43,789 bases of DNA. Source: Alphaproteobacteria bacterium. GTDB lineage: Bacteria > Pseudomonadota > Alphaproteobacteria > UBA9655. Location: the NCBI GenBank assembly GCA_027459605.1, contig DAIDHR010000017.1, positions 1 to 43,789 of the forward strand, read 5' to 3'. Within the stretch, counting starts at the first letter, position 1; every line of letters starts with the position of its first letter. The notes beneath the pieces were generated by a model. It searched no databases. It was not told the origin of the DNA and saw only the letters and a list, made by a program, of their open reading frames with translations. Position numbers and translations under genes: made by a program. Below, piece after piece: positions 1-43,789 of the stretch.

Positions 1-124
1 GATGACATTTCTTATCCTTTTCAGTGAGTTAACCTAATCTTAGACTATCACATCTCTAGGACTTTTGCAGCAGGTTCATAAGAGTTATGGATGCTCTAGA
101 CTGGCGGAATGGACCTGTGAAAGA

Positions 125-201
125 TGGCGCGCCCTGCAGGATTCGAACCTGCGACCTGCGGCTTAGAAGGCCGACGCTCTATCCAGCTGAGCTAAGGGCG
201 C
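125..201 (-). tRNA. tRNA-Arg (anticodon UCU)
   Basis: On the minus strand a complete cloverleaf can be folded. The 7-bp acceptor stem pairs GCGCCCT with AGGGCGC, the D arm contains AGCTCAGCTGGATAGAGC, and the anticodon loop is CTTCTAA with anticodon TCT. The T arm carries GGTTCGAATCC. The 3' CCA is encoded in the DNA (positions 125-127). The gene decodes AGA and AGG arginine codons. It is transcribed away from the rodZ-like gene. It was identified by hand folding, so the end positions could be off by a base. Confidence 0.95.
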
Positions 202-210
202 AACGTTCTC

Positions 211-239
211 ACCATAGCGAAAGCAAAAAAAAAGTAAAC
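211..239 (-). promoter_or_regulatory. possible promoter of the tRNA-Arg gene
   Basis: Reading the minus strand, GTTTAC and TATGGT are separated by 17 bases, and the second box lies about 10 bases before the mature tRNA 5' end. The -35 box is a weak match to consensus. The spacing and the placement just upstream of a stable-RNA gene are the only support. Confidence 0.35.
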
Positions 240-337
240 GGTCTTTAATATCAATTCACTTGTTTTTTTATATAGAGAGCTGTAATTAGTAATAAGACTC
301 CATTTAGGTGGAGGGGAGGATCAAGCGGGTTAAGCTT

Positions 338-1132
338 ATGGTGAATGAAAATTTACACGAAGAAAAAAATACGCATGTAGGGCAAATGTTAAAGAGTGCC
401 CGTCTTGCACGCGGGCTAACGCTTGATGATGTTTCCAAGAATTTGTGCATAAGTAAAAATAGATTGTCGTATCTTGAGGAAGAAGACGAAAAACCTGAAT
501 GTAATGTTTATACATTAGGTTTTCTCAAATCATATGCCCTTTTCTTAGGATTGGATGAAAAGGAACTCTGCCAACAGTTTAAGAATCAAGCCCTCCATTC
601 TCCAACACCGCACCTTCTTTTTCCTGCACCCCTCCCAGGAAAAGGGATGCCCAGTTTAAGAATTATTTCTATAAGTCTCCTTTTCTTGATTATAAGTGTA
701 ATTGGGTGGAAATGGCTTGAGTACCAGGATATATCCCCCTCTTCTCAGGAACAAAAAGCCTTGAGAAAACCCACCATTGATGAATCGAAAAAGACAGATC
801 CTATAAATCAAAACTCTTCTCAGCTAGCTCAATCTTTAGCTGAACATGCTTCAGCAACAGAAGGTCCTGTTCTTTTACAGGCAGTAGAGAAGACATGGGT
901 TGAAGTGAAGAACAAATCAGGGACGATTGTTTTTAGTCGTCTTCTTCAACCAAGCGAAAGTCAGGAATTTAAAAATCCTCAAGATTTGACCTTAAAGACA
1001 GGGAATGCAAAAGGCATTGAATTACTTTCTGGAGGGAAAAAAAGAACTTTTCCAGAGGGCTCTGGAATTGTTAGAAGTGATATTCCCCTTGATCCTGAAA
1101 AATGGGTTGAACAAAATTCTGAGACTCAGTAA
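338..1132 (+). CDS. RodZ-like cytoskeleton/cell-shape protein (HTH + TM + DUF4115)
   Basis: This is a bitopic membrane protein of the RodZ type, which links MreB filaments to the cell envelope. An N-terminal Cro/CI-type helix-turn-helix (HTH_25, about residues 14-80, with GQMLKSARLARGLTL) is followed by a proline-containing linker. One membrane helix lies at about residues 108-125 (IISISLLFLIISVIGW). The C-terminal periplasmic part (about 180-255) resembles DUF4115, with WVEVKN and FSRLLQPSES. The frame is open from GTG 308, but the purine-rich GGAGGGGAGGA at 309-319 fits better as a ribosome site for ATG 338, although the 18-base gap is long. In many alphaproteobacteria a rodZ-like gene sits upstream of ispG and hisS; here hisS follows directly and ispG is absent. 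Confidence 0.75.
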   Translation: MVNENLHEEKNTHVGQMLKSARLARGLTLDDVSKNLCISKNRLSYLEEEDEKPECNVYTLGFLKSYALFLGLDEKELCQQFKNQALHSPTPHLLFPAPLPGKGMPSLRIISISLLFLIISVIGWKWLEYQDISPSSQEQKALRKPTIDESKKTDPINQNSSQLAQSLAEHASATEGPVLLQAVEKTWVEVKNKSGTIVFSRLLQPSESQEFKNPQDLTLKTGNAKGIELLSGGKKRTFPEGSGIVRSDIPLDPEKWVEQNSETQ

Positions 1133-1163
1133 CTAAAAGAGCAGATCTTTCACAACTTTGCGA

Positions 1164-2426
1164 ATGCCGATGACAACACTACAGCCCGTTCGGGGAACTC
1201 ATGACTTATTACCTTCCGAACAACGTAAACATTTTTTGATTCTTGAAACGGCTAGAAGTCAAGCCGCATCTTATGGTTTTATGGAAATTTCCACACCGAT
1301 TTTAGAATTTAAGGAAGTTTTTAAGCGAACTCTTGGGGACGTTTCTGATATCGTCACAAAAGAAATGTATGAAATTGCTGATCGAGGCGATGAAGAGATT
1401 GTTTTACGGCCTGAGGGTACGGCGGGAATAGCAAGGGCGGTTATCTCTAATGGGCTAACCCAATCTATGCCTTTAAAGTTTTTTTATACAGGTCCCATGT
1501 TTCGCTATGAAAGACCACAAAAAGGGAGAATGCGTCAGCTCCATCAAATTGGGGTTGAGATGTTCGGTGTTGCAGATCCCGTGGCGGATGTGGAAGTGAT
1601 TTCGCTTGCTTATGAGATCCTGGTAGCATTGAAGATGGGTCACCGAGTAACTCTTGAGATTAATAGTCTTGGAGATGATGAAAGCCGGCAAAATTTTAGA
1701 ACTCACTTGGTAACCTATTTAAAAGACCATCATCAGCATCTTTCTCCGGATAGCCAGCAGCGGTTTGATCGGAATCCTTTAAGAATCCTGGACACAAAAG
1801 ATGAGGGAGATAAAAAAATTCTTAATGGGGCTCCTCTCCTTGAAGACTGTTTGAATGCCTACTCAAAAGAAACTTTTTTAAAAGTGCAAGAAGGCCTTAA
1901 AGATTTAAAAATTCCCTTTAAGATTAACCCCCATCTTGTCCGTGGTCTTGATTATTATTCGCATGTAGCCTTTGAGTTCACAACCACTGACCTTGGGACC
2001 CAAGGAACAGTATTAGCTGGAGGCCGGTATGATGGTCTTATGAGCACCATGGGGGGGCCAGCGATCCCTGGAGTTGGCTGGGCAGGAGGCATTGATCGAC
2101 TTGCCATGATGTTAACCAATGAGGTTTGCCCTCCGCTAAAGAGGCCCCTTGCCGTCATCCCTATGGATGAAGCTTTTGATATGAAGGGGCTTGAATTTGC
2201 TCAGCTTTTACGCAAGGCAGGGCATTATGTAGAAATGACTTATGGAGCTGGACTTGGGAAGCGCCTTAAAAAAGCCAGTAAAATAAATGCTCGCTATGCT
2301 ATGATTTTAGGGGAAGAAGAAGTATCCTCTCAAAAGGTTACAGTGAAAGATTTGGATACGGGTGACCAAATTCAACTTTCCCGTCAGGATGTTATTGTTT
2401 TTCTTAAGGAAAAAGGTGTCTCGTGA
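1164..2426 (+). CDS. hisS: histidyl-tRNA synthetase
   Basis: This class II aminoacyl-tRNA synthetase charges tRNA-His with histidine. The N-terminal catalytic core begins with [11 protein letters not shown]. Motif 2 is seen at about residues 105-125 ([29 protein letters not shown]). The histidine-specific signatures are [15 protein letters not shown] (about 260-275) and the motif 3 region [13 protein letters not shown] (about 305). A small anticodon-binding domain closes the protein. At about 420 residues the length is normal for the family. The frame opens at TTG 1158, but ATG 1164 or ATG 1170 is more likely; neither has a clear Shine-Dalgarno sequence. The stop codon overlaps the prfA GTG start, so the two are translationally linked. 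Confidence 0.97.
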
Positions 2427-3505
2427 GCTTTGATCAAAAATTAAACCAGCTTTTGGATCATTTTGAAGAGCTTAAGGAGAAGCTATCCGCTCCTATGGAG
2501 GATGCAGGAGAATTTGCTAAACTCTCAAAGGAATATGCAGACCTATCCCCCATTGCTGAAAAAATCCATGAGTGGCGGATGTGCGGGGAGGAGAAAAAAA
2601 GTCTTGAAGAGCTTCTCTCCGATCCAACTCTTGATAAAGATCTTAAAGACATGGCTCAAGATGACCTTTTGCGGCTTCAGGAGAGATTACCCAAACTTCT
2701 CCATGAGATTCAAGTCCTCCTGCTTCCCAAGGATGTAGATGATGAACGAAATGCGATTCTCGAGATTAGAGCAGGCACCGGAGGGGAAGAAGCTGCCCTT
2801 TTTGCTGCCGATCTATTGAGGATGTATCAAAGATACGCTGAACTTCAAGGGTGGCGTTTTGAGCTTATGCATGAGAGTGACACGGGTCTTGGGGGAATTA
2901 AGGAAGCTTCAGCCTCTGTCTTGGGAAAAGGGGTTTTTGCAAAGCTGAAGTTCGAATCAGGCGTTCATCGTGTTCAACGAGTCCCGGAAACGGAAGCTGG
3001 TGGTCGAATTCACACGTCTGCCGCAACAGTGGCGGTTCTCCCTGAAGTAGAAGAAGTGGACATTCATATTGATGAAAAAGACTTGCGTATCGATGTTTTC
3101 CGCTCAAGTGGTCCTGGGGGACAGTCGGTAAATACAACCGATAGTGCTGTCCGCATTACACATATTCCATCGGGGGTTGTTGTCCAACAGCAAGATGAAA
3201 AATCTCAACATAAGAATAAAGCAAAAGCTTTAAAAATTTTAAGAGCTCGGCTTTATGAACATCAACGGGAACAAAAGGCAGCAGAACGAGCTGCAAGCCG
3301 GAAGAGTCAAATTGGAAGTGGCGACCGGTCGGAGCGAATTCGCACCTATAACTTCCCCCAGGGCCGTGTGACAGACCACCGCATTAATCTAACCCTTTAC
3401 AAGCTTGATCGAATTATTGATGGGAGTGCTTTAGATGAGATGATCCAAGCCCTGATTTCTGAAGACCAAGCCAGCCGACTTGCTGATCTGGGAGAAACCT
3501 TATAA
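2423..3505 (+). CDS. prfA: peptide chain release factor 1
   Basis: RF1 recognises UAA and UAG stop codons and triggers release of the finished peptide. The GGQ hydrolysis motif is at residues 232-234 ([16 protein letters not shown]). The codon-reading tripeptide is PET at 188-190 in the context [15 protein letters not shown], matching the P-x-T rule for RF1 rather than the SPF of RF2. The length of 360 residues is that of the family. The GTG start overlaps the hisS stop by four bases (GTGA). The RF methyltransferase gene prmC usually follows prfA in related genomes but is not present here; the next gene is a convergent transporter. Confidence 0.97.
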
Positions 3506-3643
3506 TTACGTCAAGTAACCATAGGATAGTTAAGGTGAATGTCATCGAGAGGAGTTAATCCGTCCAAATTGAAATGAAGGCGATAAGAGTTATCAAGATA
3601 CAATACTTTTCAAATTTTTAAGTTGATTTCTTATACAAACAGG

Positions 3644-3655
3644 TTAGCTAGCTAA
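3644..3655. repeat. 12-bp perfect palindrome, copy 1
   Basis: TTAGCTAGCTAA is perfectly self-complementary and encodes the last residues and stop (LAS, stop) of the MHS transporter. The same 12-mer occurs at 12702-12713, where it also encodes LAS-stop of an unrelated minus-strand gene. The flanks are alike too: ACAGG before this copy and ACAG before the other. Confidence 0.5.
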
Positions 3656-4864
3656 GGCTGTTACTGATTTTCTTTGGCGGACTGCTAAAAAACCAACAAA
3701 TGCCATTGCTATCAAATAAAGATTGGGCCCCCATAAGGGGCCTATAGTTTTCGCAAGGTGGCTGCATAACAGGGGCGTTGTTCCTCCAAAAAGAGCTGTT
3801 CCAACGCAGGATCCAAAAGCAACTCCTGAGTAGCGGCATTGAGGAGGGAAAAGGGTATTGAGGTAAGCATGGGAGGGAGCAGTAAAAGCCTCAGCAAACA
3901 TAAGAAGGGCCATTTGAGCCAGGAGAATGGCAAAAAGACTTCCCTCAGTATAAACAATAAAGACAGGATAAGCCAAAATTATTTGCCCAACAGCTCCCCA
4001 TGACATCAACCGATCAGCTCCCATTTTATCTGAAAAATAACCAAGCCCAGGAATCACAAGAACGCCGACAAGCGTGACAAGCATATTCATGATCATAAGG
4101 TCAAATCCACTGATGAGGCCTTGTGCATGTAAAGTCGGATTCATGTATCCAACGATGATATAAAAGGGGACATGCAAGAACCCTCCAATTCCAATAGCCT
4201 TAAGGAAGGAAAGGGGATGTTTCTGAAGAACTTCAAAAAGAGGAACGGTTAGTTGTTCTTTAATTTCACCCTCTTCAAAGGCTCGTCTTAAATAGAGCCC
4301 TACAAACGCGACGAGCCCCCCTAAACAAAAAGGAATGCGCCAAGCCCAATCGGGCATCAATCCATGGGTAAAGAGGGCTCCCATGAACGTTGCCATAATA
4401 GCGCCAATCCCAGCTGAAGAGGTAATAAGGGCCCCAGCAAATCCACGTTTTTGACTCTCAATTTGTTCAAGCCCAAACACAGCCGCTCCGTTCACTTCTC
4501 CTCCTGCTGCAAAGCCTTGGAAAAGACGGAAGAGAATCAAGAGGGCAGGTGCAAAAATGCCAATCGTTTCATAAGAAGGAAGAAGGCCAATGCCGACGGT
4601 TGAAAAGGCCATTAAGATAAGGGTTCCAAAGAGAGCCTTTTTTCGTCCAAATTTATCTCCCCAATGACCGAAAACCAAAGCTCCAATAGGTCTTGCTATA
4701 AACCCCACGGCAAACACACCAAACCCCATCATCAGCGCCGTCAAGGGATCGGATGAGGGAAAGAAGAGGGGGGATAAAATGGAAACAAAGAAGCTATAGA
4801 GAAAAAAATCGTAGTACTCTAGAGCGTTTCCTACCATCAGAGCGCGTAGAAATGAAAAGCTCAT
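3644..4864 (-). CDS. MFS transporter, metabolite:H+ symporter (MHS/ProP-like) family
   Basis: This is an inner-membrane secondary carrier with about 12 membrane helices over 406 residues. The N terminus FLRALMVGNALEYYDFFLY is the typical MHS opening. The loop GHWGDKFGRKKAL between helices 2 and 3 is the major facilitator signature. FRLFQGFAAGGEVNGAA (about residue 125) matches the conserved helix 4 region of this subfamily. Relatives move proline/betaine, 2-oxoglutarate or other organic acids with protons; the substrate cannot be read from sequence. ATG 4864 is chosen over a longer frame because AGGAGAGGAG stands just upstream. Its ATGA overlaps the trmB stop, so it is co-transcribed with trmB. 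Confidence 0.85.
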   Translation of the reverse strand: MSFSFLRALMVGNALEYYDFFLYSFFVSILSPLFFPSSDPLTALMMGFGVFAVGFIARPIGALVFGHWGDKFGRKKALFGTLILMAFSTVGIGLLPSYETIGIFAPALLILFRLFQGFAAGGEVNGAAVFGLEQIESQKRGFAGALITSSAGIGAIMATFMGALFTHGLMPDWAWRIPFCLGGLVAFVGLYLRRAFEEGEIKEQLTVPLFEVLQKHPLSFLKAIGIGGFLHVPFYIIVGYMNPTLHAQGLISGFDLMIMNMLVTLVGVLVIPGLGYFSDKMGADRLMSWGAVGQIILAYPVFIVYTEGSLFAILLAQMALLMFAEAFTAPSHAYLNTLFPPQCRYSGVAFGSCVGTALFGGTTPLLCSHLAKTIGPLWGPNLYLIAMAFVGFLAVRQRKSVTALAS

Positions 4865-5550
4865 ACTCTCCTCTCCTTTTTTTGAAACCGCATGTAGGCA
4901 CATTTTTTACCCATTGAGAGGGCTTTTTGTTCATACCGAGTGGGAGGCCATCCTTCTGGTCGTGAGGTCCAGGTTGAGGGATTAGAAGAGGGTGGGCCTT
5001 CACAAAGAATGAGGGTTGGATCGTTATAGAGGACTCCTTGAATCTGCTCCACATAAGATACATCATCACTTGCAATATGTAGAAGTGCTCCCTCACGAAG
5101 AGTTGATCTTAATTTATCCATAAATTCTTTTGTTATAAGCCGCCTGGAGTGATGACGCTTTTTTGGCCACGGATCGGGAAACAAAATAAAGGCGTGTGTA
5201 AAAAACAAAGGGGGAATGACATCCACTAAATATCTTACATCATCATGCCAAATTCTCACGCGATCATAATCCTTGGGGTCCAGATGGGTCAAAAGCTTTG
5301 CAACACCATTCATAAAGGGTTCACATCCGATCATTGAAACGGAAGGATTTTGAGCTAATTGAGCGAGCAAATGTTCTCCCCCTCCAAATCCAATTTCAAG
5401 CCAAATCTCACGGGAATGTTTATCAAAAAAAGAATTAGCTTGATCAATTTTAACAAGAGGAAGAATTTCTTCATAAGCCTTTTGTGATGTGGTTCTTAGC
5501 TTCCGAGCCTTTTTCCGACCATAAGAACGTGTTAATTGAGTTTGCATCAT
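4861..5550 (-). CDS. trmB: tRNA (guanine-N7-)-methyltransferase
   Basis: TrmB makes m7G at position 46 of tRNA variable loops using SAM. The SAM-binding motif I is WLEIGFGGGEHLLAQLAQNP. The family signature is FPDPWPKKRHHSRRL, followed by the C-terminal SRPEGWPPTRYEQKAL substrate region. The frame opens at 5607, but residues before MMQTQLTRSYGRKK do not look like family sequence, so the start at ATG 5550 or 5547 is preferred. In many alphaproteobacteria trmB follows metK directly. Here metK ends about 1.8 kb away on the same strand, with opposite-strand genes inserted between. The 3' end overlaps the transporter start. Confidence 0.93.
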   Translation of the reverse strand: MMQTQLTRSYGRKKARKLRTTSQKAYEEILPLVKIDQANSFFDKHSREIWLEIGFGGGEHLLAQLAQNPSVSMIGCEPFMNGVAKLLTHLDPKDYDRVRIWHDDVRYLVDVIPPLFFTHAFILFPDPWPKKRHHSRRLITKEFMDKLRSTLREGALLHIASDDVSYVEQIQGVLYNDPTLILCEGPPSSNPSTWTSRPEGWPPTRYEQKALSMGKKCAYMRFQKKERRV

Positions 5551-5903
5551 AAGACTACTTAAAATAAAATGATAAGAAACATACTCACGAAAAGTTCCGC
5601 ATTTCAAGAGACTCTTTATAGATAGATTCGAAAGACATCAAGAATTCTGTATAGAAATATAAAATCTCCCTACCCTATATTTATAAATAAGTATCCTTTT
5701 CTGAAAAAATTAAATTCTCAAATTGCCCATTTTTTTAACTGCTGAGGTATTTAATGTTCATCATTTGTTAATCATTCGTCCTTAAAATTCCTAAAAGGTG
5801 CGGGTTCCTTATTTCAAAGGGAAAAGGGGAAAAAAGCAAGAAATTTTCAACTTCAGGACAAAAAGATTAAACAATACAATAAATTACAATAAAGGAGAAC
5901 GAT
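5551..5903. other. 353-bp intergenic region between divergent genes
   Basis: This is AT-rich spacer between trmB (minus) and the YqjD-like gene (plus). The only clear element is AAAGGAG at about 5892, a good ribosome site for ATG 5904. The sequence has A-runs and T-runs but no strong promoter pair, hairpin or further reading frame that I would defend. Both upstream regions must contain promoters. Confidence 0.6.
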
Positions 5904-6347
5904 ATGGCGAGCAAAGAAAAAGTTATTCAAAGTTTAGAAAAGAATATGAAAAAATATAAAAATAAGGTTACAAGTATAGACTCCCTCTTAAAAGATTATA
6001 AGGCTCATAATAAGGAGCATTTGATGGAGGAGAGGGAGGACCTAAAAGAAAAACTAAAAGAAGCTGAGGCAATTTTTAAAAAACTAAAATCCTCCTCTCA
6101 AGAAAATTTTGAAGAAATTAAAGCGTCTACAACAGAAGCATTTACAAATTTAAAAGAAGCGCTCCACGATTTTTCGAACCTTCTTACTATCGATCAACTC
6201 TACCATGCGAGGGATGAGGTTGTAGAGTATGGAAGTGAAAAGGTAACTCAGGTTGAAAATTATATTAAACAAAAGCCCCTCAGCTCTGCCGCATGGGCAT
6301 TTGGCATTGGGTTTCTTATTGGGGCATTTATCAAGCGTTCCAAATGA
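5904..6347 (+). CDS. YqjD/ElaB/DUF883-like membrane-anchored helical protein
   Basis: This 147-residue protein is almost wholly charged alpha helix. A Lys/Glu-rich coiled coil (about residues 5-85) is followed by a short linker and a C-terminal membrane anchor. The tail IKQKPLSSAAWAFGIGFLIGAFIKR (about 120-145), with a glycine-rich hydrophobic stretch and closing basic residues, is characteristic of the ElaB/YqjD/DUF883 group. Some members of that group are reported to bind ribosomes at the inner membrane in stationary phase. The long helical region is longer than in Escherichia coli YqjD. The ribosome site AAAGGAG precedes ATG. The stop overlaps the next gene as ATGA, which mirrors the yqjD-yqjE pairing. 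Confidence 0.65.
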   Translation: MASKEKVIQSLEKNMKKYKNKVTSIDSLLKDYKAHNKEHLMEEREDLKEKLKEAEAIFKKLKSSSQENFEEIKASTTEAFTNLKEALHDFSNLLTIDQLYHARDEVVEYGSEKVTQVENYIKQKPLSSAAWAFGIGFLIGAFIKRSK

Positions 6348-6796
6348 AAGTCGGACTTATGTTCATTCTCCAGACAATTGTTACCTATCTTCTTAAACCT
6401 CAAGGAAGAAGTTATTATTTTATAACACAAATCTTGGGTTATTTACTGTTATGCGTCGGAGGAATCATTGGTCTTTACTTTCTCTTTCAAGCCCTTATTC
6501 CAGTCATAGGATATATTGGAAGCGGAACTGCAATGAGTGTTTTACTCATGGGAGCTGGGGTTATTGTCCTTATCATGGGGAAGCGAAAAAAATACTCCCG
6601 CCCCATTGATACGATTTTTGGAGAGGCTCAAAGCATGACTAAAAAAATAGACCTAGAGAATATCCTTAAAAATAACGCTCATCAAATCCTTCTCTTTTCT
6701 TTTCTTGGAGGACTCATTTTATCTCAGGTTAAGGAAGGTAAGAAGCTCTCTTTTCTTAAAGACAAATTGCCTTCTCTCAAGGATTTTTTAAAGTAA
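6344..6796 (+). CDS. small integral membrane protein (YqjE-like position and topology)
   Basis: The protein has 150 residues. Hydrophobic segments lie at about residues 26-52 (ITQILGYLLLCVGGIIGLYFLFQAL) and 54-76 (IGYIGSGTAMSVLLMGAGVIVLI). A cytoplasmic basic stretch (GKRKKYSRP) follows, then a third short hydrophobic patch at about 115-128. ATG 6344 is chosen because it overlaps the previous stop (ATGA); the frame itself is open from 6293 inside the upstream gene. I do not recognise a domain. The pairing with a DUF883 protein suggests an YqjE-like partner, by context only. Confidence 0.6.
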   Translation: MKVGLMFILQTIVTYLLKPQGRSYYFITQILGYLLLCVGGIIGLYFLFQALIPVIGYIGSGTAMSVLLMGAGVIVLIMGKRKKYSRPIDTIFGEAQSMTKKIDLENILKNNAHQILLFSFLGGLILSQVKEGKKLSFLKDKLPSLKDFLK

Positions 6797-6997
6797 CTTA
6801 GGCCTCACCTTGCCTCTTGAACGGGTTTACTCCACTATTCGTTTTTGAGAAAGATTCGTGAGAAATGGGACGCTGATGCATTGAGCCTATCTTTCTCCAT
6901 GTTAATAAATTATTAAAGTTTTATTATTATGCTGGGTTTAGGATCAGGATTTTACTTTGTTTAAAATGTATAAAAATGGAAAATGAAGAGAGAAGAT

Positions 6998-7348
6998 ATG
7001 CTGATAAGATATCCCTTCATAATAATCATAGGTTTAACCCTGACCCTTGGTCAAATAACAGGAGAAAGCGCGAGAGCCAATGTGTTAAAACAAGAATGCA
7101 ACACAAGCATGATGTCACCTGAGGGAAAGGTTTTGGAAGTAAGTTGTAATAGTGCAGAATGTCTGAACTCGAAAGAGCAAATTGCGCAATCTCTAGCATA
7201 TGCCCTCTGTAAGGATGCTTATAAAGATCGACTCCTCAGATCAAGCGTTTTCAGGCTACAAGATCCTGAAGCCAGCGATTCAAAGTATGCAACATGCCGA
7301 ACTATTATTAGTTGGCCATATCGCGTATATTGTTACCTCAAACCATAA
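6998..7348 (+). CDS. hypothetical secreted Cys-containing protein
   Basis: This is a 116-residue protein of unknown function. The N terminus MLIRYPFIIIIGLTLTLG, ending in ESARA, reads as a Sec signal peptide with cleavage after about residue 27. The mature part is about 90 residues with six cysteines (ECN, SCN, ECL, LCK, TCR, YCY), an even number that would allow three disulfides in the periplasm or outside. ATG 6998 is preferred over ATG 6983 because AAGAGAGAAG lies just before it. It ends 17 bases before the end of the convergent metK. No known family was recognised. Confidence 0.55.
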   Translation: MLIRYPFIIIIGLTLTLGQITGESARANVLKQECNTSMMSPEGKVLEVSCNSAECLNSKEQIAQSLAYALCKDAYKDRLLRSSVFRLQDPEASDSKYATCRTIISWPYRVYCYLKP

Positions 7349-7364
7349 CCATAAATATTTTAGC

Positions 7365-8513
7365 TTACGAAAATGCTTTCTTTAAGTCTTCCACCAAATC
7401 TACCTTTTCCCAAGAAAAGGCTCCATTGAGATCAAAAGGACGGCCAAAGTGGCCGTAGGCCGCTGTGGGGGTATAGATGGGTCTGTCTAAATTTAACTTT
7501 TTGCGAATACCTCGTGGGGTTAAATCCAGCATCTCTCGTAAAATAAGGGACAAGCAATCTTCAGGAACCAGGCCTGTTCCATGGGTGTTTATATAAAAAG
7601 ACGTTGGATCGGAGCGTCCAATGGCATAGGAAATTTGAAGGGTGCACCGGTTTGCAAGCCCTGCTGCCACTATATTTTTTGCTATGTAGCGAGCCATGTA
7701 AGCTGCGGACCTATCAACTTTAGTGGGATCCTTTCCTGAAAAGGCTCCTCCCCCATGGGGGGCCATGCCTCCATAAGTATCCACAATGATTTTCCGACCG
7801 GTAAAGCCAATATCGCTTTCTGGCCCTCCAATAACAAAGCGGCCTGTGGGGTTCACAAGAAAAGAGTCCTCCCCGCAAAACCAACCTTCTGGAAGAACTT
7901 TATCCAGGTAGGGATGAATCAAAGCTCTCACCTCTTTAATACTGACGTCATCCCTGTGCTGGCAGGAAATGACAATCGAGGTCGTTTTGATGGGACGATG
8001 ATCATAATACTGGACAGAAAACTGGCATTTTCCATCAGGCTTAAGCCCGGGAAGAAGGCCTTTTTTCCGATCCTCACTAATCAGGCGTAGTAGATTTTGA
8101 GCCAAATAGAGAGGGGTTGGCATAAGGGCTTCATTTTCGGAAGTGGCGTATCCAAACATCATTCCTTGATCTCCAGCTCCCTCACCTTCGACACCTTGGG
8201 CAATATCAGAAGATTGAGGGGTCAGAGAGATGACTATTTTGACAGTGCGCCAGTCAAAGCTGTCATCTTCGTATCCTATTTCTCGGATTCGTCCTCTGAC
8301 AATTTCTATCATCTCGTTATGGGTAAGGAGGTGGAGATCTTTGACTTCTCCTAAGACAAGAACTCGACCAGGAGCGACAACCGTCTCTGCGGCAACCCGT
8401 GTTAATGGATCCTTAGTTAGAAAAGCATCTAAAATTGCATCAGAAATTTGGTCGCAGATTTTATCCGGGTGACCTTCTGAAACAGATTCACTGGTGAAAA
8501 TAAAATTATTCAC
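7365..8513 (-). CDS. metK: S-adenosylmethionine synthetase
   Basis: MetK makes SAM from methionine and ATP in a three-domain fold. The ATP-binding signature SEGHPDKICDQISDAILDAF is at residues 9-28. GEGAGDQGMMFGYAT (about 115-130) carries the second conserved hexapeptide region. The P-loop-like GGGAFSGKDPTKVDRSAAY (about 255-275) and the closing TAAYGHFGR segment are intact. Length 382 is normal. The GTG start overlaps the last codons of lnt by eight bases, and AGGAGAC precedes it. This makes it the last gene of phoH-ybeY-corC-lnt-metK and a source of SAM for trmB, rsmE, miaB and others. Confidence 0.97.
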   Translation of the reverse strand: MNNFIFTSESVSEGHPDKICDQISDAILDAFLTKDPLTRVAAETVVAPGRVLVLGEVKDLHLLTHNEMIEIVRGRIREIGYEDDSFDWRTVKIVISLTPQSSDIAQGVEGEGAGDQGMMFGYATSENEALMPTPLYLAQNLLRLISEDRKKGLLPGLKPDGKCQFSVQYYDHRPIKTTSIVISCQHRDDVSIKEVRALIHPYLDKVLPEGWFCGEDSFLVNPTGRFVIGGPESDIGFTGRKIIVDTYGGMAPHGGGAFSGKDPTKVDRSAAYMARYIAKNIVAAGLANRCTLQISYAIGRSDPTSFYINTHGTGLVPEDCLSLILREMLDLTPRGIRKKLNLDRPIYTPTAAYGHFGRPFDLNGAFSWEKVDLVEDLKKAFS

Positions 8514-10077
8514 GACGTCTCCTTAAAAAACCAAATATCCATGAAAGAGCCAATGTTCCAATGATAAGTCCTAACGTAATCCAATCTCCCCATTGGCCAT
8601 AGAAAGGGGTTAAACGGGTTGGGCTTGGGAGGATGACATCGAGGACTCCCTCCTTTCCAAGGCCAAGGCTCCCTTTGTTCCGGCCGTAGGCATCAAAGAC
8701 TGCAGAAATCCCTGAATTGGCAACACGTATCAGAGGGATCCCTTCCTCAATGGCTCGAAACCGCGCAATTTCCAGATGTTGATAAGGACCGGAAGACCTT
8801 CCATACCACCCATCATTCGTTATATTAATCATCCAGCCCGGACGGGGTTGAGAGGGATTGATCACGGCTCCCGGGAAAATTACCTCATAGCAAACAAGCC
8901 CACTAAAGGAGAGAAAGCCGGGGAGAGATATGGATTCGGGTCCGGGGCCTGCAGTAAAGTCAATAGTTCCTGTAGTAATTTTTTTTATGGTTCCAACACC
9001 AAAGAGAGTATCTAGCATAGGTCTAAACGGGAGATATTCTCCAAAAGGGACCAAGTGAAATTTATCAAAATGAGCAATAACTGTACCTAGAGAGTTTATG
9101 ACAAGAAGGCTGTTCCAGATCTTAAAGGGTTTTTCTTCGGGCCATGTTCGGCGAAGAGATCCAGTAAATAATAAAGAGTTCTGCGGAATTTTTTCAACCG
9201 ATACCAGCCGGCGTAACCTATCTTGCTCAAGGAAAAAAGGAACAGCTGTTTCTGGCCAAATGATAGCTTTTAAAGGGAGATGGGAGGGAAGAGCTGTTAA
9301 GTCTAGGAGTTTTTTAAAATTAGCTTCTTTTTCCTCAGGATTCCATTTTAGGGTTTGAGGGATATTGGGTTGAACAAGACGAATGGCTAGAGGAGAAGAG
9401 GAGCCAACATCGGGATGATCAAGACGGGTTTTTCCCCAAACCCAAAGCAAAACAGCAATGAGATAAATACTCAGGGCTGTATTTCGCTCAAGAGGTCGTT
9501 TGGAAACAAAGTACCCTAAAGAAACGCCCATTAGGAGTGTGAGAAGGCTCAGTACATAAATTCCTCCCCAAGAAGCGGTTTGGGTCATTTCTGGACTAAA
9601 GGCCCACGCATACCCAACCAAGTTCCACGGAAATCCTGTAAAAAGATGGCCCCTTAACCATTCTAGACCAACCCAGAGGCCAACAAACGCAAATGCGCGG
9701 CTGAGCCCTTCATAAGGCCAAAATCGGGTTAAGACAAAAGATACTCCTATAAAAATCCCAAGAATAGAGGGAATTCCAAAAAGGGCAATCGGAATAAGCC
9801 ACCAAAAGGTGGCTAAATCAACTGTAAGTGCATTTGCAATCCAATAAAGGCCTACGGTAAAATGCCCAAGCCCGAACCACCAGCCCAAGCAAAAGAGGCT
9901 CCATAGGGAGTATTTTTCTTCAATCGTTCTTTCGAGAAAAAACCATATTCCGCTAATGGCGAGAAGAAGGGCTGGGAAAAGAAAAATAGGAGCAAAAGCA
10001 AGGGCTCCGATTCCCCCCAAAATGAAGGCCAGCCCTCGTTGCCACCAAGGTTTAAGAAGGCCGGGGGGAAAGTCCAT
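8506..10077 (-). CDS. lnt: apolipoprotein N-acyltransferase
   Basis: Lnt adds the third fatty acid to the N-terminal cysteine of outer-membrane lipoproteins at the inner membrane. Residues 1-215 form a multi-helix membrane domain, residues 230-490 a nitrilase-fold catalytic domain, and a final helix with an arginine-rich tail closes the protein. The triad is visible: Glu276 in IIWPETAVPF, Lys339 in FDKFHLVPFGEYLP, and Cys396 in GLVCYEVIFPG. NITNDGWYGRSSGPYQH is the usual following signature. At 523 residues it is full length. It overlaps corC by 26 bases at its start and metK at its end. Confidence 0.96.
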   Translation of the reverse strand: MDFPPGLLKPWWQRGLAFILGGIGALAFAPIFLFPALLLAISGIWFFLERTIEEKYSLWSLFCLGWWFGLGHFTVGLYWIANALTVDLATFWWLIPIALFGIPSILGIFIGVSFVLTRFWPYEGLSRAFAFVGLWVGLEWLRGHLFTGFPWNLVGYAWAFSPEMTQTASWGGIYVLSLLTLLMGVSLGYFVSKRPLERNTALSIYLIAVLLWVWGKTRLDHPDVGSSSPLAIRLVQPNIPQTLKWNPEEKEANFKKLLDLTALPSHLPLKAIIWPETAVPFFLEQDRLRRLVSVEKIPQNSLLFTGSLRRTWPEEKPFKIWNSLLVINSLGTVIAHFDKFHLVPFGEYLPFRPMLDTLFGVGTIKKITTGTIDFTAGPGPESISLPGFLSFSGLVCYEVIFPGAVINPSQPRPGWMINITNDGWYGRSSGPYQHLEIARFRAIEEGIPLIRVANSGISAVFDAYGRNKGSLGLGKEGVLDVILPSPTRLTPFYGQWGDWITLGLIIGTLALSWIFGFLRRRRE

Positions 10078-10888
10078 GAATACCTATCCGCTTAATGCGC
10101 CTTGAGTCAGCCTCAATAATCTCAAATTCAGCCCCTGAAGGATGGGCAATAAGTTCTCCCCTTTGGGGTATCCGATCTGTTAAATGAAGGACGAGCCCTC
10201 CAATTGTATCAATATCTTCATCTTTTTCGGCTTGGGTTCGAAGAGGACCAATCTTGTCTTCTAATTCCTCAATATCCATGCGACCATCCACAATAATGAC
10301 ACCATCTGGGCGGCGGAAAAAATGAAGGGGAGAGGCCATTTGAGCAACATCTTGGATATCTCCCACAATTTCTTCGACCAAATCACTCATAGTTACAAGA
10401 CCATCCACACCGCCATACTCATCGACAACAAGAGCTATTTTTTCTCCCGTAGATCTCATTTTTAAAAGCAAATCCAAGACGCGCATGGAAGGAGAGATAA
10501 ATTCAATTTTGTGAAGATAGTCCTGAATCTTAAAGATTTTTGGCGTGGCATCAAGAAGATCCCGCAAGTGTACATAGCCTATAATATCATCGAGTGTTTG
10601 ACGATAGACGGGAATGCGCATCACCTTGCTGACTCTGAATGTGTTTTTAATTTCTTCAAGGGGACTGTCAAAAGGAACAGCGATGATCTCAGCTCGCGCA
10701 ATTCTTAAATCTTTTGCTGTCAGATCGCGCAAATTAAGAATATTGGTAAGCATTTCTCGTTCATCAGGGGCGATGGAAGTATCGGCAATTTCTTCTTCTT
10801 CAATAAGTTCTTCTAGGGTTTCTCGTAAAGACCCTTCGCCTTCCTTCTTTTTAAAAAAGCTGCGTATCGAATTGAACCAGTGCTTCAT
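10052..10888 (-). CDS. corC: CorC/HlyC-type CBS domain protein
   Basis: This is a soluble protein of the hemolysin C/CorC group, linked to magnesium and cobalt efflux or envelope metal balance. Two CBS domains span about residues 65-190. DLLLKMRSTGEKIALVVDEYGGVDGLVTMSDLVEEIVGDI is the conserved second CBS end, here noted by its core VDEYGGVDGLVT. A C-terminal CorC_HlyC (transporter-associated) domain follows (about 200-275). There is no membrane DUF21 domain, so it belongs to the short form of 278 residues. It lies between ybeY and lnt with overlaps on both sides, the standard alphaproteobacterial order. Confidence 0.9.
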   Translation of the reverse strand: MKHWFNSIRSFFKKKEGEGSLRETLEELIEEEEIADTSIAPDEREMLTNILNLRDLTAKDLRIARAEIIAVPFDSPLEEIKNTFRVSKVMRIPVYRQTLDDIIGYVHLRDLLDATPKIFKIQDYLHKIEFISPSMRVLDLLLKMRSTGEKIALVVDEYGGVDGLVTMSDLVEEIVGDIQDVAQMASPLHFFRRPDGVIIVDGRMDIEELEDKIGPLRTQAEKDEDIDTIGGLVLHLTDRIPQRGELIAHPSGAEFEIIEADSRRIKRIGIHGLSPRPS

Positions 10889-11352
10889 AGATCCTCATAA
10901 GGGTTGGAAATATTAAGTTGTTGTAATATTTTGATTTCCATGGTTTCCATTGTATGAGCTGCTTTTTCTTCTTCATGATCATACCCTAAAAGATGCAAAA
11001 AACCATGGATAATCAAATGGAGCATATGATGGAGAGGGGAAATGCCAACTTCTTGAGCTTCCCGCATAATGCTTTCATAAGCTAGGATAATATCGCCCAG
11101 CTCTCCCTCTTCCTCAGAAGGAAATGAAAGAACATTTGTTGGTTTATCTTTTCCCCTGAAGGTTTTATTGAGGGCCTGCACTTCTTGGTCATCGGCAAGA
11201 ACGACACTCACTTCCATTTCAGAAAAATCTGTACCGATCGTCTCTGCAGCTTTTTCAAAGGCATAAGAGATTTCTTCTTTCCAAGAAGAATCAAGGTTTG
11301 TCCAGATCTCATTCAGGAGAATGAAATTAACGATGGGTTTCTTTGCGCTCAT
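10885..11352 (-). CDS. ybeY: endoribonuclease YbeY
   Basis: YbeY is a metal-dependent single-strand RNase needed for 16S rRNA 3' maturation and ribosome quality control. The zinc-binding signature HGFLHLLGYDH (about residues 115-125) is intact and preceded by HMLHLII. FRGKDKPTNVLSFP is the other conserved block. ATG 11352 (MSAKKPIVNF) is chosen; a TTG four codons upstream (11364) also fits. Either start overlaps the 3' end of phoH. The stop overlaps the corC start by four bases. Confidence 0.95.
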   Translation of the reverse strand: MSAKKPIVNFILLNEIWTNLDSSWKEEISYAFEKAAETIGTDFSEMEVSVVLADDQEVQALNKTFRGKDKPTNVLSFPSEEEGELGDIILAYESIMREAQEVGISPLHHMLHLIIHGFLHLLGYDHEEEKAAHTMETMEIKILQQLNISNPYEDL

Positions 11353-12277
11353 AGGCTCTGACAATGCGTGATACTAAAGGGTGTCTTACAACATCGCGCT
11401 CCGTAAATTTAACAAACCCAACTCCTCTTACCCCTTCGAGAGTCGATATGGCATCTTGGAGGCCAGAGGGAATCCCCTTTGGTAAATCCAATTGGCTTAG
11501 GTCCCCTGTCACAATCATACGAGAGTTATTGCCTAGTCTCGTCAAAAACATTTTCATTTGCACTTCTGTTGTATTTTGAGCTTCATCCAAAATGATGACA
11601 GAATCTGAAAGTGTACGCCCTCGCATAAACGCAAGAGGAGCAATTTCAATTTCTCCAAGGGCAATCTTCTTTGTAACTTGATCAAGAGGAAGCATATCAT
11701 GCAACGCATCATAAAGGGGACGTAAATAAGGGTCTACCTTCTCCCGAATATCCCCGGGTAAGAACCCAAGGCGCTCCCCAGCTTCAACAGCGGGGCGAGA
11801 GAGAATAAGCCTGTCCATTTGCCCTGTGAGCATCATTTCCACACCATAAGCGACAGCAAGATAAGTTTTTCCAGTCCCTGCGGGCCCTTCGGCAAATACA
11901 AGTTCATTTTCCTTTAAAGATGTGATATAGGCTGCTTGCTTGTTTGACCGGGCTGCAATCACACGGCGCTTTGTTGTCAGAAAAGTTTCTTCGTGAGGTT
12001 CTGCATCCCCTGCAAGACGAAGAGCCGTCATGACATCAGTTGCATCAACCTGTTGCCCTTCCTGAAGACGAGTATAAAGAGAAGCAAGAGTACGTCCGGC
12101 AATGCGCGTGTACTCCTCCTCTCCTTGAATTGTAACTTGGTTTCCTCGGGTTATAATTGAAACGGGAAGCTCTTTTTCAAGAAGACGCAAGTTACTTTCT
12201 TGGCTTCCGAAAAGTTCAATGAGAAGAGTATTGTCCTCAAATTCTAAATAGGTTGTTGATTTTTTATTAGAGACCAT
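11327..12277 (-). CDS. phoH: PhoH-like ATPase
   Basis: This is a P-loop NTPase of the PhoH family, usually found with YbeY and thought to act in RNA or ribosome quality control. After an N-terminal KH-like region, Walker A is GPAGTGKT (about residues 131-138) and Walker B is VIILDEAQN (about 225-233). SRPAVEAGERLGFLPGDI and TGDLSQLDLP are conserved PhoH motifs. Two starts are possible: ATG 12283 (MPMVSNKK) and ATG 12277. It is the first gene of the minus-strand operon. In many relatives miaB stands directly upstream; here the upstream region is 418 bases of noncoding DNA and miaB lies about 25 kb away. Confidence 0.95.
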   Translation of the reverse strand: MVSNKKSTTYLEFEDNTLLIELFGSQESNLRLLEKELPVSIITRGNQVTIQGEEEYTRIAGRTLASLYTRLQEGQQVDATDVMTALRLAGDAEPHEETFLTTKRRVIAARSNKQAAYITSLKENELVFAEGPAGTGKTYLAVAYGVEMMLTGQMDRLILSRPAVEAGERLGFLPGDIREKVDPYLRPLYDALHDMLPLDQVTKKIALGEIEIAPLAFMRGRTLSDSVIILDEAQNTTEVQMKMFLTRLGNNSRMIVTGDLSQLDLPKGIPSGLQDAISTLEGVRGVGFVKFTERDVVRHPLVSRIVRAYERKETHR

Positions 12278-12701
12278 GGGCATTCTTTATGGTTGGCCGA
12301 AAAAGATTATCAAACCAACTTTTTTGAAGTACCTCCCTTTTCATTTTATCAAGATGTTATTGTTTCTAATTTATGATTCCTTATCCTTACATTATAGTCA
12401 AGAGAAAGCATGAGGTTATGTTCTCCTTCTCAAACTCCAAGTTTATTTTTAACAAAAATACTGGCTTTTAAAACGATATACTCGAAGAATTGTAAGTATA
12501 GTATGATCAAGTAAAATATTTGATGTACATTTACATTCTGCAGCACAGGAGTCCCCATGAGAAGGCTGTCCTATCGTTTTTTATACAAATCTTGTGTGAA
12601 TAGCAGTTACTGACACTCTGTCACTTAGGGTGACTATATTCACCACGCTCGCTCTCAAACACCTGTCCGAAAACTTAAGATCATTCAAGTAATAAATACA
12701 G
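12278..12701. other. 424-bp noncoding region upstream of phoH
   Basis: This spacer separates the 3' end of the MotA-like gene from phoH; both are minus-strand genes. The phoH-proximal half is AT-rich and holds a TATAAT box. The distal half (about 12540-12690) is richer in GC and has two small hairpins, TGACA-ctc-TGTCA near 12610 and GGTGA-ctata-TTCACC near 12630. It contains no reading frame I would call. The composition change suggests a decayed gene or mobile-element end, but nothing recognisable remains. Confidence 0.5.
12391..12396 (-). promoter_or_regulatory. -10 box, possible phoH operon promoter
   Basis: TATAAT on the minus strand in the context CTTGACTATAATGTAAGG. No good -35 box lies 16-18 bases upstream. 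The start point would be near 12384, giving a leader of about 100 bases before phoH. It is the best promoter candidate in the spacer. Confidence 0.35.
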
Positions 12702-12713
12702 TTAGCTAGCTAA
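12702..12713. repeat. 12-bp perfect palindrome, copy 2
   Basis: TTAGCTAGCTAA covers the last codons and stop of the MotA-like gene. It is identical to the palindrome at the 3' end of the MHS transporter gene (3644-3655), with similar flanking bases (ACAG on one side, AAG and GGCT on the other). Confidence 0.5.
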
Positions 12714-13814
12714 GCGGCTTGACTCCCCAAGACTTGCAATGGAGCGTGCAATGAGACGCATTTCTTCTTTCAGTCTCTTTAAAACCTCTTCTCGATCCTC
12801 TCGTTGGGATTGGAGTGACTGCACCAAAGCCCGTTCAATATGTTGAAGGCATTTGCGACTTTCCTCATCAAGACCTTGGGGAATTGTTGCCAGAAGATTT
12901 TGAAGTTGGACCTGACCCTCAGCCAGTTTAACCATAAGACCCTGATGAGTTTTATTCTGTTCTGAGGCAAGAGCCACAGAATTTATAAGCTTTTCTAAAA
13001 GGATATTTTTCTGCCGCTCATTTTTTTCTGTTTTTTCAATAACTTGAATGAAGCCTTCAAGGGATTCAACGTTTTTTGTCAGCAAAGATTGAATGTAACC
13101 AAGAGGTGCAGATCCAACCGAAGCTCCTTTATTATTGTGATAAGAACAAGAGGTCAAATAAAGGTCTGTTTCATTAAAAAAACGATTGTAGGCATGGCCT
13201 ACTTGAAGCTCTAAAAACCCAATTATCAAGGACCCCCCTAACCCAAAAAGAGATGAGCTAAAGGCGGTTCCCATCCCTGCTAATGGGCTTTGAAGACTTT
13301 GTTTTAAGAGCTCAAAAAAATTAGCCGAATTTGTTCCATCAGAAGGCATGCTCTGAATTAAATGAGTAATTGAAATGATTGTCTGAGAAAGCCCCCAAAA
13401 AGTTCCCAAAAGCCCTAAAAACACCAAAAGGCCAATCAAATACCGGGGGAGGACTCTTTCATTCTCAAGCCTATCCCCAAGGGAATGGGCAAGTCCTTTG
13501 GCCAGATGGGGATCTAAATCCTTTTTTTTCTCAGAAGAAAAAGAAAGGACTTGTTCTAAAAAATTCGCCTGAGGAACTGATGAAAAACTCCACCTACCTT
13601 GCTTCAAGTCATCCAAAACCTCAGCATCCTTCCTTAAGGAGAAAAGCTGATAAAAAGCATAAATACACCCACCAACAGTTAAGGCGAGAATGAGAAGATT
13701 TAAACGGGGATTACTTAAAAATATCAAAAGGAGTGAGGACATAAAACAAGCCCCAACACCCATTAATATAACACATGTAAGCCCCATTCGAAAAAAGTAA
13801 GGTCGGAGTTTCAT
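12702..13814 (-). CDS. MotA/TolQ/ExbB-like proton channel family protein
   Basis: This is a 370-residue inner-membrane protein. Predicted helices lie at about residues 12-34, 36-58, 124-144 and 177-201. The third contains FLGLLGTFWGLSQTI, the conserved MotA/TolQ/ExbB pore motif, and the fourth contains GMGTAFSSSLFGLGGSLIIG, the matching second pore helix. Residues 240-365 are a long charged, probably coiled-coil cytoplasmic tail. Family members use the proton gradient to drive a partner with one membrane helix (MotB, TolR, ExbD or an OmpA-like protein). No such partner is next to it. It starts 46 bases after the secretin stop, with AAGGAA before its ATG, so the two are probably co-transcribed. 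A role in powering the secretin system is inference. Confidence 0.75.
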   Translation of the reverse strand: MKLRPYFFRMGLTCVILMGVGACFMSSLLLIFLSNPRLNLLILALTVGGCIYAFYQLFSLRKDAEVLDDLKQGRWSFSSVPQANFLEQVLSFSSEKKKDLDPHLAKGLAHSLGDRLENERVLPRYLIGLLVFLGLLGTFWGLSQTIISITHLIQSMPSDGTNSANFFELLKQSLQSPLAGMGTAFSSSLFGLGGSLIIGFLELQVGHAYNRFFNETDLYLTSCSYHNNKGASVGSAPLGYIQSLLTKNVESLEGFIQVIEKTEKNERQKNILLEKLINSVALASEQNKTHQGLMVKLAEGQVQLQNLLATIPQGLDEESRKCLQHIERALVQSLQSQREDREEVLKRLKEEMRLIARSIASLGESSRLAS

Positions 13815-13860
13815 CTTGAATTCCTTTCATCACAAGTTGATGACATTTTACCCCCTCCCC

Positions 13861-15489
13861 TTAAAACTGCAAGGGGCGAGGATCCTCACTATAGGTATTA
13901 TATATTTTCTCGTCTGCTTCATCAATGTAGGGTTCATCCACAATGTGAGCTGTGAGGAAGATAACGAGTTCAGTTATCTTTCTGTCGTCATCTTTCCCTC
14001 TCGCCAACTCTCCAAAAAAGGGAATGCTATCAAAAAGGGGTACAGAGGCACTTTCATAACTTGCCCGATCCTCCATGAGTCCTCCCATAACAAGAATTTG
14101 ACCCGATTGCATTTTAAGGACCGAATCAAGTTCCCGCACTTGAACTACAGGGACGGAGGATTTGACTTTTTGGTGGGATTTAATCGCCACGGCTGGGTCT
14201 TCGACTTCTTTTTGAACTCGAGATATAGTGGGCCGAAGGGCCATCATGATTTCACCACTCTCAAAATTTACAGAAGGCTGAACAATCATGACAAGACCAA
14301 TTGGAACAGTCATCGCGTCGCTTGAAATATTTTCCACATCCGGTTTTCCTTCCGATTGAAAATAACGTTCAAATTCAAGATGAAAGAAAACTTCATTGGT
14401 TGCGACTTTCAACATGGCTGGCTGGTTATTCATGACTGTTAGGCGAGGATTTGAAAGGGTTCTCACTGTTCCAAATTTTTTTACCAAATTTAAAATGGCT
14501 GAAAACTTCTCGTGCTCCACTGCAAATGTAAAAACATCCCGGGTTGGATGGTGAGGTTCGTTATGGACACGAGGTGAAGAAAGAGATCCTAAAGGTACTG
14601 TTAAATGCACGTCGCCTCCTAGCTGACTCCAATTGATTCCACTTTTGTATTCTTGATCAAGGGTGACTTCAAGAATCTTGGCTTCAATAATGATTTGGGC
14701 CGTAATGGCTTCTTTCAGCTTTTTGAGATAGTTGTTAATTTGCAGGTGCTGTTTTGCTGTACCTGATACGATCACAAGTCCAGCCTGCTTATGCAAAGCA
14801 TAATTTGAAGGGCTTTTACCGGAAGGCCTTCCCTCGAGACTTAAAATGACCTTAAGATTTTTCTCAAGCTCAGACCAGAAATCAACAAGGCTAATTCCCA
14901 CCAAGAGGCTTTCTGATCCATTATCAGTTCGGCTTTGACTTTCAAGAGGAGAAAAAACATCGGTTGAAACGGAGATACGATTTTCACTCTTTCGGGTCTG
15001 ATTTAAAAACTCAACATGGTAGGTAACCAGGTAGGGATCATCTGGCTCGATAAGAATCCTATTTTCCTCGATTTGAAACCTGAGCCCTGTTATCAAACAG
15101 ATATCCTTTATCACATCAATAAAAGACCTTCGGTCAGCACTATAGAGAATTCCTTCCTGCTCATGGGCAACCTGAGAGTTTATAGCCATCCCCACACCAA
15201 CTTGGCGCCCTAATTCCATAAATGCTTCTTTAAGAGGGACTGATTCGGAGAAAGTTACAGAGACTTTCTTTTCCATAGCTGGCGTAAGAAGGGGAGCTTT
15301 CGATAGAGGGTAAATACGAGGATGAAAAGGCGGCACTTCCTTTTTTTGTAAATTTGGTTTAGTTATTTTTTCATAATCCTGTTGGGTAAGCTTTAAGGTC
15401 GGGTCATGAAACCGACGATGATCAACGAGATCGCATCCCTCAAGAAGACTTAAAATGCAAAAGATCCATAGTATTTTGATTATAGACAT
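13861..15489 (-). CDS. lipoprotein secretin (MshL/PilQ-like, type II/IV pilus outer-membrane channel)
   Basis: Secretins form the outer-membrane gate of type II secretion and type IV pilus systems. The N terminus is a lipoprotein signal peptide ending LLEGC, with the lipidated Cys at residue 19. A secretin/TonB short N-terminal domain lies at about 75-140. An N1/KH-like ring domain (about 225-265) follows, with HKQAGLVIVSGTAKQH. The C-terminal secretin beta domain (about 270-530) includes RTLSNPRLTVMNNQPAML and the closing signature GQILVMGGLMEDR, VPLFDSIPFFGELARG and ELVIFLTAHIV. ATG 15489 has GGGAGG at a good distance; GTG 15492 is too close to it. Of the single-lipoprotein secretins, MshL and BfpB/PilN types are the closest in feel. 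No pilus ATPase, platform protein or pilin is nearby. Confidence 0.85.
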   Translation of the reverse strand: MSIIKILWIFCILSLLEGCDLVDHRRFHDPTLKLTQQDYEKITKPNLQKKEVPPFHPRIYPLSKAPLLTPAMEKKVSVTFSESVPLKEAFMELGRQVGVGMAINSQVAHEQEGILYSADRRSFIDVIKDICLITGLRFQIEENRILIEPDDPYLVTYHVEFLNQTRKSENRISVSTDVFSPLESQSRTDNGSESLLVGISLVDFWSELEKNLKVILSLEGRPSGKSPSNYALHKQAGLVIVSGTAKQHLQINNYLKKLKEAITAQIIIEAKILEVTLDQEYKSGINWSQLGGDVHLTVPLGSLSSPRVHNEPHHPTRDVFTFAVEHEKFSAILNLVKKFGTVRTLSNPRLTVMNNQPAMLKVATNEVFFHLEFERYFQSEGKPDVENISSDAMTVPIGLVMIVQPSVNFESGEIMMALRPTISRVQKEVEDPAVAIKSHQKVKSSVPVVQVRELDSVLKMQSGQILVMGGLMEDRASYESASVPLFDSIPFFGELARGKDDDRKITELVIFLTAHIVDEPYIDEADEKIYNTYSEDPRPLQF

Positions 15490-15808
15490 CACACCTCCCC
15501 ACGTTCGGAATAAGTGTAAAATAAATGAAGTGGATTTTTCAAGTTTGAAAATTACGAATTAATTTTTTGGATCACTTTTTAATTTCTCCAAATAAGAAAG
15601 TTTTAAGCCAAGAAAAAGTTATCCGATGAAATATTTAATCAAAAGATGTATAGCCCCATCACAGCTTCGTTGCTTTCATCCTTGTGGAGGATTTCACATT
15701 AAGAGCCTGAAACAATTAAAAAAGAGTTGGAAATTACGAAATGTAAAGTTAAAAATAATAGCATGAAAATTAATTATAACATCTCTTAAAGATTTGTGAG
15801 AATTTCAA
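15490..15808. other. 319-bp divergent intergenic region
   Basis: This lies between the secretin (minus) and the LysE-type gene (plus). It is AT-rich; a TATAAC near 15776 could be a -10 box for the exporter. A 46-codon plus-strand frame at 15626-15766 is open but lacks a ribosome site and any recognisable similarity, so I do not call it. No strong hairpin was seen. Confidence 0.5.
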
Positions 15809-16447
15809 ATGGTATCGCTCGTTTTTCAATATTTACCCTTAATCCTGGGGCTCTCAAGTCTTGTGATGGTTGCTCTCATTAGCCCTGGCCCTGATTTTGC
15901 AGTGACTGTAAGAAATAGTCTTGTCTACTCAAGAAGAACGGGCCTTCTAACGGCTTTAGGAATTGCTATAGGATCTTTAATCCATACAACCTACACTCTG
16001 TTTGGATTAGGCATAATTATTCGCGAAACCCCCTGGATTTTTCTTCCCATCAAATACATAGGAGCTGCTTACCTGCTTTATATTGGGTTTAAGGGGTTGA
16101 GAGCTAAAAAAAGCACTTTGGCTTTAGGGAATATGAAACATGTGCAGGATATCACCCCTCTTTCAGCTCTGAGGTCTGGCTTTTTGACAAATGCCCTCAA
16201 TCCAAAAGCCATGTTGTTTTGTATGAGTCTTTTTTCAGCCATGATCCCCCCTCAAACCCCTGTCTCCATTTTAATTTTGTGTGGATTCATAATTTTCATA
16301 GAAACATTGGCGTGGTTTAGTTTCGTTGCTTTTTGCTTATCTGGGAAACGAACACGGGAAAAGTTTCACGCTATGGGGCATTGGATTGAAAGGATCACGG
16401 GGGGTGTTTTAATTTCCCTCGCTGCAAGGCTTATTTATATGGTATAA
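15809..16447 (+). CDS. LysE/RhtB family amino-acid exporter
   Basis: This 212-residue inner-membrane exporter has about six helices. The family signature is at the first helix, ALISPGPDFAVTVRNSL (about residues 22-38), followed by GLLTALGIAIGSLIHTTYTLFGLG in helix 2. GAAYLLYIGFKGLRAK and FLTNALNPKAMLF are also typical of RhtB/LysE proteins. Family members export lysine, threonine, homoserine or related compounds; the substrate is not predictable. The ribosome site is weak. It stands alone on the plus strand before the prepilin peptidase. Confidence 0.9.
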   Translation: MVSLVFQYLPLILGLSSLVMVALISPGPDFAVTVRNSLVYSRRTGLLTALGIAIGSLIHTTYTLFGLGIIIRETPWIFLPIKYIGAAYLLYIGFKGLRAKKSTLALGNMKHVQDITPLSALRSGFLTNALNPKAMLFCMSLFSAMIPPQTPVSILILCGFIIFIETLAWFSFVAFCLSGKRTREKFHAMGHWIERITGGVLISLAARLIYMV

Positions 16448-16548
16448 GAGCTTCTAAAAAACGCACCGCTTACAATATCTATCTTGGAGGTTCGTAAAGG
16501 GAGCCCTATAATCATCAACAACCCTTTTTATAAAATATCATATATCAG

Positions 16549-16974
16549 ATGCTCCCCATTCACCCTATCTTAGCAAATTCTTTACTTTTTCTCATTTTAA
16601 TGGGAATCAGCATAAAAGATTTCAAGGATGGCCTGATTCCAAACATTTTTGTTATCGGACTGACCCTCCTCGGAATTCTGGAATTTGGAGGGACTCACTT
16701 CATGAGTGTCTTAATTTTGGGCCCGCTCGCCTATGGCATTTATAAGCTTTACCCTCTTCTTCGAAACCAAGAAGGGCTTGGATTTGGAGATGTAAAACTA
16801 ATGACTGCTTCAGGGATTTGGCTCAATCTTTCTCAGCTCCCCTTATTCCTTATAGTTGCAGGAGGAACTGGCGTGATCATTGCTCTTTTATGGCATATTT
16901 TAAAGAAGGAAGTTCGCTTTCCCTTAGGACCAGCCCTTGCACTTGCGCTCGGAATTTGTATTGTGGGGAATTAA
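16549..16974 (+). CDS. prepilin peptidase, A24 family (minimal CpaA/TadV-like form)
   Basis: This is a membrane aspartic peptidase that processes type IV prepilins and pseudopilins. The two catalytic aspartates are visible: Asp24 in IKDFKDGLIPN and Asp81 in GLGFGDVKLM. Five or six hydrophobic segments fill the 141 residues. The N-terminal methyltransferase domain of PilD/GspO is absent, so this is the short peptidase-only form. It lies about 1.1 kb from the secretin gene, on the opposite strand across the exporter. The nearness suggests a shared pilus or pseudopilus pathway, but the pilin genes are not here. Confidence 0.85.
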   Translation: MLPIHPILANSLLFLILMGISIKDFKDGLIPNIFVIGLTLLGILEFGGTHFMSVLILGPLAYGIYKLYPLLRNQEGLGFGDVKLMTASGIWLNLSQLPLFLIVAGGTGVIIALLWHILKKEVRFPLGPALALALGICIVGN

Positions 16975-16998
16975 AGCTTATCAAAAGGAGACTATGAA

Positions 16999-17718
16999 AT
17001 GACCATCTCTTTTTCAGGGCCAAGTCTTTCCCCCGCCTCGGGAAACAAGCCTGAGTCTATTGTTGTGTTTCTTCACGGCTATGGCGCCAATGGCCATGAT
17101 TTATTATCCCTGGGAACAGCCTGGGCGGCCCTTCTTCCTAACACTCTTTTTATAGCCCCACATGGACCAAGCACAAGTATGCTTTATCCGTCTGGAAACC
17201 AGTGGTTCAGTTTGGAAGATTGGAATCCTGAGGAACCGTTCACAAACCATCAAAAGGCCCGAATACTATCGGAGATCCAAGCTCTTACTCCTTCATTTAA
17301 TCGATATTTAGATGACCTTTTAAAAGTAAATGACTTGCCTCCCGAAAAGCTGGCCCTTGTGGGTTTTTCCCAAGGAACGATGTTTGCTCTTCATGTGGCC
17401 CTCCACCGCCCTTTATGCGGAGGTGTGGTGGGTTATTCGGGCGCGTTTTTTGATGATTCTACTGAGCCTAAAACCGCATGTCCGCCTATTCTCCTTCTCC
17501 ATGGTCAAGAAGATCATCTGGTCCCCCCCTCTTTCTCACAAGAGGCTGAAGCCCGTTTGAAAGCGCTTGGAATTCCTGTAAATCTTTGCCTTTTGCCAGG
17601 TCTCAATCATGGAATAAATGAAAAAGGACTAAAAATGGGAGGTGTGTTTTTAAAAGATCATCTTTATAAAAACCCGCAGGCTGACTTGTGGCAATGCGCT
17701 AAAGAGGGTAATAGTTAA
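16999..17718 (+). CDS. phospholipase/carboxylesterase-type alpha/beta hydrolase
   Basis: This 239-residue soluble serine hydrolase belongs to the carboxylesterase/thioesterase (YpfH-like, PF02230) family. FLHGYGANGHDL (about residues 24-35) supplies the oxyanion hole. The nucleophile is Ser124 in VGFSQGTMFAL, with Asp172 in HGQEDHLVP and His204 in GLNHGINEKG completing the triad. AAGGAG lies 12 bases before ATG 16999. It is just upstream of mdh and may be co-transcribed with it. The substrate is unknown; relatives cleave short acyl esters or acyl thioesters. Confidence 0.88.
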   Translation: MTISFSGPSLSPASGNKPESIVVFLHGYGANGHDLLSLGTAWAALLPNTLFIAPHGPSTSMLYPSGNQWFSLEDWNPEEPFTNHQKARILSEIQALTPSFNRYLDDLLKVNDLPPEKLALVGFSQGTMFALHVALHRPLCGGVVGYSGAFFDDSTEPKTACPPILLLHGQEDHLVPPSFSQEAEARLKALGIPVNLCLLPGLNHGINEKGLKMGGVFLKDHLYKNPQADLWQCAKEGNS

Positions 17719-17732
17719 CGAATAGGAAATAG

Positions 17733-18858
<1,126 letters not shown>

Positions 18859-18862
<4 letters not shown>

Positions 18863-20028
18863 ATATTCATGAGTATCAAGCAAAATCGCTTCTCCGATCT
18901 TTTGGAGTTTCCGTCCCCCAAGGAGGGATTGCCTTTACATCTCAAGAAGCAAGAGAAGTTGGGGAGACTTTAGAAGGGCCCCTCTGGGTTGTTAAAGCCC
19001 AAATCCATGCTGGTGGGCGCGGGAAAGGAGGAGGAGTCAAACTTGCAAAGTCATTGAATGACGTCAGTTCTTATGCAGGTCAAATTTTAGGGATGACACT
19101 CATTACCCATCAAACAGGGCCTCAAGGACGCCTGGTGCGAAAAGTTTATATCGAAGAAGGATGCTCGGTTGATCGTGAATTTTATCTCAGCCTTTTGATT
19201 GACAGAACTACCTCACGCTTAACTTTTCTTGCATCAACAGAAGGTGGCATGGAAATTGAAGAAGTAGCCAAAAACCACCCTGAAAAAATTATAAAAGTCA
19301 GTATTGATCCAGCTGCAGATTTTCAATCCTTTCATGGAAGGAACATTGCCTATGGCCTTGGGCTTAAAGGAGATCAGGTGAAAGAAGTCATCCGGTTTGC
19401 AAAAGGCATTTATGAGGCCTTCATAAATCTTGACGCAAGTCTTATTGAGATTAATCCTCTTGTCCTCACACAAGAAGGAAAGCTTCTCGCTTTGGACGCA
19501 AAGATGAGTTTTGACGATAATGGCCTTTACCGCCACCAAGATTTAGAAAACCTGAGAGACATTGATGAGGAAGATTTAATCGAACACCAGGCATCCTTAA
19601 ATGGGCTAAGTTATATCAAATTAGACGGAAATATTGGGTGTATGGTCAATGGTGCTGGCCTTGCAATGGCTACAATGGATATTATTAAACTTTATGGGGG
19701 CTCTCCCGCTAATTTCCTTGATGTGGGAGGAGGAGCTCCTCGGGAACGCGTGACAGAAGCCTTTAAAATCATTCTTTCTGATCCCCATGTCAAAGGCGTA
19801 CTTGTCAATATTTTCGGAGGCATAATGCGCTGTGATATCATTGCAGAGGGAATTGTGAATGCCGTGAAAGAAGTTGACCTCCACATTCCCTTAGTTATTC
19901 GCCTTGCAGGAACAAATGTGGATCTTGGAAAAGATATCTTTAACAAATCAGGCTTGTCAATTATTGCCTTAGATGATTTGGCCCAGGCCGCAGAACGCAT
20001 CGTTAAAGAAGTTAAGGAGACCGCTTAA
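18859..20028 (+). CDS. sucC: succinyl-CoA synthetase beta subunit
   Basis: The beta subunit of succinate-CoA ligase binds nucleotide and succinate. It opens with [17 protein letters not shown], the family start. The ATP-grasp domain covers about residues 1-240, with [16 protein letters not shown] and a metal-binding INPLVLT segment. The C-terminal CoA-ligase domain contains [18 protein letters not shown] and [10 protein letters not shown]. The length of 389 is normal. No strong ribosome site precedes its ATG. It is followed immediately by its partner sucD, whose ATG shares one base with the sucC stop. Confidence 0.98.
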
Positions 20029-20927
20029 TGTCTGTTCTCATTAACTCATCGACAAAAGTGATTTGTCAAGGATTTACCGGTGCCCAAGGAACTTTTCATT
20101 CTGAACAAGCCATTGCCTATGGAACAAAAATGGTTGGGGGTGTAACTCCTGGCAAAGGGGGAACAATTCATTTAGGGCTTCCTGTTTTCGATACTGTTGA
20201 AGATGCTGTCCTAAAAACGGGAGCTACTGCTTCGGTCATTTACGTACCTGCTCCTTTTGCAGCAGATGCTATTTTAGAAGCTATTAATGCTCAGATCCCT
20301 CTCATCGTCTGCATCACAGAAGGAATTCCCATTTTGGATATGATGCGAGTCAAACGCGCTCTTACTGGATCTAACACGCGCCTGATTGGACCTAATTGCC
20401 CAGGAATTATTACTCCTGGTGAATGTAAAATTGGTATTATGCCCGGGTATATTCACAAACCTGGACGAGTGGGCGTTGTATCCCGCTCAGGTACTTTAAC
20501 CTATGAAGCCGTGGCTCAAACAACAGCAGTTGGACTTGGGCAATCAACCTGTATTGGCATTGGTGGAGATCCCATTAATGGAACAAGTTTTGTCGATTCT
20601 CTTGAATTGTTCCAACAGGATCAAAATACAGATTCTATCGTCCTGATCGGAGAGATAGGAGGGACAGCCGAAGAGGAAGCCGCTCTTTTTTTAAAGTCCT
20701 CCAAAAATCCTAAACCTGTTGTTGGTTTTATTGCAGGAATGACAGCTCCTGCAGGTCGGAGAATGGGCCATGCAGGTGCTGTTATTTCGGGTTCTCAAGG
20801 AGGAGCACAAGATAAAATTGAAGCTTTAAAAAGCGCGGGCGTTGTCATTGCTGATTCTCCTGCTAAAATTGGGGAAACCCTTTATGAGGTCTTGCGTGGA
20901 ATTTCGTCTAAAAGGGTACAGGTATAA
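20028..20927 (+). CDS. sucD: succinyl-CoA synthetase alpha subunit
   Basis: The alpha subunit binds CoA and carries the phosphohistidine intermediate. [18 protein letters not shown] (about residues 15-32) is the CoA-binding start. [20 protein letters not shown] is strongly conserved. The active-site histidine is His248 in [12 protein letters not shown]. The 299 residues are slightly longer than the Escherichia coli protein. One-base overlaps with sucC upstream and sucA downstream show a tightly coupled operon. Confidence 0.98.
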
Positions 20928-23809
20928 TGGTCACCTCCAGAAAGAAATCCTCCTCAACATGGTCAGATGAAAGCCGATCGTTTTTGACAGGGGATAATGC
21001 TCCTTATGTAGCTCAAATATATGCGTCTTATCTTGAAAATCCCTCAACCGTAAGCCTTGATTGGCGGCACTTTTTTTCGTCTCTAGGAGATAAAGAAACC
21101 GAAGTTTTAAAGGATCTTGTAGGCCCTACCTGGGCCCCGCGCTTTTATCATGAAGGGACTGAAGTTCCTGCGCTTATTCCCGAGGAAAAACAGGCCGCAC
21201 CTGAAGATTTTCAAGGTGCAATTTTGGATTCAATACGCGCAATTATGCTTATTAGAGCGTATCGAGCTCGAGGACATATGATTGCAAATCTTGATCCCCT
21301 CGACCTGGCTCCAAAAGAATACTATCCTGAATTGGACCCGAAAACTTATGGTTTTACGGCAGAAGATTATGACCGCCCCATTTTTATTTATGATGTTTTG
21401 GGCCTTCCTTATGCAACTTTACAAGAAATTATTAATCGGCTCCAAAAAACCTATTGTGGAACAATTGGAATTGAGTTCCTTCATGTTCAAGATCCCGAAA
21501 GAAAACTTTGGCTTCAAAAAAGAGTTGAAGGGGAAGGGGAGCTTGGCCTAGCTGAACCCATTCATGATGTTAAGTGGAAAAAAAGAATTCTAAAAGAACT
21601 CATAGCCGCAGAAGCCTTTGAGCAATTTTTACATGTGAAATACCCTGCAGCTAAACGATTTGGCTTGGATGGGGGTGAAAGCCTCCTTCCAGGTCTTGAG
21701 GAGATGCTCCAAAGATCTTCAGAGTTGGGAGTTGAAGAAGTTGTTATAGGCATGTCCCATCGGGGTCGTCTTAACGTTCTCGCTAACATTCTAAAAAAGC
21801 CATATAGAGCCATTTTTTCTGAGTTTCAAGGAAATGCCCCTCAGCCAGATCAAGTGCAAGGATCAGGAGATGTAAAGTACCACCTGGGCACATCCACTGA
21901 CCGAGAGTTTGAGGGAAGGAAAATGCACCTTTCTCTCACCGCAAACCCATCTCACTTAGAAGCTGTGGACCCCGTCGTTGTTGGAAAAGTGAGAGCCAAA
22001 CAATCCCAATATAATGATCAGGAAAGATCTAAGGTCATGGGTCTCCTCCTTCATGGAGATGCTGCGTTTGCAGGGCAAGGGATTGTTGCAGAAACATTCA
22101 TGCTTTCCCAGCTTCATGGGTATCAGTCCGGCGGAACCTTTCACATAATCATCAACAACCAAATTGGGTTTACGACAGCCCCTGCATTTGCACGCTCTTC
22201 TGCCCATTGTTCCGATCTAGGAATGATCGTCCAAGCCCCCATTTTTCATGTCAATGGCGATGATCCTGAGGCTGTGGTTAAGGTTATGCGTCTTGCGGCT
22301 GAGTACCGGCAAACTTTTAAATCTGATGTGGTGGTCGATCTCGTATGCTATCGCCGTTTTGGCCATAACGAGGTCGATGAACCTGCGTTTACTCAACCCC
22401 TCATGTATCAAGCTATTCATGATCATCCTTTTATCCGCCAAGTCTATACACAAAAATTGATTCAAGAGGGTTCATTAACCCAAGATGACGTCCTGGCAAT
22501 TGAACGACTCATTGAGCGAGACCTGCAAGACAATTTTCAAGAATCCCTTTCTTATAAACCTTCAAAAGCCGATTGGCTTTTAGGAAAGTGGGAAGGGTTT
22601 TCCCCCAAAACGGGCAAGGAACCCCCATCTCTTACAGGTGTCGAAAAGGAAACATTAATTTCTGTTGGAATTGCTCTTACGGAAATTCCTGAAGGGTTCC
22701 ATCTTCACCCCAAGCTACAACGTTCTCTCGCTATTCACCGACAAATGGTGACAGAAGATCATCCCATAGATTGGCCCATGGCAGAAGCCCTTGCCTTTGG
22801 AACTCTTCTGGTCGAGGGACATATTGTCCGTCTTAGTGGTCAAGATAGTGGAAGAGGAACTTTTAGCCAGCGCCATGCCGTCTTAAGAGATCAGGAAACA
22901 GAGGAAAAATATATCCCCTTTAATCACCTCTCCCCCACCCAAGCACATTTTGAGGTCTGGGATAGCCCCCTTGCTGAAGCTTCAGTTTTAGGCTTTGAGT
23001 TGGGGTATAGCCTTGCTGAGCCTAGAGCCCTTGTGATGTGGGAGGCTCAATTTGGAGACTTTGCCAACGGAGCTCAAGTTATCATTGACCAATTCATTTC
23101 AGCCGGCGAATCTAAGTGGCTTCGCATGTCAGGACTTGTCATGTTATTGCCCCATGGTTATGAAGGGCAAGGACCAGAACATTCCTCAGCTCGGCTTGAG
23201 AGGTACCTCCAACTTTGTGCAGAAGATAACATGGAGGTTGTCAATTGCACAACTCCAGCCAATTATTTTCATGTCTTAAGGCGGCAAATTCATCGGGGAT
23301 ACCGTAAACCTCTTATCGTCATGACACCTAAAGTATTATTGCGAGATAAACGGGCTGTTTCGACTCTTTCCGATTTTGACACAACCAGCCATTTCAAAGA
23401 AATCATTCCTGATTCCCTTAACTCTTCCTCTTCCATGAAACGAGTCATTTTATGTTCTGGAAAAGTTTACTATGACTTGCTAGAAAGAAGAGAAGAGGCC
23501 GGGATAAAAGACATTGGCATTATAAGGCTTGAGCAGATATACCCATTCCCTGACAAGGCATTGGTCGAAATTCTTAAACCTTATAAAAATGCTGATCTGA
23601 TCTGGTGTCAGGAAGAGCCTAAAAATATGGGGGCCTGGACCTTCCTAGACCGACGCCTTGAAGCTGTGTTGATGGAGGCAGATATCAAAACAAAACGACC
23701 TATTTATGTAGGGCGACCTGAGTCAGCTTCCACAGCAACAGGCTTGTTAAGCCGGCATATTTTTGAACAGAACCTTCTGGTGAGCCAAGCTCTTAACCTT
23801 GTGAAGTGA
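20927..23809 (+). CDS. sucA: 2-oxoglutarate dehydrogenase E1 component
   Basis: E1 is the thiamin-diphosphate enzyme that decarboxylates 2-oxoglutarate and transfers the succinyl group to lipoyl-E2. The N-terminal tail ([22 protein letters not shown]) is the E2-binding helix region. [12 protein letters not shown] is the family marker near residue 115. [14 protein letters not shown] and the region [10 protein letters not shown] (about residues 440-450), with [14 protein letters not shown], form the thiamin-diphosphate site. [12 protein letters not shown] and [19 protein letters not shown] follow in the transketolase-like second half. At 960 residues it is full length. Its start overlaps sucD by one base. 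Confidence 0.98.
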
Positions 23810-23816
23810 GGAAAGA

Positions 23817-25070
23817 ATGAATACAAAAACCTCCCCTCAAGCCCAAAAAGACATCAAAGTCCCAAATATGGGGGAATCTATTACGGAAGCAACTATTGCA
23901 CGGTGGCTCAAAAAACAAGGGGACGATGTTGTCATCGATGAACCTGTTGTTGAGCTTGAAACAGATAAGGTTACACTTGAGGTTGGATCTCCCATCACGG
24001 GTGTCCTCTCCGAAATCCTTGTTCAACAAGGAGAGACTGTTGAAATAGGTACTGTTATTGGCCACGTTTCAGAAGGAGAAGCCCTTCCTCCAAAGGAAAA
24101 ACCACAAGAAAAAGCAAAAGCCACTCCTCAAAAGGAAAAACCTCAGCCCAAGACAGAAGCCGCTCCTTCTTCTCACCTTTTAGAAACCCCTCCCCTTTCC
24201 CCTTCTGTCAGGAGGCTCGTTGCAGAAGGAGGGCTAGATGCTCGCCTAATTGGGGGGCAAGGCAAAGGGGGACGCCTTACCAAAGGGGACGTTCTCACTT
24301 TTTTGGATAAGAACAAATTGGAAGAAGTCGAAGAAATCCTTCCTGAACCATCACCAGAGGAAAGAAAAGAAGCGCGAATTGAAAGGGTTCGCATGAGTAA
24401 ACTTCGTGAGCGGATTGCTGAACGCTTAAAAGAAGCTCAGAATACAGCTGCCATACTCACCACCTTCAATGAAGCGGATATGACAAGTGTCATCGCTCTC
24501 AGAACCCAGCTGAAAGAATCTTTCCAGAAAAGGCATGGGGTCAAACTTGGGTTTATGTCCTTTTTTATCAAGGCTTGTATTGTCGCCCTTAAAGAAATAC
24601 CAACGGTTAACGCCGAAATCGAAGGGAATGAAATCATTTATAAAAACTATTATGACATCGGAGTCGCTGTTGGGATTCCGCAAGGGCTAGTGGTTCCTGT
24701 TATTCGAGATGCAGATAAAAAAAGCTTTGCCCAGATCGAAAAAGATGTTGCGAGTTTAAGCCAAAAAGCCAGAGATGGGAAACTCGCCCTTCAAGATCTT
24801 CAGGGAGGAACATTCACCATATCAAATGGGGGAACCTATGGCTCGCTTATGTCAACACCCATCCTTAACCCCCCTCAATCAGGCATTCTAGGAATGCACA
24901 AAATTCAAGAACGCCCTATAGCTGTTGCAGGAAAAGTCGAAATACGTCCCATGATGTATTTAGCGCTCTCCTATGATCACCGAATAATAGATGGAAAGGA
25001 CGCCGTTACATTTTTAATTCGTGTAAAAGAATGCATTGAAAACCCTGAACGAATTTTATTGGATATATAG
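23817..25070 (+). CDS. sucB: 2-oxoglutarate dehydrogenase E2 (dihydrolipoyl succinyltransferase)
   Basis: E2 forms the core of the 2-oxoglutarate dehydrogenase complex and passes succinyl groups to CoA. The lipoyl domain (about residues 11-87) has the lipoylated Lys51 in [12 protein letters not shown] Lys/Pro/Glu-rich hinge follows. The E3-binding domain (about 125-165) contains [18 protein letters not shown]. The catalytic domain ends with His388 and Asp392 in [21 protein letters not shown] lies before ATG. There is one lipoyl domain, as usual for this family. The next gene starts two bases after the stop. Confidence 0.98.
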
Positions 25071-25072
25071 CT

Positions 25073-26476
25073 ATGCCACAAAATAAAGTTGACCTCATTG
25101 TTATTGGAGCAGGCCCTGGAGGGTATGTTGCTGCCATTAGAGCTGCCCAGCTTGGGATGAGCGTTCTTTGTGTTGATAAGCGAAAAACACTCGGGGGAAC
25201 ATGCCTTAATGTGGGATGTATCCCTTCGAAAACATTGTTGTATTCTTCTCACAAATATGAGGTTACCGAGCACCATTTAGCTGAACATGGGATCAAGGTT
25301 GGGAAAGTATCCCTTGACCTGGATCAAATGATGGACAGGAAAAACAAAGTTGTTGATCAACTGACGAAAGGCATTGACTTTCTTTTCAAAAAGAACAAGG
25401 TGTCCCATCTTTTTGGAACGGCGCGCCTTCTTTCGCCTGAGGAGGTTTCCGTTAAAACAGAAAAAGGCGAGGAATCGTGGCATGCTCGTCACATCCTCAT
25501 AGCTACTGGCTCTGAAAGTCTGTCTCTTCCCGGCGTTATAATTGATGAGAAAAAAATCGTATCGTCAACAGGGGCTCTTAACCTCATAAAAGTTCCTAAA
25601 AATTTAATTGTTGTTGGCGGAGGATATATTGGCCTTGAAATGGGGTCAATCTGGCGGCGATTGGGCTCTCAGGTAACAGTCGTCGAATTTATGGATAGAC
25701 TTGTCCCTCAAATGGATCAGGAGCTTGCAAGCGCTTTACATAAATCTCTTACAAAACAAGGAATAACCTTTAAGTTGTCATCAAAGGTTAAAAGTGTAAC
25801 AGAAAAGAAAGATAAACTTCTCGTGGACGTTGAGTCTTCATCTGGAAAACCTGAAACACATGACGCTGATGTTGTCTTAATTGCAACCGGTCGTAAACCC
25901 TTTACCGAAGGACTCGGGCTTAAGAAAATGGGGATTGCTGTCAATGAAAAAGGATTCATTGTCGTTAATGAGCGTTATGAAACCTCTATTTCTGGCATTT
26001 ATGCTATTGGAGATGTTATTCCCGGCCCCATGCTAGCTCATAAGGCAGAGGAAGAAGGAATAGCTGCCGTTGAAGCAATGGCAGGACTTTACAGTCATGT
26101 GAATTACGAAGCTATTCCCTCTGTCATTTATACAAGCCCCGAAGTTGCATCCGTTGGCAAAACAGAAGAGGAACTCAAGGCCGCAGAACGGGCCTATAAG
26201 GTTGGGAAATTTCCATTCCTTGCTAATAGCCGAGCGAAAGCCATTGGTGAAACAGAAGGGTTTGTCAAAATCTTAGCTGATTCACTTTCAGATCAAGTCT
26301 TAGGAGTCCATATCATTGGCCCCGACGCAGGAACTCTCATTGCCGAAGCAGCTCTTGCTATGGAGTTTTCAGCTTCTTCCGAAGATATAGCCCGAACCTG
26401 TCATGCTCACCCAACCCTCAATGAAGCCGTTAAGGAAGCTGCTCTTGCCGTAGAGGACAGGGCCATTCATATTTAA
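25073..26476 (+). CDS. lpdA: dihydrolipoyl dehydrogenase (E3)
   Basis: E3 reoxidises dihydrolipoyl-E2 with FAD and NAD+. FAD binding is at IGAGPGGYVAAIRAAQLG. The redox disulfide is Cys44/Cys49 in GGTCLNVGCIPSKTLL. The NAD-binding site is VVGGGYIGLEMGSIW. YAIGDVIPGPMLAHKAEEEG binds FAD again, and HAHPTLNEA near residue 445 holds the active-site histidine. The length of 467 is normal. It closes the sucCDAB-lpdA block, so it probably serves the 2-oxoglutarate complex; whether pyruvate dehydrogenase has its own E3 cannot be seen here. Confidence 0.97.
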   Translation: MPQNKVDLIVIGAGPGGYVAAIRAAQLGMSVLCVDKRKTLGGTCLNVGCIPSKTLLYSSHKYEVTEHHLAEHGIKVGKVSLDLDQMMDRKNKVVDQLTKGIDFLFKKNKVSHLFGTARLLSPEEVSVKTEKGEESWHARHILIATGSESLSLPGVIIDEKKIVSSTGALNLIKVPKNLIVVGGGYIGLEMGSIWRRLGSQVTVVEFMDRLVPQMDQELASALHKSLTKQGITFKLSSKVKSVTEKKDKLLVDVESSSGKPETHDADVVLIATGRKPFTEGLGLKKMGIAVNEKGFIVVNERYETSISGIYAIGDVIPGPMLAHKAEEEGIAAVEAMAGLYSHVNYEAIPSVIYTSPEVASVGKTEEELKAAERAYKVGKFPFLANSRAKAIGETEGFVKILADSLSDQVLGVHIIGPDAGTLIAEAALAMEFSASSEDIARTCHAHPTLNEAVKEAALAVEDRAIHI

Positions 26477-26503
26477 CCCTTTCTCAATCCTCATTTTATA
26501 CTA

Positions 26504-27211
26504 TCACATTCCTTTTATTTGAAGATACGCAACGCCAACTAAAGCAGCTGTTTCAGCGCGAAGAATATGGGGGTTTAGGCTTACTCCTTGGACATGGGAG
26601 TGGGATTTGAGGATGTCCAGTTCTTTGGGTGTGAATCCCCCCTCAGGGCCTACAAGTAAAGCATAGGATTTTTGAGAGCTTATCTCCAGGCTTCCAAGAG
26701 AGGAGGAGGTTAGGGTTTCATCTCCAAACAAAAGAAGTCGATCCGAAGGCCAGCTTTTAAGGAGATCGAAAAGGGACGTCATAGGCTTAATTTCAGGTAG
26801 CGTTAAACGCCCACACTGCTCTGCAGCTTCTCTCATATGGGCCTGCATTTTTTCGAGATTCACTTTAGATATGGAGGTTCTTTCACAGAGAATAGGCCAA
26901 AGGCAAGAGATGCCAAGCTCAGTTGCTTTTTCTTCTAAAAACTCTTGTCGTTTGGGTTTTAAAGGAGAGAACAACAACCAAAGATCTCTCGCTTTGTCTT
27001 GCGGACGAACTCGGGATATAATAAGAAATGTTGCTGATTTTTTAGAAACCCCTGATAGGCGGGCTTTCCACTCGCCATCTTTTCCATTAAAAAGAAGGAT
27101 AGAATCACCTTCTTTAAGGCGCATGACTTTTTGGATGTAGTGGGATTGTTTTTCATTGAGAGACACTTCTTGATTTTTAAAGAGAGGGCTTTCTACATAA
27201 AGACGAATCAT
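26504..27211 (-). CDS. rsmE: 16S rRNA m3U1498 methyltransferase
   Basis: RsmE is a SPOUT-fold enzyme that methylates U1498 of 16S rRNA with SAM. An N-terminal PUA-like RNA-binding part (about residues 1-70) includes HYIQKVMRLKEGD. The knot region includes LLVGPEGGFTPKELD (about 190-205) and the closing ILRAETAALVGVAYLQI, both diagnostic. At 235 residues it is complete. It ends 27 bases from the convergent lpdA stop and is divergent from ubiA. Confidence 0.95.
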   Translation of the reverse strand: MIRLYVESPLFKNQEVSLNEKQSHYIQKVMRLKEGDSILLFNGKDGEWKARLSGVSKKSATFLIISRVRPQDKARDLWLLFSPLKPKRQEFLEEKATELGISCLWPILCERTSISKVNLEKMQAHMREAAEQCGRLTLPEIKPMTSLFDLLKSWPSDRLLLFGDETLTSSSLGSLEISSQKSYALLVGPEGGFTPKELDILKSHSHVQGVSLNPHILRAETAALVGVAYLQIKGM

Positions 27212-27257
27212 GGGAACCTCATGGAGTTTAAAATCGGTCCTGAAATATTACGAGGAG

Positions 27258-28124
27258 ATGATGGCTCGAACAATAAATTTTAAGGCTTATGCCCAATTAG
27301 CTCGCTTTCATCGACCCATCGGGACATGGCTCTTAATGTTTCCCAGTTGGTGGGGGCTTGCTCTTGCTAGCTCGACTTTTCCTCCTCCTTTTCTCCTAGC
27401 TCTTTTTGCATTAGGGGCAGTTTTAATGCGTAGCGCAGGGTGTGTTTATAACGACATTGTGGATCAAGATTTTGACCGTCAAGTAAAAAGGACGGCTTCT
27501 CGTCCTTTGGCAGCTAGAGAAATTAAGTTGCAGGAGGCTGTTGTATTTCTTGTCATTTTATTGGGGCTCAGTGCTTTTATCCTCTTTAGTCTTCCTTATC
27601 CTGTAATTCTGACGGGTTTCGTAGCCCTTGGACTCGTTTTTCTATACCCTTGGATGAAACGGATTACCTATTGGCCCCAACTTTTTTTAGGTCTTACATT
27701 TAATATAGGGGCTCTCATGGGGTGGTTTTGCCTTAAACCAGGTCTTTCAAATGTTCCATTCCTTTTCTACGGGGGAGGAATCTTGTGGACTTTGGGGTAT
27801 GATACGATCTATGCTTTTCAGGATCGAGAAGATGATTTTTTGGTAGGCGTAAAATCTTCTGCTCTTGCTGTATCCTCCTCCCCTAAACTCTTTTTAAGCT
27901 TTGTTTATGCGGGGTCTGTGATCCTTTGGAGGATCGGAGGAAATGAGGCCCACCTGGGTCGTACTTATTGGTTTTTTTTAGGAGTCATTGCGCTCCATTT
28001 TATTTGGCAAGTTCTTTCATTAACCGAAAACTGTTCTCAGAATTGTTTAAGAAGATTTGACTCTAATAAATTTATTGGACTACTTTTGTTTCTTGGCATT
28101 GTGTTTTCTCATTTAATCGACTAG
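27258..28124 (+). CDS. ubiA: 4-hydroxybenzoate polyprenyltransferase
   Basis: UbiA is a membrane prenyltransferase that joins a polyprenyl chain to 4-hydroxybenzoate in ubiquinone synthesis. The first Asp-rich motif is NDIVDQDFDRQVKRTASRPL (about residues 65-85), and the second is YDTIYAFQDREDD (about 175-187). FHRPIGTWLLMFPSWWGL near the N terminus is typical. About eight membrane helices are present. The frame is open from ATG 27210, which would overlap the rsmE start; ATG 27258 or 27261, directly after GAGGAG, is preferred. The C-terminal region (about 240-275) is hydrophilic and less conserved. Confidence 0.95.
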   Translation: MMARTINFKAYAQLARFHRPIGTWLLMFPSWWGLALASSTFPPPFLLALFALGAVLMRSAGCVYNDIVDQDFDRQVKRTASRPLAAREIKLQEAVVFLVILLGLSAFILFSLPYPVILTGFVALGLVFLYPWMKRITYWPQLFLGLTFNIGALMGWFCLKPGLSNVPFLFYGGGILWTLGYDTIYAFQDREDDFLVGVKSSALAVSSSPKLFLSFVYAGSVILWRIGGNEAHLGRTYWFFLGVIALHFIWQVLSLTENCSQNCLRRFDSNKFIGLLLFLGIVFSHLID

Positions 28125-28151
28125 AAAAAGAAAAATGAGTTGAGTAGTTTG

Positions 28152-29933
28152 ATGAAATTTTTAAATCTTTTTTCTGATAAAGCCACTTTTTCACTTGTAA
28201 ATCGTCTGTGGCACGAGCATATCAAACCCTATCGGTGGCATATAGGGGGGGGCCTTCTATGCATGGCTATTGCTGCATTAACAACAGCCTTTCTCGCAAA
28301 GCTATTGCAGCCTCTTTTTGATGATGTGTTTGTGGCTCGAGACGAGACAATGCTTTTTCAAGTCGCTTTTTTGGTCTTGATTGTCTTTATTCTTAAAGGA
28401 TTGTCGAGTTTTGGGGAATCAGTCAGCATGATTTACGTCGGACAGAAAATAATCGGAGATATTCAAAGGAGACTGTTTGATCACTTTATTTCTGCTGATC
28501 TTGCCTATTTTCATGCGCGCTCCAGTGGGGAGTTGGTTTCCCGATTTACAAATGATGTCAATTTGATGAGAAATGCCGTTACTACAGCTCTAACAGGAAT
28601 GGGGAAAGATACTCTTTCAATTTTCTTTTTGGTTGGTTTGATGTTTTACCAGGACTGGGTTTTAGCCTCTTTAGCATTTTTTGTCTTTCCAATTGCCATC
28701 CTTCCTATTGTGCAGATCGGAAAGAAGATGCGAAAAGTATCTTTAAATACGCAAGAAGAGATGGGGGATTTTACAATTCTTCTTCATCAGGTTTTTCAAG
28801 GTATGCGAATTGTAAAATCTTATGCCATGGAAACTTATGAGCAAATGCGGGCCCATGCTTTAATCAACAGCCTGAGTCTTTTGACCATTAAGGGGGGGCG
28901 AGTCCGATCTGCTTCCCATCCTATTATGGAAACACTGGGAGGAATTGCCATTGTCATTGTGATACTTTATGGAGGTACGCAAGTTATTGCGGGGAATCGG
29001 ACAACCGGAACCTTTATTTCATTTATTACTGCGCTCTTATTGGCCTATGAGCCTATGAAGCGTTTAGCTAATTTAAATGCAAACCTGCAGGAGGGATTAG
29101 CAGCTGCTTGGCGAATTTTTTCTGCCATTGATTTAAAACCAACAATTGTGAATGCTGAGGAAGCTTCTCCTCTCAAGATTAAAGAAGGCGAAATTATTTT
29201 TAATAATGTAGGATTTTCTTACCCAAATGGAAAGAACGCTCTTAAAAATGTGTCTTTAGATATCCCTGCTGGATGCCGAATTGCTCTTGTGGGACCTAGT
29301 GGATCTGGGAAGTCCACTCTTTTAAATCTTATCCCTCGTTTCTATGACGTCACGTCAGGAGCTATCGTGATTGATGGTGTTGACATTAGGAAAGTGACTT
29401 TGGATTCACTACGATCTCAAATTGCCCTTGTTAGTCAGGAAGTGATTTTGTTTGATGATACGGTAAAAGCAAATATTGCCTATGGAAAGTTAGAGGCTTC
29501 TCAAGAAGAGATCGTAACTGCAGCAAAGGCTGCTGCAGCCCATAACTTTATTATGGCTCTTCCTCAGGGGTATGATACACTCGTTGGGGAACAAGGTATA
29601 CGCCTTTCAGGAGGACAGCGGCAGCGCCTTTCCATTGCGCGGGCGATGCTAAAAAATGCGCCCATTCTTTTATTGGATGAGGCAACATCCTCCCTTGATA
29701 CAGAATCTGAAAGACAAGTCCAAGTGGCTCTTGACCGGTTAATGGAAGGACGAACCACTGTTGTTGTAGCCCACCGACTGTCGACGGTTATGGATGCAGA
29801 TGTGATTTATGTTATTGAGGCCGGAGAGCTATCTGAACAAGGAACTCATCTCCAGCTTCTCGAAAATAACAAAACCTATGCCCGTCTCGTGGAGCTTCAG
29901 TTTATTGCAGATGCCATGCCCATAGCATCTTAG
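28152..29933 (+). CDS. msbA: lipid A export ABC transporter, MsbA-type
   Basis: This half-transporter with fused membrane and ATPase domains flips core-lipid A across the inner membrane. Six helices occupy about residues 20-310. In the ATPase domain Walker A is GPSGSGKST, the Q-loop region is ALVSQEVILFDDTV, the signature is LSGGQRQRLSIARAM, Walker B is ILLLDEATSSLD, and the switch histidine is in VVVAHRLSTV. The frame opens at TTG 28140, but ATG 28152 (MKFLNLFSDK) is more natural. Its place before DUF374, waaA, lpxK and an LpxL-type gene supports lipid A rather than drug export. Confidence 0.88.
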   Translation: MKFLNLFSDKATFSLVNRLWHEHIKPYRWHIGGGLLCMAIAALTTAFLAKLLQPLFDDVFVARDETMLFQVAFLVLIVFILKGLSSFGESVSMIYVGQKIIGDIQRRLFDHFISADLAYFHARSSGELVSRFTNDVNLMRNAVTTALTGMGKDTLSIFFLVGLMFYQDWVLASLAFFVFPIAILPIVQIGKKMRKVSLNTQEEMGDFTILLHQVFQGMRIVKSYAMETYEQMRAHALINSLSLLTIKGGRVRSASHPIMETLGGIAIVIVILYGGTQVIAGNRTTGTFISFITALLLAYEPMKRLANLNANLQEGLAAAWRIFSAIDLKPTIVNAEEASPLKIKEGEIIFNNVGFSYPNGKNALKNVSLDIPAGCRIALVGPSGSGKSTLLNLIPRFYDVTSGAIVIDGVDIRKVTLDSLRSQIALVSQEVILFDDTVKANIAYGKLEASQEEIVTAAKAAAAHNFIMALPQGYDTLVGEQGIRLSGGQRQRLSIARAMLKNAPILLLDEATSSLDTESERQVQVALDRLMEGRTTVVVAHRLSTVMDADVIYVIEAGELSEQGTHLQLLENNKTYARLVELQFIADAMPIAS

Positions 29934-29939
29934 AGGAGA

Positions 29940-30644
29940 ATGCTCGTGAGCCTTTTGAAAAAGTTACGTAAATCAAGAGCTATTCGACGCCTAGCTTCTT
30001 TTTTTATTACCCAGTATGTGAAGCTCGTCTGGTTAACAAGTCGCTGGGAAATTCTTGGCAAAGAATACTCAGCCCCCCAGTGGCGTCAAACCAAACCAAT
30101 GATTACTTGCTTTTGGCATGGTCGTCTTTTGATGATGTTTAAAGCATGGGGGGGACAAAATAAATTACATATGCTTATTTCAAGCCATCCCGATGGGGAA
30201 ATTATTGCCCGGACGACGCAGTCATTCGGATATGGGTGGATAGCGGGGTCGTCAACCCGCGGAGGACAAAAGGCCTTTTTGAAAATCGTGAAGGTCTTGA
30301 AAAATGGAGAGGCCGTTGGCGTTACACCAGACGGACCCCGAGGTCCCCGTTATCAAGCTAACCCTGGAGTCATCCAAATGGCGCGACTGGCGGGAGTTGA
30401 TATTTTACCGGTTTCTTATTCTTCAACCAGAGGAATCTTTATGAAAAGCTGGGACCGCTTCTTTCTCCCTTTTCCTTTTGGGAGGGGGGTCTTTGTTTTT
30501 GGGCCTATGATTGAAGCCACAGATTCATCTAAAAGTGAAGAGGAGTTGTGTGAAGTGCTCAATAAGTCTTTAAGAGATTTAACTCGAAAAGCAGATCTTC
30601 ATTGTGGTCAAGAAATTGATACTCTTTTAAAGGAGGAACCATGA
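29940..30644 (+). CDS. DUF374 family lysophospholipid acyltransferase-like protein
   Basis: This is a 234-residue protein of the DUF374 group within the LPLAT superfamily. The acyltransferase-like His motif is FWHGRLLMM (about residue 60). VTPDGPRGPRYQANPGVIQMARLAG (about 120-145) is the defining DUF374 segment, with ILPVSYSSTRG after it. GAGGAG lies just before ATG 29940. It sits between msbA and waaA, the usual alphaproteobacterial position, so a role in lipid A or LPS assembly is likely, though the reaction is not established here. The stop overlaps the waaA start (ATGA). Confidence 0.88.
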   Translation: MLVSLLKKLRKSRAIRRLASFFITQYVKLVWLTSRWEILGKEYSAPQWRQTKPMITCFWHGRLLMMFKAWGGQNKLHMLISSHPDGEIIARTTQSFGYGWIAGSSTRGGQKAFLKIVKVLKNGEAVGVTPDGPRGPRYQANPGVIQMARLAGVDILPVSYSSTRGIFMKSWDRFFLPFPFGRGVFVFGPMIEATDSSKSEEELCEVLNKSLRDLTRKADLHCGQEIDTLLKEEP

Positions 30645-31915
30645 GCCTTCTGCGTAGTGGGTATTATGGGCTTTCATGGGTGGGTGCTCCTTTCGTTTCA
30701 GCCTATTTAAAATGGAGAGCTTTTAAGGGAGACGAAGATAAAAGCCGTCTTCCTGAGCGCCTGGGGAAAGCAAATCTCCCTCGACCCAACAAGCCCCTTT
30801 TATGGATCCATGCTGTAAGTGTTGGAGAGGCAGTAGCAGCTCTTGCCATCATACAAGCGATTTTAAAGAAATATCCGGGAATATGTGTTCTATTAACAAC
30901 AACAACCGTTTCTTCAGCAAAGGTCATTGAAAAAAGACTTCCTAAAAATGCGATTCATCAATTCTGTCCAGTTGATACACCCCAGGCTGTGAGACGTTTT
31001 TTAGACTACTGGCAACCTGATATAGCGATGTGGATTGAATCAGAGCTATGGCCCAATCTTATCCACGAAACTCAAACAAAGGGAATTCCAACAATTCTAT
31101 TAAACGGAAGAATGTCTTTGAAGAGCTTTTCAAACTGGCAAAAGCTAAAAGGAATGATCGCTCCTCTTCTTTCTCGTCTTGATCTTTGTGCTGTTCAGTC
31201 GGAAGAACAGGCTTCATTCTTCCAAGCCTTGGGGGCTGAAGCTATTTCGATCATGGGGAATATTAAGCTGATGATGACTCCCTTAGTGATAGATTCTAAA
31301 AAACTTCAGGCTTTTAAAAAAGATGTCGGAAACCGGCCCTTGTGGCTTGCAGCAAGCACCCATCCAGGGGAAGAAGAAATCGTCATAAAAGCTCATAAGA
31401 CGCTTCGCAAAGAATACCCTGATCTACTGACGGTCATGGTGCCCCGGCATATTGAAAGGGCTCCTTTTCTTCAGGAACTTGCAGCAAAAGAAGGGATCTC
31501 TTCCGCTTTGCGAACAAACACGACCTCCCTAAGCGGAGTTGAAGTTTATATTGGAAATACCTTAGGGGAGATGGGATTATTTTATGCGGTCACTCCAGTT
31601 GTCTTAATGGGAGCTACATTTGTGCCAAAAGGGGGGCATAACCCTGTAGAAGCAGCTCAGTTGGGAGCTTTTGTACTTCATGGGATCCATACGTTTAATA
31701 ATCATCAGCTCTACACGACCCTTTCCTCTTTGGGAATTAGTCACTGTATTCAAGAAGACCATCAGCTTGCTTCTTTAGTTCGCCCTTGGCTTAACAAAGA
31801 AAAAAGCAGCTATGAGGAGCCCCCCTCTCTTAAAGCTTATCGTGACGAAGGGCTCAAGAACTTAATGAAACTTTTGATTCCCTTTCTAAGAACTTTAAGA
31901 AAGGAAAGGGAATGA
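30641..31915 (+). CDS. waaA: 3-deoxy-D-manno-octulosonic acid (Kdo) transferase
   Basis: WaaA transfers Kdo from CMP-Kdo to lipid IVA at the inner-membrane inner face. An N-terminal membrane anchor precedes the GT-B N domain. WIHAVSVGEAVAALAI (about residues 53-68) contains the catalytic-base Glu region. WIESELWPNLI and LLNGRMSLKSF follow. The C domain has WLAASTHPGEEEI and the sugar-nucleotide motif GATFVPKGGHNPVEAAQLG (about 325-343). It has 424 residues. Overlaps at both ends (ATGA with DUF374 and with lpxK) place it in the LPS operon. Confidence 0.96.
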   Translation: MSLLRSGYYGLSWVGAPFVSAYLKWRAFKGDEDKSRLPERLGKANLPRPNKPLLWIHAVSVGEAVAALAIIQAILKKYPGICVLLTTTTVSSAKVIEKRLPKNAIHQFCPVDTPQAVRRFLDYWQPDIAMWIESELWPNLIHETQTKGIPTILLNGRMSLKSFSNWQKLKGMIAPLLSRLDLCAVQSEEQASFFQALGAEAISIMGNIKLMMTPLVIDSKKLQAFKKDVGNRPLWLAASTHPGEEEIVIKAHKTLRKEYPDLLTVMVPRHIERAPFLQELAAKEGISSALRTNTTSLSGVEVYIGNTLGEMGLFYAVTPVVLMGATFVPKGGHNPVEAAQLGAFVLHGIHTFNNHQLYTTLSSLGISHCIQEDHQLASLVRPWLNKEKSSYEEPPSLKAYRDEGLKNLMKLLIPFLRTLRKERE

Positions 31916-32877
31916 AGACACCCTTATTTTGGTATAAACCTCCTACTTTCCTCTCTACCCTCTTCTGGCCCTTAGGATGGATTTATGGGCAAGGAGGAAA
32001 AGTCCTACGTATGCTGAAAAAAACAGAACACTTTCCTATCCCTGTCCTGAGTATTGGTAATATTGTCTCTGGAGGAGCTGGGAAAACGCCCGTTGCTCTG
32101 GCTCTTGCCTCTCTTTTACAGAAAAAGGGTGTTCATGTTCATTTTGTAACGCGCGGTTATGGTGGACGTGAAGAAGGGCCCCTCAAGGTAAACCTTTCTC
32201 ATCATACTCCTCGAGATGTCGGGGATGAGCCACTTCTTCTTGCCCAGCAGGCGTTAACATGGGTTTCAAAGAAAAAAGCTTTAGGGGTTAAAATGGCTAT
32301 TGAAGAAGGCGCCTCCCTCGTTATTTTAGATGATGGGCACCAAACAACTGGGCTATATAAGGACCTCTCTTTCGTTGTGGTGGATCTTTTACAAGGTTTT
32401 GGAAATGGGTACATCTTTCCTGCTGGGCCCTTGCGTGAAGAGCATAAGGAAGGCTTTAATCGCATGGATGCTCTCATAGGAGTGGGAGAAGGGGATATCT
32501 CTTCTTCAAAGCCGATTTTTAGGGCTCGTCTTATTCCGCGATCCATGCCTTTGCCTTCAAAGAAGGTCATTGCTTTTTGTGGACTTGGGTTTCCTCAAAA
32601 ATTTTACAAGATGCTAAAGGATCTTGGGAGTCATCTCGTTGCAGCTGAAACTTTCCCCGACCACTATATGTATAAAGAAGAAGACCTTGGAAGACTCCAA
32701 AAACTTGCTGTTGAACATCAAGCGATTTTAGTTACAACACGTAAGGACTTTGTAAAAATACCTTCCTCTTGGCAAGGGCGTCTTCATGTTTTAGATGTAA
32801 ATATTGAATTTGATGATTCTGAAGGGATTTATCGCTACATTCTTCAAAAAATCCCTTCCTTAAAGGAGGGTGTGTGA
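31912..32877 (+). CDS. lpxK: tetraacyldisaccharide 4'-kinase
   Basis: LpxK phosphorylates the 4' position of the lipid A disaccharide to give lipid IVA. An N-terminal membrane-associated helix precedes the P-loop VGNIVSGGAGKTPVALA variant, here IGNIVSGGAGKTPVA (about residues 47-61). FVTRGYGGRE, DVGDEPLLLA and ILDDGHQ (with the catalytic Asp) are conserved kinase motifs. FPDHYMYKEEDL lies in the C-terminal part. The length of 321 is normal. It overlaps waaA upstream and the LpxL-type gene downstream by four bases each. Confidence 0.96.
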   Translation: MKTPLFWYKPPTFLSTLFWPLGWIYGQGGKVLRMLKKTEHFPIPVLSIGNIVSGGAGKTPVALALASLLQKKGVHVHFVTRGYGGREEGPLKVNLSHHTPRDVGDEPLLLAQQALTWVSKKKALGVKMAIEEGASLVILDDGHQTTGLYKDLSFVVVDLLQGFGNGYIFPAGPLREEHKEGFNRMDALIGVGEGDISSSKPIFRARLIPRSMPLPSKKVIAFCGLGFPQKFYKMLKDLGSHLVAAETFPDHYMYKEEDLGRLQKLAVEHQAILVTTRKDFVKIPSSWQGRLHVLDVNIEFDDSEGIYRYILQKIPSLKEGV

Positions 32878-33767
32878 AAGTTCCTTATTTAAAAAAACTA
32901 CGTCATTTGTTTGAAGCTGTTCCGGCCTGGATTGCTTTTTTTTTCTTCCATTATGTTTTGCCTTTTAAAGTATCCACCGCTTTTGGAGGATGGGTTGCTC
33001 GCACTTTAGGTCCTCTCTACCACATAAGTAACCGAGCACGATCTAATTTAAGAAAGTGTTTTCCTGACATGCCGGATGGACAGATTAATAAAATCGTTTC
33101 TGAGATGTGGGATAACTATGGGCGCCTTGCTGCTGAATATGCGAATGCGGATGTTTTTTGGAATGGGAAAACCTTACACAATATAGAGATTCAAGGCATT
33201 GAGAACTTAAAACGGTTCCAGGATGACGGAAAACCTGGAATTATTTTTACTGCCCATACAGGGAACTGGCAAATGATTACGCTGGCGGCCCAATCTATCG
33301 GGTTTGATTTAACTCAAATGTATAGGCCTGCAAATAACCCATGGGTGGATCATTTGATGCTAAAATGCCAAAAGCTGGCCGTTAAAAGTGTCATTACAAA
33401 AAAGAAAGGGGGTCCTAAAGACTTGCTCTCTTTGATAAAACGAGGAGACCATGCTCTTCTCTTAATAGATCAAAAAATGGGAGAAGGGATAGCCGTTCCT
33501 TTCTTGGGGCGAGAAGCCATGACAGCTAAGGGCGTTGCACGAATGTATATTAATCAGGGTTGTCCTTTGCTTCCTGCTCGCTCAGAGCGGCTTCATGAAT
33601 CTCGTTTTCGTGTCACGTTTTACCCCCCTCTGGAGTTTAAGCCAAAAGGTGATCTCAATGAGGACATGTATAACCTGTTGTTGCAAATCAATACGATGAT
33701 TGGTGGGTGGGTTAAGGAGCGGCCTGGCCAATGGCTGTGGATTCATCGTCGGTGGAATGATTCATGA
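32874..33767 (+). CDS. lauroyl/myristoyl acyltransferase, LpxL/HtrB family (atypical H-X4-Q)
   Basis: The family adds secondary acyl chains to lipid A. An N-terminal membrane helix (about residues 15-35) is followed by the LPLAT domain. NYGRLAAEYAN, DLTQMYRPANNPWVD and LLIDQKMGEGIAVPFLGREAMT are typical family segments. The catalytic motif is normally His-X4-Asp/Glu. Here it reads HTGNWQ, with His128 but Gln133 (codon CAA at 33270-33272) where an acid is expected. This could reflect altered activity or a natural variant. The GTG start overlaps lpxK, and the stop overlaps tsaB by four bases. Confidence 0.88.
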   Translation: MKVPYLKKLRHLFEAVPAWIAFFFFHYVLPFKVSTAFGGWVARTLGPLYHISNRARSNLRKCFPDMPDGQINKIVSEMWDNYGRLAAEYANADVFWNGKTLHNIEIQGIENLKRFQDDGKPGIIFTAHTGNWQMITLAAQSIGFDLTQMYRPANNPWVDHLMLKCQKLAVKSVITKKKGGPKDLLSLIKRGDHALLLIDQKMGEGIAVPFLGREAMTAKGVARMYINQGCPLLPARSERLHESRFRVTFYPPLEFKPKGDLNEDMYNLLLQINTMIGGWVKERPGQWLWIHRRWNDS

Positions 33768-34402
33768 AAATTCTAGCTATTGATACAGCAGGATGGGAAT
33801 GTTCCATGGCTCTTTGGGAAAGCGGACGAGAAATTATCTATCAAGCAATCCCCTCGGAGAGAGATCAAGCGACTCTTTTACCTTACCTCCTGAAAGATGT
33901 TCTGGGATCTCATAAAGTTGATCAGATCATCGTTAATGTGGGTCCTGGATCTTTTACTGGAATACGTGTAGGTCTTGCCTTTGCAAAAGGATTTGCTATG
34001 GGGCAGGGGCTTCCCCTAAAAGGTATCGATGGATTTATGGCAGCTTATCAAAGTATTGACTACCATGAGGACGTTCTTGTTTTGATTGACTCTCGCCGTC
34101 AGGACATTTTTGGAAGACGCTTTCTCGCAGGAGCACCCCAAGCCCCCCAAAGTTTGCAGAGAGAAGATATTGAAAAAATTCTTTTGGGATCACCTCCCCC
34201 TCTGGTTACAGGGAGGAATTTTCAGTCCTTCCTTAAGGACATTTCCTTTAAAGAAGCATTTTCACCTTGGCGAGGAGCCCAAAGTCTTGCTTATGCCTTT
34301 TTTAAAAACCCGAACGCTGTTTCTGATCCACTGCCTTTTTATGTTAGAGAGGCTGATGTAACGGTTTCTAAGAGTTATGCCCATCAAACAACTTACGCTT
34401 AA
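33764..34402 (+). CDS. tsaB: tRNA threonylcarbamoyladenosine biosynthesis protein TsaB
   Basis: TsaB is the scaffold partner of TsaD and TsaE in t6A37 tRNA modification. It has an ASKHA fold, beginning MKILAIDTAGWECSMALW. The signature GPGSFTGIRVGLAFAKGFAMG is at about residues 63-83. VLIDSRRQDIFGR is the second conserved block. The 212 residues are usual. It overlaps the LpxL-type gene upstream and rimI downstream (26 bases). TsaD, TsaE and TsaC are not in the window. Confidence 0.93.
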   Translation: MKILAIDTAGWECSMALWESGREIIYQAIPSERDQATLLPYLLKDVLGSHKVDQIIVNVGPGSFTGIRVGLAFAKGFAMGQGLPLKGIDGFMAAYQSIDYHEDVLVLIDSRRQDIFGRRFLAGAPQAPQSLQREDIEKILLGSPPPLVTGRNFQSFLKDISFKEAFSPWRGAQSLAYAFFKNPNAVSDPLPFYVREADVTVSKSYAHQTTYA

Positions 34403-34823
34403 AGATTGCGCTGAAGCAGCTTATCTTCATCAAGCTGCCTTTTATAAAGGATGGAAAGAGCAAGATTTTCAAGAGTTTCTACAAAATCCCCTTATCCAAG
34501 GGCTAAAGATCGAAGAAAATCATCAGATTATTGGTTATATTTTGTGGCAGCATGTGGGAGAGGAAGCCGAAATACTAACACTTATCATTGACCCACTACA
34601 TCAAAGAAAAGGGAAAGGGAATAAACTTTTAAGTGCTTTATTCAAACGCTTAAAAGATCAAGGAATAATGCACCTTTTTCTTGAAGTTGCTGAAGATAAT
34701 AAACCAGCTCAATTATTTTATATTAACCATGGTTTTATTTTGATAAGTAAAAGACCAAAATACTACTCAAGAAAGCAAAATACTTTTATTTCTGCTTTAA
34801 ATCTTTATAAAAAACTTGTATAA
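34377..34823 (+). CDS. rimI: GNAT acetyltransferase, RimI-like
   Basis: This 148-residue single-domain GNAT enzyme is of the ribosomal-protein alanine acetyltransferase type. The acetyl-CoA site is LIIDPLHQRKGKGNKLLSAL (about residues 65-84; the usual motif is Q/R-x-x-G-x-G/A). LEVAEDNKPAQLFYINHGF is the conserved RimI C-terminal motif with Asn and Tyr. It starts inside the end of tsaB, the common tsaB-rimI arrangement. The target (ribosomal protein S18 in E. coli) is inferred from context. Confidence 0.85.
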   Translation: MPIKQLTLKDCAEAAYLHQAAFYKGWKEQDFQEFLQNPLIQGLKIEENHQIIGYILWQHVGEEAEILTLIIDPLHQRKGKGNKLLSALFKRLKDQGIMHLFLEVAEDNKPAQLFYINHGFILISKRPKYYSRKQNTFISALNLYKKLV

Positions 34824-34872
34824 GAGGGCTCAAAAGCTTAAATTAACTATTTTTAAAAATATAAAAAATGTG

Positions 34873-34901
34873 TTGATTATTTTTTTTCAATGTAATATAT
34901 A
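34873..34901 (+). promoter_or_regulatory. promoter of the mucR-like gene
   Basis: TTGATT (34873-34878) and TATATA (34896-34901) are separated by 17 bases, a near-consensus sigma-70 arrangement. The start point would be near 34908, about 27 bases before the ATG. The whole 34824-34934 spacer is very AT-rich with A/T tracts, the type of site MucR/Ros proteins bind, so self-regulation is possible. Confidence 0.55.
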
Positions 34902-34934
34902 GAATCATAAATTGATTTAAGAGAAAGGTATAAA

Positions 34935-35363
34935 ATGGCAGAAAGAAATGAAAATTTAGACATTATAGCTTTAGTAGCGGAAGTAGTTGCATCCTATGTT
35001 TCCAACAATGAAATGACTCAATCTGAGCTTCCTGGTTTTATTCAGCAAGTTCATCGTAGTCTCTGCAATTTAGGAAATGGTCGCTCCTTTATGCTTCATG
35101 ATCGGCCAGACCCAGTCGTTCCAATTGAAGATTCGGTCCAGCCTGATTACATTGTTTGCCTCGAGGATGGCCGGCGGTTGAAAATGCTTAAGCGTCACTT
35201 AAAGACAGCTTACAACATGACTCCCGATCAATATCGGGAAAGGTGGAACCTCCCTCCAGACTACCCAATGGTTGCTCCAAACTATGCAAAACGTCGTAGC
35301 AACCTTGCCAAGAACATTGGACTAGGTACACGTCGTGATCGTCGCCGCGATATCGCTGCGTAA
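34935..35363 (+). CDS. mucR: Ros/MucR family transcriptional regulator
   Basis: MucR-type proteins are H-NS-like silencers that bind AT-rich DNA in alphaproteobacteria. The 142-residue protein has a helical oligomerisation region (about 5-50) and a C-terminal DNA-binding domain. That domain has DYIVCLEDGRRLKMLKRHL (71-89), then YNMTPDQYRERWNLPPDYPMVAPNYAKRRSNLAKNIGLG in family order. The zinc site is incomplete: Cys75, Asp78 and His88 are present, but position 92, usually His, is Ala and 93 is Tyr. A basic tail TRRDRRRDIAA closes it. GAGAAAGG precedes ATG. A strong terminator follows. Confidence 0.9.
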   Translation: MAERNENLDIIALVAEVVASYVSNNEMTQSELPGFIQQVHRSLCNLGNGRSFMLHDRPDPVVPIEDSVQPDYIVCLEDGRRLKMLKRHLKTAYNMTPDQYRERWNLPPDYPMVAPNYAKRRSNLAKNIGLGTRRDRRRDIAA

Positions 35364-35381
35364 AAATTAATACTTTAAATG

Positions 35382-35418
35382 CACCGATGATGCCTTTTGG
35401 CACCATCGGTGTTTTTTT
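35382..35418 (+). terminator. Rho-independent terminator after mucR
   Basis: CACCGATG (35382-35389) pairs with CATCGGTG (35404-35411). Inside these, TGCC pairs with GGCA around a TTTT loop, with one A-C mismatch between the two stem parts. Seven T residues follow (35412-35418). It ends the mucR transcript 10 bases before the fur ATG, so fur transcription must pass or start within it. Confidence 0.9.
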
Positions 35419-35428
35419 GGTAGAAGAT

Positions 35429-35857
35429 ATGACTTTCTCGCATTTAGAGCAACTTTGTCAAGAAAAAGGACTCAAAATGACAGAGCAAAGGCGCATTATT
35501 GCTCGTGTATTGTCTGACTCCCAAGACCATCCCGATGTGAGAGCCGTCCATCGACGAGCCAGTCAAATTGACCCCAAAATTAGTCTTGCGACTGTTTATC
35601 GGACCTTGCGCTTATTTGAAGAAGCGAATATCTTGGACCGGCATGAATTTAAAGATGGGCGTTCCCGATATGAAAAAGCATCTTGCGAGCATCACCACCA
35701 TTTAATAGATATGCATACCGGCCATATTATAGAATTTCACGATGATCAGATTGAAGCCCTGCAGAAAGAAATTGCAAAAAATCTAGGGTATGCCTTAGTT
35801 GGCCACCGCCTTGAATTATATGGAGTTCCCTTAAAAAAGAGTGGAAAAAGAATTTGA
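35429..35857 (+). CDS. fur: Fur family ferric uptake regulator
   Basis: This is an iron- or metal-responsive repressor of 142 residues. A winged-helix DNA-binding domain covers about 1-80, with KMTEQRRIIARVL and SLATVYRTLRLFEEANIL. The metal/dimer domain has CEHHHHLIDMHTG and EFHDDQIEALQ, followed by GHRLELYGVP. The C-terminal CxxC zinc site is absent, as in many alphaproteobacterial Fur proteins. ATG 35429 is chosen because the longer frame from 35387 runs through the preceding terminator. Its stop overlaps the olsB TTG start (TTGA). Confidence 0.9.
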   Translation: MTFSHLEQLCQEKGLKMTEQRRIIARVLSDSQDHPDVRAVHRRASQIDPKISLATVYRTLRLFEEANILDRHEFKDGRSRYEKASCEHHHHLIDMHTGHIIEFHDDQIEALQKEIAKNLGYALVGHRLELYGVPLKKSGKRI

Positions 35858-36684
35858 ATACAACAATTTTGAGTACAACATCTGCACCTTTTGATCGCTT
35901 CTCAAAAACTCTTCCTTTACTCAAGTCAGGGACGTTGGAAGCTCGTCTTGCTCGATGCGAGGTAGACATAGAAGCAGCTCAACGGTTGCGGTATGAAGTT
36001 TTTTACGAAGAATGCGGTGCAAAGCCTGACGAAACAGTCGCTCGTTTAAAACGTGATATCTCCCCGATTGATAATTTTTGTGACGTTCTTCTTGTCATTG
36101 ACCACGCGCGCGATAGAATCGTTGGAACTTATCGTTTCATGCTTCGCGAAGCCGCCCAACAATATGGGGGATATTATACGGCCAGTGAATTTGAAATTGA
36201 TAAGATATTAAACTACCCTGGACAAATTATGGAGCTTGGGCGCTCCTGCGTCCATAAGGACTATCGTACAAGGCCCACTATGCAGCTGTTGTGGCGCGGA
36301 ATCGGGGCATATATTCAACTCAACCAAGTTACCTTGTGTTTTGGCTGTGCAAGTTTTATAGGAACGGATGTGTCAAAGTATCAGCAAGCATTGGCATATC
36401 TTTATCATTATCATCTAGCGCCACCAGAGATAAGGTCTCGGGTTCTCCCTGCTTATTATCAGGAAATGAATTTGATTCCAAAAAATAAAATTGATCTAAA
36501 GCAAGCCATGAAGCAATTGCCTCCTCTGATCAAAGGCTATTTACGTTTGGGGGGATATGTGGGGGATGGAGCCTTCGTTGATTATGATTTTAACTCGATT
36601 GATGTTTGTATTATTGTCAAAAGGGAAACCGTTACAGAGCGTTATTCACAAAGGTATTCCCCTCAAAGTGAGGAGGGCGTCTGA
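35854..36684 (+). CDS. olsB: L-ornithine N-alpha-acyltransferase-like (OlsB, GNAT/hemolysin-like)
   Basis: OlsB transfers a 3-hydroxyacyl chain from ACP to ornithine, the first step of ornithine-lipid synthesis. The protein carries the acyltransferase GNAT-like fold of the OlsB/hemolysin group: AQRLRYEVFYEECGA, DVLLVIDHARDRIVGTYRF, ASEFEIDKI, MELGRSCVHKDYRTRPTMQLLWRGI and LCFGCASFIGTD are in family order. The start is TTG, coupled to the fur stop. The next gene, a PlsC-type acyltransferase, could supply the second acyl step. The pairing supports the assignment, though related enzymes with other substrates exist. Confidence 0.8.
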   Translation: MNTTILSTTSAPFDRFSKTLPLLKSGTLEARLARCEVDIEAAQRLRYEVFYEECGAKPDETVARLKRDISPIDNFCDVLLVIDHARDRIVGTYRFMLREAAQQYGGYYTASEFEIDKILNYPGQIMELGRSCVHKDYRTRPTMQLLWRGIGAYIQLNQVTLCFGCASFIGTDVSKYQQALAYLYHYHLAPPEIRSRVLPAYYQEMNLIPKNKIDLKQAMKQLPPLIKGYLRLGGYVGDGAFVDYDFNSIDVCIIVKRETVTERYSQRYSPQSEEGV

Positions 36685-37472
36685 TGCCGCGCGCAAGTTT
36701 GTTAGCGGCTTGGCGCTTTTTTTTGGTTGTATTAGTCTTTTTGACCTTTACACCCCTTTATTGGATATTGCTTAAAATCAATCAGCCCTTGGGATTTAAA
36801 TTTGGGCGGTTTTATCTTTCGAGCTGGCGTAAGTGCATTGGTCATCAACTTATCATCAAGGGTGAACTGTCAAAAACTCAGCCGACTCTTTTTATTTCTA
36901 ATCATTCAAGTTATGTGGACATTCTTGTTCTCGGAACCTTTGTTCCCGCTCGCTTTGTTGCCAAGCAGGAAGTGGCCCGCTGGCCAATTATGGGATGGCT
37001 TGCGACCAATCAAGGGACACTTTACATCGATAGGAATCGAAATGCTATTGCTGAAGGTACCGACAAACTTATTGAATACCTTGATAAAGGAGAAAGTCTT
37101 ATTCTCTTCCCTGAAGGAACCACATCCGATGGGTGTCGCATTCTTCCTTTTGGGAGTTCTTTTTTTGATGTAGCTATAAAAAAAAATGTCGTTGTTCAAC
37201 CCATTACAATTACCTATGCAGGGTGGGACCGCCTTCCTATGCCCCGTTATATGCGTAAATTTTGTGGATGGTTCAGCCCAGATATAGCCTTACTGCCTCA
37301 TCTTTGGGCCATAGCCCAATGGGGGACCGTTCAAGTGATTGTTGAGCTTCATCCCCCTTTGAAGGTTGAAACTTATACGACGCGGAAAGAGTTGGCTCAA
37401 GTTAGTTTCCTTGCAGTTCAACGGGGACTTTTAAAAGCCTTTGAATGTCCAATTTCTGAACAAATGAGTTAA
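36684..37472 (+). CDS. 1-acylglycerol-3-phosphate acyltransferase (PlsC/OlsA-like)
   Basis: This 262-residue membrane acyltransferase has one N-terminal helix (about residues 10-30). The NHX4D motif is NHSSYVDILVLG (about 73-84). A second motif, LYIDRNRNAI, and the third, FPEGTTSDGCRILPF (about 138-152), are intact. It overlaps the olsB stop by one base. It may act as OlsA, which O-acylates lyso-ornithine lipid, or as a general phosphatidate-forming PlsC; sequence alone does not separate these. Confidence 0.87.
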   Translation: MPRASLLAAWRFFLVVLVFLTFTPLYWILLKINQPLGFKFGRFYLSSWRKCIGHQLIIKGELSKTQPTLFISNHSSYVDILVLGTFVPARFVAKQEVARWPIMGWLATNQGTLYIDRNRNAIAEGTDKLIEYLDKGESLILFPEGTTSDGCRILPFGSSFFDVAIKKNVVVQPITITYAGWDRLPMPRYMRKFCGWFSPDIALLPHLWAIAQWGTVQVIVELHPPLKVETYTTRKELAQVSFLAVQRGLLKAFECPISEQMS

Positions 37473-37474
37473 GA

Positions 37475-38845
37475 ATGAGTCAGAAACGCCTGTACATAAA
37501 AAGCTATGGTTGCCAAATGAATGTGTATGATTCAGGGCGGATGGCAGATATTTTGAAACCCTTGGGTTATCAGCTTATAGAAAGTCCCGAGGGGGCGGAT
37601 ATGGTCATTTTAAATACGTGTCACATTAGGGAGAAGGCTGAAGAGAAGGTTTATTCTGATCTTGGACGAATCCGTCTCCACAAGGGTGAAAATATGATTC
37701 TTGCCGTGGCTGGCTGTATGGGACAAGCTGAGGGAGCTGAGATCATGCGCAGGGCTCCTTATGTTGATATCGTATTGGGTCCTCAAACTTATCATAGGCT
37801 CCCTGAAATGATTGCCCGGGCTGAACGCTCCCAAGATAAAACAAAAGGACCGGGGCGAGGTGTTTTGGAAATCGAGTTTCCCGTTGAATCAAAATTTGAT
37901 TATCTTCCTCAAGACCATTCGGATGTAGGAGTCTCAGCCTTTATTGCTATCCAGGAAGGGTGCGATAAGTTTTGTACTTTTTGTGTGGTTCCTTATACCC
38001 GGGGAGCAGAATATTCAAGGCCTGTTTCTTCTATATATGAAGAAGCCTCTCGTCTTGTTGAAAGGGGCGTCAAGGAAATCACTCTATTGGGTCAAAATGT
38101 TAATGCCTATCACGGGCAATCTTCCCAAGGGAAGGAGTGGGGGCTTGGTCGCCTTTTAGAGCACTTAGCCTCCCTAAAGGGACTCGAGCGCCTTCGTTAC
38201 ATGACATCGCATCCGCGGGATATGGATGAGGAGCTAATGATGGCTCATCGGGATATTCCCCAAGTCATGCCTTATCTGCATCTCCCTATTCAATCAGGAT
38301 CTGATCGAATTTTAGAGGCTATGAACCGAAAGCATACGAGACAACATTATCTTAAGATCATTGAGAAGCTGCGTACTTACAAGCCTGATATTGCTCTTTC
38401 TTCAGATTTCATCGTTGGTTTTCCAGGAGAAAGTGAAAAAGATTTTGAAGAGACAATGGACCTTATCCAACAAATTCAGTATGCCCAAGCCTATTCTTTT
38501 AAATACAGTCCCCGCCATGGGACACCTGGAGCTTTGATGGAAAATCAAATCCCTGAAGAAATTAAAGCCGAACGCTTGGCTCGGCTTCAAGAGCTTTTAA
38601 ATGCCCAGCAACAAGCTTTTAATGAAGCAAGTGTTGGACAAATTTTTCCTGTACTTTTAGATCGTAAGGGCAAGCAAGACGGCCAGCTTTTAGGTAAAAC
38701 TCCATACCTTCAATCGGTTTACGTTGAAGCAAATCCTCGCCTCTTTGGGCACTCTATCGATATTCGGATTGAAAAAGCTTTTGCGAATAGTTTGACAGGG
38801 TCCATTGTAACCGTTGATGAGGTTTTGAAAGAGCCTTTAGAATAA
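37475..38845 (+). CDS. miaB: tRNA-2-methylthio-N6-dimethylallyladenosine synthase
   Basis: MiaB is a radical-SAM methylthiotransferase that acts on i6A37 of tRNA. The N-terminal UPF0004 domain holds cysteines 13 (GCQMN), 49 (NTCHIREKAEE) and 81 (AGCMGQ) for the auxiliary cluster. The radical-SAM motif is EGCDKFCTFCVVPYTRG. HLPIQSGSDRILEAMNR and SDFIVGFPGESEKDF are conserved. A TRAM domain ends the protein. At 456 residues it is complete. In many relatives phoH follows on the same strand; here a convergent secreted-protein gene follows instead. Confidence 0.97.
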   Translation: MSQKRLYIKSYGCQMNVYDSGRMADILKPLGYQLIESPEGADMVILNTCHIREKAEEKVYSDLGRIRLHKGENMILAVAGCMGQAEGAEIMRRAPYVDIVLGPQTYHRLPEMIARAERSQDKTKGPGRGVLEIEFPVESKFDYLPQDHSDVGVSAFIAIQEGCDKFCTFCVVPYTRGAEYSRPVSSIYEEASRLVERGVKEITLLGQNVNAYHGQSSQGKEWGLGRLLEHLASLKGLERLRYMTSHPRDMDEELMMAHRDIPQVMPYLHLPIQSGSDRILEAMNRKHTRQHYLKIIEKLRTYKPDIALSSDFIVGFPGESEKDFEETMDLIQQIQYAQAYSFKYSPRHGTPGALMENQIPEEIKAERLARLQELLNAQQQAFNEASVGQIFPVLLDRKGKQDGQLLGKTPYLQSVYVEANPRLFGHSIDIRIEKAFANSLTGSIVTVDEVLKEPLE

Positions 38846-38860
38846 ATTCGTAAATTTATT
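38841..38860 (+). terminator. weak AT-rich hairpin at the miaB stop
   Basis: AATAAATT and AATTTATT pair around a CGTA loop, covering the miaB stop codon. There is no G/C in the stem and no T-run after it, so it is at best a weak terminator. It lies between convergent genes. Confidence 0.25.
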
Positions 38861-38931
38861 ACCGAGCCGACCAAATAAGCTTGGAATTTTTTATATACCG
38901 ACCTTCTTTATATTTGCAGAGGTTGATCCCA

Positions 38932-39321
38932 TCAACAATCATCACAATTCCAAAAACAGCCGCCAACTAGCATCTCACAGTCACCATAACCAGAACAAGG
39001 GCAGGCTTTACCATAAGGATTAGACGTAAGAGGCGTTTTCTCACATTTAGAGGCAAGTTCCTTCCAAGTTTCAGTATTTTTGTAATGTTCCTTAAAGGTT
39101 TTAGCTTTTAAAGGGTCTTCTAAATCCTCTGCCCTCATGCCCATGTCTTGAAAGGCTGTTTCAAGTGCTTCACGACATTCGGTTGACATGTCTGAAGTAA
39201 CTGATTTGGCAAAAGTTAATGAACAGGGTATAGTAAAAACTAAACATAAAGAAAGTATTCTAATATATTGTTTAAAAAACATCTTTAAAGAAGCTGTCTC
39301 GCTGTGATGCAAAAAATTCAT
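38932..39321 (-). CDS. hypothetical secreted protein with Cys-rich C terminus
   Basis: This 129-residue protein is of unknown function. A basic and polar N-terminal stretch is followed by a hydrophobic segment (about 19-37, IRILSLCLVFTIPCSLTFA) that reads as a Sec signal peptide with cleavage after AKS or FA. The middle (about 45-100) is a charged helical region. The last 25 residues hold six cysteines, CPCSGYGDC, GGC, WNC and DDC, ending at the stop. Two more lie at ECR and KCE, so eight in the mature part. ATG 39321 has AGGAG eight bases before it; ATG 39282 is an alternative. No family recognised. Confidence 0.6.
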   Translation of the reverse strand: MNFLHHSETASLKMFFKQYIRILSLCLVFTIPCSLTFAKSVTSDMSTECREALETAFQDMGMRAEDLEDPLKAKTFKEHYKNTETWKELASKCEKTPLTSNPYGKACPCSGYGDCEMLVGGCFWNCDDC

Positions 39322-39364
39322 TTTTAGATCTCCTATTTTTTTGTTTAATTAACTTAAACAGAAA

Positions 39365-39370
39365 ATTATA
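39365..39370 (-). promoter_or_regulatory. -10 box for the Cys-rich secreted-protein gene
   Basis: TATAAT on the minus strand after a run of T, about 44 bases before the gene start. No good -35 box is seen at the right distance, so the promoter call rests on the consensus -10 alone. Confidence 0.35.
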
Positions 39371-39507
39371 AAAAAAGGGTTAACTTTTAGTATATCAAGG
39401 AGAACCACTTGATTCCTATCATTGCTTATCCAAAGCTTGGGTTAAGGAAGCGAGTTAGATTTAATACACGGAAGTGCTGCCCCAGGATCAATGAGGGGAA
39501 GCATATT

Positions 39508-40293
39508 TTATCTTTGTGCCCCTCTGGCCTTTGTCTCGTGGCGCAAATGGCGCACTTGATCCCACCCATCTTCCATACCTGTAGCATACTTAGCTTTTCT
39601 TCGAGCAGCTAATAGATTTTCAGGGGCTCCTTTATATTTTTTAGAAACCACACTGTCTATACTTTCAATCGCTTCAAGAATTTTATCATCTTGAGATGTT
39701 TTAATGGCGTCAGCCATAGCCTGGGGTAATCTTATGGTATCAAGATCTTGAATGTCCTCGAGTGTAAGCTTTCTTGAAGGAGTTGGAGAGGGAGGAGTTG
39801 AGAAAAAGTCCATCACAGATGCCCAAGCGTCATCAAAGACTGACCCTTCCGATGGGTTTTGGGGCTGCGAAGACTGTGTCGTAGCACTCTCTTTTGATTC
39901 TTCGGCTTCTCCCCAAAAAGTGTCATAAAAGGAAGTATAGATATTACTTAATGATATATTACTGATGGAGGTATAAGCCCAATCGCCCCATCCTTGCTCC
40001 TCCGCAGGTTCCCTTGGCTGAGCAGGCGTTGACGTTACTGGAGTGACTTTAGGCTTTTCTTCTTGAGTTGATTGCCCAAAAACAAAATTCTTAAGCCTGC
40101 CAAAAATCCCCACCTTAACAGGAGCCTGAGATGGTTGGTTTTTGGTTTCGTCCTTTTTTATAGGGGTCTCAATTTTATTTTTGGAGGAGAAATTATGAAG
40201 AAATGCCGATTCCTGCTCCAATTGATTCTTATTAGCATGGGCTTCTGAAGACACAACCGTAGCTAGGACTGCTCCAATAAAAAATAGTTTCAT
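39508..40293 (-). CDS. hypothetical secreted protein, Pro/Ser/Thr-rich
   Basis: This 261-residue protein starts MKLFFIGAVLATVVSSEAHA, a clear Sec signal peptide. GGAGG lies seven bases upstream, which decides ATG 40293 over a longer frame. The mature protein is low in complexity in its first two thirds, rich in Gln, Lys, Pro, Ser and Thr. It has an aromatic patch around residues 100-125 (WGDWAYTSISNISLSNIY) and a second one, FDDAWASVMDFFSTPP. The C-terminal 80 residues are charged and probably helical, with LTLEDIQDLDTIRLPQAMADAIK. There are no cysteines in the mature part. No family recognised; the pattern suits an exported surface or host-directed protein, which is inference. Confidence 0.6.
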   Translation of the reverse strand: MKLFFIGAVLATVVSSEAHANKNQLEQESAFLHNFSSKNKIETPIKKDETKNQPSQAPVKVGIFGRLKNFVFGQSTQEEKPKVTPVTSTPAQPREPAEEQGWGDWAYTSISNISLSNIYTSFYDTFWGEAEESKESATTQSSQPQNPSEGSVFDDAWASVMDFFSTPPSPTPSRKLTLEDIQDLDTIRLPQAMADAIKTSQDDKILEAIESIDSVVSKKYKGAPENLLAARRKAKYATGMEDGWDQVRHLRHETKARGAQR

Positions 40294-40418
40294 ACTTGAC
40301 CTCCAAAAAATAACCTTCACGAATTACTCACTTTGAAATAGATTAACTTGTTCGTCATTAACAAATGATAAATGCAAATCAATTAATTGTCGAGCTTTTC
40401 CACACCTTGAGAGACTCG

Positions 40419-41132
40419 TTACTTTTTCCGAGAAAAAGCAATGATGAGCCTTTCTCGAACTTTGGTTCCTGTGATTGAATCATAAAGATGATATACACCT
40501 AAGCAAGAAGAATCATAGGCTTTGTCAGCTAATGTATATATTTTCCTTGATTCCACTTCGTCAAGAATCCCAAGGATGTTAGGATTTTTTTGCAAAAGGA
40601 TTTTTACTGCTTCTTGAGTCTGGGTTATCTCTTTATGGGAAGCAGCTATTCCTGAACTAATGTCAACTTTGTCAGCAACATCACCGCTTTGTAAAATAGA
40701 AATGTTGTCTCTGGTGTTTTTCATCTGAGTTTTTGCGGTAAATATTAAGGTCAATTGCGCATGGGTTAACTCTTCAGGAACTTTAAGTTCTTTTTTCGAT
40801 TTTTCCTTAAGGGAAACTTGCTGAGAAGTTACGTTCTCGTCATCTAAATTCTCTTGTTTTTTTTCTACAGAAGTCCCCTTATCCTGAGAACCAATGGGCT
40901 TTTGATACCTGGGCTCAGATATTGGAAGCGGAACCTCTGACTCTTTCTTAGAGGAGGTAGATCCTTTTCTTGGAGCTTCTTGCTTTGAACCTTTTTTCAT
41001 GAGAGGTATTTGTTTTGTTTCCTCGGAATTTTCCGAGCCTGTTTCTTTTCCAGAGGCCATACCTTCGCTTAAGAGGGAAAATCCATAGAGGAAAGCAACA
41101 CTAAGATAGAATAACTTGGTCTTTAAATGCAT
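40419..41132 (-). CDS. hypothetical secreted protein, Lys/Glu/Ser-rich
   Basis: This 237-residue protein starts MHLKTKLFYLSVAFLYGFSLLSEGMASG, a signal peptide with cleavage likely after MAS. AAGGAG lies seven bases before ATG 41132. Residues about 30-130 are a disordered, charged region with many Lys, Glu, Ser and Pro. The C-terminal 100 residues look helical (AQLTLIFTAKTQMKNTRDNISILQ), and the region around ADKAYDSSCLGVYHLYDSI has one cysteine. No family recognised. A near-consensus promoter stands upstream, so it is a separate transcription unit from the DUF2608 gene. Confidence 0.6.
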   Translation of the reverse strand: MHLKTKLFYLSVAFLYGFSLLSEGMASGKETGSENSEETKQIPLMKKGSKQEAPRKGSTSSKKESEVPLPISEPRYQKPIGSQDKGTSVEKKQENLDDENVTSQQVSLKEKSKKELKVPEELTHAQLTLIFTAKTQMKNTRDNISILQSGDVADKVDISSGIAASHKEITQTQEAVKILLQKNPNILGILDEVESRKIYTLADKAYDSSCLGVYHLYDSITGTKVRERLIIAFSRKK

Positions 41133-41173
41133 AATAACTCCTTGTTTTATAAACAAACAAACACTAATCGTAA

Positions 41174-41202
41174 TTTATATCATAAGTTATTGATGATGTA
41201 AA
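41174..41202 (-). promoter_or_regulatory. promoter of the Lys/Glu-rich secreted-protein gene
   Basis: On the minus strand TTTACA (41197-41202) and TATAAA (41174-41179) are separated by 17 bases. The start point would be near 41167, giving a leader of about 35 bases. It lies entirely in the gap after the DUF2608 gene. Confidence 0.5.
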
Positions 41203-41230
41203 TCATTAATCTTTCCTAAAATGTTTTTCC

Positions 41231-42022
41231 TTAAGTTTTCCTTAAGGCAGCTGCCTCTTCGTCCTCAAGCCACTCTCCTTTTTCAAAAAGGGTTTCCTTT
41301 TGAAATTCAACAACGTGAGGATCAGGTTTGCCTGGAATAAGCTCCATTCCTTTAAATAGGATTCCTAAAAATGGGATGTGCTGACGGTTGCATTCTTCAA
41401 TAGCATCCTCTAGATATTCGGGACGGTCATCGATGAGCACAATTTGAGAAGGTTGTTTGACGTTAAAATAAGCCCGCAGTACATCGCTTTTATTCAAAGC
41501 CCCTGTAATAAAGATACCTTTATAAAAAGTTGCTGATGAAGACGTTAATGGATCTGTTGCAATAATCCCCTCCGAGATTCCATCGTAAGAAGGAGTAAAA
41601 GAAATTCCCTTTGAAGTCAGTTCCTCATATCGCCACCTTTCCATTGACGGAATATCCCCAAGCCGACCCGAATCCATTTTGGTCAAAGCATAAACGGGAT
41701 ATTTTTCCTTTAATAACGCAATAAAGCCAGGCCAGTCCTCTGAAACGAGGATTGTTTTTCGCGTGAGTCGCCAATGACTTAAGATCGATTCGAAATTCTT
41801 ATATTTATCTTTATTCTTTTTTAAATCATCTATCAAAAAGCGATAGGGGCTCGACCAATGGAAAACCTTTGACTCAGGGGTAATGAGGGTATCATCTACG
41901 TCGATAAAGATAACAGCTCCCTCATCAACCTTAGAAAGGACTTCCCGAATATCAGCAACTGTATAGGCTGTCAGAATATTTTCTTTACCATTTAAAGCGA
42001 TAGCTCCTGTAACGAGGGACAT
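41231..42022 (-). CDS. DUF2608 HAD-superfamily protein
   Basis: This is a HAD-like phosphatase-fold protein of about 263 residues. Motif I is FIDVDDTLIT, with both aspartates of DxDxT/V present. ILVSEDWPGFIALLK and YALTKMDSGRL are the cap and motif II region. NKSDVLRAYF carries the motif III lysine, and VLIDDRPEYLEDA gives the motif IV acid pair. The arrangement matches DUF2608, a family known from Legionella and other host-associated bacteria. The N terminus is hydrophobic. ATG 42022 is favoured because GAAGGA lies nine bases before it; an upstream TTG (42073) would extend the protein and add to the hydrophobic start, and the export signal depends on this choice. Confidence 0.7.
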   Translation of the reverse strand: MSLVTGAIALNGKENILTAYTVADIREVLSKVDEGAVIFIDVDDTLITPESKVFHWSSPYRFLIDDLKKNKDKYKNFESILSHWRLTRKTILVSEDWPGFIALLKEKYPVYALTKMDSGRLGDIPSMERWRYEELTSKGISFTPSYDGISEGIIATDPLTSSSATFYKGIFITGALNKSDVLRAYFNVKQPSQIVLIDDRPEYLEDAIEECNRQHIPFLGILFKGMELIPGKPDPHVVEFQKETLFEKGEWLEDEEAAALRKT

Positions 42023-42080
42023 ACCTATAATTCCTTCTATAGTTAAAAGACATGAAGCTATCGTGTTTAACAAAGACTGC

Positions 42081-42144
42081 TGTCATTCCCGCGAAAGCGG
42101 GAATCCAGGTATACCGCTGGATCCCCGCCTTCGCGGAGATGACA
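42081..42144. repeat. 64-bp palindromic repeat (REP/dRS3/MITE-like)
   Basis: Two arms, TGTCATTCCCGCGAAAGCGGG...ATCCAG (42081-42108) and its near inverse (42117-42144), enclose an eight-base centre, GTATACCG. Each arm also holds a small inner hairpin, TCCCGC-GAAA-GCGGGA in the first. It is GC-rich amid AT-rich spacer. The core ATTCCCGCG-GCGGGAAT type is known from dispersed repeats in several proteobacteria (dRS3 in Neisseria is one). It lies between the carbonic anhydrase stop and the DUF2608 gene and could also act as a transcription stop. Confidence 0.75.
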
Positions 42145-42233
42145 AATGTGCGAAATGAAAAAAGATAACTTCAGGTCCGATGGACATATAATAAATTTTA
42201 CATTCCGGTGAAAGGTTCCGAGTGATTTTATTT

Positions 42234-42914
42234 TCATTTAATGGCATAGACGAGTTGAGCTTCCTCTTCCCCCTTACTTAACGGTTTGAAACAATTCTCT
42301 TGCGGATCAAAAGCCTCTAGCACGCCTTTTGAAAGATTAAAATTCCATGCATGAAGAAAAAGAGATCCTTTATTTACCCTTTCAACAATATAGGGAAAAG
42401 TCTGCAAATTTTTTAAGGAATTTATCAAAGAATAATGTCCACAAAGCGTGGTTTTTTCATCAAACGAGATGTCTGGATGATTCTTTAAGACAGCCTTTTG
42501 TGCAGGTCTTGCAAGCTCCATCCACTTATTAATAAAGCTTTTTTGCTCTGCTTTTTCCTGGGTACGCTCGAGGAGAGCTTGAATTCCTCCACACTGTGTA
42601 TGCCCAAAGAGGATCACATGTCTAATCCCAAGGATACAAACCCCAAATTCAAGGGCCGCGCTGGTTCCATGATAAGATGTGTCGTCTTCATAAGGTGGAA
42701 CTAAGTTTGCAACATTGCGGATGACAAAGAGATCCCCTGGCTGACAATTCATAACAATTGCTGGATCAACCCTTGAGTCAGAACAGGCAATGATCAAGAC
42801 CTTTGGTCTTTGACCACATCGCACAAGATCCTCAAAAGCTGAATTTTCCGCCTTTAAATAATTGGATCGAAATTCTTGATACCCTTGTATTAAATGCTCA
42901 ATATCTTTTGACAT
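42234..42914 (-). CDS. beta-class carbonic anhydrase
   Basis: The enzyme interconverts CO2 and bicarbonate with a zinc ion. The ligands are visible: Cys44 in IACSDSRVDP with Asp46 and Arg48, and His105 and Cys108 in FGHTQCGGI. GTSAALEFGVCILGIRHVIL precedes the second motif. The 226 residues fit the family. ATG 42914 (MSKDIEHLIQGYQEF) is chosen over a frame open from 43115, which runs through the nitroreductase end. The parS palindrome lies 4 bases upstream of this ATG, so the leader contains parS in place of a clear Shine-Dalgarno sequence. Confidence 0.94.
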   Translation of the reverse strand: MSKDIEHLIQGYQEFRSNYLKAENSAFEDLVRCGQRPKVLIIACSDSRVDPAIVMNCQPGDLFVIRNVANLVPPYEDDTSYHGTSAALEFGVCILGIRHVILFGHTQCGGIQALLERTQEKAEQKSFINKWMELARPAQKAVLKNHPDISFDEKTTLCGHYSLINSLKNLQTFPYIVERVNKGSLFLHAWNFNLSKGVLEAFDPQENCFKPLSKGEEEAQLVYAIK

Positions 42915-42917
42915 AAT

Positions 42918-42933
42918 TGTTTCACGTGAAACA
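42918..42933. promoter_or_regulatory. parS centromere site (ParB-binding palindrome)
   Basis: TGTTTCACGTGAAACA is a perfect 16-bp palindrome that matches the bacterial chromosomal parS consensus (TGTTNCACGTGAAACA) at every position. It lies in the 34-bp gap between the nitroreductase stop and the carbonic anhydrase ATG. ParB-CTP loads at such sites, and they cluster near the replication origin. No parA or parB is in the window. I saw no second copy of the CACGTG core with matching flanks. Confidence 0.88.
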
Positions 42934-42948
42934 TTCCATTGAGCGACC

Positions 42949-43539
42949 TTAAAGGATTTTACAAGCCTCGTCAAAGGAAAGGCGCGGCGCCCGAGGACCA
43001 GGAAGTCCTTTTGGATCTCCATAGGCAAGGTTACACAGGAAATTCGACTTAAATCGTCCTTCAGGAAAAAATTCCTGATCGACCCCTTCATTGGAAAATC
43101 CAGACATCGGTCCACAATCTAGGCCAATAGCTCGTGCGGCTAATATAAAATAGCCTCCTTGAAGAGTTCCATTTCGAAAGGCGGTGATTTCACTAAATTT
43201 TGGTTTTCCCTCAAACCAAGATTTAGCGTCTGTAAAGGGAAATAGTACGGGCAAGTGCTCATAAAACTGAAGATCATAAGCTAAAATGGTCGTTACAGGA
43301 GCAATCATGGTTTTATCCAGATTTCCAGGATCAAGATGGGGCCTGAGGCGTTCTTTTGACTCCTTTGATCTCAAAAAGAGAATTCTTAGAGGACAGCAAT
43401 TCGCACTTGTAGGCCCTAAACGCATAAGGTTATAGAGATCCTTCAGCTGCTCATCGGGAACGGGCTGATCTTGCCACTTGCCATAGGTTCGAGCATCCGT
43501 AAAAAGTTGTCTAAGACAATCTTCTGCAATTTTTCCCAT
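42949..43539 (-). CDS. nitroreductase family protein, RutE/malonic semialdehyde reductase-like
   Basis: This is an FMN-dependent NAD(P)H oxidoreductase of 196 residues. ARTYGKWQDQPVPDEQLKDLYNLMRLGPTSANCCP, read here by its core RLGPTSANCCPLRI, is the typical RutE/HadB start. LDKTMIAPVTTILAYD, RNGTLQGGYFILAARAIGLDCGPMSGF and FLCNLAYGDP are conserved. RutE reduces malonic semialdehyde in pyrimidine breakdown; no other rut genes are here, so the physiological substrate is open. GGAGAGGA precedes ATG 43539. The end abuts the parS site. Confidence 0.9.
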   Translation of the reverse strand: MGKIAEDCLRQLFTDARTYGKWQDQPVPDEQLKDLYNLMRLGPTSANCCPLRILFLRSKESKERLRPHLDPGNLDKTMIAPVTTILAYDLQFYEHLPVLFPFTDAKSWFEGKPKFSEITAFRNGTLQGGYFILAARAIGLDCGPMSGFSNEGVDQEFFPEGRFKSNFLCNLAYGDPKGLPGPRAPRLSFDEACKIL

Positions 43540-43789
43540 AAATCCTCTCCCTAAAATTTATCTCAATTTTTATAGACTATAAAAGGAGAAAGTTAAAACT
43601 TATTTAAAATAAAGTCTATTTTCCTTCTTGGAAAGGAAGGGTTGTCCCTCTTCTCACAAAATTGGCCAACAGTGAGAAAATTCACTCGTTCCTTCATTTT
43701 TAAGAGTTATTTAACCTCAGTTTTGGATAAGAGGAGTAGAGAATTTAATGGATGGTTTGTTTTGTCTGAATTGATAAGAGACGAGACAA
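43540..43789. other. noncoding right end of the window
   Basis: This is AT-rich upstream sequence of the nitroreductase gene. A small TTCCTT/AAGGAA hairpin lies near 43620-43637. No reading frame, RNA gene or clear promoter pair is supported; the promoter of the nitroreductase-carbonic anhydrase unit is expected here. Confidence 0.5.

Follow-up and report, generated by a model that had tools for sequence, protein, structure and literature searches.

The locus at which a lipoprotein secretin gene adjoins a gene for a MotA-like protein is best read as a meeting point of two unrelated machines, an MSHA-like pilus, to which the secretin would belong, and a proton-driven motor, of which the MotA-like protein would be the A subunit, each completed by genes elsewhere in the genome; we put the probability of this reading at roughly 0.78. 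The window, i.e., the whole stretch of 43,789 nucleotides that was analyzed, is contig C17 of an alphaproteobacterial genome (G000; 85 contigs, 99% complete), which was compared at the level of the order with a set of 17 genomes, itself included, and at the level of the class with 385 alphaproteobacterial genomes. The order set contains at least five further members of the same genus (G006, G007, G008, G012, and G013) and two genomes from outgroup genera (G001 and G002). The layout given in a preliminary description of this DNA, with a lipoprotein secretin, a gap of 46 bp, a MotA/ExbB-like gene, and an A24 peptidase 1.1 kb away, was recovered in full (Table 1); a LysE-type transporter gene sits between the secretin and peptidase genes.

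Table 1. Features of the secretin/MotA-like locus in the window.
Feature	Position	Strand	Basis
MotA/ExbB/ZorA-like inner-membrane subunit (putative), coiled C-terminal tail, 370 aa	12702..13814	-	alignment, predicted model, PADLOC ZorA 3e-15
Secretin/MotA-like intergenic gap, 46 bases	13815..13860	-	Shine-Dalgarno AAAGGA and TAAAAT box
Lipoprotein secretin, MshL-like, 543 aa	13861..15492	-	PF00263 104.7 bits; TIGR02519 219.1 bits (cut-off 250.2)
LysE-type transporter, neighbor, not part of the system	15809..16447	+	PF01810 131 bits
Prepilin peptidase, A24 domain only, 141 aa	16549..16974	+	PF01478 51.9 bits
Alpha/beta-hydrolase (Abhydrolase_2), frame shared with the A24 gene	16999..17718	+	PF02230 117 bits

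The secretin matches the Pfam Secretin model with an E value of 5e-30, carries a lipobox read by eye as LLEGC, and has MshL as its best NCBIfam model, with a score under the cut-off of that model. MshL-like orthologues are present in 14 of the 17 order genomes, including the copy of G002, which is broken by TGA. No MshL-type secretin was found in G003, G004, and G009, though MshE is kept in them (two are below 90% completeness, G003 is at 96%), and these three genomes were left out of the secretin tree. The preliminary description had listed a pilus ATPase, a platform protein, and pilins as missing and had offered, as one of two alternatives, a scattered pilus system with its remaining genes at other places. 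Profile searches found all of these components on other contigs, with an MshE-MshG operon on C31 and prepilins on C26; since the pilus parts are present in G000 but unlinked, the alternative of a scattered pilus holds, its genes being spread over at least three contigs (C17, C26, and C31) and not gathered in one locus. The C31 operon encodes a T2SSE ATPase, a GspF-type platform protein (PF00482, 157 bits), and three proteins that stand where PilN, PilO, and PilP/MshK would be expected; family models recognized none of the three, which are named from gene position and size only. There is no secretin within the operon, and a GGDEF-EAL gene follows it. The ATPase (G000:C31:6563-8254) bears MshEN and c-di-GMP-binding domains; it scores 396 bits against PF00437, 58 bits against PF05157 (MshEN), and 43 bits against NF053729, for which the cut-off is 38. 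Its MshE orthologues were found in 15 of the 17 order genomes, the broken one of G006 included, with no match in G005 and G002. Two prepilins on C26 exceed the TIGR02532 cut-off of 16.3 with 19.8 and 18.5 bits, and the PF00437 search of the genome returned no PilT-type ATPase. The role proposed for the secretin is that of the outer-membrane ring in a type IV pilus or pseudopilus resembling MSHA; energy would be supplied by the MshE-type ATPase with its c-di-GMP-binding domain, while the C26 prepilins would be cut by the product of the A24 gene beside the secretin. The Tad system was also considered as the owner of the secretin and was rejected, as the Tad locus on C8 is separate and has its own CpaC-like secretin, ATPase, and short peptidase of 183 aa. 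This Tad/Flp locus (L016) comprises TadE-like genes, CpaB, CpaC, CpaE, CpaF, TadB, TadC, and a TadV peptidase (names partly by reading). On the pili of Holosporales, the literature search gave nothing on point among the matches listed.

The assignment of the window peptidase draws on gene order in the outgroup genera. D24 and the D81 of the GxGD motif are invariant in the alignment, and the window protein is devoid of A24_N, i.e., the N-terminal part present in the secretin-adjacent orthologues of G001 and G002. In both of these genomes the secretin gene and a gene for full-length PilD are divergently oriented, and in G001 the complete PilD was confirmed by a domain test for PF06750 (A24_N). 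The order in G002 is secretin, PilD, and then hydrolase-mdh-sucC, as in the window but without the LysE-type gene, which is not at the corresponding place in either genome. This gene order indicates that the association of the window peptidase with the secretin is inherited and that the N-terminal domain of the peptidase has been lost. The protein would be a trimmed PilD, able to cut prepilins but probably not to methylate them; no bifunctional prepilin peptidase-methylase was found, the sole other PF01478 match being the 183-aa Tad peptidase. Independently of the pilus, the A24 peptidase and the alpha/beta-hydrolase were seen as a single open reading frame of 365-396 aa in 13 genomes of the genus (L226, L227, L228, L230-L233, L236, L237, L239, L243, L247, and L250). 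In the window (16549-17718), a TAA separates the two with the frame unchanged. A Met at the junction and a preceding GGAG are kept in 13/13 fusions, which suggests that the hydrolase may also start internally. The hydrolase is not thought to be part of the pilus system, and the literature held nothing on point about a prepilin peptidase-hydrolase fusion among the matches listed.

The MotA-like protein reaches 15.9 bits against PF01618 (MotA_ExbB), below the cut-off of 22.9. A structure prediction from 8 sequences reached a mean pLDDT of only 60.2; the later model, built from 65 sequences, has a mean pLDDT of 74.5 and mostly about 90 in the membrane core. The 65-sequence alignment (A4) derives from 89 scanned loci, 78 of which gave MotA-like sequences, reduced to 57 by the redundancy cut and joined by the eight of alignment A1. 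The later model matches the folds of ExbB (Z 12.4 over 190 residues), TolQ (12.2; 11-12 across ExbB/TolQ chains), ZorA (10.8; range 10.5-10.8), and MotA (9.6), and although helical models reach middling Z values easily, the top 22 fold-match rows all belong to the ExbB/TolQ/MotA superfamily. A PDB sequence search with the MotA-like alignments yielded apparently only chance coiled-coil matches. When the contigs of the genome collection were queried with the single protein, no match was obtained, while alignment A1 retrieved 582 relatives, the best 80 of which were examined. A search with the family alignment found the family in 249 of the 385 class genomes, mostly as one copy, and 8 of the 17 order genomes carry the gene.

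The coiled tail and the ZorA fold match could be taken to mean that the protein is the ZorA subunit of the Zorya defense system, and PADLOC does recognize ZorA in it (Table 1) and ZorB in its partner (2e-22). However, the ExbB and TolQ fold matches are equal or better, the scores against the NCBIfam ZorA models stay far from their cut-offs (14.8 of 750, 14.5 of 100, 13.4 of 500, and 11.9 of 250), no ZorC, ZorD, or ZorE was detected by PADLOC in nine proteins neighboring the A and B genes, and presence in 249/385 genomes of the class looks like housekeeping. A Zorya role is therefore highly improbable, and it was rejected on the sub-threshold family scores and the lack of effectors among the nine neighbors scanned.

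The partner of the channel, which the preliminary description had found to be missing, is present on another contig. TolQ and TolR are both encoded on C5, separately from the genes discussed here, and C16 carries an OmpA/MotB-like gene (C16:17939-18907), flanked by isocitrate dehydrogenase and rpiB. Its product scores 385.9 bits against NF006543 (cut-off 305) and has an OmpA domain (PF00691, 56 bits); an Asp in the membrane helix is invariant in the alignment of the partner family. The same placement is found in G006, G007, G008, G012, and G013, and in G016 the partner gene lies beside rpiB at a contig end. Because the A gene (C17) and the B gene (C16) are unlinked in G000, their pairing there is drawn from co-occurrence and from relatives. 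Among the best 80 of the 582 relatives, an OmpA/MotB-like gene is directly downstream of the MotA-like gene in 74 loci (66 complete open reading frames and 8 recognized via the N-terminal motif only). The other six comprise two loci of the window's genus, one ending 243 bases past the gene, one labelled Candidatus Finniella inopinata, and two unexplained. In the locus so labelled (L153), the MotA-like gene has no adjoining partner, which suggests that the separation of A and B may extend beyond the window's genus.

Within the order, a search with the partner alignment found a full-length partner in all eight MotA-positive genomes and in none of the nine MotA-negative ones, where matches were limited to weak ones to the OmpA domain (one-sided Fisher test, 4.1e-5, with relatedness ignored). 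When a completeness of at least 90% is required, three of the nine negatives drop out, and the figures for the remaining 14 genomes are 8/8 vs 0/6. On the MshE tree (14 rows, without G006, in which MshE is broken, and G005 and G002, which gave no MshE match), the presence of the pair needs three changes, at least two of them forced by well-supported branches, so that A and B were probably lost jointly more than once. In the motor proposed here, the MotA-like protein would be the ring-forming A subunit and the OmpA/MotB-like peptidoglycan binder of C16 the B subunit. The five-to-two A:B stoichiometry and the ion flow come from ZorAB and its relatives (PMC11890865); by this analogy, some five copies of A would assemble with two of B, and the passage of ions would be turned into rotation or into a force acting on the cell wall.

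The surroundings of the pair gave some further observations. In 51 of the same 80 loci (the best 80 of 582), such as L116, L122, L163, L169, and L146, the gene before the MotA-like gene is co-directional and similar, according to single-linkage clustering alone. Five of six upstream genes tested encode a Pro-rich stretch followed by a C-terminal OmpA domain, and several are preceded by suhB and efp. It is possible that this gene encodes a third part of the motor. A search for it across the order gave, within G000, no better match than the OmpA domain of the B subunit, and weak matches elsewhere do not track the MotA-like gene. On C31 (L014, 8432-14912), the genes read as lolA, ftsK, suhB, efp, and fba lie upstream of the pilus operon, and these surroundings are partly those of the MotA-OmpA pair in Rhodospirillales loci.

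The adjacency of the secretin and MotA-like genes recurs in 6 of the 17 order genomes (G000, G006, G007, G008, G012, and G013), so that the concern that it might be confined to a single genome does not apply and the arrangement looks like more than chance; all six belong to one genus. The orientation is constant and the gap measures 44-46 bases, the gene upstream of the secretin differs in each of the six, and the MotA-like proteins share 61-67% identity. That the pair was kept at this identity while its flanks changed makes selection for linkage possible. A gene named by reading as trmB is abutted directly by the secretin in G010, G011, and G015 and by the MotA-like gene in G016, and it comes after the pair, directly or one gene later, in G007, G008, G012, and G013. 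These arrangements fit an ancestral order secretin-motA-trmB in the genus, with one or the other gene later lost. The linkage is thus old, yet neither gene relies on it.

The gap itself allows two views of transcription. It contains no terminator-like site, and the two genes may be co-transcribed. On the other side, four of the six genomes show a TAAAAT box roughly 30 bases ahead of the MotA ATG, and the remaining two show TAGAAT and TAAGGT there; TG precedes the box in five of six. This conserved -10-like element leaves room for a separate promoter, located where the secretin gene ends. A promoter-like match (10 of 12), ending about 83 bases before the ATG, can be added to it, with the number of such matches equal to the shuffled mean. 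However, the box was not seen upstream of the unlinked MotA-like genes of G016 and G001, and the lack of a terminator-like site also speaks against separate transcription, which we consider a somewhat doubtful possibility and one compatible with the two-machine reading. Within the gap, about 10 bases past the secretin stop, a short TGTAAAATG-like element is kept in the window and five relatives.

The second alternative of the preliminary description, a secretin gate assisted by proton motive force, found no support. By co-occurrence and gene order, the partner of the channel protein is the OmpA/MotB-like protein; the secretin is found without a MotA-like gene anywhere in the genome in six of the nine MotA-negative order genomes (G002, G005, G010, G011, G014, and G015), and the MotA-like gene is apart from the secretin in G001 and G016. 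As the two genes survive separately, a proton-driven secretin is unsupported, and it was rejected as the best reading on co-occurrence. To our knowledge, no motor-type energy coupling for secretins has been described. A weaker form of the idea is that the MotA-OmpA motor was recruited in this genus to aid the pilus secretin, by setting or opening the cell-wall gap for it or by supplying the force that drives uptake, and is for this reason expressed along with the secretin from one operon. The constancy of adjacency, orientation, and gap in six genomes despite changed upstream neighbors would agree with it, as would the presence of the secretin in every MotA-bearing order genome (8/8) and the action of both systems at the cell wall. 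Nevertheless, beyond the separate survival of the two genes, the motor is class-wide and in the examined relatives is accompanied by an OmpA-like gene, in several read examples also by suhB and efp. The B subunit gene is outside the secretin operon, and G006 retains both the secretin and the MotA-like gene although its MshE frame is broken. Such recruitment appears unlikely. Still lower stands the specific version in which a peptidoglycan-anchored, Tol/Zor-like proton motor was drawn into the pilus secretin operon and helps the secretin to cross or open the cell wall, which we regard as quite improbable. Under the two-machine reading, the adjacency would be old in the genus and might involve co-transcription, yet neither part would need the other.

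In the literature searched, one experimental paper is possibly relevant to the alphaproteobacterial MotA-OmpA pair. According to the available text of this paper, raised expression of motA and motB in Komagataeibacter hansenii, which has no flagella, led to longer cells and an altered cellulose network; the two genes are adjacent and encode 348 and 321 aa, sizes similar to those found here, and GFP fusions of their products were located at the cell poles (PMC6570709). These genes would probably belong to the same family. A text search of cell-division papers on Sinorhizobium and Rhodobacter found no mention of MotA or ExbB. A survey of stator relatives outside the flagellum, published in 2025, reports that OmpA homology was not discernible in the B subunits studied (PMC12505986); set against that survey, a class-wide pair with an OmpA domain looks like a gap in the current picture. 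The present data point to a proton-driven A/B motor in 249/385 sampled alphaproteobacterial genomes, with an OmpA domain in its B subunit. It would be a widespread but poorly understood cell-envelope motor, and the pair can be tested in Magnetospirillum, Azospirillum, or Komagataeibacter.

What appeared to be a new machine has thus dissolved into parts assigned to two known kinds; all parts are of known kinds, and the gene order seen here is a variant at the level of the genus. With the MSHA-type pilus (MshL, MshE, and MshG), the system shares a secretin with the MshL model as its best match, an MshEN/c-di-GMP ATPase, a GspF-type platform protein, prepilins, and a prepilin peptidase, and the GGDEF-EAL gene beside the operon was counted as a further likeness; it differs in having its genes on at least three contigs, a secretin under the MshL cut-off, a peptidase without the methylase domain, and no PilT by PF00437. 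The Tol-Pal and Ton motors (TolQ-TolR and ExbB-ExbD) provide the best fold match for the A subunit, but the B subunit has an OmpA domain instead of an ExbD/TolR domain, and TolQ/TolR are encoded separately on C5. The likeness to ZorAB of Zorya, within the available description (PMC11890865), is in an A subunit with a cytoplasmic coiled tail and a B subunit with a peptidoglycan-binding domain and a membrane Asp, whereas the scores far below the ZorA cut-offs, the lack of effector genes nearby, and the class-wide spread set the two apart. A further counterpart of the motor is the alphaproteobacterial pair of a MotA-like protein and the PRK09039 "peptidoglycan-binding protein," with which it shares the architecture of both A and B and a B subunit over the NF006543 cut-off; the difference here is that A and B are unlinked and A adjoins the secretin.
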